A DNA stretch of 64,000 nt from Diabrotica undecimpunctata (taxonomy: Eukaryota; Arthropoda; Insecta; Coleoptera; Chrysomelidae), in contig NC_092806.1 of NCBI RefSeq assembly GCF_040954645.1, positions 128,734,952 through 128,798,951 on the forward strand, read 5' to 3'. Positions 1 to 64,000 of the stretch are shown here, one piece after another. The notes below the pieces were generated by a model, which saw nothing but the letters and a program-made list of their open reading frames with translations, did no database searches and had not been told where the DNA came from. A program made the position numbers and the translations under genes. Each line of letters starts with the position of its first letter. Position 1 is the stretch's first letter.

Positions 1-20
1 GCAAAATGAAATATTACTAT

Positions 21-180
21 ATTATCGAGGGCCAAAAGTACCTGAAAACTTCTATAATGTTTATTTTAATTAGTTACAGGGGTGAAAAAAAAGGGACAAT
101 TAAGTGTATTTTTAATTTTAAATATCTAATTAAAAAGAAACTTTTTGGTTATTCTAAGGGACTTTTGGCCCTCGGTAATA
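21..180. repeat. Small palindromic MITE-like repeat
   Basis: The two ends are inverted copies of one another: ATTATCGAGGGCCAAAAGT at 21-39 faces its complement at 162-180. The similarity continues weakly inward to a shared TTTTAATTAG near the centre. The ~160-bp size and hairpin shape fit a miniature inverted-repeat element. Short open frames in it look random. No target duplication could be fixed. Confidence 0.5.
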
Positions 181-1237
181 ATGTATTCTTTTATTCTGCG
201 TTTAAATTTTTTAAAAACATTTATTAGTTTTCTCAGGATCCAAAAAAAAATGAATGCATTTAAAAAGTATTGGCCCGAAATTTTGCGCCTAATCATTGCG
301 CCTACGCTCTTAACCATTTGAGTCATGTATTATCAAAGTGAAAGGTTACTGTTCTTTGCTTTTAGAAGCATTGTGTCGAAATCTCTATTTTTTTTTAACT
401 TTTCATAACTTCTGGGACTTCAATTTCTTCTAGCAATTTTATTTGTGTCAATAAAACCCAGTTATCGGCGTAGCCAAATTTTGTTGATATTGTTGTCCTT
501 TTAATGTCGATTTAAACGCTAAAAAGGAGTGGTGTAAGTACCTAACCGTGTGACAGTTCATTTTTAAATTTTCTGAGGATGCTTATTACTCCATAATTAT
601 TTGCAATACTAGTGAGTAAGAGTTTATAAATAATTCCTTTTAGGGAGACTGTGTTGAAAGTTGCTGACAGATATATGAAAGCAGCTAAACTCTGTTTTAT
701 TTAAAAACCGGCTTCTAAGTAAGTACAGAGATATAAGACCTGGTTGGTTTAACCTTGATTTGGTCTTAAACCGGCTTGTTTGATTGGAATAGCTATACGT
801 ACAAGTGAATCTAAACTTTTAGCTGAATTATAAAAATCTACAAGTAGCTTCAGAAAACGCCGAAACGTCACCACCATTTTTAAGAACTTATTGCCAATAA
901 TTTTAAATTAATTTTGTAGAACGTACTTCACTAATTAAATTATTATATTTTTCACAAAAGAAGATCAGCTATGTGAACACCTTTATTAGTCTTAATGTGT
1001 ATAAATAATTACTTACTGTGAAAAATTAAAACTATCTGTAACATAATAAAGAATCGTAATTGACGTTGATAAGTGTTTTCGAAAAAAATACGTGCGTGCA
1101 TAGTTAGTACTTGTAATTATACGAGAGTTTTATTTAATTAACAGGGAATATAATAATAGTTATATGGACTAATAAGTGTAGTAATGTTCCTCCTTTGCAT
1201 TTTTATTAGTAACTATAAAGTAGAGTAAAAGATATAT

Positions 1238-1240
<3 letters not shown>
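181..1240. other. AT-rich stretch, nothing recognised
   Basis: No coding similarity, tandem repeat or RNA gene was seen. Short open frames here are AT-rich and lack recognisable motifs. Confidence 0.5.

Positions 1241-1313
<73 letters not shown>
1241..1313. repeat. (AT)n microsatellite
   Basis: About 36 uninterrupted AT dinucleotides directly abut the left end of the mariner-like element. A matching (AT)n tract abuts its right end. Confidence 0.97.
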
Positions 1314-1316
<3 letters not shown>

Positions 1317-1777
1317 TGTTCCAACGAAAATTTGACGTTCCCAGAATCTCAGAAACCAAGAGTTTCTTCATAATTAAAAAAAACGCGTCAATTTGTATTG
1401 GGTGGGAGACGAATTTTCATGCAAATTTCATGCCCTCAAATATAACCCCTACTGCCTTGCATTAAACCTCAGTGTTTTTAAATAGCAAGTGTGGTCGAGT
1501 GGCGCATCAATTGGAAGCTATTTTTTTTTAAATCCGTAAACTAATTTTTCGAAACCAAATTGAGATTTATTCTTTAATCTGTGCCTTCTAAGAATTGCAA
1601 GGCAAAACAGACGTTGATAAAGATGTTATTAGAGACATTAGGAATCTAAAATTGCATTCCCCAACATATTATTTCCTTAACTAAACAAAAATCCTTAGCG
1701 AATTGATTTCTAGTACTCATAAAGAGTATGCCGGAATAAAAGGAAAAAGACAGTTAAGATTTTATTTCACGTATAGT

Positions 1778-1846
1778 GCGTCTGTATATCCACTTATACG
1801 TATTTCACCCTAATAGGGATCATCAGAGATGGATATTCACAGACGC
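1778..1846 (-). ncRNA. Type-I hammerhead ribozyme motif (locus 1, minus)
   Basis: On the minus strand the core CUGAUGA (1820-1826) is followed by a CCCU/AGGG stem II with an AUU loop, then GAAA (1803-1806), then UACGUAUA with the expected cleavage after position 1795. Stem I is strong: GCGUCUGU pairs with ACAGACGC and AUAUCC with GGAUAU around a small internal loop. The first stem II pair is U-U rather than G-C, so this subfamily may be less active than the one at 57 kb. Confidence 0.7.
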
Positions 1847-2201
1847 TCTGAACGTGAAAATAAATCTTTCCTGTCTTGGGAAGCAACTCTAACATTGCTT
1901 CGTATGGACGCAAATAGCGACATCTGATAATAAATCCGTAAACTAATTTTTCAAAACCAAATTCAGATTTATGCAATTTTAACATCTAATTAATTTTAAT
2001 TCTAATTTTAATAACATCTTTATCAACGTCTGTTTTGTCCTGCAATTCTTAGAAGGCACAGATTAAAGCATAAATCTGAATTTGGTTTCAAAAAATTAGT
2101 TTACGGATTCATTATCAGATATATCAGTCGCTATTTGCGTTTATACGAAGCCATGTTAGAGTGGCTTCCCAAAACAGGAAAGATTTATTTTCACGTTCAG
2201 A

Positions 2202-2270
2202 GCGTCTGTAAATATCTGTTTCTGATGATCCCTATTAGGGTGAAATACGTGTAAGCGGATATACAGACGC
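2202..2270 (+). ncRNA. Type-I hammerhead ribozyme motif (locus 1, plus)
   Basis: Plus-strand partner of the motif at 1778-1846. CUGAUGA lies at 2222-2228, the CCCU-AUU-AGGG stem II follows, GAAA is at 2242-2245, and UACGUGUA brings the predicted cleavage after 2253. Outer stem I GCGUCUGU (2202-2209) pairs with ACAGACGC (2263-2270), and AUAUC pairs with GAUAU. Stem III and inner stem I are eroded compared with the 57-kb copies. Confidence 0.65.
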
Positions 2271-2359
2271 ACTGTGCGTGAAATCAAATCTTAACTGTCT
2301 TTTTCCTGTTATTTTTTTTTCTCTACACGACACTTTTTTTTTTAATTTATGGAATAACT

Positions 2360-2917
2360 TTGAAGATAATTTTGGATTTAACTAATTTATTGGTTCGAAT
2401 AGAGAAAGCACGTACAAACTTCAATAAAATGAGAAAGATACTTTGTGCAAGAGAACTAAAATTGGACTTGAGAGTTAGGCTGGCAAGGTGTTATATTTTC
2501 TCGAATCTGCTTTATGGGATAGAAGCATGGACACTTAACGCGTCGACTGCTAAAAAGTTGGAAGTATTTGAAATGTGGGTGTATAGAAGAATCCTAAAGA
2601 TATCATACACCGAGCATGTAACAAACAACGAAGTCATGAGAAGAATCAACAAAAGAATGGAAGTATTGGAAACCATCAAGACACGAAAGCTGTAATACCT
2701 GGGGCATGTTATGCATAATGAGAGATACAACCTACTTCAATTGATTATACAAGGGAAAATCCAGGGCAAGAGAAGTGTAGGAAGAAGAAGAATCTCATGG
2801 TTGCGTAACTTGAGGGAATGGTACGGATTCACATCAATTGAACTATTCAGAGCAGCAGCATCTAAGATCAGAATAGCCATGATAATTGCCAACCTCCGTC
2901 GCGGAGATGGCACGTGA
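2360..2917 (+). pseudogene. LINE ORF2 C-terminus (thumb and tail)
   Basis: Reads as the C-terminal part of a non-LTR retrotransposon polymerase: a segment with LLYGIEAWTL and VYRRILKISY, then YLGHVMHNERY and a basic GRRRISWLRNLREW tail, ending in RIAMIIANLRRG. One in-frame TAA at 2693-2695 splits it into two open pieces in the same frame. The 3' end runs into a short AAGAAGAA tail. The same family occurs at 25023-26110 and 48529-49233, both on the minus strand. It is 5'-truncated, as is usual for LINE insertions. Confidence 0.85.
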
Positions 2918-2944
2918 AAAAGAAGAATTTATTGTGACCTCCTG

Positions 2945-3830
2945 TGACCTCCACACACTAATCCACACTTCGTAGATTTGCAAATACCTCCGGTGTCAAT
3001 AATCGGCATTCTGACACAATTCTTTGTCGCAACTTTGCAAGATCTGCAGGCAGAGTGCCACTCTATTTTTCTGCTAATCCAACGTCCTAAAAAACGTTGA
3101 TTCAAAAATTGTGTTACGCGTATATCATAATGTGGAAGTGCCTCGTTCTGTTCATCAAAGTCAGTTCATCCTCTAAATGATGGTTTTCACATTCCAATGT
3201 GTCAGTCAGTAATCAGCGGATCAATAAAGTCTTCTAACAATTTAAATAGGCTGTTCCGTTGAAATTTCCTTCAAGAAATAATGTTCGAATAACGTGATTT
3301 CCTAAAAAATAAATAAGGATTACTCCTACTTTAATAAGTATGTTTATTACCTTCCCCATTTAATATAAAAGTGCAATCATCGGACAAACAGGTATTGTAC
3401 AATCGATGTTGGTTGTTAATTATGATTTCACTAAATTCTTCACAAAATTGAAGCCGACGATCAGGCTTCATACTAATTGATGATGTAATCGTATTTTGTA
3501 AGGGTTAAATTTATGGGATTCTATAATTCAATAAACACTAGATGCTGATACACCACATGCACGAGATAGTTGTCTGATAGACTGTCGATTATCCATTTGT
3601 AAATGACCCACTACCGCCACTTCAAATGCTTCATTTCTCACTCGACGATCTACTTTGTGCTTTGTGTTGTTAACATCACCTGTAGCGTCAAACTTATTAA
3701 TTAGTTAAGTGTTTAACGTATTGGTGACTTATGTTTTTTTTCTGGGTGGTTCCTATTAAAGATCCTTGCCATTGCATTAGCACGTATCCCATTTTTGTAG
3801 GCCTTTACACTAATCTCTCTGATTAATCAG
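2945..3830 (-). pseudogene. Mariner-like (DUF4817/DDE) transposase remnant
   Basis: Read on the minus strand with several frame changes. The order of motifs is MARIFNRNHPEKKH near the N-terminus, a helix-turn-helix stretch SIRQLSRACGVSASSVY, then RRLQFCEEF, then LSDDCTFILNGEGNKH, which corresponds to the first catalytic Asp region, and a C-terminal stretch before the stop near 2945. The family is the TA-inserting DDE transposase class common in insects; a better-preserved relative is at 40054-40977. The copy is clearly dead. It belongs to the element at 1314-4122. Confidence 0.65.
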
Positions 3831-4118
3831 TCGTTGACAAGTCTCAAATCAAAGGTAACCTGGTGTACACTGAAGAAGATAATTAGGATTCATTATATTC
3901 ATTTCATTTTTATAAAAAGAAAAAAATAAATTATCTTCAACACAGTGGCATGTTGATATCGATTTGTAAGTTGATTAAATTATTATATTGGAGGCCACTA
4001 AGAACATTTTGGTGAAATTTTATGTTTTTTGCATGAAAAATCGTCCTCCTCCCAATACAAATTGACATGTTTTCTTAAATTTTGAAGAAACTCTTGGTTT
4101 TTAAGTTTCTGTGGGGAT

Positions 4119-4122
<4 letters not shown>

Positions 4123-4177
<55 letters not shown>
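4123..4177. repeat. (AT)n microsatellite
   Basis: About 27 AT dinucleotides abut the right TIR of the mariner-like element. This tract is probably the other half of the microsatellite at 1241-1313, split by the insertion. Confidence 0.95.
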
Positions 4178-4181
<4 letters not shown>

Positions 4182-5503
4182 ATGCAGTTTTGACTCAACA
4201 GATCTAATAAAATTAAACAAAACATAAGTACATTAAAAAAGTTTGCAAATGCAGCTCAGGCGTTCTCCAGACTTATTCTAATTTCTTTGCTCATGTGTCA
4301 GTTGTCATTTAGATTATAGCTAAGGTAAGTGATACTGTGGATGGATCTTTCAAGCTGTTCTTCATAAGGTGTTAGCACTTCTGGTTTTATTAGAGTTTTA
4401 CTGACAAATTAATATTAACCCCATTAATTTTGATACCACATTAAACTTAATTTATCCAATTAAAATTAAAAACGAACTTAGAATAATTATTAAATATTGG
4501 TGATAGCAACAGTTGTTGCTGAGGGGAGACTGAAAATCACTCTCAATATCCAATACAATCTCAGAATCCTCCGTAATAAGCAACATTCATAAGAGAAAAG
4601 GTGAAATGTTGAAAACATGTTTACATTTTTTCTTTAAATTTATCAAATCCAACTACTATAATTTATTAAATAAAGTTATTGAAACGTAGGTAAGAAAAAA
4701 TTAATCATCATCCAATAAAATTATATAGGTATTTTATACATTTAACTACCTTGTTAAACAATGAAAGACGGTTTAGTAAGTAATGTTTTCCGTACAATCA
4801 TATAGGGTAATTAGTTTTTTAATTTTCTTATAATTAAAAAAAATTGCAAAAATTCAAATGAAATAAGTAATTTTTTGGTAAGGCTTCACTATATTTGTGA
4901 ATTCATTACAAAGTAGATATTTCAACGAAGAAAACCTTAGCAGGAGTAAAAAATCCACCAAGCCGTTTTTCTTAAAAAAAAAATATGTGTTTTTTCGAAA
5001 AAACACGAATATCTCAAATGTATCAAGGTATAGTTTCACTAAGTTTAATCAAAATTGAATAATTTTTGCAAAAATGAAAAATAAGAAATAAAAATATTGG
5101 AAACAGACTTTTTCTCGATAAATAGAAGATTGATTATGATAAGATTACGTTGTGTTATCTCCTTATAACTAACTCTGTAGCGCTATAGTCCGTCTATAGT
5201 TTTATCGCCGATTTGCTGTTACTTGCCCGGCGCAGAGTCTTCGCTCTGGGCTTGGCCCAGTCGGCACTCGACAGTGTGGGTCCCTCTTGCTTATTTTTTT
5301 GTCGCTTGCGCCGTTTTGTTACTATTTTTAATATTGATTAGTTTATGCATGATACATTCAAGTGTGCATGATGATGTCTTCTACTAGATACTTTTTAGGT
5401 AAACTTCTTTAAATATTCGCTAACATTTTTTGTATAGGTCTTCTGTGCCACGTCAAATCCTAATATCTCTTCCTCGAAATTTGAAAAGTAACTTTGTTAA
5501 AGG
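4178..5503. other. Unassigned AT-rich stretch
   Basis: No coding or repeat structure was recognised. A slightly GC-richer patch at 5200-5290 has no tRNA or rRNA features. Confidence 0.45.
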
Positions 5504-5975
5504 CGGGTTGACACGATCCAAGAGTACTTGGATTCCAACTTGGATAAAGTGGACTTATACAAGTACACCTGTACCAAGTTAGTTGCCACGGTTAAATGAC
5601 TTAGATGTCAAATAACCATTGTAAAGATAGCGGAAGTGATTGTGGAAGGTGTTCTAGTGGTTGCTAATATGTCCACACATCAGCTTAAAATCCAGAAAAA
5701 TAGCAACAAAAAAGAAAAAATGCCGCACTTCTAGCATCCTTATTTTTATATTCCTTTATCCATACATTTCATAATGCTTCATCAGCTTCGTATAACTATG
5801 AACTTTCAGACAATTTTCTTTTTGTGTTTCTTTCTGCTTTTCGATTTTCGATACCGATGCCATTTTAATTTTACAATACAACACTACTTGGATCCAAGGA
5901 AGTTGGCCAGCGTCCTACTTAACTTGGATAGAACCTGTTGATACAAGTGTACTTGTATCAACAGGTTCTATCCTG
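5504..5975. mobile_element. MITE-like element with AAGGCGGGTTGACACGA end
   Basis: The left end AAGGCGGGTTGACACGA resembles the end of the neighbouring transposon at 7968 (complement AGGCGGGTGGACACGA). The interior is full of short inverted words built on ACTTGGAT/ATCCAAG and ends in a 48-bp hairpin. It could be a non-autonomous relative inserted beside the element at 5983-7968. The boundaries are approximate. Confidence 0.4.
5926..5973. repeat. 48-bp near-perfect hairpin
   Basis: GGATAGAACCTGTTGATACA and three further bases (5926-5948) are followed by a 2-base spacer and then by their exact complement (5951-5973). The 23-bp stem has no mismatch, which is unusual in this decayed region. Confidence 0.9.
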
Positions 5976-6244
5976 ATGAACAGGTGACACGATTAAACTT
6001 GCTTCCAAGTGTTGCGCGTGCAATGTCCAAGCAGACTTTAACCAAGTTTACAATCCGACAAGCGAGAGCTAGCGGGTTGCGCGTAGAACAAGTTGAAAAG
6101 TGGAAGAGATTGCTCATTTCTAATGCTGTCGGCTAAGACTTCATATCGTAGTGATTAGTGCTAGATTTCTGACAGTGTTGTCAAGCATTTACATTTTTAT
6201 TTGGAGTGCCCCTATATTATAAACTATTATTTATATTTATTAAA

Positions 6245-7518
6245 ATGGCAAGTGTATTAAAGGGCAAACCTTTGGGATCTCAAGCATGAGAAATAATTTC
6301 CAATGTTTTTAAGTTTACAACCGAAGAAGCTAATGCAGATAAAGTTTTAGTTGATTTAAAAAAGGTACAAGAACGTGTAGCTCACTTAACTGGTAATTAT
6401 AATACTCATTTTGAAAATAAATTGCTTTCTTTCAGACATAAGCTTAAGATCAGTTTAACGAATAGTCATTGAAGGTCGGGTAACAGATAAAGCTTGCACG
6501 AGCAGAAATCTGTTCAATTCTCCGTCTACAAAAATGCACAGAGTTTCCAAACTAATAATGGATGTAGTTGACGAAGGCTTGTTACGTCGATTTATAATAA
6601 ACTTCCATATTCAGGAGAAAATGCTGCCGACAATTAAAAAATTGCATCAAAAAATTGTTGTAGAATTTCAGTACACCGGAAGCAGAAAAACTATTCGAAA
6701 AGAGATTCATAATTAAGGATTTCGTTGGAGAAAAACAAAAAATAATCGACATATTTTAATGGAAAAATATGAAATACGGAAATTTCTAGATTATCTTAGA
6801 AAAATTAAACAATTTCGCAGCGAAAAGCGAACATTTGTTTTTACTGAAGAGACGTTCCTGCACTCAGATTATTTAAAAGAATATAATTGGAGTGATAATA
6901 GTTCCGACGGTTTGTTGCTGCTGGAACTGAGGACGCATTCGTCAAGGATTTGTATCTGAGATGAAAATCCCAATCTAAAACTGGAAACTACAACGACGAT
7001 ATGAATTTTAAAAACTATCACAAGTGGCCTACGGAAAAACTGTTGCTAAATTTACCTTCTAACAGTTATTGTGTTGGATATAGTGCATTGTACCACAACA
7101 AACGAGAGGATAAACTTCCAACTTCGGCATATCGAAAAGCAGGTATGCAAATGTGGCTTAGAGAACGAAATATACGGTATACCGAGGATATACTTCGGAC
7201 AGATCTCTACGAATCAATTAAATTACATAAGCCTCGATTTGTTAAATATTTCACGGATTCTGTGATTAGAAGTTTTGGACACGAGGTATTAAGTCTGTCA
7301 CCGAATTATGCGATAAGTTTTTTGACAAATTTCCTGCAGAAGAATGGAAAAAAAATTGTGATATAATTATTTTGATTGAGGATAATTTTGTGACAAAAGA
7401 ACCACAATTCGATGTGGTTTTTGATCAAATAATAATCAACTTGGGTGAGGATTCTGAGGACGATCCGATTGATTGCTCGGGCAATGATCTTTCATGTGAC
7501 GAACTATGTAGCGACTAA
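6245..7518 (+). pseudogene. IS630/Tc1-like DDE transposase remnant, copy 1
   Basis: Begins MASVLKGKPLGSQA and a premature stop, then a DNA-binding stretch (KKVQERVAHLTG). After frame changes it shows FVFTEETFLHSDYLKEYNWS, equivalent to the first catalytic Asp block of the family but with Glu in place of Asp. It then has NYHKWPTEKLLLNLPSNS, the second block in a broken frame, and a long open piece at 7001-7366. An acidic tail (GEDSEDDPID) ends at about 7518. The DLNPIE-type third catalytic block is missing. Relatives are at 29990-30922 and 43227-44180. Confidence 0.65.
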
Positions 7519-7583
7519 GATTAATGACAGTAACATTCCGAAGGCACGAGGGGATATGTGGTGTTCTGAGGAGTTTCGCGGAC

Positions 7584-7619
7584 TGTGTGTGTGTGTGTGT
7601 GTGTGTGGGGGGGGGGGGG
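7584..7619. repeat. (TG)n followed by G14
   Basis: Eleven TG/GT dinucleotides run directly into a homopolymer of about 14 G. Confidence 0.95.
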
Positions 7620-7968
7620 TCTACCTCGCTTTCTATCACAAACTTGGAAAGTAGTTAGAGATTACAAAAACTTTATACCTGAAATTAACTGAACCTATTG
7701 GAAAATAACGAAATTTAAATCAAAAATTGGTCAAAACTTTTGCATCAATTGTCTAACATAATAATATGATAGGTATACAACGTATATCTACTAACGTAAT
7801 TTTCAGATCCCAACTAAATTTTTGATACGACAACTACGCATTTGTGACACCCGCGATTAAGTACCTCTCATATCTCTCTTAGAATAATTCCTTTTCTATT
7901 TTCGCGCAGCTCACCCGCCAGCTCTCGCTTGTCGGATTGTACTTGAATCGTGTCCACCCGCCTTTAGA

Positions 7969-9222
7969 ACAAAACTCATATTTTGTTACTTAGATGATCA
8001 CTATTTTAGTGAGCAGCTTGCACTGAATAACTATTAAGAATCGTTGTTGGATTACAGTTTTTCGGGTCAGGTTTCGCACCTTTTTTGTGTAAAATTATAG
8101 TGAATTGATTAGTCAGAACTATTTTATTGTTCTAATATTTCATTCCACTTATTTAAACGATGTTTTTAATATGTTCGTTCAAATTGTAGTGTTAATAAAT
8201 AATTTTATTCTCGGTATTAACATACAATTAAACGTTTACTGTTGTGTTGTAACAATTAGCGGAACGGTACAAATGTAAAGATTTTCCATCTAACCATCTT
8301 CTTAAACTACTATCTATAGAACAAAGATGACGCAATAAACATAGGGCTTGGTCTAAAAATCGTTATAACCTCGACCTTTTCAGCATTGTAGGTCGCATAT
8401 CCTTATCGACTCTTTCAAATTGTGTAGGAAAGGACGAGGTTTTCAAAAGTTCAAATCCGTTTATATAAGCTACTCGAGTCATTTAATTAGCAAAAATAAA
8501 TTGCAGTTTATTTTGTACTAAGAAACCCGATTGAAAATTAAAAAAAAATCGTAGCAGACAAGATTTTTAAATTTCCACTGTATTCGGAATTTGTAGAGTT
8601 TCAAATTATTACAAATCTATAATTTTTTCATCTAAATTTTGAATAAAATAAATTTTACTAGATTAGTCTAACTAGTCTTGTCTTGATTTTAACCATAAAA
8701 TATAAAATCTTTTCCTAATTTCTACCTTTAAATTTTCTTTTCGTCATTATTTGCAGTATCAGTATTAACTACTTGTAGTAACAGTCTTTTTATTTTTTTT
8801 TAAATAGATGTTCTGTTTTAAGTTGTTAAGCCGTATCACTCGGTCGTGATAATCTTCATCTGGGACTACATTCTGCTTGATAAGATTACATTCCAGTTAA
8901 TTTCAACCTAGATGTATAAACTTTGTTATTCCTTCGAATGTATTATATTCCGATTACCAAATCGGGTTCGGTTATTTGCATGTTATTTGTAATTATCATA
9001 TACTTTTTTTTCATTTATATTAACCTGTAGCTGTATTTTTGTTACTGTTTATTACACTGCGACAGCTTGGATTAGATCCTTTTTCTTCTTACCACAATAT
9101 TGGTTTAATCAGTATATTCTATTATTAATGGTGTCTCTTATACACACAACGGAGAATTAAAAAAAAGATTTAAAATTTAATTATTTTCTTCTATAAAGTA
9201 CACACTATAGAAAAATGATCGT
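7969..9222. other. AT-rich stretch, nothing recognised
   Basis: No gene, inverted repeat or tandem repeat of note was seen. Confidence 0.45.
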
Positions 9223-10520
9223 GTTAAAATGGATTCAGAGCAGTACATACGAACAACAGTAAAAGCTAAACTTTACGATTCTGTGATAAGAAAGCGTCTG
9301 TATCATGTTCTAAGAGTACTTGGAATTCCAGAAAAGATGACAAGACTAGTAAAAAAGACCTTAATGAAGACCGACAATAGAGTAAGAATAGAAGGAAGCC
9401 TATCAGGAAAATTTTAAGTAAGAAGGGGACTAAAGCAAGGGAATCCGCTGTCCACAATACTCTTTAATTTATTGCTGGAGGCAATAATAAGAAAGAGTGA
9501 AATACGAACAAAAAAAAAATGATTTAATGACAACAGAAGCCAGGTCCTGGCCTTTTTGGACAATGTAGTGTTAATGGCAAGAACTAAAGGGACACTGCTG
9601 ACGATTTTCAAACTCTGAAGCGAGGGCTAAACAGTATGGACTGATTAGTAATGAAGAAAAAACAAAGTATTTGAAAATGGGAGAGGCCGCATATAAAGAC
9701 ATATAATTGAAGACTACCACAAACAAGGAGGGTAAAGAGTATCACTTTAAAAAACTGACGCAGGACATTTTTAATAAGAAACCAGACCACAAAAATATAC
9801 AATTTTAAGAATTCATATAGGGTGTCTATTTCAGAGAGGAATGCATGGAGAAACAAGAAGTACCACAAACAACAGGGTAAGATTTGTTATGCAGATGGAT
9901 CCAAAACTACAGAGTGTGTGTGGGCAGGAATATACTCCAATAATTCAAGAATTAGCGAAAACTCTTTCTTGGGCAGGAACTGCACCGATTTTCAAGCGGA
10001 GGTTTATGCGATAATCCAATCTGCAAAAGGATATAATAAGAGTGCTCTTAAAAAAGACCAGATCCATATATTGTCTGACAGTCAAGAGATACTGAAGGTA
10101 ACACCAAAGTCTTCAGTTCGTAGGGCTGTAGAAGACTGAATCACAGAGAGTCATGAGAGACATTGGCAAAGCATCATAAAACAAACACACCAAAAAATCT
10201 TCATCGGTGGACCATGTAGAAAAAGAATAAAGGAACTGTTTTATATGGGCAGGAACAAACTGAGAACAGTAACAGGAATGTTGACCGAGCATGCACCACT
10301 AAGAGAATAAAATAGGCATTTTATTCCTGAATTAAATAGGCATTCACAATAGAGACCTTAACTTCAGACTATGTGATAAGGAACTACAAACTATAAAACA
10401 TACGATTGCGTATTTAAGATACACGAAGCAAAAGACCTGTACAAACTTTTACAGATTACAAAATATTCTAGACTGGGTGCAGGAAACAATAATAAACAGC
10501 AAACACAATAAGCTTTCATA
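9223..10520 (+). pseudogene. Non-LTR retrotransposon, RT plus RNase H remnant
   Basis: The first part matches RT: YDSVIRKRLYHVLRVLGIPE, then after a stop RRGLKQGNPLSTILFNLLLE and a decayed active-site stretch (VLAFLDNVVLMA where YADD is expected). From 9822 an RNase H domain follows: ICYADGSKTTECVWAGIYS (first catalytic Asp), CTDFQAEVYAIIQSAKGY (catalytic Glu) and HILSDSQEILK (catalytic Asp), then RKRIKELFYMGRNKLRTVTG. This order (RT then RNase H) fits I- or R1-type LINEs. Several stops and frameshifts make it a pseudogene. Confidence 0.8.
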
Positions 10521-10708
10521 CCTATATAGAATAAAAATTATCATATCTACTGTCCACACTATAACTTAACCTCCACCAAAAGGTTTAGTCATAGTAACGT
10601 TATAGATGTATTTGGTTGTCCTTGGTATCGATACAATTTTTCCATACCGTCAATAGAATTTATTCAAAAACAGCTCTCGTTGGTAAAGAGAATTTGAGTC
10701 GCTCAGAA

Positions 10709-10895
10709 GCAGAGTGGCCCAACTGATTTTTTTGTATAATTCAGGTAGGTAGTACAATAGGTGGCATTTTATCATATCTTTAATTTCAGAGTGGCTCAAC
10801 TAACATTTCGTTGTATACCAAGAGATGGCGCGACTTGTACAGTTAGGCTACGTAAACATTTCACATGATCTAGTTATGGAAACGTGGCCCAAGTG
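10709..10895. repeat. Left subterminal repeats GTGGCCCAA
   Basis: Variants of GTGGCCCAACTGA occur at about 10712, 10793 (GTGGCTCAACTAAC) and 10875 (GTGGCCCAAGTGACAG), the last followed by an inverted TTGGGCCA. Similar copies sit near the right end. Such spaced subterminal words commonly serve as transposase binding sites; that role is inferred. Confidence 0.65.
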
Positions 10896-11039
10896 ACAGT
10901 TGGGCCAGTGTGCAGTATGATATTTTAGACATTGTCACTCTTGCCTTGTGTGTTTGTATCAGTCTTGTCTAGCGTTAATTCGTTCTTTAAAGTACTATCA
11001 GCCTTTTATACGGTTTATGTTTGTGCAATTTTGAGCAAG

Positions 11040-11356
11040 GTGAGTAAATTATTGTATTTTAGTATAAATTAATAGTGATTGTAAATATTTCGGCTCAAAA
11101 TTTAAATTAGGATTCTAAATTTTTTAAGATTATAACCTTAAAATTATAACCTTAAAATAAAGAAAGCAGGCTAGTTTTCTACTTAGACATATTTTTATAA
11201 TATCTATGGTATGTTTATGGTTTTCTAAGCGATGTTGCCAAAAGTATAGGTTAGTCTTTAACTTAAAGACATTTGTAAAGGATTTTATTCAAAAGTTTTT
11301 TTTAAAGACATTTGATCACTTGAATTAATAATTAATAGAGAATATTTTTGTTATAG
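11040..11356 (+). other. Predicted 5'UTR intron of the transposon gene
   Basis: A strong donor, GAGCAAG|GTGAGTAAAT at 11040, and an acceptor, TTTTTGTTATAG ending at 11356, lie eight bases before the start codon at 11364. This places an untranslated first exon around 10900-11039. RNA evidence is not available. Confidence 0.6.
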
Positions 11357-11363
11357 TTTAAAA

Positions 11364-12926
11364 ATGCCGTTGTCGGATATATCCAGTACTCGTGAACCCA
11401 GTGAATTTGAAACAGATTCTGGCTCTGACTTCCATCCACCTTCTGATGCTGAGTCTTCTACAACTAGGGAAAGCTTCACAGAAGATGGACTTGTGGAACC
11501 TGGATCAAGTAGGGGTAAAAAACGTAAGAAAAATAATTCAGTTTGGAAAAGATCTAAGTCTAAGTTGGAAAGAAATTCAGGAAAATCATATTTGAATTCT
11601 CGTGGTAGAATTGTGTCTAAGAAACAATTTTTTCATGGAGTTTGCAGTTGTCCACGAAAGTGTCATTTGTTGTTATCTCTTGAGGAAAGAAAATATATTT
11701 TCCAAAGTTTCTACAACTTATCTGATTTTAATTTACAGACTGCTTACATTAATATAAAAGTAAATGTTGTCAATAAAGGTCGACATACAGCAGCTCAAAA
11801 CCATAATAAACGTTCTAAGACACGAATTTATACATTACCGAAAGAATCAGGTGATATGGTAACTGTTTGTAAATCATTTTTCAAAAAAGCTCTACAAGTT
11901 TCAGATGGAAGGCTCACCAGAGCTTTAATAAACAAATCAATAGGTGGCGAATTAATCACTCCGCCACTAGATAAAAGAGGCAAGCAGCCCCCTAAGAATA
12001 AGACAAGGGAAACCGATATTCAAAATATAAAAGATTTCATTAACAAATTTGCCAAATATACATCACACTATAGCCGCAACAAAAATCCTAATCGAGAGTA
12101 TCTGTCACCTGATTTAAATATCTCAAAACTTTATGATTTGTATGTGCAAGGTAAAGAACCAGAAGTGAAGGTATCCAAATTCATCTTTTCGAAAATATTT
12201 AATGAAGATTTTAATCTTCATTTCCGTTATCCTCTCACTGACACTTGCAAACGATGTGACTCTTATAACATGAAAATAAAAAGCTGTGTAGGTGTAGAAA
12301 AAAGCAGAATGGAAACAGAGAAAGAGTTACACCTGCGGAAGGCAGAAGCAGCTCGAAGTGGAATGAAGGAAGATGCAGCCAAGAATAAAGATACCACAAC
12401 AGTAATTACATTTGATTTGATGAAAACTTTAGCTACTCCTAGTATTTCTACGGGAGTGGCTTATTACAAAAGACAGTTGTGGACGTATTGTTTTGGCATC
12501 CACAATTTAACGACAGGACAGATACACATGTATGTATGGCATGAAGGCATAGCCTCACGTGGCCCACAAGAAATTGGTTCTTGCATTTTACACTACGTAA
12601 AAACATATGTTAACACACCAGTTTTGATCTTGTACAGCGACCAATGCGGAGGTCAGAATCGAAATATTAAACTGGCATCTATTTGTACATACATGAGCGT
12701 CTCCAATACTTTCAGTCCCACAGTCATACATCACAAGTTTCTAGTTTCCGGTCACTCGTATTTGCCATGTGACAGAGACTTTGGAGTGATCGAAAAACAA
12801 AAACGATATTTTAAAGACATTTTTTTGCCAGACGATTGGGTGAAAGTTATTTCCAGTTCCAAAAAGAAGAACAAATTTCAGGTATTTAAAATGACCTCTG
12901 AAAATTTTAAGTGTACTGAAAACTAG
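11364..12926 (+). CDS. DUF7869-like putative transposase (main reading frame)
   Basis: 520 codons, the longest open frame in the window. An acidic, Ser-rich N-terminus (residues 1-50) and a Lys/Arg-rich patch (50-70) precede a Cys cluster CSCPRKCH (94-101). A basic DNA-binding-like middle region and a second pair CKRC (295-298) follow. The C-terminal half looks like an RNase-H-fold nuclease: Asp351 in ITFDL, Asp426 in YSDQCGGQN, His464 in SGHS, and Asp470/Asp472/Glu477 in CDRDFGVIEK. I infer DDE/D-type catalysis from this spacing; it is not established. The start was chosen as the first Met after the splice acceptor. The frame closes at TAG 12924, but the family's C-terminus continues in another frame. 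Confidence 0.85.
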   Translation: MPLSDISSTREPSEFETDSGSDFHPPSDAESSTTRESFTEDGLVEPGSSRGKKRKKNNSVWKRSKSKLERNSGKSYLNSRGRIVSKKQFFHGVCSCPRKCHLLLSLEERKYIFQSFYNLSDFNLQTAYINIKVNVVNKGRHTAAQNHNKRSKTRIYTLPKESGDMVTVCKSFFKKALQVSDGRLTRALINKSIGGELITPPLDKRGKQPPKNKTRETDIQNIKDFINKFAKYTSHYSRNKNPNREYLSPDLNISKLYDLYVQGKEPEVKVSKFIFSKIFNEDFNLHFRYPLTDTCKRCDSYNMKIKSCVGVEKSRMETEKELHLRKAEAARSGMKEDAAKNKDTTTVITFDLMKTLATPSISTGVAYYKRQLWTYCFGIHNLTTGQIHMYVWHEGIASRGPQEIGSCILHYVKTYVNTPVLILYSDQCGGQNRNIKLASICTYMSVSNTFSPTVIHHKFLVSGHSYLPCDRDFGVIEKQKRYFKDIFLPDDWVKVISSSKKKNKFQVFKMTSENFKCTEN

Positions 12927-13291
12927 AGAAGTTACTTACAAACCGAAAAAAAGGAGAGCAAGATATAAAAGTAGAATGGCTTAAAATACAGTGGCTAATG
13001 TTCAAATCAGAAGAGCCATTCAAAATTTATTTTATGTATTCTAATAACGAGAGTGTATTATTTAATCGTGTTGACGTCACAAAAAAAAGAACAGACGTCT
13101 TTCAGATAAAAAGAGAAGACTTCTACTTGGACATCCTCTATCCTGCTGGAAGACCCATAGAGCAACTAAAGTATAAAGACCTTCAGAGTCTTCTTCCTTA
13201 CATTCCGCCGGTCTATCATGAATTTTACATAAACCTGAAGACAAACGTGGAGGCAGTAGATAATGATATTGGATCGGAAACAGATGAATAG
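12920..13291 (+). pseudogene. C-terminal part of the DUF7869-like protein, shifted frame
   Basis: Continues in the -1 frame directly from the end of the main frame: KLEKLLTNRKKGEQDIKVEW, then FKIYFMY, an RPIEQLKYKDLQSLLP block and IPPVYHEFYINL, ending at 13291. That closing pattern (Lys-Asp-Leu, Ile-Pro, Tyr, Phe-Tyr) matches how the family ends elsewhere, so I read this as the true C-terminus separated by a one-base slip near 12920. The complete protein would be about 640 residues. A later internal ATG at 12998 would give only 97 residues. Confidence 0.75.
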
Positions 13292-13366
13292 GTGACCCAA
13301 GTGAAAGTTATATGTTTTTTCGTAAAAGCTTAATATTTGACATAGTGGCCCAACTAACTTTTTTTT
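13289..13366. repeat. Right subterminal repeats GTGGCCCAA
   Basis: GTGACCCAAGTGAAAG at about 13292 and GTGGCCCAACTAAC at about 13345 mirror the left subterminal words of the same transposon and lie between the stop codon and the right TIR. Confidence 0.6.
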
Positions 13367-13849
13367 GTAGAAAAAAAGATTTTTTTTTGTTAATTTTTTG
13401 CGCATTCGACTCATATAATGTATTAGGTTCCAGAAATGTTTGTGTAAGTGAATAAAATAATACTGGTTAATAAAAAAAACTGGTTTCATTTTTAGCTCAA
13501 TTCTTTATTTGCCGATACCTCAAAACATCAATTTTACACTTAGGCCACTCTGCTTCTGAGCGACTCATTTAATCCCACTGGTTATTAACACTTATCATGT
13601 TCCCGACCAAATTCCAGTTGCGTTACACGATGGTGTCTCTGGAGTCTGGGAACTTTTATTGGTACATATAATTTGAAACTAGCTTCTTTAAGTGTTTTCT
13701 TGCTGTGCGCTCACCTATGGTATTTTTGCACTAAAATTTAAACAGTTAAAGGTTAAACATTAAGTTTCTCGTGGACATTAAGTAAAATCGAATTTCCAAA
13801 AACTTGTCAAACAAACACGCAAAATATTCAGGGCAAGTGCGAAGTTTTA

Positions 13850-14790
13850 CAACAAAATTCGTTAAACTCTAGACAAAAAGAGTATAATCAAGAGTCGATA
13901 ATCTCTGCGCCGAGTTTTCAACATCCTCTCTGACGTCTTCTTCAGGACTTCCAGGGTCTCAGTCTCCTGAGCCACCAGACACTATTACACTCTATACTAG
14001 TAACTGCACTACTGGAACTGGGGACAGCGGACGGATCATTTATACCGTCGATGATGACGTAGTTTGGGAGGAGAGGTTGGCGCGAAGATTTATGATGGCG
14101 GGATTTTGATTGATCAGACAATATTTCCTTTATGAAAAGTCTTGATGTCGAAGGGAACCGGATACCGCCATCTTTTTTATTAAGATAATTTGGCCTTTTT
14201 TAATCTCTGTAGCCTCTCAGATAATTCTTGGTTTATAGGAGCCGATGGGGCCTATGGTGCTGTAGTTTTTACAAAAAATTTTGTGACCTGTATAAAGATG
14301 GTTTTGACTTAAGCTGAAAGTTAATCAGAATTGCGAACAGAAATGGAATGTTTATAAAGCCTATTTTGGATTCTACGATTCGTTTGGCCTACATAAGATC
14401 AGGGGCAGTCTGCACAAGGAATTTCATAAACTCCGTGTTTTTCATTTGAAATGTTGTCTTTGATTCATCGGACAACAGATGAATGTTTTTATTGGAGGCT
14501 AAATATTGTCTTTATTTCTTTTGATTTAAGGATTTTGTCAGTGACACCTTTGATGTAAAAAAGTTTTTTGTAAGATCAGGAGCTGAATCTTTGGGTTAAA
14601 ATTGAGTGAAAGATTGATGCCTGCGGATGCTCCTATTGATGTGATTTTTGCAGTAACCATTGTAGATGAGGGCTAGTTTTAAAGTAGAGAGCTCAGCGGA
14701 TCTGCTTGCATAATCGCAAAGGCGTATTGATCTGGAAACAAGAGTATTAATGACTAAATTAATTTGTGAAGGTGGTAAATTTAACAATCT
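13850..14790 (-). pseudogene. Penelope-like element: RT end and GIY-YIG endonuclease
   Basis: Minus strand. An open piece (14596-14787) with NTLVSRSIRLCDYASRSAEL and IYNGYCKNHINRSI matches the region after the RT in Penelope-like elements. Near 14400-14440 comes KHGVYEIPCADCP, a stop, then SYVGQTNRRIQNRLYKH: the GVY and YVG pair of the GIY-YIG nuclease followed by its Arg. This arrangement (RT then C-terminal GIY-YIG) is diagnostic of Penelope-like retroelements. The copy is 5'-truncated at about 14790 and has several stops. Sequence down to about 13860 is the likely 3' region. Confidence 0.85.
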
Positions 14791-15714
14791 AAAAATTGAA
14801 TAAAATACTTTTTGAGTATCAAAATTGCTTAATATTTTAGAGTGCTAATTTACATTAATCAATAAGTTAGCGGTAACGTACTTGTCAAAAGTTTTGATAA
14901 ATTATGTAATATTTTTAATGGTATCTCTACTCGTATAACTAATGTATTTAACGAGCTGTTTATTATATATTTATCTTGAAGGTCACATTGCTAGATTGGA
15001 AAATTGATAACAGTAACAACATAAATAACAATGAAGTTATTTGCAATCCATATAGAGGGTTCCTACCGCTTTATTATTGGCAAATTGTCTCTCTTAACTA
15101 ACATTAAAGCTATAACGATATATGTGATGGTAGAGATGACTGTGCTTGTCCTTGGTTTTTGGTTAGAGTCGTAATTTTATTAAATTATCTACAAAATAGT
15201 ATATGGATATGTCGTCAAACCCAATTTAATATAAATAACTTTTAGAGAATTTGTCGTCGACCGATTGGGACAAGAATGAAAATTAACGAAATAAGTACAC
15301 TTTACATATAGAAATAAAGAACTGTACAATTTAAAAAGTATTGTTTATTTTAACAACTTTTAGAATATGAAAAATAATCCACAAATCATTAGATAAAATA
15401 TTGTATATTATAATTAAATTATTTTATGTCAAAAAGTCAATATATAAAAATAAGTTATGTTACTTTTGAAAAGGCTATTTTCTATTATTTAGGTGATATA
15501 TAGGTGATAATTTTTTCCTAAGCAAGTTTGATGTGATTTTATTTGTTCTTCCTTGATCGTAAAGTAACACTAGAAATTAATTTGAAAAAAAAAATCTGTT
15601 AACTTCGATTTTTAAGCTGTTTTATAGGTATTCAAGAATATTCATTTTAAAACTATAATTAGTTTTTTTCTATCACGTCAAATTTTTTTCTATATATTAT
15701 ATATATTCAGAGAT
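14791..15714. other. AT-rich stretch, nothing recognised
   Basis: No coding similarity or repeat structure was seen. Confidence 0.45.
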
Positions 15715-17400
15715 TCTACAGTATTCACTGCCTTCCCTCGCTCAACCATTTCCATCTCTCTCTGTTGTCCTATGCTCCATCGTTTAGGCCTCTCTTACTC
15801 ATGGCGTCGTCTACTTCGTTCCTCCAGGATTTTCGGGGTTGTCCTCTTTTCCTCCTTCCTATGGGGCTCCATTCGGTTATTCTCTTTATCTATCTGCTGT
15901 CGCTAGTTCTTCTTACATGTCCATACGACTTTAGTCTTGTTTGTTCTATATATGTTAGTATGTCTGTTTCTATTGATGTTCTTTGCTTTATTTCGTCATT
16001 ACTTCTCCTATCCATTCTTGTTACTCTGCAGCATCTTCGCAGGCATTCCATCTTTGTTGCTACTATCTTAAGTATTTGAATTTATCCCTTCCTTTGATTG
16101 TTACGTTGTCATCAATCTGTAGATCTTCTATGCCTTCTTCACTTGTAGATAGGTACTCTGTTTTCGCGAGGTTAATATCTAGGACAGCCTTGGTATATTC
16201 TTCTTGTAGTTTCTTTAACATGTAGCTGAGGTCGTCTTGGTCTTGTACAATCACTACTTGATCGGCTGCAAAGCTTAAAGTATATAGGTATTCGTTCCGT
16301 ACCGGTACTCCCATGCCTTCGCATTTTCTTTTCTATGTAGTCAAGGCTTTCTCTGAGTATATTTTGAATAGGGTTGGAGATGTGGAACAACCCTGCAGGG
16401 GCCCTTTTGTTGTGGTGAAGTCTCCTATGATTCTGTTTCCCATTTTAATGGACACTTTATTTTCTTTATACAGAGCTTTTGTAGCTTCTATGAGTTCCGT
16501 CTGTATTTCTAATTTGTGTGTGTATATGTGGTCTATGCACGATCTTCCTGTCGTGAAGCCAGCCTGATCCTCCCCGATTTTGCCTTTTATTGCTTGCTCT
16601 ATCTTTTCTCGCAGTATCTTCCCATATAATCTTCCTATTGATGATATTACGCTTATTCCTTTGTAGTTTTCGCATCGTTGTCTATTTCCTTTCTTAAATA
16701 TAGATGTCATATATGCCTTCGTCCATTCCTTTGTCAGCTGTTCTCCGTTTATGGCTTTTTACGCTGTAATTTTTTTTATCCGTATTTTATAAGCTCAGGT
16801 GAGATGTGTCTAGGTCCCGGTGCTTTCTTATTTTTGATTGCTTTTATGGCCGTTCTCATTTCCCTATTTGTTATTTCTATTTCTTGTTGTAGGAATCTGC
16901 TTCTTTTTCGCCTGTTTTCTTTTCCAATGAATTGTGTTCTTTGTTCTGTTAACAGTTTCTTGTAATAGTCCTTTCATTCTTTGTCCTGTATATTTTGAGT
17001 TTTGTTTCAATCCTCTCAGTACTTTCCATGACTCCGAAGTTCTTGTACCTCCTATGTATGTTTCAATATTTAAGCAGGTTATTTCCCATTCTTCATTCTT
17101 TTGTTGTATTATTTGTTTTTTCACTTGTCTATCTTTTTCTCTATATTCTTTATAAACTTTATCGTTGTTTGTAGTCAGCCATTTTCTGTATAGTTGCTTT
17201 TTTCTTTAATTATTCTTTTTGTTGGTTCATTTATTTCATAATAGTGCTGTTTATTTGTTATATGTTCTTTTTCTCCAAGGGCTTCGAATGCTGCTTGTTT
17301 TATACTCGCCTTTATATTCTTTTTTTCTCTTACCCACAATCTACCATAGATCATACTATTGCTTTGCTATTGGCTGATATTAACCTTCTCCGATAAATAG
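15715..17400 (-). pseudogene. LINE ORF2 (RT) remnant, FAAD variant
   Basis: Minus strand, in pieces with frame breaks. The linker lies at 16864-17124. The RT palm and fingers (16333-16710) show CENYKGISVISSIGRLYGKI, GEDQAGFTTGRSCIDHIYT and KGPLQGCSTSPTLFKIY. The active-site piece (16063-16314) reads LSFAADQVVIVQDQDDLSYM. The usual FADD is FAAD here, so a catalytic Asp is lost. The C-terminus continues to about 15715 and ends in a short AT-rich tail. It is the same family as 22345-23720 and 58841-60220. Confidence 0.85.
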
Positions 17401-17539
17401 AATTTGAAAAGCGGAAATTGAAGTGATTGCTGCTCCACAATGGAAATTTATTTGGTTCAGTTCCGCTAGGCTATTCGGTTTGTTTGAATAGAAAATATAA
17501 AGACACAAAGAGAGTTGTATTTTGACCTTAAAATGATCT

Positions 17540-18090
17540 GCTGTCCTTGGACAGCAATGTGGATATATAAATTATCATCGCTTTTTGTGTATGTGAGACA
17601 AACAGACCTCGTGAGAAACATTGGGTTCAAGGGAATTGGCTGCCAAAATCTGACCTGAAATCAGATGAAAATATTGTACATCAACCACTTGATGGAACAA
17701 AAAAAACCATTATATTTCCACCTTGAGATATAAAATTGGGTCTCATGAAACATTTCGTTTAACTTTGATAATTAAAGGAGACTGTTTGAACTATCCTCTT
17801 TCCTAGCCTGTTATTTGAAAAAATAAAGGCCGGTTCTTTTGATTGGCAACAGTTTCGGCAGCTCCTTAAAGATGAATATTTCACCCGAACAATGTCAGTA
17901 ATTGAAAAGAATGGTTATTTGGATTTCAAAAGTATTTTTAAAGACTTTTTTGGAAATATACGAATACAGAATTACGCTGGAATCGTCTAGCAACTTTTGG
18001 AGTGTTTCAAATTGCAAGGTTCAACATGAGCATCAAAGTGCATTGAACGATTTCATCAACAATTTGAAGATCATGGAGTCACAGTATTAG
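17540..18090 (+). pseudogene. Remnant of a multi-copy ORF of unknown function
   Basis: Across two or three frames the translation reads YHRFLCMCETNRPREKHWVQ, then KKTIIFPP and DIKLGLMKHFV, then an open stretch IKAGSFDWQQFRQLLKDEYF with KNGYLDFKSIFKDFFGN. I recognise this as a repetitive protein family seen in many animal genomes (PPLHIKLGLMKQFV-type motif), but I do not know its biochemical role or which transposon carries it. Stops and frameshifts show it is dead. Confidence 0.5.
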
Positions 18091-18129
18091 TTTAAATCGT
18101 ATTTAACTATTGTTAAAGCATCCAGCGAG

Positions 18130-19075
18130 AATGTTCCCAGATTCAACACTCCAAAAAAAAAGCTGCCATAGGCAAAATTTGCATAGTTATTTTTGGATTC
18201 AAAGGCCAAAAGTTGGTTAAAACAATTTACAGATTTAGGACAACGAAATTGTTGTACGCTGTTTTGAGTTGCCAACCTGTATATTATAATAATATAAACT
18301 TTAGACGTACTAAAAAAATTCAAAAACCTCTTTATTTGATTATTAGTCATCATCAAAACGATGATTCAAGTTTTTTACCTTTTTGCCATTGAGACTTTTT
18401 TAGAATATATGATATTTTGTATGACATTAAAATTAAAGATAATATTTATCTACTCTTTTTTTATTGTACTTTTATTTGCAGCTATTTTTCCAAGTTATTT
18501 TTATTTATTACTGTACATAATTTTTGTTCAATGTCCATTAGCCGTAATACTGATGTGGTTCATACCATGTACGAGTACTAGAATACATATTTTTAAATTT
18601 TTTTATATTTTATACTGTATCATTATCTGCAAAATATTCTAATGTACTTTTTATTCGGTGAGAATTATTAATTTTATTAATGAATGTATTTTTTGTTACA
18701 GGTATGAAGTTTTATTCAGTATTCACAGTGTGAGTAACATTTTGTAGAATGCAATAGCAATTACTGATATGTACATTTAAATTATTCATGCTAATTATAG
18801 CAATTATTATGATATTATAAATGTTTTATCCGTTATACAGTTTATTAAGATAAATAAGCAAAATATTTATAAAAACATTTATTTCTTGTAGTAGGATATG
18901 ATTTTATTAATTATTTATTGCTTATGTTGGCGCTGGGTGAAAAAAGTTACTAAAGATCTTAATCAGTTTCAGGGATAAAAGTAAAACATACGATTCAGGA
19001 TTTTAAGTAGAAGACTCTCGTTCTATTATCAAGCGGTCAGTAATATTATATTTTAAAAATATAGAAAGATACCTA
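18130..19075. other. Very AT-rich stretch, nothing recognised
   Basis: A 93-codon hydrophobic open frame at 18361-18642 is what AT-rich sequence gives by chance (Phe, Ile, Leu, Tyr). No element ends were seen. Confidence 0.45.
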
Positions 19076-19119
19076 TACATTAGGCCCATTAACCACTTTT
19101 TCGCAATCTCACTTCAATC

Positions 19120-19498
19120 TACACCAACAAAATTAATCCATATATGACCGAACTCAAAAACAAAACAAATATTGACGAGAAACTAGCCAAATCCCTTCAT
19201 AATTACAATAGCTATGATCCTAGATTTTACTTTCTCCCCAAAATTCACAACTGAAGATGCGACCCATATTATCGTCAATAAATGCTCCGAACACGAATGT
19301 AGCTCAATTTCTAACGAACATTATTTCACAAGCATACAATTATAATAATTAAATTCAGTTCAGGGAATTTAATAATAATTATCAATTACCTAGAGTATTT
19401 GACTTAGTAAGCTTTGAAGTAGTATCCTTGTTAACAAATCTTCCACTTTCCAGTGTATTAACGACTCTCAGCAACCATTGGAATCAAATCCAACTGAA
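19120..19498 (+). pseudogene. Penelope-like reverse transcriptase fragment
   Basis: Three consecutive reading-frame pieces give YDPRFYFLPKIHN, then MRPILSSINAPNTNVAQFLT followed by NIISQAYN, then LPRVFDLVSFEVVSLLTNLP. The LPKIHK, RPIVSS and LVSFDVVSLFTNIPL-type words in this order are the N-terminal half of the Penelope RT. Two frame breaks and a stop make it a pseudogene. It ends near the (AT)n tract at 19523. Confidence 0.85.
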
Positions 19499-19521
19499 TC
19501 CAAATTGAATATATTTTAAAC

Positions 19522-19522
<1 letters not shown>

Positions 19523-19591
<69 letters not shown>
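19523..19591. repeat. (AT)n microsatellite
   Basis: About 34 AT dinucleotides next to the Penelope RT remnant. An apparent 61-codon minus-strand frame through it is a repeat artefact. Confidence 0.95.
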
Positions 19592-19594
<3 letters not shown>

Positions 19595-19719
19595 TCTTCT
19601 TTCTGAAAAAGCCGCCTTTTGATAACCGTGTAGGAATGTATGTAATTATAGGGCGTGTTCAGAGATTTTTCGTTAACGCAATTAAGTGTTATTACTCTCA
19701 CAAAAAATATCTAGAGTAA

Positions 19720-20204
19720 AATCGTGTATAACATAGCCCGAGGGAAATATTTGTGCAATGTTTTGTTCTTTTTGCAGAAGCCAATAGAGTCCGGGTGAAA
19801 AGTTTGTTCACACGGAAGAAATTTGCATAAGTCGGTTGCCAAATTCTTCGAAATGATCTTTAAATAAACTTTTTCGGTTATAGATATGCGTTAGTTATGG
19901 AAATTTAAAGAGTGCCCATTCACTTCTTTACACGAAGAATTATCAGTGTATCTTATAATTTTAAAAATACCGATATTTATTGTGTTAAAATGGGGAAATG
20001 GAAACAGAAACCAAGATTTAAAGAACGTAAATTACACCATTTTATAGGGATGAAAATGTCCATTCACTTCTTTACACAAAGAATTATCAGTGTGTCTTAT
20101 AATTTTAAAAATACCGATATTTATTGTGTTAAAATGGGGAAATGGAAACAGAAACCAAGATTTAAAGAATGTAAATTGCATCATTTTATAGGGATGAAAA
20201 TGTA
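19720..20204. repeat. Dispersed repeat with a 144-bp tandem dimer
   Basis: The segment at 19720-19916 is related to 28846-29030 (shared words such as TGGATGAAAAG/GGGTGAAAAG, ACACGGAAGAAAT and TTTTTCGGTTAT). It leads into two head-to-tail copies of a 144-bp unit, 19917-20060 and 20061-20204, each starting CATTCACTTCTTTACAC and differing at only a few bases. Because 144 is divisible by three, a frame stays open through both copies (19912-20256), but nothing suggests a protein. Confidence 0.75.
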
Positions 20205-20455
20205 CAAAGAAAAAATAATATACACAATTTTTTTTATTTATTTATTTTCCAAGTAAATATTTGCGATATGTCCTGTTTGGACCATAATTAAATTTAATAA
20301 TTCAATCAAAGAGGAATCAACATGAGCGAAGATTAGCTGCTGGTGCTTGCACCTTCCGAATTAAATTGAACTAAAATTAATATTAAAAAGATTGTCTTAT
20401 ATTTTACACAATTTACTTATTAAATCTATCTGTTAAATTCAAGAGATTGTATCTC

Positions 20456-20695
20456 TTAAGTCTTCTCAGTTTCCTGCTGTTTAACTAACCTCTTTAAATA
20501 CCCAGCACTACACTTTTTTATTTCTTCGCGTACACCACTCTCTGAAAGATCACAGTATGTGACTTCCTTAGAGATGTAGTATGGTGCACTAACAATCTGC
20601 CTAAAGACCTTCGACTGGAACCACTGCAAGATTTCAATATTAAAAAATCCACAAGGAAAATAAATTCCTGTAGTTGGCTGTATACCATGTATCAC
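20456..20695 (-). pseudogene. Jockey-type LINE C-terminal fragment
   Basis: Minus strand: ILQWFQSKVFRQIVSAPYYI, then SKEVTYCDLSESGVREEIKK and SAGYLKRL. This is the typical C-terminal end of jockey-like polymerases (RQI-NAPWYVSN pattern, DL, EEI, YLKRL). Only about 80 residues remain. Its left side meets the inverted repeat at 20703-21405. Confidence 0.65.
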
Positions 20696-20702
20696 AAAAA
20701 TA

Positions 20703-21405
20703 GGTTTAATCTTTGTATATAGGTATATTTAAAAACCCTTAAAAGGGCTACATCAAAAAACACAAACGTTTTCGGAATAATAATTCCATCATCAGGTTAA
20801 AATGCCTAAAATAAGTATAAACCATTTAATTAAAACAAACTTGATTGAAATGTTGACTAAGGTTAAAAAAGCAAAATGGTTATACTTACAGGTTAACATA
20901 TTATTATGTAATATGTTAACTGTAGGCTGCAGAAATATTATGTATAACTAACGCTGTTCCATGGTGCATTGACATTCTGTTTTCGACACCGTTCATAGGT
21001 ACTTTGTCAATCAGTTACCAGCTGTTGTCCGTTTGAAGAGGTTTACTCTTCGGACCCTGGAACTCACGTGAGGCATGGTTATGTGTTGCCTGAAGTTAAA
21101 TCTAATAAAGTATTAAACATCACTCACTTTTAAACAACAACATGTACATTTTTTGCTAACTTCAATTTTTTGTAAAGGGTTGTACCCTAATATTTTGGTG
21201 GCTCAGGCATGTTAACCTGTAAGTATAACCATTTTGCTTTTTTAACCTTAGTCAACATTTCAATCAAGTTTGTTTTAATTAAATGGTTTATACTTATTGT
21301 AGGCATTTTAACCTCATGGAATTATTATTCCGAAACTTTTGTGTTTTTTTTTATGTAGCCCTTTTTTGGGTTTTTAAATATACCTATATAAAAAGATTAA
21401 ACCTC
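20703..21405. repeat. Inverted repeat with ~200-bp arms
   Basis: Arms 20703-20900 and 21207-21405 are inverted copies with few differences, separated by a ~300-bp unique centre. Each arm contains GGAATTATTATTCCGAAA and a GGGCTACAT word. Inverted long terminal segments of this kind occur in Penelope-like copies and in foldback elements. The left arm on the minus strand has CTGATGA before the GGAAT/ATTCC hairpin and GAAA, recalling a hammerhead core, but no matching stem I was found. Confidence 0.7.
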
Positions 21406-22340
21406 TTTTTATTTCAATATTAGATTCGCTTGCACATCCCTACAGTTAAAAGCCATAGGTCTATATGGGTTTTAAATTACCTTATACGTGGTTTATTTTT
21501 AATAATAGTTCAGACCTTTTTTCAAGTAGCCAGTAAAGTGGTCTTAATTTGAACCCAAGTCGTTTTCGTTTATTGAAGATGTGTTTCTCCAAGTAGTCGT
21601 CTATCAAGATGAATTCCGAGGTATTTTGTACTATCAGATTGTTGTACATCCTGATTATTTAACCCTGCTGATCTGTTCAAATTTACTCAACACGTATATC
21701 GTTCGGGTGTATATGACCCGAAACAGTAGTTACAACAAAATACAAGTCTTTTATAAAAAAAAATATTTATAAAAAACTTAAATCTATAATATATCATAAT
21801 AAAAACACGGATTTATTTATTTACTATACTTAAAAAATAAGAAATTTTACAAAAACATTATGGAGCACAATTCGGGCAAAAGAGTTTTAGATAACATTAC
21901 TTGACAGACAAAATTTGCATCATGCACGTTTTATATTTCTGTTCGCTGCTGATGAAGGTTCATTTCTAGTTTTGGCTTCGTTTTGATTATTCTCGTTTTG
22001 ATCTTTTTCCGCCATGTTGCGAGCTTCTTCTCCTCTGGTTAGGTATGTTCTTGATTCCACATGTAATTTTAAAAGTGACTAGTGATTTTGCCCGTCACCA
22101 TACGATGTGGGATCCAATCAATTGCTATTTAAAGTCACTCCACTCAATGTTTTCTGACTTATTTAAGACTAGGACGTAAACAAAATGATATTTTAGTCTA
22201 TTGTACAACTTCCATAACAAATAAATTCTTTTTTGGAGAATTGCTGAGCTTTTGCGTAAAGTCGTCTTATGAAATCGATCTACGTACAAAAACGCGCGCA
22301 ATTCTAGTCTGGCAATTTATTCTTTGGAAAAGCTTTGTAT
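21406..22340. other. Unassigned stretch
   Basis: No recognisable coding sequence. A minus-strand reading around 21950-22110 has a few codons of open sequence but no family match that I can support. Confidence 0.4.
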
Positions 22341-22397
22341 TATATTTTTTACTACTACTACTATCGGTTTACAGCGTTCTCCGACGCCTTCCGACTC

Positions 22398-23681
22398 CTA
22401 ACCGTACCATATTAACTGTTTTGTTTTTATGTCATCAACTATTGTATGCTTGACTCCCATCATTTCACGTATTCTCTTATTTGGTATCCGATCTCTTCTT
22501 GATTTTCCTGCTGCTCTTCTCCAGAAGTCCATTTCTGTTGTTAGTAACAGTTTCTCTGTTCTTTGTTTCATTTGCCAAACTTCGCTGCCATATGTGATTA
22601 CACTTTTAAGTATGGTGTTGTATATGAGTTGTTTGTTCGCTTTAGATATTGTTTGGTCCCACAGAATTCCGTTCATGATGGATATGACTTTTCTACCCTG
22701 TATGTTTCTGTCTTTTATAGCAGCATCGAGTGTTCCATCTTGAGTTATCTTCATACCCAGGTACTTGTATTCATCACAGTTTCTAATTTCTACCCCATCG
22801 TCTAATATAATGGACTGTTTTGTCCCTCCAATACACATGGCTTCAGTTTTCTTAATGTTGACTTCGAGACCCCATTTGTTATATTCTTCTATTAGCTTCC
22901 GAGTCATGTAACTCAAGTCGTCATGATCCTGAGCAATCAGTATTTGGTCATCAGCGAAAAATGAGGTGTACAGTGTAGTCTCGTCATTGAGAGGAATTCC
23001 CATGCCATTACATTTTCTTTTCCACAGCTTGAGTGCTTGTTCCACATAAATTTTGAAAAGGGTAGGCGAAATACAGCAACCCTGCTTTAGTCCTTTCGTG
23101 GCCTTAAATCCTTCAGATATCCTTGATCCAGTTTTAATTTTTGCAGTCGTTCCATTATACAGACCTTGGACTGCTTTGATAAGACCATGCTTAATGTTGG
23201 TTTGCTGTAGGGTTGACCATAATTTACTTAGGGGTACACTGTCATATGCTTTTTGTAAGTCTACGTACATCAGGTGAACTTCTTTATTGACGGCTGTTTT
23301 TTTTTCAACAACTTGCGTAATAGAGTACAGGTGGTCTACTGTGGATCGCCCAGCTCTAAAACCAGCTTGTTCCTCTGCTTCGTAATCTCTATAGTCATTT
23401 TCTATTTTTTTCTTAATAAGTTTCCCATACATCCTACTTATTGTGCTGTTTACCGCAATTCCTCTGTAATTTTCACACTGATCCTTGCTGCCCTTTTTGT
23501 GGATAGTTGACATGATAGATAATTTCCACTCTTTTGGTAATTCGGCTCCATTCAAGCAGTCTTGAAAGAGTTTTCTTAACTGTTCCTGGAGTTTGTCTGT
23601 ACCGGCTTTCACTAATTCTGCAGGGATGTCACCAGGACCAGGGGATTTTCCATTTTTCAGGGATTTGGTTATTTCTTCCAT
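22398..23681 (-). CDS. LINE ORF2 reverse transcriptase, 427-codon open piece
   Basis: Longest LINE frame in the window. In order: the fingers NGKSPGPGDIPAELVKAG, ENYRGIAVNSTISRMYGKLI, EQAGFRAGRSTVDHLYSITQ, the palm Asp block MYVDLQKAYDSVPLSKLW, KQGCCISPTLFKIY, the catalytic FADDQILIAQDHDDLSYM, then EYKYLGMKITQDG and the thumb ITYGSEVWQMKQRTEKLL. The downstream end (22345-22397, minus strand) runs to AACGCTGTAAACCGATAGTA and a (TAG)n tail, the LINE 3' terminus. The endonuclease is missing because the copy is 5'-truncated at about 23720. Motifs look intact, but no function is possible without the 5' half. Confidence 0.9.
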   Translation of the reverse strand: MEEITKSLKNGKSPGPGDIPAELVKAGTDKLQEQLRKLFQDCLNGAELPKEWKLSIMSTIHKKGSKDQCENYRGIAVNSTISRMYGKLIKKKIENDYRDYEAEEQAGFRAGRSTVDHLYSITQVVEKKTAVNKEVHLMYVDLQKAYDSVPLSKLWSTLQQTNIKHGLIKAVQGLYNGTTAKIKTGSRISEGFKATKGLKQGCCISPTLFKIYVEQALKLWKRKCNGMGIPLNDETTLYTSFFADDQILIAQDHDDLSYMTRKLIEEYNKWGLEVNIKKTEAMCIGGTKQSIILDDGVEIRNCDEYKYLGMKITQDGTLDAAIKDRNIQGRKVISIMNGILWDQTISKANKQLIYNTILKSVITYGSEVWQMKQRTEKLLLTTEMDFWRRAAGKSRRDRIPNKRIREMMGVKHTIVDDIKTKQLIWYG

Positions 23682-23994
23682 CTCTGATTTACTTATTTGT
23701 AATGGTGATGAATTTATACGTATACCTATCGTGTTGTATTATATTTTTTAACGATCACCAAATTCGCAGCCAATATTTTAACTGTCTAAAGTTGTATGAT
23801 GTGAAAAAGTTGTCACATGTCAAATTATGTGCTTTTATTTATCTGGTGAGATCATAAACTACACACATGCCTTGATTTTTTTTCTGGTGGTGCACCATCT
23901 TCCGTTCCTATATAAACTTCCGGTCACAAAGAGTGCAAATAGTGATACCATATTTTGCTGGTTTACTACGAATATATTGTTCGAAGGTACATTA

Positions 23995-25020
23995 TCATCA
24001 TCATCATCATCACACAGCATTCATTTATCAAGTCCACTGCTGGAAATAGGCCTCCCTTAAACTTAAATTTTGCCCGTCCATCGTAAGCTCGCTACATGAC
24101 CTGCCCAATTCCATTTTAGTTCCGCTATGAGTTCCACAACATCAGCAATACTCGTCCTTCTTCGCAGATCTTCGTTTCTTATTCGTTCCCTCAATGTCAC
24201 TCTCAGCATAGACCTTTCCATTCGTCGTCTGTGCCACTCTCAATTTCAAAGCCGTACTCTTGGTCAGAGTCATAGTTTCCGCCCCGTAGGTCATGACCGG
24301 TAATACGCATTGGCCAAATACTTTTCTTTTGAGGCTAATTGGTATGTTGGCCCTAAATGTGTCTCGCAGTTTTCCAAAGGCTGCCCACGTTAAAGTAATT
24401 CGTCTTTGGATTTCGCATGTTTGGTTATCTCTGCTGATTCTTATTTCATGACCCAAATACGATTTTTCCACTAGTTCTACTACTTTGTTTTGAATAGTTA
24501 AATGGTTATTGGGGAACATGTTTGTCATAAACTTAGTTTTTTTTAATTTCATTCTGAGGCCCACCTTCGAACATGCAAAGTCCAATTCATTTAACATATC
24601 TGTGGCTTCTCCTAAATTATCTGTGATAAGGACCATGTCATCTGCGAAACTGAGATGGTTAGATTTTTTGCCGTTTATTGTTACTCCTTTGTGGTGCCAA
24701 TTGACCATCTTAAAGGCATACCCTAATGCCGTTATGAATAATTTCGGTGACAATGTATTTCCTTTCCTTATCTCACGTTTTATTATTTTTGGTCGGGTTT
24801 TATCGAGTATCTTAACAGTCATAGTCACATTTTTGTAAATATTGTAAATAAGTTCCCTATACCTTTGGTCAATCCTGCTGTCATTCATAAGGCGGTCTAT
24901 TTCAATCGTGTCGAACGCTTTGGGAAAATCTATGAAAATGAAGACAAGAGGTTTGTTGTATTCCATAGATTTTTCAATGAGCGTCTTTACTGTATGGAGG
25001 TGATCATTGGTACTATAATT
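23995..25020 (-). pseudogene. RTE-clade LINE, 3' part
   Basis: Minus strand. A 274-codon frame (24142-24966) reads FIFIDFPKAFDTIEIDRLMN, RREIRKGNTLSPKLF-type palm words, NHLSFADDMVLITDNLGEAT, KKTKFMTNMF, YLGHEIRISRDN and a thumb with VMTYGAETMTLTKSTALKLR. Past a frameshift the 3' end carries GGAGGCCTATTTCCAGCAGT and GGAC followed by a (GAT)n tail at 23998-24014. That conserved end and trinucleotide tail are typical of RTE elements. It is 5'-truncated at about 25020. Confidence 0.8.
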
Positions 25021-25022
25021 TC

Positions 25023-26110
25023 ATCCGGCTCTCTCGGTTGATCTTCTTCTTGATATGCCTATCCGTTACGAATATTGGCTATCATCATGGCAATCTTTAT
25101 CTTAGGTTTTTTAACCAAGATGTTCTTCCTCTTCCTGGACCTCGTTTTCCAAATATTTTTCCTTGCAAGATGGCTTGAAGGAGAGAATATCTGAATTCAT
25201 TTCGCATAATATGTCCGAAGAACTGTACTTTTCGAGATTTGGTGGTGGTCAGTACCTCTTGGTTCTTATTCATTCTTATGAGGACCTTCTCATTTGTGAC
25301 TCGGTCAGTCCACGGGATCTTAAGCATTCTCCGATATAGCCACAACTCAAATGCTTCCAGTTTTCTGCACATATCCTTGTTCAAGGTCCACGATTCAACA
25401 CCATAAAAAGACAGAGAAGACGTACCATCGCAGCATTCTTACTTTTGTATCAAGAGAGAGGTTGTGACTCTTGAAGAAGGTCCCCATCCGATTAAAGGTA
25501 GATCTAGCTTTTCCAAAGCGTGCTCTAATCTCCTGGTTGTTGGTCCATTCTTCATTTATTATGGTGCTGAGGTAGTTGTAGTGCGTCACTCTTTCTACAG
25601 GGAATTGGTTGACGTAAAGTTGACCTTCTGTTATCCTTTTTTTGCTAATTATCATAAGCTTTGTCTTCTTAACGTTTATATTGAGTTCATATTGTTGACT
25701 CGAATAAGTGATTTTGTAGGTCTTCTAAGTTGTCCGCAAATACGATGGTGTCATCTGCATATCTGATGTTGTTTAGCCGGTAACCATTTAGTAGAATACC
25801 TTTTTCAGTTTCGTGCAAAGCTTCGATAAATATTCTTTCAGAGTACAGATTGAAGATTAGAGGAGACAAAATACAGCCTTGCCTCACTTCACGCATGATT
25901 TTCACATAGTCAGTGTGTTCACCTTCAACTCAGCAACTGAGATTTCCTGTCCGATTCCAGTAAGGATTTCTAGTTATTTTCAGTTCTTGGTTGTTAATTC
26001 CTGTTTCTTTTAGTATTTGCATCATCTTGGCGTGCTGTACTCGATCAATCCATCTCGTTTGGTAGAAATCTAATTTTTTCTCCAATCTTGATGTCACTAA
26101 CCTAGTAGCT
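25023..26110 (-). pseudogene. LINE ORF2 remnant (family of 2360 and 48529)
   Basis: Minus strand in three main pieces: palm with MKIMREVRQGCILSPLIFNL and NIRYADDTIVFADNLEDLQ (25687-25905); VTHYNYLSTIINEEWTNN (25395-25655); and the tail ALKLW-type segment AFELWLYRRMLKIPWTDRVT, FFGHIMRNEFRYSLLQAI and KRGPGRGRTSWLKNLR (25097-25384). The YADD active site is intact but frames are broken. The 3' end carries the AAGAAGAAGA tail also seen in the sister copies. The opposite-strand frames in this interval are shadows. Confidence 0.85.
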
Positions 26111-26189
26111 TGTATATGTGGTTAAACAAGGTAATATTTCTAGAATAATCTAGGTCCGTTCTACCTCATTTTTGACGTGACAACGTCTT

Positions 26190-26530
26190 AAATTAGGTTG
26201 TGGCTCGGAGTCACTCATGAAAAAGTGTAACGCCCGCTCACGTCTGTTACGATGAGTCGCCGAACGAGAGGGAGGCCTACCGGACCGGCGAATGCCTTGC
26301 GTCTCTCTCCCACTCAAACATGATCGGTCCGCTGCGCGCGCAGCACTAGAGAATTAGGCGCGTTGAATCGGTGCGTGCTTGTGTCTCTGTCTTTCTCGAG
26401 CGTTCTTGGCGTTGGAAAACCAAGAAAGAGTCATAATACAAGTTCACACGTGTGGTTAAAGTATCGTCAGCTGTGTCTGTAGTGAAAATGTGGAGTGCTT
26501 AGATTCGTCATTTACAACAACTACAACAAT
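26190..26530. other. GC- and CpG-rich island, possible promoter or first exon
   Basis: This ~340-bp patch is much richer in G+C and CpG than its surroundings (GCGCGCGCAGC, GGCGCGTTGAATCGG). It ends with a plausible splice donor, CAATAAAG|GTAAATAATT, near 26535. No start codon with a convincing frame follows. It could be the 5' end of a transposon or of a host transcript; I cannot tell which. Confidence 0.4.
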
Positions 26531-26869
26531 AAAGGTAAATAATTGTACACTAATATTTCATTATCGTAAACTATGATTGATTGATTAATTGTTAGATTGA
26601 CACAAAAGTTGAGAAACTGAGTTTATAGGTTATGTCATACTATTGACAAATGTTGATAGTGTTAAGTAAATTATTAGTTTAAATCACTCTGCAATCAATC
26701 GTAATTCAGTCGATTGAGAGGAAACAGCGCGTTTCAACTGCAAACAACTATTGTGCAATTTAATAATATTCATATCAATAAATATTCTACCGAGAAAAAG
26801 ACGTTGTCACGTAAAATCTTCGCCCGTAAAACCGACTTTACAGGCAACCGATTTTTATGCAAAAGGATA

Positions 26870-26964
26870 GTTATAGCATTGTTCCATTCTTTGGGCTTCT
26901 CTCTTTGCTGCAAATATAGATTAAACAGTTTCCTTAATGATTTTATATAGCATATCATCTCCAT
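26870..26964 (-). pseudogene. Short LINE RT fragment
   Basis: Minus strand: LRKLFNLYLQQREKPKEWNN, then AITILLHKN. This resembles the P-EW-NA-ILL-HK motif that precedes the RT fingers in LINEs. It is only about 30 residues, so the call is tentative. Confidence 0.4.
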
Positions 26965-26989
26965 TTACTTAACTTTTAGGCTGTTATTT

Positions 26990-27125
26990 TCCTGTATAGT
27001 ACGTTTAATATTAATGTTTGAAACGACAGCGACCTCTAAATGCAACTATCTCTTCATCCATGGTTACATTTTCTTCAGGATTAGGAAAGAATAAAACCCC
27101 TTTAACGTTGTAGTTCCTTTCAAAA
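26990..27125 (-). pseudogene. piggyBac transposase fragment
   Basis: Minus strand: RNYNVKGVLFFPNPEENVTM followed by DEEIVAFRGRCRFKH and a stop. The DE-hydrophobic-FRGRC-F block is the conserved segment around a catalytic Asp of piggyBac-type DDD transposases. About 40 residues remain. Confidence 0.6.
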
Positions 27126-27669
27126 GTACATAATCAATAGCCTATTATAATATGATTTTCAAACTCCCAAACGGATTCATCACTATTGGAAGCTTAAGCA
27201 CGAGTAATTCTGCATCATTCAGTGGTATTCGACTTGAATTGTTAAAATCGAGAATCAAACTAATAAGAGCAAATTTAACATCACGTTTTTATAACAAAAT
27301 TAATACGAACAAGTATAAACAACTTGTTGCCTATGCGAGGTCTGTCCAAAAGTTCGTAGACTAGAGGCAGGACGGTTAGAAGGAGAGTAGTGGGAATACG
27401 ACAAAGCTCTCTCTCCTCCCTTTACTCAGGAGCAGCCTTATCGCAAAGACATGCGCAAACAAGAACATGAAATAAAGTAAAATGTACAAATTAGTAACAG
27501 TCAAGAAGCAAAAAGGTGAAAAAAATAAATTATTATTATTAGTTTCTATCATATCACGCGCAGTGATAGATTCTCATTGCCTGTACACTTGTGTTGTACA
27601 TCGAATCTGAACGTTAGAACCTTGTTTAAGCTTATGCTTCTTCAAGGAGGGGCTGTTACCTTTTTTTGC
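27126..27669. other. Unassigned stretch
   Basis: A 70-codon frame at 27152-27364 matches nothing I know. GTCTGTCCAAAAGTTCGTAG near 27340 looks like the end of a mariner-type element, but no partner end was found. Confidence 0.35.
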
Positions 27670-28340
27670 GGAAGCTTTTGAGTGGGCCGAGACACGTTAG
27701 TTGCAAGTAGTGTTTTTTAGAGTGGTATGTGGCCATGAGCGGAAGGTACCTTCGGTGTTACCAGCAATACTAAGAACGGCTCTGAATTAGCGTTTTTGGC
27801 GTGCAGTTAGTTTATCTGCGATATTTGAGGGGAGTTGCTTCGAGGAACTCATCAGAAAGTTTGGGAAGATCAAGAAGATTAGAGTTTGCTTAGCTCTGTT
27901 GTTGGAGCTAGCTATTGTGCGGAGGACGTCTCTTTTGCTAAGAGATCTGACTCTGTCCTTAATTGATTATATATTTGCAATTTTTTTAAATTAGTGCTGA
28001 CGGATAATCTGCACGTTTTCTCATGCCTTTTCTGAGAATTTTCCTTTGTGTTGCCATAATTACGTTGTTTTGGCAAGGATTTAGTAACGCGTAGACACAC
28101 GCTTTGTATTCCATGACATGCCTGATAAAAGTCCTGTAGGTGTGCAAGAGATTTTTATTAGAGGTATTTGCGAGTTTTCCAGACAGCGCGCCCAGGAATT
28201 TAGCTCTTTTTCTGTCTAGGGCGTCTTTGATGTCAATGTCACAGTTGAGAGTCCTGCTAAAATGAACTCACAAGGAGCTCACCGAATTTCTGTAATTAAG
28301 AGTTATCTGGTTTCCTTGGAGAGTTATCTGGTTTCTCTCA
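27670..28340 (-). pseudogene. LINE RT C-terminal remnant
   Basis: Minus strand: LGALSGKLANTSNKNLLHTY, then RTFIRHVMEYKACVYA and ATQRKILRKGMRKRADYPSA. This is the thumb and linker pattern of jockey/CR1-superfamily LINEs (KLL-IYKT-IRPV-EYG, IQRK-LR). Frames are broken, and no 3' terminus was identified. Confidence 0.6.
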
Positions 28341-29339
28341 ATATCGCAGCTGTGAGGGGATGTGTTATACATAATAATAAACAATATAAATATGAAAAAC
28401 ATGTTCTAGGAATATTTGTATATAAAGTTAATTAGTTTCGATTTATATTGACCCGAACGTAATAAAGGTAACAAATAGAAATAAATATTTAAACAAACGT
28501 AATTAAATAAAACGCATAGTTACAAGTAAAGTCAGTAAATACTATGAACATTTTATGAAAAATATTCATATTACAGCGAAATAAAATTCTATTTGGGTCA
28601 AATAGACCTGAACAGAACAGCAGGTTTAACTGCATATGTGGGAATGTGTAATGTTTAGTTGTAAAAGTTACGTGGTTATATTTAAGTGGTTTTATAACCT
28701 AAATGCTTCCAATGCATTTTCGTGGGACGAGATGATAACGGCGTCATCAGCAAATGTTAAAACATAAAAGTAAAACATAACAAAATGGAAGAAAAACTAT
28801 AGAAAAATAATATATTTATCAAATATAGTTTTACACTAACAACGTGTATAGTATTACCCAATACAGGTATTTTTGTTGTGCTTTGTTCATATTCAACTAA
28901 CCTATAGATTCTGGATGAAAAGAAACACGGAAGAAATTAAAGATGAACTGGTTACAAAATTGTTAGCAATTATCTGAAAGATTTTTCGGTTTTAGTTCAT
29001 TGGTTAGATAACGATTATTAGTATCCATTCACTTTTAACTTTTGACATGAATAGTTTAATGGAATATTATTTAATTTTAATAATTACATAATTTAATTTA
29101 ATAGTCAATAACTAGGTGGTGTGATGAGATGTTGAGATTTTAAAGCATTTTGTGTACAGTCTTCATAAATTGTGTTACCAAATTTATAATATTTTTGATG
29201 TGTACATTTAGCATTTCTTCTTATTTTCGTTATTATTCCAATCTGGAACAATATTAAAAGTTCAAAAGGCCACAAAAACATTTTGTAACATAAATAAAAT
29301 AGAACCTAAAAAATTTAAAATTTGATAAAGTTCTGTTTG
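28341..29339. other. AT-rich stretch with one dispersed repeat
   Basis: Only a repeat at about 28846-29040, related to 19720-19930, was recognised. The rest holds nothing I can support. Confidence 0.45.
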
Positions 29340-29609
29340 TGATTCACTACCGTGTGCAACTGAATCAAAGCAATACTGGAAAATAGGCTTGTTCTAACAG
29401 ACCTGTTACGAAAGGAGATTTTAGCCAAAACAGCTAAGAGGTGCCCATAAGTGGAGTGATTTCTCCTCTTCTAAGGTCACTCCTGGTGAATGACTTGATC
29501 TCGCCCTTGACGCGCAGGAGGTAGAGATGCAGGTATATGCCAAGGATCCAGTAATTATAGTGAGAGGAAAATATGGTAATGTTCTATCCAATATTAAATA
29601 TTCTTACTA
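29340..29609 (+). pseudogene. R1-like LINE ORF2, part 1 of 3
   Basis: The translation gives LAKTAKRCPISGVISPLLRS and LLVNDLISPL, then after a frameshift MQVYAKDPVIIVRGKYGNVL. This is the palm with GVLSPLL and the active-site YADD changed to YAKD. The frame is interrupted at 29610 by a Tc1-like transposon and resumes at 31877. Confidence 0.7.
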
Positions 29610-29989
29610 TAGAGCGTTCCACGTTAAGAAAATAACATTGCGGAGATAGGACCATGTATTTCTTATGGACGATAGAAGCGCAGCGATGCCAGGATGAACA
29701 CAAGCACGATTCAGGGTTGTATTAATTATTTGTGTTTTCGTTTCCACAGACATGAATTAAAATTAATGTTTTTTAACGTAATTGACCAAAAATGCCCATT
29801 CGAAAAAAGAGATGAAAAGTAGGGAAAATGATTTTAATTAAATAAATAGTATTTACAAAAGATAATTTTATTTTATATTATTTTAATTATATTAACGACA
29901 ATTTATTTATTTTTCGGTGAGAATACCATATGCCATTAATCATGAAAATCAGTAGAAAATATTTCTTAACTAAATCGTGCATTTTGCCG

Positions 29990-30922
29990 GCTATTGAAAG
30001 ATAAGCAATTACCGCAGAGTTGAACAAAGTTTTTGCACTGGTTAAAAAAGACATAAGATTTAGCAAACATGCCACGCACAACAATGTGGAGAATACTTCA
30101 TGAAATGAACTTTGTTTTTTGCAAACGAGGAGTAAAGTCAAGCATGATTGAACGGCCCGATATTCTAAAATGGAGGGATCAGTATTTGCGTGAGATAAAA
30201 AATTTCGTTCTCAAGGATACACCGTCGTTTATTTGGACGAAACTTGAGTGAATGTTGGGCATAGTGTTTCCAAAGAATGGAAGGAACTCTCAGTGACTTC
30301 AACCAGGGATGCGGTTGTCAACAAGCCTAAAACAGCCGACACAACGAGGCCCCCGATTTGTTATAGTGCATGCGGGTAGCGAATTAGGCTTTGTAGAAGG
30401 TACTGCTTTTTGGTTTTTAGCTAAAAAAACTCAGCGGACTATCATGATAAGATGGATGGTCCTATATTTGAACAATGGTTTAAGGAAAAGCTGCTACCTA
30501 ATCTTCCAGAGAAAACTATTGTAGTGATGGACAACGCTTCGTACCATTCGAGGAGAGAAGAAGTGATTCCGGCACAAGCCTTCAATAAAGATCAAATTAA
30601 GACATGGTTGCTAGAGAAAGATATCTTTTTTGAAGAAGATTATTTAAAATCAGAGCTCATGGAAGTTGTAAACACATACAAACAAAAATACATAAAAAAA
30701 CATATTGCCTCACACAACACAGAGTTGAAGACCGCCGCTATGGATCAATTAATAAGAAATGCAAACTATTGTAAACTTTCTATTAAGGAAAAGCAAAAAT
30801 TTTGGGTTATTGACGGGTTGATGGACGATATTGATCCTGTGGTAATAAATGTGACGGATGACAGTGACAGTAATGAAAGTGATAGCGATGATAGAGAAGA
30901 TGAGAATGATGTTAGTGAGTAA
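29990..30922 (+). pseudogene. IS630/Tc1-like DDE transposase remnant, copy 2
   Basis: Pieces in order: TTMWRILHEMNFVFCKRGVK, an Ile-Glu-Arg-Pro-Asp linker, then YLDET with a following stop in place of Trp and VNVGHSVSKEW (first catalytic Asp). Next come FVIVHAGSELGFVEGTAFWF, FEQWFKEKLLPNLPEKTIVV and MDNASYHSRREE (second catalytic Asp). The segment expected to hold LPPYHPDLNPIE, with the third catalytic residue, is absent: KKHIASH jumps to a C-terminal stretch ending in an acidic Ser/Asp tail (DDSDSNESDSDD). The last piece (30452-30922) is open for 156 codons. Confidence 0.75.
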
Positions 30923-31082
30923 ATTATGTGATAGTGTGCAAATCGGCGGACACAAAGTGCCAAATCCGAAAAGTCTGTAAATAATAGTCCGTGAAAATTA
31001 GGTAATAGTGAGAAGAATTTTATATAATATAACTCTGACGTTGAACTCGCAAGTAGGAGACTGAACTTTGGACTATATATAT

Positions 31083-31315
31083 ATATATAAATATAAATGA
31101 ATTGACACTAAATAGAAAAAAGAATAAAATAACCACATAAGCAGAATGGGGGAGACACGTGTGATCAAGATAGCAAGAGATAAATCATTAATTGGTAGAA
31201 GAAGTATCGGCCGACCGCGCAAAAAGATGGAGTGACAACCTTCCATAGAGGGATCAATCCGCCAATGAACAAGCATGATTGCTTATAAAGAGGAAGAAGA
31301 AGAAGAATATAAAAA
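31083..31315 (+). pseudogene. LINE 3' tail
   Basis: Reads RMGETRVIKIARDKSLIGRR, then SIGRPRKKME and a stop, followed by a conserved 3' untranslated piece and a (GAA)n tail at 31290-31310. The same end is present at 61290-61440. It inserted inside the Tc1-like transposon. Confidence 0.7.
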
Positions 31316-31876
31316 AATATAACTTTAATACGCCGAAATTTATTGGGACACCATGTATATTTCAAAATAATTTTAAAATATAGCTTTTATCAACGTACAA
31401 ACTAATAATTTAAAATTTTAAAAATTTTTTTACTCTTTTGCGGTAATCTTCCGTTCCGTTAGTGGTGATTCACCTTGTATACATGAAAAAATTTTTATGT
31501 ATGTAATTGTTGTTATTACTTACATGAAAATAAAATTAAAGCTGCACTTGTGTTTTTTAGTTACATCTTATCTAAAGCGTTTAAAAATATGTAATGTTAA
31601 ACAATAGTAAAATTTAACTATTTTTATTAGTCCTATAATAATTACATACGTATATCCTTCAATTAAAGAAACAAGTATTTATAACGCATTATTTTGTATT
31701 CAACTATACATATCCTTTTATTAGTGAAATTAATTAACTACAACTACACAGTGCTGAATACGGCTCGGATTAGAATGAATCATATATGGACAATCTAATA
31801 GCAACACTTGCCTGACAGTTTTGGCAACACTGATCTCCATAAGGATAATGTTATTTTCTTAACGTTGAACGCTCTA

Positions 31877-32272
31877 TAGGTTGTGCCACAGGAAAAACTC
31901 TCTGTTAATCCTAGTAAAACAGTAGCAGTCAATTTCACAAGTAGACAGAACCTAGATAACATCTGGATGTCCGCTCTGTATGGAGAAACTGTCAAAAAAG
32001 CAAATGAGGTCAAATATCTAGAAATAATACTAGATAAGCGGCTTAGATGGAACGCCCATTTAATAAAAATAATCAACAAAGCAAAACTTTCCCTTTGGAC
32101 ATGTCGAAAAATATTTTGAAAAACATGAGATATAAAACCCAAATAGATGCAATGGCAATATATAGCTGTAGGCAGACCTATAATTACGTATGGCGCACTA
32201 ATATGGTGGTCTTAATGCCAACTAAATACCACCAAAGAGAAGCTAAATATGATTCAACGACAAGCATGCTTA
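31877..32272 (+). pseudogene. R1-like LINE ORF2, part 2 of 3
   Basis: The open piece 31883-32119 reads LSVNPSKTVAVNFTSRQ, then VKYLEIILDKRLRWNAHLIK and SLWTCRKIF. A frame change follows, then VGRPIITYGALIWWS and NMIQRQACL. These are the thumb words that follow the YADD block in R1/I LINEs. It stops at the LTR element that starts at 32273. Confidence 0.75.
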
Positions 32273-33697
32273 TGTCACCTCGGGGGAACAAATAAGGGTC
32301 TAAACACCTTCTGTTGTCTCCGGGTGCTCTGTAGAGGGCTTCGAATATACTGTCGAGAGCTCCTTTACTTAAGTCCATTTTCGGGTTATGGACTTGGAAA
32401 ATATTTATCTTCGGTGTCTTGCCTTGAAAAAGGCAAGATATTTCTTACATGACAATTTCTTCGTCGAAATAAAACACCAAGTTAAGTTGAAACAATTCTC
32501 AGCCACAGAATATATAAAATAAATTGAGGAAGCAGAGCCCCGAGAGCACTAAGCTCTCGGAGAGCCCGTGAGGGACTGACCTGGCTGACCTGAAAATCGC
32601 CAATATTTATATGTGCCGTTCGAGCGATAAATAGGGATTTCCAGGTCAAGAGCCAATGGGAAAATTCGAGGCGGGGCGATGCGCATCGAAATGCGTACTA
32701 GGCATTCGATGACATCCCTGCTCCTCTGGAGACTCTGCGGCTGGGAAAAATATTTATTGATTAAAAATTGCAGTAGAAAATACACAAGAAAATATGCATA
32801 AAATACAAGTAAAATGTTCAAAATAATTCACACAACACTGCACTACTTACAGGGGGAGGTCGGTGGTGATCACGGCATCTCAGGCTCCTACAGGCCCATT
32901 CTCGGTTGGTGTGCCAACTCCTTCAACGGGTTCGTCTTCTTTTCGGTCGTCCGGATCCCATCTGCCATATCCAACGGGGTTTCGTAGGGTACCAGTGTGC
33001 CGAAGCCTACGTGGTCGCCCGACCACTTTCGGTAGGGGGGCGATGACTGGGTCTACTCCGGGACTTCCAACGGCATCTGGGGCTTCTAACTTCAAAGAAG
33101 CCTGGCTCGTCAAAGGTGTCTACACGTCGAAGGAATCAGGTCTGCAGAAGGCCTCGATGTCGGAGTGTTAGAGTATTACTTTCTAACACTACGTGGTTCT
33201 CCGCATTCTTCTCTTCACTTCAACCCATGTTGAAGTCAATGGTGTGTTGCCTTCTGTGAATTCGAGCTGGGTCGTGGGTTCGGATTTTAACCACGTTGTC
33301 GGGCGCCATGTCACCTCGGGGGAACAAATAAGGGTCTAAACACCTTCTGTTGTCTCCGGGTGTTCTGTAGAGGGCTTCAAATATACTGTCGAGAGCTCCT
33401 CTACTTATGTCCATTTTCGGGTTATGGACTTGGAAAATATTTATCTTCGGTGTTTTGCCTTGAAAAAGGCAAGATATTTCTTACATGACAATTTCTTCGT
33501 CGAAATAAAACACCAAGTTAAGTTGAAACAATTCTCAGCCACAGAGTATATAAAATAAATGCAGCAAGCAGAGCCCCGAGAGCACTAAGCTCTCGGAGAG
33601 CCCGTGAGGGACTGACCTGGCTGACCTGAAAATCGCCAATATTTATATGTGCCGTTCGAGCGATAAATAGGGATTTCCAGGTTAACAGCCAATGGGA
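32273..33697 (-). mobile_element. Small non-autonomous LTR retrotransposon
   Basis: Two direct copies of a 389-bp sequence (32273-32661 and 33309-33697) start TGTCACCTCGGGGGAACAAA and end GCCAATGGGA, differing at roughly a dozen positions. On the minus strand the LTR ends in CA and is followed at once by TGGCGCCCGACAACGTGG (33308-33291), a primer-binding site complementary to a tRNA-Lys-type 3' end. The internal part is only 647 bp and has no coding frame, so it depended on another element. It sits inside the R1-like LINE. No clear target duplication was found. Confidence 0.8.
33291..33308 (-). other. Primer-binding site
   Basis: TGGCGCCCGACAACGTGG on the minus strand directly abuts the LTR end. 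TGGCGCC is the complement of the CCA end of lysine tRNA as used by several retroelements. Confidence 0.65.
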
Positions 33698-34760
33698 GAT
33701 TTCAACTTCCCCAACCACTTCTACGAAGGCCATGCTTGATCTCCCTCGATTACAAATATCGATGGAAAAGGAGGCAAAGGTAGCAGCATATAAAAGGCGG
33801 GATATATGCCGGAAGTAGAGTCAAAGAATACCGGAATTAAATCGACATATATCAAAGATCCTCTAGAGTTGGAAATGTTACCAGATAAAATACAATTTAA
33901 ATATAATTTCGAAAAACCGTTCACCATCGTCTTATCGTCAGATCAATGTTAGTTCAATGCTGGTATACAGACGGCTCTAAAACCGATGAAGGAGGTGAGG
34001 GCTAAGTCTAAGTGAAAGCCTAGATAATGACTCTTCTATCTTTTAAGTGGAAATATATGCTATAGAGATGTGCCTGCAAGATCTAATAACGAAGAACTGC
34101 AGGGACAGATCTATAAAAATTATATCTGATAGCCAGGCTACATTAAAGGCACATAAATTGAATTGTTTTGATTCCAAGTAAGTTTAGAAATGTCTTCAGA
34201 ATGTGAGTCGTTCAGTTTGAATCGGAAAAAGCAACAAAGTGAGTTATGGGAAGCTAAGTAAGGGAACATTGAGCGGACCTACTTGCCAGGACAGGGTCAA
34301 AAGAAACATGTATAGGTTCAGAATGTGTCATTGGCCTAGCAAAAAATACAACCAAAAGAACAATATCAGACTACTGGTACAAACAAATGGATCTCAAACA
34401 TTCGAAGGCTTTTATTTACGAACCTTTGAAGATGAGATCCAAAGATCTACTAAATATGAAAAGAAATGATCTAAAAATCGTCATAGGTCTTCAAATTATT
34501 ATTCATGTGTCTCAAGGGACACATGAATAAAATCGGACTAACAGAAAGTGTAAATTGAAGATTCTATCAGGCTGATGAGGGGGCGGCGGATTATGTTCTG
34601 TGCAACTACCGAAGTTTGGATAGGATAAGGCTTAGTACATTTGAGCATTGCCAACTAGAACCCTACAACTTATTTCGTAGAAATGTCATCAAAGACCATA
34701 ATGGACTTTATTAAAATGGCTGGGCTGAAGATACTACTTTAACTTTATAATTATCCACAA
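33698..34760 (+). pseudogene. R1-like LINE ORF2, part 3 of 3 (with RNase H)
   Basis: Resumes the thumb with SPTTSTKAMLDLPRLQISME and KEAKVAAYK. It then shows an RNase H domain: CWYTDGSKTDEGGEG, FQVEIYAIEMCLQDL and KIISDSQATLKAH. A C-terminal segment reads KNTTKRTISDYWYKQMDLKH and, further on, a Cys-containing stretch ADYVLCNYRSLDRIRLS. Many stops. Together with 29340-29609 and 31877-32272 this is one LINE copy cut by two insertions. Confidence 0.75.
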
Positions 34761-34771
34761 TAGACCTCTTA

Positions 34772-35284
34772 AGACTGACTCCCACTACTTACTCGTGTAT
34801 TTGGCAAATATTCCCGCTATTTGTCGGTAAAAATGCCGCGAGTCAAAGCGATTTCAATTATTTGCTTATTTGACAAGTTCATAATTGCCGATGAGCACCC
34901 ACTACTTGCCGACCTCGTCGCAATTAATTTCTGCCGAACTCTGTGTTAGGGTTCCGAAGTGCGAGCGTAGTTTTGTTTTTAATGTTGTTTGGCTCAAGAA
35001 TTGGTTTTTGAATTTCTCGATGTCTATGAAAATGAGACAGTTATATGGCAACCTGGGCATCCACAACATAAAAACAGAAATTTAATGATGCTTCACTTCA
35101 ATTCGTCTCAAACAGCCACTCAATACCACAAAAAATTGCGGCTATCATATGCAGCGACAACGAGACTATCTATGATGAAAACAAAATAAACACTGAAAGC
35201 AGAGAGGCGAAGAAACCTGCTGTACTTGCCAAGTACTCCAATATTGGCGTACTTGGCAAATATACGAGTAATGGAAGTCCGCCT
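34772..35284. mobile_element. PIF/Harbinger-like TIR element with MADF remnant
   Basis: The ends AGACTGACTCCCACTACT (34772) and, inverted, AGGCGGACTTCCATTACT (35284) match imperfectly and continue through CTCGT-TATTTG. TTA flanks both sides (34769-34771 and 35285-35287), as in PIF/Harbinger elements. Inside, the plus strand gives FEFLDVYENETVIWQPGHPQ and HKNRN, a pattern like the start of a MADF (Myb/SANT-type) DNA-binding domain. No transposase is present. Confidence 0.6.
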
Positions 35285-36262
35285 TTAGGTCGTATGGAAG
35301 GATGGTTAAGTGTCCACTCATATTAATTGACATAGTCTATGCTCATATTGAACCTAACCTTTTTTTTGGAATGAGGTGGAAAGGTTCGAAACCGACTGTT
35401 TGATTCAACCAGAAGGCGGGACTACACGAGAACGGCAAATAGTCCACAAGGGACCCGGACCCCATCGTGCGCCCCTGTCAGTCCGAGTTCATTAGAAATA
35501 TGAGAATATCCTGCGCAGTATGGAAGGGTATTCTTGTAGAAGATCTTGGGACTTGTCCTACGATGCATACCTAATAACGACACGCACCTAGGGGAGGGTC
35601 TGGTTCCTTTTTGGAAGAAATGATCGGAAGTGGTTTGGTGAGAGAAGATTGATGTTATTATATAATGAAGAAGAATAGAAAGAGAAAGAAGAACAAAGAG
35701 AAAAGTTTACACCCTTGGTGTCTCTGGTTGCCTGTTTATATGAAAATTGGTTCCCATCGGAACAAGATTAGGACAGATTAGTTTTTCGCTGTAGTTCCCG
35801 CACTAAAAGAGTTCTTGTCAGTGAGTAGAAGAGAATGGGGGAAAGTACGTTGAAAATTGAATGGGGTAAATATGCGTAAGTAATTTTTGTTGTACCGTTG
35901 TATATATAATAATCATCCTAATATGTGTGACATATATATCCGGTGCACCTGCTCTGGGTATATTTAGACAAAATAGAAGAGAAGTAGGAAAAAAGGTTGT
36001 TTGTAGGTAACAGGTGTACCTGCTATAGGTATATTCAAAGTACAAAAAGAGTGAGATAAAGATAAAGTTATTTATAGGTATCCCCTTGTGTGGTGCGGGA
36101 GAAACCCACTTTACCCAGCTTGTTCAGCCCTTTCAAGTATGGTCTTTGTTTCCATGATCTCCGTTATGTGGTCTATTATGATTTCAAAGTGCTCCTTGTT
36201 GATCATAGCTATGATCGAACCAAACCTAACTTAAATGCATGGATAAGGATATCCAAATTATA
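35285..36262. other. Unassigned stretch
   Basis: Apart from the degenerate repeat at 35941-36082, nothing is recognised. A GGTTCGAAACC at about 35393 resembles a tRNA B-box, but no tRNA or SINE structure surrounds it. Confidence 0.4.
35941..36082. repeat. Two-copy degenerate tandem repeat, ~70 bp
   Basis: GTGCACCTGCTCTGGGTATA (about 35943) and GTGTACCTGCTATAGGTATA (about 36013) begin two related units that each end in a TGTAGGTA/TATAGGTA word. Confidence 0.5.
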
Positions 36263-36264
36263 CC

Positions 36265-36420
36265 CAAATCAAGCAAAACCAGATAAAAAAAGTTAAGTTC
36301 CTGAGGCCGATAAGTCTGAAAGAAAGTTTGAAAAACTGCTCGATAGTCATATTAGGGATGGTGTATCGAAGAAGACTCTTTATGAAAATTTCACTGCATA
36401 ATCTTGTACAGAGAATTCAG
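36265..36420 (+). pseudogene. Short LINE RT fragment
   Basis: The reading passes through LRPISL, then FEKLLDSHIRDGVSKKTLYE in adjacent frames. This is the fingers region of I/R1-type LINEs (RPISL, EKL-D-HIRD). It is about 50 residues with a frameshift. Confidence 0.5.
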
Positions 36421-37079
36421 TACGTTTTGAAAAACCCAGAGGTGATGTTGGGTGTATTTCTCAATATAGATTTATTTGTCTTATATAGTAGGTAAATAGT
36501 ATGGATTTTAGCTATCTACGTTTTATAAAACACACATTAATACTTTTGATAACGATGGAAAGTACGGTCTTTTACAACATTAACCGATAAAAAACAGTTA
36601 ACTGGTAACTTCCCTCTGAAAACACAAACAATGGTCTATAAACGAAATCATTATTGATTCTAGTATAAACTAAAATTACTGGAATTATATTAATTGTTAA
36701 AATAAAACAATGAACTATAAAAAGCTACATGGTATTAATAAGGAAATCAACGATTATAAACCCTATAAATCGTCGTTTAGAAAATATGTACTATGCACAT
36801 CATTTTAAATTTTTTTAAGTGGTAACGTTTGTTGTCGAATATGTTAAATAATCGAAACATAATAATAAGATATTAATGTCATAAGAATATAACAAAGGAT
36901 GTAATGTAGTAAACTGCAAATTCGTCCCGTTATTAATTCAAACTAGAAAGAACTACATTCTCCACTCCTAATTATAAAATATATTTTAAAGTAAATGTGA
37001 ACCCAGACTACCGAAGAGTCCAAAAACTTGAACTTCGACTTCACCCAATCTTCACGGTAAATACGGATATACGGTATAT

Positions 37080-37400
37080 ACAGGGTGTCCAGAAACTCTC
37101 CTGATAAACGAAGACCGGAGATTCCTCAGATAATTTTAAGAAAATTTAACCTAATTCACCTAGTCCTAAAATGTTTCCTAAGGGAGCTGGAGCTCTTTGA
37201 AGATGGCGCTTTGTAATTACTTTTTTTTTTCAATACCTCTAGAACGCTTCTAGTTAGAAACACGAAAACTTGTACGATAATTTTTCATCCAGAGCTAAAT
37301 TGATTCCATTAATTGCGAATTCTTAGTACCGATCATAGGCGTCCGTTTTGGGTAGGTCAACAGTTATTTTAACACATAATTTGTGTAAAAATTTAAAAAG
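37080..37400. mobile_element. Single end of a mariner-like element
   Basis: TACAGGGTGTCCAGAAACTC at 37079 has the CAGGGTG-type terminus preceded by TA, like the element at 39606. The following GAGCTGGAGCTCTTTGAAGA word belongs to a repeat I recall from other insects. No opposite end was found, so this is a solo end or truncated copy. Confidence 0.45.
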
Positions 37401-37859
37401 GTAATCTCATCAAACTTAAGTGCCATTCTTTGCGTTCAAACTTAAGTACTGACGTAGAGGATTATTTGGTAATACCTCATTGTAGTCTATTAACGCTGCT
37501 ACCCTTGTCGTAACCACGGTTTATGGCTCCATAGTATACAAAATCATCACGACCCTTGTTTGTACCGCCTTGGTGCACATTTTAATATACCGATTTAATG
37601 TATAAGTAATCATCAAATATAACGTTTATTTTTGAGGAATACTGTACTTTCTTCAACTAACAACTTAATATTAAAGCATTTTCTTATAGATATAATATTT
37701 CTCTTAATAAACACATTGCAGATGCCACTAAGGATCCAGATTCGTTCAAAGTATATAAATAACAAAAATTTGAATATAATCGGCAATCACAAAATGCTAA
37801 AATGTTAGCTTACTGTGACTGTAAACCTGTAAACCTAGAGACTCCTGGAAAATAGTAAA

Positions 37860-39451
37860 TTCCAAAGAAACAATACAAGATCTAGTTCGGTACAACCTGA
37901 TCTACCTCCAGAGGAAATAAATCAATTTGTTACTACAATTGCAGAAAATATAATTACATCTCTTTCCACTATTAATGTCGATATCCTCTTCGATTATAGA
38001 AATTATTCGTCTCCGAGCAAGTCCTTTTTTTTCGTCCCGTTGTGGAAGAAGGGGTCTCTCAAATAATATTATTTTATAATTAGTAATATTATTATTATAA
38101 TTAGTAATTCTAATTTTGGGGAGGTTCACGAAATTATTAGCAAAATTTACCAAATAGTTTTTACACCTTTTACTCATCTTATTAATTTAATTCTACCAAC
38201 TGGAGTATTTCCGAAAGTACTAAAATACTCAAAAGTACTACCCATCTACAAAAAAGGAGATTCCTCAAAAACTCACAATTACAGATCCATAAGCATTGTT
38301 TCCACTTTTGAGAAAGTGATTGAAAAGATTATCAAACAACAATTTTATTCCTATTTTGAGTCAAATAATTACTTAGCAACTCACAGTACGGATTCAGAAG
38401 TGCTCGTTCTATGTGCGGTATTTAATGCCGTCAGCGAAGTGATTGAGGGGCTTGAACGCGGCAATCACATAGCAATTTCTCTTTGCCACCTGTCGAAGGT
38501 TTGTGACTGTGTTTCACACGACATTTTGCTCCACAAGTTAAATCACTATGGAATCAGAGATATCCCTCAAGCTTATAACTTCTTATCTATGTGGCAGACA
38601 CCAGGCGGTAGTGTCTAAAGGTCATCTCTCCAATTTTCCATCCGTAAAACGTGGAGTCCCACAAAGTTCGGTCATAGGACTTTTTTTGTTTATTATTTAT
38701 GTCAAGGATTCGCCTAAATTCATATCTCCGTACAGATCCCTACAACTCGCAGATGATACGATATACGTTATATCAGGAAAAAATAATGATGATCTAAAAA
38801 TGATTTATAAAGAAGTTTCTTCTACATCTAGCACATGGTTTGCTGCAAACAAATTAAAACTTAATTCTGATAAAACGCAAAATGTGGTTATATCTGCAAG
38901 TAATTTACATAATGATCCAGATAACAAAGATACTGTGAAACTATTGGGAATAACCATAGATAATCGACTGAATTGGTCGGCTCATATCTCACAACTAAAG
39001 AAAAAGCTATTAAGTTCATTATTTGTTATTCGCCAACTAGCAAGGGTTGTCAACTTTATATACTATACTTTACCTAAACTATAGATTAATCATATGGGGC
39101 AATTCAACAAATGCACTTCAAATTTTTAGAATGCAAAAGAAAGCTATCAGGATTTTGGCAGAGGTTATTTATCTAGAACACTGCCGACTTTTCTTTATCA
39201 AATTCAAAATTATGCCGCTAGCTACTTTATTGATATTTCAAGTTCTTACTGAAATCCACAGAAAACGGGTCCATTTAATAAAGCAGTCTGATGTTTACGT
39301 TCACAATACGCGAAACTGTCATTACTTAAGAACAAATCGCTCTAGATCCCGTCTTTCAGATAAAAATTGCCTTAATTATAACTATTACAATATTTTACCA
39401 AAAAGTATTAAACAGCTAAGCTGTAATAGTTTCGAAAAATTTATAAAATAA
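37860..39451 (+). pseudogene. CR1/jockey-superfamily LINE ORF2
   Basis: Starts in a degenerate linker and then reads LILPTGVFPKVLKYSKVLPI, YKKGDSSKTHNYRSISIVST, and a frame (38316-38618) with CHLSKVCDCVSHDILLHKLN. The next frame (38548-39084) has SYLCGRHQAVVS, VKRGVPQSSVIGLFLFIIYV, LQLADDTIYVISGKNNDDLK (active-site FADD read as LADD), LGITIDNRLNWSAHISQLKK. The last frame (39047-39451) has LIIWGNSTNALQIFRMQKKA and a closing tail. Two frameshifts join otherwise good frames. The copy is 5'-truncated with no endonuclease. Confidence 0.85.
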
Positions 39452-40053
39452 AATATCTTCTGATACACTGCCTTTACTGCCCAGAAGAATATATGTCTTA
39501 TTGCAGAACATCCACTGAACTACTTACCATCACTTTGCCTTAATCTGATAATATGTGTTCTAGTTTGTAATACATTTAAGTTACGGTTTTTATTCCTTTC
39601 TTATACAGGGTGATTCAATCCAACTTACCTTAATACAAAAGTGTACACAAAAAAAGTTACAGCCCTTTAAAGTTACAAAATAAAAATGGTTTTTTTGCAT
39701 TATAGTCGAAACTACTTGACATTTTGTAATAAAAATGGACACGTTACTTTCTTGTTCTAAAAGCATTTTTCATACAAAAGAAACAACAAAATCTAAGCGC
39801 ACAGAAAAATTTTAAGTGGGGTGTGCAGCCCTAAATCCCCCCAAACTTTTGAGTACGTTCAAAACATTATTTTTAAAACTTTTTTGCCTCTCATCACTTT
39901 TTTGAAAAACTAGTTTTTTCCTAGTTGGCCATAAAATAACAATTAGTTTCTACGGATACAATAATTACAAACAGTTCCATCAATAATAGTCATTAATTTG
40001 AAGCTATCATTTATTGTGTGAATAAGATTAATATTAAACATTTTGATATTACA

Positions 40054-40977
40054 ATGGCCTACACATTTCAGGAAATGGCAGATATGCATTTAACTTTGGG
40101 TAAGTTGGATCACATTAAATTATGATTTCAATAAACTATCGGGAATATCGTAGGTGAATGTCAAGGAAATAGAGCAGCAGCCGCTAGGCGTTATGCAATA
40201 AAATACCCCAATCGAAATACACGATTATTTATGACCATTGATCCTCGTTTACGGGAAACGGGTACATTCCAACCCAAGTTGCTGGCAATAGTGATCGTCC
40301 AATAATGGATGCAACTGATAAAGACATTTTAGAAATCATTGAAGAAGTCCCTGGAACAAGTACAAGGGTAATAGCTGCTCAACTAAATGTTCCTCACGTA
40401 AGGGTTTAGAGGCGTTTGAAGGATCAGCTGCTTAAACCCTATATAAAAAAAACGACTCATCACCATTTATTTTCAAAGTTAATGTTTGGGCAGGAATTGT
40501 GGATAACAATCTAATAGGCCCAGTATTTCTTCCCAACAATTTAAATTGTGATAATTATTTGCAGTTCTTGGCAAACGATTTACAAGAGTATTTGGAAGAA
40601 GTAAATATTGCAATAAGGCAAAATATGTGGTTTCTACAAGATGGCGCTCCACCGCATTACAATAATGAAGTCCGGGAATACCTTTGCAGGCAGTATCCTG
40701 GTCGGTGGATTGAAAGGGGTCGTGACGCACCTATTTCTTGGTCACCCAGAAGTCCAGGTCTTAACCCCATGGACTGTTGCTTTTGGGGGTTTATGAAAGA
40801 GAAAGTGTATTCTGTAACAATAGAAGACGAACAACAATAATTGAGAGTTAGAATAATTGAAGCTGCAAATCAATTTCGTCAGAAAAATATGATTTTTCAG
40901 CGCATTCGGTTTTCCTTATTAAAACGATACCGAATGTGTATTGAAGAAAATGGGGGTCATTTTGAACATTTATTGTA
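40054..40977 (+). pseudogene. Mariner-like (DUF4817/DDE) transposase
   Basis: Starts MAYTFQEMADMHLTLG and, across a 54-bp intron (40100-40153), continues ECQGNRAAAARRYAIKYPNR. Then, after a frameshift, DILEIIEEVPGTSTRVIAAQ and a stop. About 100 codons, including the first catalytic Asp block, are deleted. A good frame follows (40499-40840): NLIGPVFLP, MWFLQDGAPPHYNNEVREYL (second catalytic Asp) and WSPRSPGLNPMDCCFWGFMK (third catalytic Asp). The end is CIEENGGHFEHLL. The family is widespread in insects. The copy is not functional. Confidence 0.85.
40100..40153 (+). other. Short intron in the transposase gene
   Basis: The donor G|GTAAGTTGG at 40100 and the acceptor ATATCGTAG ending at 40153 remove 54 bp. 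Splicing joins TTG-G to GT-GAA so that LTLGECQGN reads through in one frame. Confidence 0.6.
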
Positions 40978-41427
40978 ATATCATATTTATAGAGGTTATA
41001 GACATTTTTTGTACTTGTTAATTCATTTAAGTCATTTATTTAGTTGCACGTACTTTTTTAAAGGTTAATGAAAAGGGCCGTAACTCAATAAAAACTGCTT
41101 TTTAAAAAAAGTGATGAAACAAAAATTGTTTTAAAATAATGTGTTAAACTAATGATGCCAGAAAATTCATTTGATTTGATCGTACTCAAAAGTTGGGGGG
41201 ATTTAGGGTTGCACACCCCCCTTAAAATTTTTCTGTGTGCTTAGATTTTGTTGTTTCTTTTTAATGAAAAATGTTTTCAGAACAAGAAAGTAACGTGTCT
41301 ATTTTTATTACAAAATGTAAAGTAGTTTGGGAGATAATGCAAACAATTTTTATTTTGTAACTTTAAAGGGCTGTAACTTTTTTTGTGTACACTTTTGTAC
41401 TAAGGTAAGTTAGATTCAATCGACTTA

Positions 41428-43226
41428 TTTTTGTCCCCGGAATGCGTGATTTAATTAATGACATACCTTTTTGAAACGCTAGTATGCTATGTATTTTTCT
41501 TTTGACTTGCTACAAACGATATTTGTATTTGTTAACTAGTTAAATAAATAATCTTTTCAACTATTAAAACCTACCTTATCTGTTCAAATCTGAATTTTAT
41601 GAGGCTTTCCCAAATACATTTTTATAAAAATCAATAAGTTTTTATACTTATAAGACATCTTTGCCGATATGTTATCCGATATTCCATACTTTATCAAACA
41701 CCTCGCCCATATCAACAGGGTCTTCTTTCTGTGGAGGCTTCCTCCCATATTAATTTGGCAAGGCGGTTATTAGGGAGTCTATGGAGATGGACAGCTCATC
41801 TAAGACGTTGGGATTTAATGTCTTGGACTATATCGCTCGCTCTATACATCTGCTTGACCTCAGCATTTGTTCTCATTCGGTAGGTTAACCTGTTCCGTTT
41901 TAAAATATATAGATAAAATTAAATCGCAAATGTTTAGTTTATTTTTGTTAAATGTATTACTAGTACTGTATGTATGTATGTACTGTATTACAAAAATACC
42001 TGCACTATAGTTTCGGAATAACCCAAATTAATGCATAATTTAAACATATGACATGTTAAAGGACAATTCTTATTGAAAACATAAAATTTGATTTAATTAT
42101 TATCGAATCTATAATTAGACGAATTCAATGCCACTACGAGATTTGTACTTGAATTTGACTGATTTTAATCCGCTTTTGGTTACGATTCAGCTATCAAATA
42201 TAAAAAAATATTTTTCATCTAATCATGAATGGTTCATCGAGATTCCCATTAATTACATTGTTTAATCCTGATGCAGTGTGATCACTTTTTTGTTGCGAGA
42301 CAAGCAATAACGACAATGAAACTAAAGCTTATTTTTTATTGAATTAATTAACGGGCTCCATCAGATGGCGATTATCAGCCTTACAAAGGTGTTTTAGTAA
42401 TAAATAATTTTTATCTCGACTTTAGAAGGCTATGACAGAGTTTGCCGAAAAAATTGATTTCATTGATGATTTGATTGAAAATAATTTTGCAATTAAGTCA
42501 AGGTGATAATGACGAATAAAGTTTTACTATTAATTAAATAAACTACAAATTTCGATTCTATTCTCCGTTCACAAATTGTTGAGAGCACCAAATGTGCCTC
42601 AAACTCATAAAACGGTCGTAAATCATAGGCGTTCATGAGATGTTTATTCATTAAATAATAATATAATGTTTTAATACTGTTATATATAATATTGATAATC
42701 CTTTAATACTAATATATTTAGCAAACAAAAACAATTAAAACATTCACGACTAATGTTGATTATTATATTATATTAATAAAAATAAGAATTTAACCATTAA
42801 CAATTTTGTAAATAATAATACCTTATCTCTTTGTATATTTCAATACTAATCTTCGCGTTTAATCACTTTACTAGAAAACCTGGAATTCATATCCGAAGGT
42901 ACTATTCGTTGCAAGATAATTAGGATGGAAGTCCCGAGATTTTTAATAATATAATGGGTATAAAGATGCCGAATTTGGTCACGTGCCTCGTCTGTTCAGT
43001 TTATATTCGAAACTTAACTTGAAAGGGTGAAGTTATTACGAACGAAAACAATTTTTTTGTTTAGTACGTTTTTGATCGCATGTAATTTGTAATTTGTTTC
43101 TGCGTCTACGGCAGTAATTAGCGTCTCGAATATTTCTTTTGCGAATTATATGCAGTGCGTGAGTGATTTTTTATTTCTATACCTACGAACATATATGTAC
43201 CTTTCGCTCGTGCTCGTTTTGTTGGA
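41428..43226. other. AT-rich stretch, nothing recognised
   Basis: No coding similarity was supported. A GC-richer patch near 41700-41890 has no family I know. Confidence 0.4.
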
Positions 43227-44180
43227 TTGTTTGTGATGGCTTCATCATCAACATCAAGTTTTACACAGGTACTGTTGCGTACAGTCAGTAAGTATGTCTA
43301 TTCACCAAGAGAGAAGACTATTGTCCTGACTGTTCACGATGCTCTGGTTTCTCAGAATCCCACAAACACTGTTCGCAACATAGTCGAAAGTTGTGCCAAC
43401 ATGACTGGCGTAGGAGAGTCAACTATATATAGGTTCCTATCAGAAAGAAAAAAACACGGTAGAGCTAACCCAAACACAAACGAACACTTAAAGAGAGGGA
43501 AAAAGCCTATTGAAATTGATGAATTTGCCAAAAATGGTATTCGAAGGAAAATTCATGGATTTTTTTAAAAAAGAAATACCAAACCTAAACAAAATTTTAC
43601 AAGAAGTTAGAGACGACCCGGATTTGCCTCATATCGAACGAACTAAATAGTGGCAAGTTTTAAAAGAATTAAATTTCCGGTGGGAGAAATCAGACCGAAA
43701 ATCACTTTTGATTGACCGGGAGGAGATAATATGTTGGAGAAGAATTATCTAAGATCCATACAAAAATTCCGGGCTGAAGGAAGGCCAATCTTCTACCAGG
43801 ATGAAACGTGGGTAACCTCAGGTCATACTCTAAAAAAAATTTGGTCAGATCAAAATATATTTAACTCCAGGCAAGCCTTTATGGAAGGTTGGTCTACTGG
43901 TATCTCCCCACCTTCTGATAAAAGCAGTAGATTAATAATTTCTCACATTGGCAGTGAAAAAGGATTTGTTAAGCATGGTTTGTTGGAATTTCAGTCCAAA
44001 AGCACAAAAGACTATCACGAGGAGATGACAGCTGATGTTTTCGAAGAGTATTTTGAGCAGATAATTGAACACATACCACCAAATTCAATTATAGTATTAG
44101 ATAATGCACCTTATCATTCATGACTAGTAGAAAAACTTCCAACGACTGCGTGGAAGAAACAGGATGTTATTGACTGGCTG
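43227..44180 (+). pseudogene. IS630/Tc1-like DDE transposase, copy 3
   Basis: The N-terminal frame (43227-43568) has a helix-turn-helix with NIVESCANMTGVGESTIYRF and a LKRGKKPIEID linker. After a one-base slip come a stop and KELNFRWEKSDRKSLLIDRE. The catalytic frame (43731-44123) has FYQDETWVTSGHTLKKIWSD (first catalytic Asp), SRLIISHIGSEKGFVKHG, and PPNSIIVLDNAPYHS (second catalytic Asp). A TGA follows, and the coding similarity stops at WKKQDVIDWLLKRGK, before the third catalytic residue. It is the best of the three copies in this family, but it is truncated. Confidence 0.8.
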
Positions 44181-44860
44181 CTAAAACGGGGAAAATGATC
44201 GGCCAAAGATTGAGTGCGTTAAGGTGCGCTTACCTGGGCAGCAAAAATTACTTAATCATGTGTAGAGCTTGGGAAATATGCACTTAAAAAACCCTAAAAT
44301 ATGCATGCGAATGAGCACAAGACACAGTTGAAATATGCACTAAAATATGTATATCTTACAGGTAAACCCCGAAATTGGCTAAAACCAGTTTTACCCGGAT
44401 ATTTTGCGTATTATCCAAATTGGCTGGATAAAAGGCAAAAGAGATTGATAACTTCTTCATTTATCCGTCATTCTAGATCTATCTAAAAAACAGTACATTT
44501 TAAACTTAGATATAAATAATACTACTTACGTTTAAATTTTATTTGATTTTTCTTTATTAACAATCTACTACACAGGAGTTCGGTTCTGCATCGATAACTA
44601 TAATGTTGTATTCAATGTGGGCTCCGAATATTTTTAACATTAACAAAATTTAATGTAAGTTATAAATTGTGAATCTTAGTGATATATCGAAATAAACTGT
44701 AAGTGTACAAACTCTTTACATAATATCCAGTTAAATTAGCATTAAAGTCAGCAAATTACAATTATTTGTTATTGTTGTCAATAAACAAATCAGTTCTACC
44801 AGCAAATATCCGCTTTTAGTAAAGAGCGGTATACTTGTTTTAGCAGGTGTATAGGGTCGG
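44181..44860. other. Unassigned stretch
   Basis: Contains GAAATATGCACTTAAAA and related AAATATGCA words at 44275-44350 that look like a small repeat. Nothing more can be supported. Confidence 0.4.
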
Positions 44861-44887
44861 ACTTACTTTACACAAACGTTAATCGAA

Positions 44888-46137
44888 ATGAATTCAAACA
44901 TGGGATCACGCAACAGTTCTACAATACAAGACCATCAAAATCAAATAAACACATCACAGTCATACTCTTCGGCAGCGTCGAGAGTGCAATTTCCTTTAAA
45001 GTCCCAAGCAATTATCTTTAGTGCCTTAGAAAACACCAAACTTTAAGACTACCTTCTCCCACTTGGAAATATAATTCAACCGAAAAATATAATCTTCTCT
45101 TCTAGATTATCTAGATAATAATCGCATATGTATTTATTTATCCAATAAACAAATAGTGGACGATTTTATGAATAATCATGGTGAAATAGAAATACAAGGT
45201 GAAATTGTCAGAGCAAGAAGGTTAGTTACACCAGCGGAACGGCTTGTGCTCTCCGGTGTATGTCCTTCAATACCGCACGACTTGCAAATCAATGAGTTAC
45301 AAAAAATCGGCATAGTTCCCGTCTTCCCCATGACCTTCCTCAAAATAAGTGCTTTTATGCCTGAGTACAATCACATCCTTAGTTTTCGAAGACAAATCTA
45401 TATCAGTCCTCACAATCTAACACTACCAGAGTTATTTACTCTTGTTTTTGACAACACGACATATAGAATATTCATTTCTCAAGACAGTTTAGTTTGCTTT
45501 AGATGCAAGAAGCCAGGACACATCGCTTCACAGTGCTCCGAACCACTAGCTCAACTAAACCCCAACCAAAACAATGAAACATCGGTATCCAGCGCAACAA
45601 ATATATCCTTGCAAGCATCCAATGACACAAACTCTTCTCAGTGTGAACAAATGTCTATTTCTAATATCCCGGAGATACCGAACAAAGTAGATGCATTAAA
45701 TAAGGACAGTCACATAATTAATCAACCAAAAAGAAACTTGATGATGATGAAATTATTCCACCTGAAGCAGATCCATTTCAAAAGAATTTAACATTTTTCC
45801 ACCACCTAAAGTCCAAGCAAAATCTAAAAAAGCTAAAATTAGTTCAGCAAGCACTTCTGAATGCTCATTTTCTCTCTTACTTGACCCTGCTAAAAACTTC
45901 ATAAAAAATCACCCTCTAGCGTTCCCTCTAAACGTTGATCAACTTAACATGCTCCTAATGAATATCACGGGATCAACAGATCCTATAACCACAATTCAAG
46001 AATATACCACAGACCTACCAGCTTTGTCCCATATGCTCAGCCAAGTTTATCCCCATTTAAAGGAAAGATCCATAAAACGTAAATTCACGTCCATAAGGAA
46101 AAAGATTCATGATTATATTAACAGTGAGGCATCATAA
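44888..46137 (+). pseudogene. I-like LINE ORF1 (Gag-like, zinc knuckle)
   Basis: Begins MNSNMGSRNSSTIQDHQNQI. After frame breaks there is a 211-codon frame (45156-45791) with EIQGEIVRARRLVTPAERLV, a nucleic-acid-binding middle and the CCHC knuckle CFRCKKPGHIASQC, then a Ser/Asn/Gln-rich segment. The C-terminal piece (45949-46137) has ITTIQEYTTDLPALSHML and IKRKFTSIRKKIHDYI. The ORF1 protein coats LINE RNA in the I/jockey group. Only one knuckle is clear. A few frameshifts disable it. Confidence 0.75.
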
Positions 46138-46164
46138 GCGGAAAGTGACACATCTCAGTTAAGC

Positions 46165-46973
46165 CAACATTAAATTCAAGTCTCTACTTCAGTGGAATAT
46201 TGATGGTTTTTTCCATCACCTTGCTATGCTCCATTATCTAATTGGTGAACAATCTCCTGATGTAATATGCCTACAGGAAACTAATCTGAATCCCCCAAAA
46301 AAATATAACTCCAACCAATATGACTGTTTTCGTTGTCTAGTCCTTTCTGACTCTCTCAGCGCAGTCAAAGCTATGCAAAATGTATACCCTAAACACCACA
46401 TTGAGAAAATTATCAGAGCCAAATTAATGAAAGCTCAAGAAAATTTCAGATGAGTCCACTTCCTATGGATACCATCTCATATAGGCATAGAAGGGAATGA
46501 AGAAGCAAATACTAGTGCGCGTAACGCTATCACCAGTGACACATCAGAAACAGAGTGTCGGAGTATCGCAGGCGATCTAAAAGTTTATTTCAAAAATAAG
46601 GTGTTAAGTGCGTGGAATCGGGAGTGGAATGACTCTGATTCGATACTAAGAACCATCAAATGTGATATTTTTCCATGAAAGTCCACAGCCAGAAGTAGAA
46701 GATGCCAAACTATTATTACACGTCTACGACTTGGACACTGCAGGTATACTCATGCGTATCTCTTCTCAAATAGTGAACCTCCAAAATGCGTAACATATAA
46801 TACAGTAGACAGTATAAAGCACTTCTTGATAGACTGTCCTAAATATGTAAATCAAAGACAGTCTTACAATTTTCCAAATAACCTGAAAGCACTCCTCAAC
46901 AAAAGTTTAGTTCTGAACAATTTATTAGGTTACTTAAAATGTATAAATATGTTACACAAAATTTAACTTAATT
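46165..46973 (+). pseudogene. I-like LINE ORF2 with large internal deletion
   Basis: Starts as an endonuclease: LLQWNIDGFFHHLAMLHYL, GEQSPDVICLQETNLNPP (catalytic Glu in QETN) and YDCFRC. It then passes directly into RNase H at VLSDSLSAVKAMQNVYPKHH without any RT. After a stop it continues FLWIPSHIGIEGNEEANTSA, ARSRRCQTIITRLRLGHCRY and a C-terminal Cys block ending at about 46965. Thus most of the endonuclease, the whole RT and the start of RNase H are missing. A poly(A)-like end lies near 47125. Confidence 0.8.
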
Positions 46974-48129
46974 ACTTATTACAAATGTTCAATTGTTCAC
47001 GAATTGTAATTAATTGTTACAATGATTGATTGTTACAAATGTTAAATTTAATATTATTACAAATGTTACAGGAATGTCGCTAATACCCTTTGGGTGGATG
47101 CGACTTTGATTCTTTAAATAAAAAAAAATCTACTACAGAATTATTGTCCAAAAGACATAACTAAGCATTGAAAACTTGATATAACTAACAGTTATAAAAA
47201 TCATATATTCATTTTTTACTCTAAATTAGAAACGGTTTTAGTTATTTTATGACAAAATGTCAACAAACTTGGTTAAATAAATTGATTGCTACATAATAAT
47301 AATTGTTTTCTGCCTGTTTTTATGGAAAATATTTATATCATAAGCATTCTATTCGAAGCGTGCTTTTGGGTCCGACATTTTTTCTATTTTTTTTATGAAA
47401 GGTAAAATTATCATTAAAATAATGAAGATTTTGTTCCTCATTGGCAAGTGCAGCATTAGGAGTAGAAATATTTCTTTGGATATTAAAGAAGTCGATAAAA
47501 TTTGGTGTATTCAATTATCACGCAAGGACTTTGTTTAAGCAGTTTTTGGACAAATATGTAAAATACGCTGAAAATCCACGCTTAATCTATTTTACGTGTT
47601 TTAGTTATATAACCAACATAATTTACCAATGGTTGAAATTAGTTTACTAATGGCATTATTTTTGTTCTCAAAACGAATACATAATTTTTTTTAAAGGAAC
47701 TTTAGTTACAATAATACTAAAAAAAAACAAGAATCATCAGATAAAGTACAAACCGAAAATGGTAAAAACAACACCATTAAAATCCACTTACATGTGAGAG
47801 CCACTTACTTTACAACAAATTGTTTAATATAGGTCGCTTGAATCATACTAGGAAAATGGTAATATTACACTCAGTATAATTGCTGCACTACGTACTCTGA
47901 CTCACGTCTGGTAAGTATTCGAATAAATGACATGATTTTAATTGAAGTCTCAATGGTTTCCTTGTTTCAGCAGTGTTAAATTCTTTCTTTCGTTCTTACT
48001 CAACTTTTCTCACTTTATTTCTTCACCTACTTAACTATCAAAAAATATGTGACCTTTTTGCCCCATATGGACGAAGACTGACACTATGTGTATAGTAGTC
48101 TTTCTTCTCTATTTTTGCCTACTTGAAAT
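46974..48129. other. LINE 3'UTR then unassigned AT-rich sequence
   Basis: Up to about 47130 is the 3' end of the I-like LINE, closing with GATTCTTTAAATAAAAAAAA. The remainder shows nothing recognisable. Confidence 0.45.
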
Positions 48130-48500
48130 CTTTAAATTCCATTGCCAATAATGTCTATCACTTGAACTACATATCTAGCAAATTTTGCGCGTCCGCTGCC
48201 ACTTTATCCTCGCACCTTTTCCGTGGCCTTTCTTTTGGTCTTGCGCCCTACATTTTACTATCTAGAGCTCTTCTTGGCAATCTTTTGGTCTTCATTCTCA
48301 ATACATGACCTGTCCATCGAAGTCTCTAATGTTTAACGAATTCTGAGTTCGGTACCTCTTTTAACAGTTGATAGAAATCATGGTTGTACCTAGATTTCTA
48401 TACTCCGTTTTTGTTAATAGGTCTAAATATCTTAATTATGACGTTTCTTTCAAAGATTTCCAGCTTTCGTTTTGTGTCTTCTGTCATCACTTATGTCTCG
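48130..48500 (-). pseudogene. LINE C-terminal fragment
   Basis: Minus strand: WTMTEDTKRKLEIFERNVII, then KIFRPINKNGV, RLRWTGHVLRMKTKRLPRRA and RPRKRCEDKVAADAQNLLDM. This is the thumb/tail pattern (RW-GHV-R, GRPR-RW-D-V). Two stops and a frameshift. It abuts the LINE at 48529. Confidence 0.6.
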
Positions 48501-48528
48501 CATTCATAACATCTTCTTCTTAAAGTGC

Positions 48529-49233
48529 CTATCCGATCCGGACGTTGGCGATCATCACGGCTATCTTCACTTTGCTTATTGCAGCGCGGAACAGTTCAGT
48601 GGTAGTCGTGTTATACCACTTTCGCAAATTTTGAAGCCAGGAAATGCGTCTTCTTCCCGGTCCTCTCTTACCATTTACTTTCCCTTGGAAAATCAGCTGG
48701 AGAAGGCCGTAACGTTCTTGATTTCTCATTACATGACCTAGATATTCCAACTTTTTAGTTTTGACGGTCATGAGAATTTCACATTCTTTCCCCATTCTAC
48801 GCAGGACCTCCACATTAGTAACTCTGTCAACCCAGGATATACGTAAGATGCGCCTATAACACCACATTTCGAAAGCTTCGAGCCGATTCATAGATGCAAC
48901 AGTCAGTGTCCATGCTTCCATTCCGTAGAGCAGAACTGTGAATATGTAGCAGTTCAATAGACGGCATTTTGTTTTTAATGATATGTCTCGACTGTTGAAA
49001 ATAGTTCTCATTCTAACGAATGCTGCTTTTGCTTTTATTATTCGCTGTTTAATTTCTGTTGAGTGGTCCCATTGGCTATTTAAATTGGTGCCTAGATATG
49101 TATATTGCTCGACTCTTTCGATATTCTGTTGGTTGAACAGAATATTATATTCATAACATACTATTGGTCTAATAATAGTTTTTGTAGATCCTGATTTTTG
49201 ATCTCCATTGCGTATTTTTGGAGCGGAACACAT
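48529..49233 (-). CDS. LINE ORF2 C-terminus, 234 open codons
   Basis: Minus strand, uninterrupted: IERVEQYTYLGTNLNSQWDH, IFTVLLYGMEAWTLTVASMN, FEMWCYRRILRISWVDRVTN, LEYLGHVMRNQERYGLLQLI, GKRGPGRRRISWLQNLRKWY and AVMIANVRIG before the stop. An AAGAAGAAG tail follows at about 48515. It is the cleanest copy of the family also seen at 2360-2917 and 25023-26110. The 5' truncation point is near 49240, so RT palm and endonuclease are missing. Confidence 0.85.
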   Translation of the reverse strand: MCSAPKIRNGDQKSGSTKTIIRPIVCYEYNILFNQQNIERVEQYTYLGTNLNSQWDHSTEIKQRIIKAKAAFVRMRTIFNSRDISLKTKCRLLNCYIFTVLLYGMEAWTLTVASMNRLEAFEMWCYRRILRISWVDRVTNVEVLRRMGKECEILMTVKTKKLEYLGHVMRNQERYGLLQLIFQGKVNGKRGPGRRRISWLQNLRKWYNTTTTELFRAAISKVKIAVMIANVRIG

Positions 49234-49239
49234 GGGCGA

Positions 49240-50080
49240 GTGAAAAGTAAGCTTTATTTCCCTTTTTATGGCTATGGTAGATCGGGGTAGGACCCATTTA
49301 TGAACCCTTTAGATACTTAGACCTCTGAAGACAGGTCCATTGTCTCATTGTATTGTCATTAATATATTTCGTGTTGCTGACTGCTTCTCAAATCTTTTAT
49401 GTAGTATTAATTAATATTAACTTATGCAACTTTTTTACCTATTTTTTGAAAGACTCCTTACCCATCGAATCATGATAGTCTGCACTCTTCGATTATGCGG
49501 AACATCCAGTCCAGCATATAGCAAACCCATTACTAGTTTCAGCATGTAAGACAATGAAGCATTTATCAGTATTTTCGTGGCATTTTCTGATGATCTTTAT
49601 ATTGTCATCATGCGATGTGCGTTTCTACGACGCTTTGCTCTTTGCAAAAAAGTTTCGTCCAAAAAAAAACGAACTTGCATTTAAATAATTTTTCAATCCT
49701 AGTGCGTCAAACATTTTTACCGTTTAGAAACAACATTCGGCTTGAGTTTTTATTTTTGGTACAGTTTGTGATGCATCGGGCATTGTAAAATGTTTAGTGT
49801 AAAAATAAAATTGTTTAAAAATTTCTCTTTATTTTTCAATTCATATTCACATCACACTACGAATACTCATTTTTAAAGCATCCACAACACTCTGATGCAC
49901 TTGTGATATCGGTAATAAAGGTCCAACCTTTTCTTTCTCCTTCTTAAAGTACTGTAATTAAATTAAGAAAATATTTTCGATTTTTTCCAGTAATAGTATT
50001 TCCGGGCATTTTTATTATTTCACTATGTCAAAAGTTTCTAAAACTTTCACTTGTAATACATGAAACAACGGAAAGTGTTT
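49240..50080. other. Unassigned AT-rich stretch
   Basis: Nothing that I can support as a gene or element. Confidence 0.4.
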
Positions 50081-50084
50081 GAGA

Positions 50085-50876
50085 CAAGCACAGTGTTTAT
50101 GCTGATGATACCAGTATTACCTGGAAGAATTCTAATATTGCAACTCTTCATGCAATTATAACTTATGATCTACTTATAAAAACCTGGTCCGACTCTAATT
50201 TACTCTCTTTTAACGTGGATAAGACAGTAGCATTATTCTATAAAGGAGCTCTTCAACCCTTGCTTTTTAATAACAGCCAGATCAGTATCGTTGATTCTGT
50301 AAAATTTCTTGGTATTTTTATAGACAGCAACCTTAAATGGTCCCTTCATATCGATTTGTTAAGTAAGAAACTATCCTCAGCCTGCTAGGAAATAAGATCT
50401 GTTTCGAAGGGAATGAATTTAGCATCTTCCAAAATAACATACTTTTCTTTGTTCGAGTCTCATCTTCGATATGGTCTTCCTTTTTGGGGTTCTAGTACAG
50501 CTGCCCAATCTGATGTTACTTTTTAGCTTCAGTAGAATAACACATTGCAAAAGTTACTTCAAAAATCACGGGATTTTAACTCTTCCTTCTCTATATATTC
50601 TAGAAACTGTTTGCTTAATTCGTAAACACCTACATGTTTTTTCCAGCAAGACCTAATCATGGCTACTCCACCAGAAATCCAAGCTTTGATGCGTACTTAC
50701 CGATCTGATCTACTCAGTTAGTAAAGAAATCTATATTATATTCGGCAAAAAAATTATACAACCATCTCCCTTTGCAACTTAAATCTACAACTTCTTTCCT
50801 AAAGTTCCGTAAATTGACAAAAGCCTATCTATCTGAAAGACCTTATTATTCAGTGGAAGAGTTTCTTAACGAATAA
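50085..50876 (+). pseudogene. CR1/jockey-superfamily LINE RT, 3' half
   Basis: Reads VYADDTSITWKNSNIATLHA (intact YADD), LLSFNVDKTVALFYKG, VDSVKFLGIFIDSNLKWSLH, a stop, SKGMNLASSKITYFSLFESH, LRYGLPFWGSSTAAQSD, then in another frame RITHCKSYFKNHGILTLPSL. These are the palm, thumb and tail of a CR1/jockey-type LINE. It starts abruptly, so it is 5'-truncated. Confidence 0.75.
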
Positions 50877-50879
50877 GTA

Positions 50880-51408
50880 AGAAATTACAGTACGTTTAGG
50901 TACAAGCAACAAAGTATTTTTATATATATTTGGGTATCACATGTAGCAGCTTAACCTTATTGGTAAACTAGTTCGTAAGATTTTATTATGCAATTTGAAA
51001 TTTAGTGAAATTTTTCAACGGATTGTATATTTGATTATGTTTTATTCTGTGATATTGACGATTTTTGTAATTTTAGTAAATTTTAATTGTTATTGTTATT
51101 ATTTTTTTTTACTTTTGTAAACTTTGTCCGTAAAATTGTATAATTTTTAGTGACAATAAAGCTTATTTCTATTGTATTCTATATAAAATGAACGAGGCCA
51201 CGTTGCTGAGAATCGTAGAGATGAGGACATGGTTCTTTGGATCATTCTTACTTGCTCAAAAACATTAAAAAAATTAAAAGATAATAGCTACTAGTGCTAA
51301 ACCAGAAATATTGAATAAACTATATAAAGAAAAATCATAAATAATTTGCCAAAAAGAGCACCACTTAATCTTTTCTTCGAGAGACAAAGAAAACTCTTTT
51401 AAACCAAA

Positions 51409-51410
<2 letters not shown>
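50880..51410. other. AT-rich stretch, nothing recognised
   Basis: Probably includes the 3' untranslated end of the preceding LINE (an AATAAA-like region near 51155). No other signal. Confidence 0.4.

Positions 51411-51480
<70 letters not shown>
51411..51480. repeat. (AT)n microsatellite
   Basis: About 35 AT dinucleotides directly abut the left end of the MITE at 51484. Confidence 0.95.
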
Positions 51481-51483
<3 letters not shown>

Positions 51484-51484
<1 letters not shown>

Positions 51485-52057
51485 AGTTCGTCCCAAACCC
51501 TTTTTTCAGTGCGTCATAGTTGATCGAATTCTCTCTAACACATTAAGCTAGAAGTGACAGAAAAAAACGTGAGTCTGTGATTATTATACATAGAACTTAG
51601 AAAATTATTTATCGTTCACGGGTATTAACATATTAAAGCTAATTCTACTTACGGATGTATAATTGGTTGGAATGTAGAATACGCTAAATAGATATCCAAT
51701 CAATAATGCGCATAAATATAATTTGACGCAGATTGTCTCGATCGTGACAGTACTTTTACAATGTCAACTGATAATATGATAATTGTCATTCCAGGTTACT
51801 ATTATCAGACATTTTACAGTAAAAATTTAATTTTGTATTTATTGTCATAAAAATATTTTAAATATGCCGAGATATATCGAGAAAGGACAAAGACTAATAT
51901 TAAAATTATTAAATTATTTTCAATTAGAAAAAGAGAGATTACGATCCTGCAACTGTCAAATTTAACTAAAATGTCATGCAATAATTCTCGACATTCTTAA
52001 AATCCTATATGACGTCAATATTAGTAACGCACTGAAAGAAGCGTTTGGGACAGACTG
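51484..52057. mobile_element. 574-bp MITE, TA target
   Basis: The left end TAGTTCGTCCCAAACCCTTT and, inverted, the right end CAGTCTGTCCCAAACGCTTC continue as TTTCAGTGCGT on both sides (about 32 bp of imperfect TIR). TA flanks both ends (51482-51483 and 52058-52059). No coding frame. This size and target fit a non-autonomous Tc1/mariner-type element. Like the element at 1314 it sits at the edge of an (AT)n tract. Confidence 0.75.
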
Positions 52058-52059
52058 TA

Positions 52060-54342
52060 GCAAAATAATAGTAAACAATAGCCAATATAGATATATAGGG
52101 AAATAAACAGTATCAATGACACTTACCTCATATGATCGCGCAGCAAACCTGTCAGCGATTATTTATAAGTGGTCCACGAGAAAAGAAGATTGTTAGAGTA
52201 ATTAAACAATACAAAATTGTTACGTAGAAGCCATATTTATAATTAGCTAAAACATAGATTTAATTAGACATATTAATTTAAATCTTACAAACAAAAATAT
52301 CCGTTACAATGTATTACCTTCTTACATCTTTAGAAAAGGTTTAATATAAATTTCTCTTGATGACCTTGTAAATATATTTAAAAATGATCTTAAAATAAAA
52401 GGTTATTTAAAAAAAATTTTAATTGAAAGTTTACCTGGGTCATTATATCTCATTAAGTTTTTTGGGTTTTTACAATCTATATACAAAGTTTAGTGTTGTT
52501 TACAAAAACCAATAGTGATCAAAATACGGAAAAAAATTACGGGATGTATCTCCTGAAAAAGCACCAACATTGCACTGCATTGGGTACATTTAGCAGAAAA
52601 ATAAAAATAATAAGACATGTTTTCTTTATCATATTGACCACCATACGAAAATATTCAACTTAATTATCTGCTGAAGCAGTATAGTAAAGGTAAAACTTAC
52701 TGTAAATTTTTTGTTTTACTATATTTGTTCTTACTGTAGACTTTTTAATATAAGACAGACTGTCTCCCAATATTACCCAAACCGTAGTCGGTTTCTTAGT
52801 AATAAAAAACCAAAAAAAAACTTATGTTTCCACCTCCATCTTTAGCGAGTGAACGAAGACAGAAATTTTTACTTAACTTTTAAAGTACTGAACTGGAAAT
52901 TGTTGGTACTAAGGCTCAAAGCCCCCAGTACTCGCGAAAGAATGCCAGATTACTGGCTTGTTCAGAAGCTCGAGCGGTAATGAATAATATTCTTTACACA
53001 TCATCTCAATTTCAGTCGCAAAAATTCCCACACTGGCTAAGATACTTCCACTTAGCAGGCGCTTCTTACCCTGATCTTAATCCAAAGCTAAGATAAATGC
53101 AATAAAACGAACATTAAATTTTTATTATATTTCAACAGCATACATTTCAACTCATAGTTTGTTTTTCTCGTTTAAAATTTTAAAACGCAATACGTTAAGT
53201 GCTTATTAGGAACTGTACAGATTATTAAGATATACAGGGTCGCATAACAGTTACAGCTTTCTGAGTTAAATGAAATTTTAAAAATTAAAGGATTCTGAAT
53301 CGTTACACATTGTGGTTTGAAATCTACAGAAAATACTTGATAATTATAATTGACCTCACGCGTACTGATAAACAGATTCAACAACAATATTAGACAACAT
53401 ACAATACCACTATTTAATTTAAACTGAAATCCTTTAAAAACAAACCATATATGACGGCTAATAGGGATGTGAATTAAGTAAAGACTTTAATATTGAATAT
53501 TTTATATTTACCAGTGAAACTAGATGCAGTTGCCAAGGTGCTGATCTAAAAAATATACGCCTGCGCTTAAAATTCTAACTTGCGTGTGTCTGACAGATAA
53601 GTAAGTTTAAATGTGTTTCTAGTATGATATCACTTATACTCAACGGTCAAAATCCGTGAAATGAACTATATTAATAAACTTACATTTTCATTGTTTCATA
53701 TTTTCCTAGATTACCATACTGTCCCTACAATACGGCAACGCTGTATGAAAATGACAAATTTACATTAGTATTTCTATTGACGCAATACTTTTTCTATATT
53801 ATATTCTCATTAGCATATAAGAGACAATTATTATTTAATATAATTTGAGCATTGTATATATGTGGCATCTCAGTTTTTTCAATAATTCTAAGAAACAATG
53901 TGAATATGAACTAGCGGACACTACACCCATATTTATTTTTATATGTTTTTACACACTAATTAATCTGTCCATCTATCTATTTAATATAATCTATCTTAAG
54001 TAGTCATAACAAGAATTTAAACATATACGTTATGCGGCTGACATAATATATTTGATGTTATTGAGTACTGGTTATGTTACTGAATAATAGGCCTTTTATA
54101 ACATATGAACACAATAAACATCTCAAGACAACAAGTCACCTAGTTTGACCCTGACAGGACTACGACAAATAAATGTAACCTTTGTGGTTAAATGCATTCT
54201 TGGAAATGTTTTGCAAATAAAATATTATGTATAATTGGTACTAATAAAATGTAAATTGTAGTTCAAATTACTACGGCTTACATTGACAAAGTCAAAGGGA
54301 TCATTAATTTTAACATGTAGCTAGAATAATTAATATTCGACA
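52060..54342. other. Unassigned AT-rich stretch
   Basis: Only TATACAGGGTCGCATAACAG at 53233 looks like a mariner-type terminus, without a partner. No gene was recognised. Confidence 0.4.
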
Positions 54343-56150
54343 CAAAATGAATTGTTATTTTTGAAGAAAAACACATTTTCAACACATTTAGTCATTACAC
54401 ACAATTTTCTTAACACGAGACAATTTAAAGTTAAGATAAATGGTGCAATATCAGCATTAAGGACCAAACACATGGAAAACCTCAAGGATCCATTATTAGT
54501 TCAACACATTTTATTTATACGTCCATGGTTCAACACTATTCTTAGTAGCGATAAACAAAATCTTAGAAAACTTTCCAAAACTTGTTAGGGCGAGATTATA
54601 CGCTGATGATTTGGTCATATAAAAACTTAAAGTGGGCAATAAATCACCTTGAAAACTGGTCGAAAGCTGTGGGATTATAGAAATGTATTTTATTAAAAAA
54701 AAAACGGCACTCTACAAATCCAGATCTTCAATTATATGAAAATAACTTAAATTATGTGGAATACTTAAAATTTTTAGGAATGATCTTTGATAAGAAACAA
54801 TCTTGTCTCAATTTAATGCGAACACTGTGCAATCGTAATTGGGGCTCAGATTTTAAAAGTCTGATTCATATTTAAAATCACTAGTACGATTAAAACTCGA
54901 TTATGGATCATTTGTATACTCATCCGCAAAGAAAACTCTTCTTGCTCAACTAGAAGTCATACAAAATACAGTATTTTATACAAAATACAAAATTTTAGAA
55001 GAAGAATGTACTTGTCATTAACATACGCAACATTCATATGTATGATCCCACTTTCTATCATACCATCGCTGACCGTTTCAAAGAAACTTTCAAAGAAAAG
55101 GACGAACCCTTCCTTTTACGAGATTATCGAAAGATATCTCTCTTTCCCTCTCTTCATAATATTCAATTGCCAAAATTTTTTGATCAGATAAATATAGTCA
55201 CACCTTCCCCTGGACCTTTCCTCAAGCAATATGTGATCTAACTCTTTCTTAATACAATAAGCTTGAGACCTCCCATGCATCAATTATTCAATCATTTTAC
55301 AACATACTTGCTTCTTTCCCAGATCATTGTTATATATATACAGATTCATCCAAAACTATTGATGGTGTGGGATCAGCAGTTATAACTCCGAACATTGTAT
55401 TACAGTTTTAAATTATCTTCCAGTTGCAGTATTTACTCTGAAGAATTATACTTAATTCTGCAAGCCCTCATTTATATACGTACCTAAAAAATTCCAAATT
55501 CTGCCATAATTACCGACTCTCTCAGTGCATTACATATAATAGAACAGTTATATACAAGCAATCCTAGAGGTATTTTAATAAAAGAACAATAACATTTGCT
55601 AAACAGCCCGAGGCAGCAAGCACGCTTTATATGGGTTCCATCATACATTGGACTTTAAGGAAACGAACAAGCAGATTTTCATGCCAGGGAAGTAATACAC
55701 AGTGGTAGTAATGCCAGGGAAGTACACTCTTCAGTGTTAGTAAACTTAGTGTCTGTTTTCGACTACAAATCGTTTCTTAAGGAAAAAGTGACAAATGAAT
55801 GGAAAAATGAATGGAATCTTTCACAATCTTTACACATCGTAAAGCCCTTAACCGAATCTTTGTGCGAGATAAATTTAAATCGCCAGCTGTCTAACTCGTT
55901 TACATAAAGATCATAGCAGACTAACTCACAGCTAGCTAATCTCCAAATCAAATCGCCCTATTTGTGACTTATGTAACTGCGATATTAATGTACACATATC
56001 TTAATAGAGTGTCCTAAATATATTAGTGAAAGACAAAAACACTCACTTCCTAACAATATAAAAGCAGTCTAAGGAGCCTATTGTAAATTTACAAATGTGT
56101 TTAATTACTTGAAAAATATTAATGTTTTAAACAAACTGTAACTATTAGTT
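54343..56150 (+). pseudogene. I-like LINE ORF2, heavily decayed
   Basis: From about 54590 it reads RLYADDLVI (active site), then WAINHLENWSKAVG across frames, YLKFLGMIFDKKQSC, LVRLKLDYGSFVYSSAKKTL and LLAQLEVIQN: palm and thumb of an I-type polymerase. After 55030 a loose segment (YDPTFYHTIADRFKETFKEK) leads into RNase-H-like words: IYIYRFI near 55340, SALHYI and HTLDFKETNKQIF near 55660. A final FLECPKYI-type Cys segment ends near 56060. There is at least a dozen frame breaks. Confidence 0.65.
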
Positions 56151-56539
56151 TTTTGTAAATCCTATTTACAAATTGTAAAATATGACATTCTTACCTAATT
56201 GTGAACCTAATAATTAATCCAAAATACTGTTTAGATTTAGTTGATGCTGTTATCAATAAAATAAAAAATGCAAGAATTCAAAAACAAAACTTCTTTATCG
56301 GTAAGATAGTTTCGAAGCAAATTCAGATTTCTGCTTTAATCTGAACCTTCTATAAATGCAAGGTATAACAGACGTTGATAAAGATGTTAATAGAGAAATG
56401 GGGAATCTAAAATTTGCATTCCACGACATGTCTATCAACTAAGCAGAAATCCATATCGAATTTGTTTCTTGTACTCATACAGAGTAGATCCGAATAAAAT
56501 GAAAAAGGCAGCAAAGATTTGATTTCACGTTCAAAGCGT

Positions 56540-56601
56540 CTATGTATCTGTTGATACGTATTTCGACTTAATAAGTCTCATCAGAACAGTTATTCATAGC
56601 C
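56540..56601 (-). ncRNA. Type-I hammerhead ribozyme (locus 2, minus)
   Basis: Minus strand identical in sequence to the plus copy at 57285-57346. CUGAUGA is at 56578-56584, a perfect GACUU-AUU-AAGUC stem II follows, then GAAA and UACGUAUC. Stem I pairs are CUGUU with AACAG and CUAUG with CAUAG. Confidence 0.85.
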
Positions 56602-56887
56602 GTTCTTAACGTGAAAAATAATCTTCTCTGTCTTTTAGGAAGCAACAATAAAATGGCTTCGTTATGGACGCAATGGCGACATCTGATAGAAAAATCGGTA
56701 AGATAGTTTCGAAACAAATTCAGATTTCTGCTTTAATCTGAACCTTCTATAAATGCAAGGTATAACAGACGTTGATAAAGATGTTAATAGAGACATGGGG
56801 AATCTAAAATTTGCATTCCACGACATGTAAATCAACTAAGCAGAAATCCATAACGAATTTGTTTCTTGTACTCATACAGAGTAGATC

Positions 56888-56949
56888 GGCTATGAATAAC
56901 TGTTCTGATGAGACCTATTAAGTCGAAATACGTATCAACAGATACATAG
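56888..56949 (+). ncRNA. Type-I hammerhead ribozyme (locus 2, plus 1)
   Basis: CUGAUGA at 56905-56911, GAAA at 56925-56928, cleavage expected after C56936. Stem I is GGCUAUG-AAUAA-CUGUU against AACAG-AUA-CAUAG, with the internal loop typical of natural type-I forms. Stem II has one C-A mismatch (GACCU/AAGUC). Stem III is the self-complementary UACGUA, too short to close alone, which suggests a dimeric active form. Confidence 0.85.
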
Positions 56950-57284
56950 ACGCTTTGAACGTGAAACCAAATCTTTGCTGTCTTTTTCATTTTATTCGGA
57001 TCTACTCTGTATGAGTACAAGAAACAAATTCGTTATGGATTTCTGCTTAGTTGATAGACATGTCGTGGAATGCAAATTTTAGATTCCCCATGTCTCTATT
57101 AACATCTTTATCAACGTCTGTTATACCTTGCATTTATAGAAGGTTCAGATTAAAGCAGAAATCTGAATTTGTTTCGAAACTATCTTACCGATTTTTCTAT
57201 CAGATGTCGCCATTGCGTCCATAACGAAGCCATTTTATTGTTGCTTCCTAAAAGACAGAGAAGATTATTTTTCACATTAAGAAC

Positions 57285-57346
57285 GGCTATGAATAACTGT
57301 TCTGATGAGACTTATTAAGTCGAAATACGTATCAACAGATACATAG
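57285..57346 (+). ncRNA. Type-I hammerhead ribozyme (locus 2, plus 2)
   Basis: CUGAUGA at 57302-57308, stem II GACUU-AUU-AAGUC (5 bp, no mismatch), GAAA at 57322-57325, UACGUA then UC with cleavage expected after C57333. Stem I pairs CUGUU with AACAG and CUAUG with CAUAG. All canonical core positions are present (CUGANGA, G-C first pair of stem II, GAAA, A15.1-U16.1, C17). Exactly 397 bp downstream of the previous motif. Confidence 0.88.
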
Positions 57347-57464
57347 ACGCTTTGAACGTGAAATCAAATCTTTGCTGTCTTTTTCATTTTAAAACTTCTT
57401 TACTTTATCCAGTAGTGTCAGATTAAATGTTAAAAGAACATAATAAAACGGTCTAGTAAAACAA

Positions 57465-57915
57465 AGGACCCCAGGACTTTTCTAATGAAAAAATGTTTCA
57501 GTTAAATTGGCTGAAACTTTGCCAAAAGGTAGCTTTGGTTATGCTGATCAATAGTTCTTATTGACCCAGGACTGTTTCTGAATTACAAAGGTTCAAAATG
57601 CCTATGCTTTTAATGCCCATTTAAATGATACATATTTGTATATTATACAGGGTGTTAATAAATAAGTGTAACATGCTTCAGGCAGTAATTCTGTATGAAA
57701 GATAATGGTAGTTTACTATATGAACGTTTGTCCGCAAATACTTGGTTTTCCGATATCCGCGCTGTTGAAATTTTTCTTAAAAACTGACGATTGTTTTAAA
57801 ACTGGTTGAAACAAGCAAATGAAATTTTGTGGGTTTAAGGAGATAGATTTATTGCTCGTTTTTTGCCATATATTTAAGAATTATATGTTTATCATTGGCG
57901 CACATACGGTAATGG
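57465..57915 (+). repeat. Left ~450-bp inverted arm of a composite
   Basis: Inverted copy of 62345-62797. Landmarks shared in order: GTTAAATTGG, GGTAGCTTTGGT, CTGATCAA, GGTTCAAAATG, TATTATA-AGGGTGTTA-TAAATAAGT, TGTCCGCAAAT, TGTTGAAAT and CATTGGCGCACATA. Similarity is moderate, so the arms are old. TATACAGGGTGTT within the arm looks like a mariner-type terminus. Confidence 0.75.
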
Positions 57916-58101
57916 TCTCAATTTTATTAAGGAAAAAATGGTACACCATTGTACAATACAAATCAAAATTATTTTTGAATTCTTCGTTTAATTTGTAACA
58001 AAAAATTTTTTTTCTTTCTTGTCATCTTAGGCGCCGTTTTTGAACAAAAAAATAAAACATCTTAAAACATATTTGTCATTTCTTCAATACATTTTTAAGA
58101 A

Positions 58102-58840
58102 CTACCTAATACAATAACAATAAACCAGAATAATAACAGAAAGTTTCAGTAATAAAATAGCATAGCTACAAAAAACTCTGTCAAACGCTTTCTGTAGGTC
58201 AATCAGACACAGAAATGCTGGTCTATTATACTCTAGTGATTTCTCAGTAATTTGCTTTATAACGAAAACCCTGTTGTTCTGTTTATACAGTTTATACATC
58301 TGTAGTTTTCTAGCTGTTTTTTATCTCCTTTTTAAATAGTAGAATTAGTTCGCTCGTTCTCCATTCTTCCGGTATTTTATTATGTTCTATAATAATTTTA
58401 TTAATTAATGTTGTTAATTGTTCTGTCATTGCTGCTCCACAATATTTCAGTAACTCGTTTGGTATCCCGTTTTTACCTGCTGTTTTTTTGTTCTTCAGGT
58501 TTTGAAGTATTTTCCGAACTTCCTGTATATTTAAATTAAGTTCTTCATTTGTGGTAATTTCTGATGTTTCCGGTTTAAGCGTCGTTTGTTCTTCCTCTGC
58601 ACTACTTTTAAGTAGTCAATCCACGTATACTTTTCTATGTATTTTGCTTCTATTAGTTCCTTTACCTCCGTTCTTTGACCTCTTATAAAGCGCCATATTT
58701 CCTTTTGCAGACCGTAAATTCTTGTTCCATTTCTTTCAAAAAGCGATCCCAGTGATCATTTTTTATTTTTCTCGCAAGTGCATGTGTTTCGTTTCTAATT
58801 GTCTTGTAATTATGGTATGCCTCTTGTGTTTTGGTCGACA
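58102..58840 (-). pseudogene. LINE RT 5' half remnant
   Basis: Minus strand: ETHALARKIKNDHWDRFLKE, then EVRKILQNLKNKKTAGKNGI, PNELLKYCGAAMTEQLTTLI, KIPEEWRTSELILLFKKGDK and, in the last frame, AFLCLIDLQKAFDRVF (palm Asp block). This is the linker and RT fingers of a LINE. It is interrupted at both ends. It belongs to the same broad family as the plus-strand piece at 60778-61440. Confidence 0.75.
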
Positions 58841-60220
58841 TGTATTTCAGGTGCGACAATAAGCGAAATCCAAGCGAAATCCCTACGGAATGGAAGATAT
58901 CATACCTTAGTACTATACATAAAAGGGGTGATAAAAATAATTGTGAAAATTACCGAGGAATAGCTGTAACCGGATCTATAAGTCGAATATATGGAAAGGT
59001 TTTAAAGAACCGAATCGAGAGAGAATTCTTAGATTATGAAGCAGAAGAACAAGCAGGATTTCGTACGGGTCGATCCACTATTGACCACATTTTCTCCTTA
59101 ACCTAGATAATAGAAAAAAAGATAGGACGAAATCAAGAGATTCATGTGTTGTTCGTCGACCTACGGAAAGCCTACGACAGCGTTCCACTGAAGAAGCTGT
59201 GGCAATCAATGGAGAGCACGAATATTAATATAGATATAATAAAAGCCGTCAAAGTGCTATACAACCAACAAATAACAAAAATAAAAGCAGGGATACAAAT
59301 AACAACAGGATTTATAACATCAAAAGGAAAGCAAGGCTGTTGTCTGTCCCCCACTTTATTTAAAATATACCTCGAAAGTGCTTTAAAAAGATGGAAACAA
59401 AAATACAGGACAATGGGAATACCGCTCACCAACACTATGGTATATACTTTCAACTTTGCAGACGATCAAGTTATAACAGCTCAAGATTATGACGATTTAA
59501 ACTATATGGCACGAAAATTAATTGAAGAGTATATATTGAAGAGAATATATGGGGTCTAGAAATAAATAAAAAGAAAACCGATTACCTGTGCATTGGAGGA
59601 GAACAAAAAGATCTCGTATTAGACGATAACACCACAATAAAGCACTGTTGTGACTACAAATATCTAGGTATCACTATTTCACAAGATGGAACATTAGACA
59701 AGGTCATAAGAGAGACAGAAATACGTCAGGGAGAAAAGCCATCACAATGTTAAACAGCATTTTATGGGACCAATCCATCAGCAAAGAAAATAAAAAGAGG
59801 ATATATGAGACTATAGTAAAAAGTATCACTTTATACAGCTGTGAGGTATGACCACTGAAAGAAAGAACACTGATTTTTGGAGAAGAGTCGCAGGAAGATC
59901 TAGAAGAGAAAGGATTACCAACGAATGCATTAGAGAAATAATGGGAATCAAACGAAGAATCACAGATAACCTAACAACAAAACAACTTATCTGGTTCGGA
60001 CTCATACAAAGAATGGATGAACAACGAATACCAAAAGAAATATTAAAATGGCAACCAGAAGGAAAGAGAAAACGAGTTAGACCGAGAAAAAGTTGGAGCG
60101 AAGGAATAAATAAAGAACTGAGAGAGAGGGCCATAGAAGAAGACCTATGGAACAACCTGACTAAGTGGCGATTGGAAGTCGGAAAACGGCGGAGAACGTT
60201 ATAAACCGACAAGTAGTAGT
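58841..60220 (+). pseudogene. LINE ORF2 RT and tail
   Basis: Open pieces 58831-59106 and 59146-59559 give IPTEWKISYLSTIHKRGDKN, ENYRGIAVTGSISRIYGKVL, EQAGFRTGRSTIDHIF, LFVDLRKAYDSVPLKKLWQS, KQGCCLSPTLFKIYLESALK and FNFADDQVITAQDYDDLNYM. After frame breaks come the thumb and a 118-codon tail (59848-60204) ending KRVRPRKSWSEGINKELRE and WRLEVGKRRRTL. A TAGTAGTA tail closes it at about 60217. It is the same family as 22345-23720 and 15715-17400. Confidence 0.85.
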
Positions 60221-60795
60221 AATATGTCAGGTAAGCTTTTTTGTTTTCTTTGCATTTTTCCTTCACTTCTGTACAAAACCATCGAGTTCTTCGCCTTGGT
60301 AACGATTTATTTTTATTTATATTTCTTTCACCAAGAACTTCCTTGGTCAAGGCTAAGATATTAGACTTAATTTTTGCCCAGCTTTCTTCGACTCCATCAC
60401 TTTCTGTGATATATGTATTTCTGCTTTTTTCGGTTATTCTTTTTATTATTCTTATTCTTATTATTCTGAAATAGGTATCTTGTGGAGTCATCCTGTAAGC
60501 TTTCGACTTTTGTCTCTCTGGTGTATTCTGATACTTTGATATCACATATATGTGTTTTCATTCGGATTTTGCACAATACCAATTTATGATCGCTTTCTAT
60601 TTCTGCTGATGTTAGTGCTCTTACATCCAAGATTTGAGAGGGCTGTAACTCTGTATTCGACAGAATATAGTCTATCATAGATCTTTGTCGTCTACTGTTT
60701 TTAAGTGTATTTATGTGTATAGAAATAGGCAGCGGAATAAGACAAGTGGATTCAATTTGATAATGGATGAATACTCTGTAACGCAGACGACGCAA
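60221..60795 (-). pseudogene. LINE endonuclease C-terminus and linker
   Basis: Minus strand: QRSMIDYILSNTELQPSQIL followed by DVRALTSAEIESDHKLVLCK. This is the end of an AP-type endonuclease, with the catalytic SDH motif. A Lys/Asn-rich linker and SDGVEESWAKIKSNILALTK with KEVLGERN follow in an overlapping frame. It abuts the 3' end of the plus-strand LINE tail to tail, so it is a separate insertion. Confidence 0.7.
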
Positions 60796-61440
60796 TATTG
60801 ATAGCCCAAGATGAAGATAGTCTGCAAAGACTGGTCCACTGATTTAACATGAGAGCAAAATAATTTAATATGACAATCTCATCTCAGAAAACTAAAACAA
60901 TAGTAGTCAGCAAAGAACCAACCAGATGTAAAATAGAAATTGATGGCATCAGTATTGAACAAGTAATGGAAATAAAATATTTAAGAATTACACTGTCTAG
61001 CTATGAAGACCTGGACAAAGAATTGAGAGATCAAGTACAAAAAGCAAATAGACTGGCAGGATGCCTTAATAACACTATATGGCTAAACAGACACATAACA
61101 CTAAGATGAAATCAAGAATTTATAAAGCCAGTGTAAGACCAATAATGGCCAAAGGCTACTGAATACGGCAGAGATGAGAGTGCTGAGAAAAATTACAGGA
61201 AATACGCTGAGAGATCAAAAGAGAAGTGAAGACATTGGAAGAAAATGTATCCTACATTGTATAAATGAATGGACACAAAATAGAAAAAAAAGCAGAATGG
61301 AGGAGGCAGAAGTCACCAATCAGCAGAAGAAGTATCGGGCGACTGCGCAAAAGATGGAGTGACAACTTTCCATAGAGGTATTAATAAGCCAATGCACAAG
61401 CAGAATTGCTTATAAAGAAGAAGCAGAAGCTACAAAATAA
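60778..61440 (+). pseudogene. LINE RT C-terminal half with 3' tail
   Basis: Starts at NADDAILIAQDEDSLQRLVH (the YADD block), MTISSQKTKTIVVSKEPTRC, VMEIKYLRITLSSYEDLDKE and CLNNTIWLNRHITLR, then, in other frames, MRVLRKITGNTLRDQKRSED and a tail KDGVTTFHRGI. The last ~120 bp match the LINE tail at 31190-31315 and end with AAGAAGAAGCAGAAG. Confidence 0.75.
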
Positions 61441-61481
61441 TGTTCAAAATGACCGTCTGAAATATGACATAGGATTCAATT

Positions 61482-62074
61482 CTTAGCCGCAGTGGTTGTC
61501 GTATTTGTGCAAATATTCTTGGTGTATTTCTTATTTACTTATGTAAAAGTGGTCTTAGTTAAATTGACTGAAAAAACGTAGCTTTAGTCACGCTGATCAA
61601 AAGGTCTTGATGTCCTAAGACTCAGAAATTAATTGTGTTTGAGTTATAAAACTTCATGTTGTCGGTTTTTAGTCCATTTTTTAAAAGCATTAATTTGCAA
61701 ACGCGCCGTCCCATACATTCAATATACGTCATTCTTGTACCTATCTAAGTAAACACGAATATCATATCAAAAGAACATTTCTTAATGTTTCCCTGACAAA
61801 GAATTTCATTCCGATGACAGACGCCCTATATGTGGGACGGTTGGTTTCCAAATGCGTGATTTAAAAAAAATGGACTAAAAACCGACACTTTAAAGTTCTA
61901 GAACTCAAAAATAATTAATTGCAGAGTCTTGAGACACTAAAAACTTTTGATCAGCATGACTGAAGTTACGTCTCTTCAAAGTTTCAGTCAATTTAACTAA
62001 AATCGCTTTTACATAAGTAAATAAGAAAGTCGCCAGGAGTATTTGCACGAATACTACAACCAATTAGGCTAAAA
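61482..62074. mobile_element. Foldback element, ~240-bp arms
   Basis: Arms 61482-61715 and 61835-62074 are inverted copies: TTAGCC, TGGTTGT-GTATT-GTGCAAATA, TTTCTTATTTACTTATGTAA, TTAGTTAAATTGACTGAAA, CTGATCAAAAG, GTCGGTTTTTAGTCCATTTT. The short centre is unique. The outer halves of its arms are related to the outer ~180 bp of the larger arms at 57465 and 62797, so both belong to one repeat family. Confidence 0.8.
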
Positions 62075-62084
62075 GGTTTCACCA

Positions 62085-62320
62085 AAAACTTAGCTGGAAA
62101 AAACACATCAATCACCTGACTCTTAACTTGTAGTAAAAGACCCATAAAAAAACAAATTAAATCAGAACTTCTAATTGCCTAGGAAATAAATAAGCTAATA
62201 AATTTTGTGTGGGTTCCATTACACATCGACATCGAGGGAAATGAAGCAGTACCTAAAAGTGCGCGGAGTGCAACAACGAGTAAGAATAACAAACTAGTAA
62301 GTAAATATTAACCATGTGGC
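62085..62320 (+). pseudogene. RNase H fragment of an I-like LINE
   Basis: Reads INKLINFVWVPLHIDIEGNE, then AVPKSARSATTSKNN. This is the VWIPSHIGIEGNE-AD block of I-type RNase H with the histidine kept. About 40 residues remain. Confidence 0.55.
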
Positions 62321-62344
62321 TTAAGTCAAAAGTGTTGTGTTTAT

Positions 62345-62797
62345 GGGTATATGTGCCAACGATGAATATTAAAATCTTAATTGTATGGAAAAAAGGTGCA
62401 ATAACTACCTCTTAAAACTCATCAAATTTTATTTGCATATTTTAACCTATTTCAGAGCAATAAATCGTCAGTGTGTTCAGAAGAATTTCAACACCCCGTA
62501 TCTCAGAAACAAAACATTTGCGGACATACATTTATCAATCAAACTGAGATTATTTTTTTATGAAGAATTACTTTCCGAAGTTTGTTGTACTTATTTACTA
62601 ACACCCTATATATTATACAACTTATGTCTGTATTATCCAAATGGAATAAAAACCGACATTTTGAACCTCGTTAACGTAAAAATGTTGATTTCTGAGTCTT
62701 GGGGCAATGAGAACTCTTGATCAGGATGACCAAAGCTACCTCTTTGCCAATTTAACTGAAGCCACTTTTACAGATGAAAAGTACCGGGCTCCTTTTT
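62345..62797 (-). repeat. Right ~450-bp inverted arm of the composite
   Basis: Inverted partner of 57465-57915. The arm includes ACTTATTTACTAACACCCTA at about 62588-62607, the complement of the AGGGTGTTA terminus in the left arm. The frame of 111 codons at 62385-62720 within it is not a gene. Confidence 0.75.
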
Positions 62798-64000
62798 GAG
62801 GATTACTTATAAAAAGTCGTTTGTTCTCGTAGAGCATTCCAAAGTGTAATCTAAAAGATCTTTTATGTATAGCCTATCTATGTTTGTAACTGTCAGATTA
62901 AGTACCTTCTAATGTAATATAATAGGTAGGCATGACTTAATTTAGGTCCTTAAGCATTTCCTTAATGTACGTTTTTGCCCACGATTCTAGTATGTCTGAC
63001 ATTTAAGTGACATAAAAACCAAACATTATGTCTATAACCCAGACATATTATACCTGTCTAAAGTCTATAAAAGTAAGAGGACTACTAAAAAATCTAAAGA
63101 GGATAAAAATTACTTCTTGTTAGTGAAAAAATATCAATTTTTTTAAACCACCCATACATTACCGAGTATAGTACCTGCACAGTCCTAAAGATCGTGGTGG
63201 AAAATAATCCCTAACAGAAAAAAACCTTAATGCCATCCACTTTTACTGTAGGAGTCGTGTAAGCTATCCTGAGAGCATACACCTATCATAACAGATAAAA
63301 TTGAAATAACAGTAGCTGTAAAGAAATATCAGTAGTAGTTATAAATTGTTGCAATTACAGTCTCATGCCATTAATATATGTTTTATTTCATACACAAAAT
63401 TATCACATTAAAGCGAATATTGTTTAGAGCTTCTGGCATATTTAATCGAACTTATCTTTAAATTTAAATAACAATATCGCATGCACATGTATCTATTGAT
63501 CGAACGAAAACGAAGGGGATTTTTGCACGATACCCCTTAGTCATTAAAGCGATGGAATTAATATGAATCAGCCGTCTAGTTAGGGTTATTGCCCTTTTTC
63601 AAATTACTTTCCCGAATTTCCAACATGAGTCTTAGAATATATTTGATTTTTTCTTGTTAAAGCTCTGACTACGGGTAATTTTGTTGTGTTCTAGATATTA
63701 AGCTGTAAATAATTCCTCTTAGACTTAAATGCATGAAATTAACTAAATATATTAAAGCCTTAATTAGAGTATGCGGTAAAATAACTATTTTTTAATTAAT
63801 AGGATGATTTTTTAAGCACCAAGCATTTTATTCTAGAGCCTATAATATTAGTACCGAGGTTTAAAACCATATGTTAAAAGAGCAAAGACGACATAGATAA
63901 AAGTGTAAAGATGCAGTCAAAAAGGATCTGAAAAAAATTGTGTAAGACAGAGGAAATAGTAGCACAGGATAGAAAAGAGTGCAAAAGATTTATGAAAAGT
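62798..64000. other. AT-rich stretch, nothing recognised
   Basis: No gene or element was supported to the end of the window. Confidence 0.45.

Follow-up and report, generated by a model that had tools for sequence, protein, structure and literature searches.

The genome of the leaf beetle Diabrotica undecimpunctata contains a dispersed family of short, hammerhead-bearing elements, and most of those that we classified are built of two arms joined head to head, with outer ends at two fixed and different positions of a 397-bp unit. Its build departs from that described for animal retrozymes and bears the marks of a Penelope-type insertion. It probably represents an animal (non-LTR) retrozyme family whose mobility is supplied in trans by a reverse transcriptase (RT) of the Penelope-like kind, with a circular or multimeric RNA primed once per target strand at two fixed sites.

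The first copy (copy A) occupies positions 56298-57390 of the window, the whole 64-kb stretch of DNA analysed here. The preliminary description of this DNA had presented it as an insertion made of a 397-bp unit, free of protein frames and bordered by a perfect 12-bp target duplication. All three points were reproduced: internal repeats are spaced at 397 bp, no frame of ≥110 aa overlaps the insertion, and the direct repeat AAAACTTCTTTA is present at 56286-56297 and 57391-57402. That description also spoke of tandem units, and the units do repeat, but it overlooked the hallmark of the element, namely two arms joined head to head whose outer ends are fixed. Copy A is not a plain tandem array; its left arm is inverted relative to the right one (inverted repeat of 393 nt, 99% complementary), and the RNA-sense 3' ends point outward. 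Because the two arms lie in opposite orientation, two of the three hammerheads are on one strand and one is on the other. The features of copy A are as follows.

56286..56297: left target-site duplication AAAACTTCTTTA (direct-repeat search)
56298..56887, minus strand: left arm, 590 bp or 1.49 units, with the outer L end at about unit position 310
56553..56584, minus strand: hammerhead core to predicted cleavage at 56553^56552 (core pattern and descriptor)
56888..57390, plus strand: right arm, about 503 bp, with the outer R end at about unit position 112
56905..56936, plus strand: hammerhead core to predicted cleavage at 56936^56937, with one stem II mismatch (core pattern, pairing and descriptor)
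56937..57333, plus strand: predicted 397-nt monomer between two putative cleavage sites
57243..57390, plus strand: long hairpin bearing a hammerhead; the R end lies a few nt beyond the hairpin base
57302..57333, plus strand: hammerhead core to predicted cleavage at 57333^57334 (core pattern and descriptor)
57391..57402: right target-site duplication (direct-repeat search)

Within the 397-bp unit, a search for pol III A and B boxes gave nothing convincing, and no half-repeats were detected. The GC content is 0.313 in the surrounding 2 kb and 0.32-0.39 in the hairpin copies, below 45% as in animal non-LTR retrozymes. A transcript of the entire element at 56298-57390 could fold into a hairpin of nearly 400 bp and is a possible source of small RNAs. 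An Rfam match of copy A to MIR8562 (6.5e-17, below the gathering score) was taken to be spurious, a by-product of the long inverted arms.

A unit search within the window identified a second, older copy (copy B) at 1530-2309, which the preliminary description had passed over. Its pieces are 77-80% identical to the unit, and it is also head-to-head, with outer R and L ends matching those of copy A; the end rule in this older subfamily thus refers to one element.

1519..1529: left target duplication TATTTTTTTTT, 11 bp, of low complexity
1530..1974, minus strand: left arm, with the L end as in copy A
1738..1884, minus strand: hammerhead hairpin of the left arm (hairpin model, built from copies including this one)
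2009..2309, plus strand: right arm, with the R end as in copy A; the final few bases are ambiguous with the duplication
2164..2310, plus strand: hammerhead hairpin of the right arm (hairpin model, built from copies including this one)
2310..2320: right target duplication
1606-1627, 2013-2034, 56367-56388, 56764-56785 and 57101-57122: 22-nt stretch AACATCTTTATCAACGTCTGTT in copies B and A

All five unit copies of A and B that span this 22-nt stretch carry it without change, in elements that differ by approximately 22-26% overall. In the hammerheads of copy B, the base of stem II is a U-U and the predicted cut site reads UA. When the joined flanks of either insertion were compared with the 64-kb window, no paralogue spanning the junction was detected. 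The window also contains a 520-aa frame (11364-12926) with relatives in many insects, one of which is called 'putative sola1-9'; it matches Pfam DUF7869 below the cut-off and is possibly a DNA transposase. Another feature is a 144-bp unit in two tandem copies (19916-20203), open throughout in one frame.

The preliminary description had proposed three type I hammerheads in copy A. Three CUGAUGAG...CGAAA cores are present, at 56584-56561 (minus), 56905-56928 (plus) and 57302-57325 (plus), where 0.02 are expected by chance. A pairing-aware type I descriptor, in which all three helices are required, found exactly these three in the window and allows two cut positions for each; simulated sequences (first-order Markov, n = 200) averaged 0.015 matches per 64 kb. 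The descriptor misses the diverged motifs of copy B. Each hammerhead of copy A forms the tip of a long imperfect hairpin. As read by eye, the proposed motif comprises stem I (CUGUU/AACAG), stem II (GACUU/AAGUC) and a very short stem III inside the self-complementary AUACGUAU, with putative cleavage after UC. The plus strand, on which the predicted cleavage sites are 397 nt apart, could release a 397-nt monomer.

The covariance-model check that the preliminary description had named gave a weaker result than the descriptor. No Rfam match in the window reached the gathering score; under relaxed settings, Hammerhead_1 scored 20.2 bits (gathering 34) for one motif only, and RAGATH-1 scored approximately 21 bits (gathering 56.3) for all three, with E values of about 0.1 to 1. 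The helices themselves covary between the two subfamilies represented by copies A and B. In five hairpin copies, 94.3% of cells are paired, and six pairs are changed on both sides; the corresponding figures are 3.3 for shuffles, of which 7 of 500 attain six, and 0-1 for slid controls. The comparison of A with B represents mainly one divergence, though each pair is a separate change. The count of further pair types in the hairpin copies is not above that in shuffles (385 of 500 reach it). Because the Rfam scores lie below gathering, the probable assignment to type I is drawn from the descriptor and the covariation.

Further copies of the unit, to which the preliminary description had looked for confirmation, are dispersed in the host assembly (1.743 Gb). 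A search with the 397-bp unit gave 1,366 candidates, the best 40 of which, when scored, contained at least 179 matches; the same search with the unit in opposite phase gave 1,330 candidates and at least 172 matches in the best 40. Forty elements grouped from the matches listed in the first search, one of which is copy A, were all fetched and mapped (first set), and 20 elements that were new among the 40 of the opposite-phase search formed the second set. Both sets are biased towards close copies, and the 60 classified elements come from more than 1,300 candidate places. By pattern, 88 of 110 cores in genome copies are the consensus with five stem II pairs, 10 have four pairs and 12 are variants; two consensus cores occur in tandem in 28 of the 40 first-set elements. 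Exact-pattern scans for the element in collections of viral contigs and genome contigs gave no match in either.

Forty-one of the 60 elements are head-to-head and 19 are single-armed. Among the head-to-head elements, 37 have one R and one L end, none has two R or two L ends, and four (L042, L062, L077 and L083) have one end outside R and L. Selection for full-unit matches should not favour R plus L over R/R or L/L. The first set includes 27 head-to-head elements, of which 24 are directly R/L, 12 in each orientation; in L036, the R end and a 13-bp duplication lie 36 bp further out, so that L042 and L062 are the odd-ended elements of this set. The second set contains 12 head-to-head elements with R and L ends (10 classified from the listing, L080 and L082 after fetching) and the odd-ended L077 and L083. 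In the first set, 12 of the 13 single arms end at R and one (L046) at u93, and in the second set three end at R and three at L; overall, 15 end at R, three at L and one elsewhere, mostly without a duplication. The rule that single arms always end at R, suggested by the first 40 elements, was discarded as a product of query-phase bias, since the opposite phase yielded the three single L arms.

The positions of the ends are narrowly defined. In the first set, R ends have a median unit position of 112 (sd 2.4, 38 arms) and L ends of 313 (sd 3.4, 25 arms), and four of the 67 arms end away from both. The R end lies 56-57 nt past the predicted ribozyme cut, and L lies approximately 200 nt further on. 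R is unpaired in the predicted circular fold of the unit, in which R and L are not unusually close to each other (distance 24; 36.5% of random points are as near). Extra CATTT-like repeats at the R end, seen by eye in approximately six of 22 printed junctions, are as expected of slippage at an RT start.

Duplications at other copies, also anticipated in the preliminary description, flank 22 of the 24 two-armed R/L elements of the first set. They are 9-15 bp in length and 85% AT (nine of 12 bp, six of 13 bp, three of 9 bp, two of 15 bp and one each of 10 and 14 bp); the three 9-bp duplications are less sure, and that of L033 lies 9-10 bp away from the mapped ends. The two other R/L elements are L049, which lies in a TA repeat, and L067. 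In a control with 600 random right-end placements, 574 gave ≤7 bp and 12 gave ≥9 bp. Flanks are richer in AT near the element (75.3 versus 67.9%, all 40 first-set elements). Clear duplications at first-set single arms were found only in L054 (13 bp) and L057 (12 bp), and at none of the six second-set single arms, some of which were fetched with little flank. A plausible interpretation is that duplications result from the extension of both target strands. At the single-armed copy L053, a 13-bp match to the R flank occurs 319 bp upstream (L053:1260-1578); the intervening stretch seems to include an inverted repeat and may represent a further insertion, or a second arm copied from a different RNA.

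Repeated 397-bp units might also indicate an ordinary satellite, or a DNA transposon or foldback element, in which the hammerhead is a passenger, and other animal hammerheads are described as residing in satellite DNA. Such an origin is extremely improbable for elements that are short and dispersed, have arms of at most 1,810 nt and target duplications, and show compensatory changes in the hammerhead. In addition, the outermost 40 bp of copy A contain no terminal inverted repeat of the kind found in a DNA transposon or MITE, being no better matched than shuffles (195 of 1,000 equally good).

Fixed outer ends together with variable centres would equally be produced if the head-to-head build were an inherited DNA unit, i.e. 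if an ancestral two-armed element had been copied whole and deletions at the palindrome centre had later altered the inner junctions; large palindromes are unstable. The likeness of arms within elements points elsewhere. On a segment of approximately 226 nt, the two arms differ by 0.9% in copy A and 7.5% in copy B, whereas A and B differ by 25-26%, and 48 sites group by element and none by arm. Gene conversion between arms could mimic this likeness. However, single-armed copies exist, copy A has no terminal inverted repeat at its ends, and the inner junctions of young elements were seen, in part, to differ without a nested series of deletions. Inheritance of the two-armed unit is accordingly decidedly unlikely, and we retain the reading in which each element is built anew from RNA.

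The inner ends are scattered over the unit, and none of the 67 first-set arms has one within 5 nt of the predicted cut; none falls at unit positions 17-88 either, a gap that bias from the query phase may explain. Fifty of the 67 arms are longer than one unit, with a maximum of 1,810 nt. Because arms exceed one unit and no inner end lies at the cut, the template was probably not a linear self-cleaved monomer; these data agree with a circle or a multimer, with the circle as the favoured form. Unit copies differ by 1.8-1.9% within an element and by 2.4% between elements. Where four or more unit copies cover a position, 160 of the variants are private, 17 are present in all copies and 14 in some (six of these in L035), and the nearest unit copy is in the same element for 12 of 37, compared with 1.0 by chance.

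The inner ends also bear on snap-back self-priming, in which a single cDNA or antisense template would prime itself and make an inverted copy. This route was proposed for Penelope elements (Arkhipova 2013, PMC3846280), and rotifer Penelope elements have head-to-head copies with palindromes at the junction (PMC3846280). It predicts that the two arms start at the same unit position, whereas the arm starts are more than 5 unit positions apart in every one of the 27 first-set head-to-head elements (the nearest are 9 apart, in L032). We therefore regard snap-back as very improbable here and return to the priming of both target strands.

Penelope-like elements are present in the same genome. A GIY-YIG search gave 6,687 candidates, of which the best 150 were scored and contained 73 matches; three copies (L071, L072 and L073) were fetched. 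L071 has a 605-aa frame with a GIY-YIG match above the cut-off and an RVT_1 match just under it (29.0 versus 29.6 bits), and among the relatives of this frame are RT-domain proteins of Diabrotica. Both L071 and L072 are bordered by inverted arms. By pattern, the Penelope-like copies carry a hammerhead-like motif (CTGAAGA...GAAAGCT); they gave no Rfam hammerhead match. These copies are in line with the link to Penelope-like elements drawn in the preliminary description, and its reading of the insertion as a retrozyme, a mobile RNA-based element, agrees with the dispersal of the unit, the duplications and the covarying helices.

The ends of the Penelope-like copies lie approximately 66-70 nt (short) or 97 nt (long) after their predicted cut: L071 is long/long, L072 short/long, and L073 has one short arm (partly by eye). 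A search with a Penelope end gave 1,599 candidates, the best 40 of which contained 47 matches, with six head-to-head pairs listed. In four of the six, one match runs to the query end (long) and the other stops at query position 143; of the remaining pairs, that at C1:80003570 has a second arm that stops at 87, and the other is L071, with two long ends. With L072 included, a short and a long end are combined in five of the seven Penelope head-to-head pairs seen; the search selects for at least one long end and lists no stop point for the long side. Two further neighbours are tail-to-tail (C5:143498271 and C6:89880692). Short head-to-head pieces of Penelope ends, with too little space between the arms for a frame and built like the retrozyme, were observed at C6:64619611-64620004, C5:83656419-83656757 and C4:89869179-89869545.

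The retrozyme R end is placed, relative to the predicted cut, like these Penelope ends. The distance from short to long end is approximately 30 nt, compared with approximately 200 nt from R to L in the retrozyme, and one Penelope-like copy has two long ends, whereas R/R and L/L are absent among the 60 retrozyme elements. The 397-bp unit has no similarity to the three fetched Penelope-like copies beyond short chance matches, and the retrozyme hairpin model does not match them. Because no sequence similarity joins the two, it is the anatomy of the insertions that points to the helper. With no GIY-YIG or RT frame (no frame ≥110 aa), the retrozyme is not itself a Penelope element; it would be a non-autonomous passenger of Penelope-type machinery. 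Its inverted head-to-head ends, their fixed positions and the target duplication are together those of a Penelope-type insertion.

Twin priming by the LINE machinery of the beetle, which would prime the RNA twice and leave inverted 5' parts, provides another route. Twin priming yields inverted copies with target duplications, and LINE-type RVT_1 frames are present in the window. However, its second priming site is expected to vary, whereas both outer ends are fixed to within a few nt in 37 of the 41 head-to-head elements. None of the 22 printed junctions has an A-rich tail, and the short-plus-long pairs of the Penelope-like copies offer a closer parallel. LINE-mediated twin priming is thus unlikely, and Penelope-type mobilisation remains our preferred reading.

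Under Penelope-type mobilisation, tandem-unit transcripts would self-cleave at the hammerheads and then probably be circularised. A Penelope enzyme would make a staggered cut of approximately 12-13 bp in AT-rich DNA, as the duplications suggest. Reverse transcription would be primed by the free 3' ends, with RNA of the same type as template for both, starting at R for one strand and at L for the other; these fixed positions are presumed to be the RT start sites. As the arm lengths indicate, the cDNAs could run past one unit on a circular or multimeric template, and the two cDNA ends would finally be joined mid-element at variable places to give a head-to-head element bordered by a target duplication. 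In the study of Frangieh 2024 (PMC11167929), a Penelope-like protein cut both strands and extended them; it favoured AT-rich DNA and initiated internally, at positions that match genomic ends. The Anolis protein starts 111-118 nt into its frame, with the ribozyme cut at 26 (PMC11167929). Penelope elements have inverted terminal repeats, most often head-to-head, with 8-10 bp duplications and an optional 31-bp tail on one repeat (Arkhipova 2013, PMC3846280).

A stricter form of this scheme is possible, if doubtful: one complex, perhaps an RT dimer, would grip a single small RNA circle at two opposite sites and copy it around simultaneously from the two target strands, with R as the invariable start for one strand and L for the other, in a two-headed rolling-circle target-primed reverse transcription. 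In in vitro experiments with the Anolis protein, top and bottom strands do not differ in start site, and insertion is independent of ribozyme cleavage, with no reads beginning or ending at the cut (PMC11167929). By analogy, these results speak against a strict rule of one site per strand and against an obligatory cleavage step.

Penelope-like elements have been put forward as strong candidate mobilisers of animal retrozymes on the basis of shared hammerheads, tandem copies and coexistence (PMC7229834). The beetle anatomy, with two fixed presumed start sites, one per strand, provides a direct and testable signature for this question. If confirmed, it would connect an RNA processed by ribozymes with a known class of enzymes and would be relevant to the origin of the inverted copies of Penelope elements. 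In the retrozyme and Penelope literature covered, which takes in few subscription journals, we came across no account of retrozymes built head to head with a pair of fixed ends.

Plant LTR retrozymes (PMC11722881, PMC7761336) are likewise non-autonomous and have hammerheads, a circular RNA stage (putative in the beetle element) and target duplications; however, they have type III hammerheads, LTRs with PBS and PPT, and 4-bp duplications, whereas the beetle element has inverted arms, a type I topology and longer duplications and is not a member of that class. Animal non-LTR retrozymes (Cervera and de la Pena 2020, PMC7229834) share with it the type I hammerhead (predicted in the beetle element), tandem AT-rich units, the lack of a frame and coexisting Penelope-like elements, and their units of 170-400 nt include the 397 nt found here. 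They are described as tandem repeats, and the main text of that paper uses none of the words 'inverted', 'opposite' and 'target site', whereas the beetle elements examined are mostly head-to-head, with two fixed and different outer ends and duplications of mostly 12-13 bp. These latter features recall Penelope-like elements (PMC11167929, PMC3846280), which have head-to-head inverted ends, variable short duplications, AT-rich targets, fixed internal RT starts downstream of the hammerhead and an optional tail at one end.
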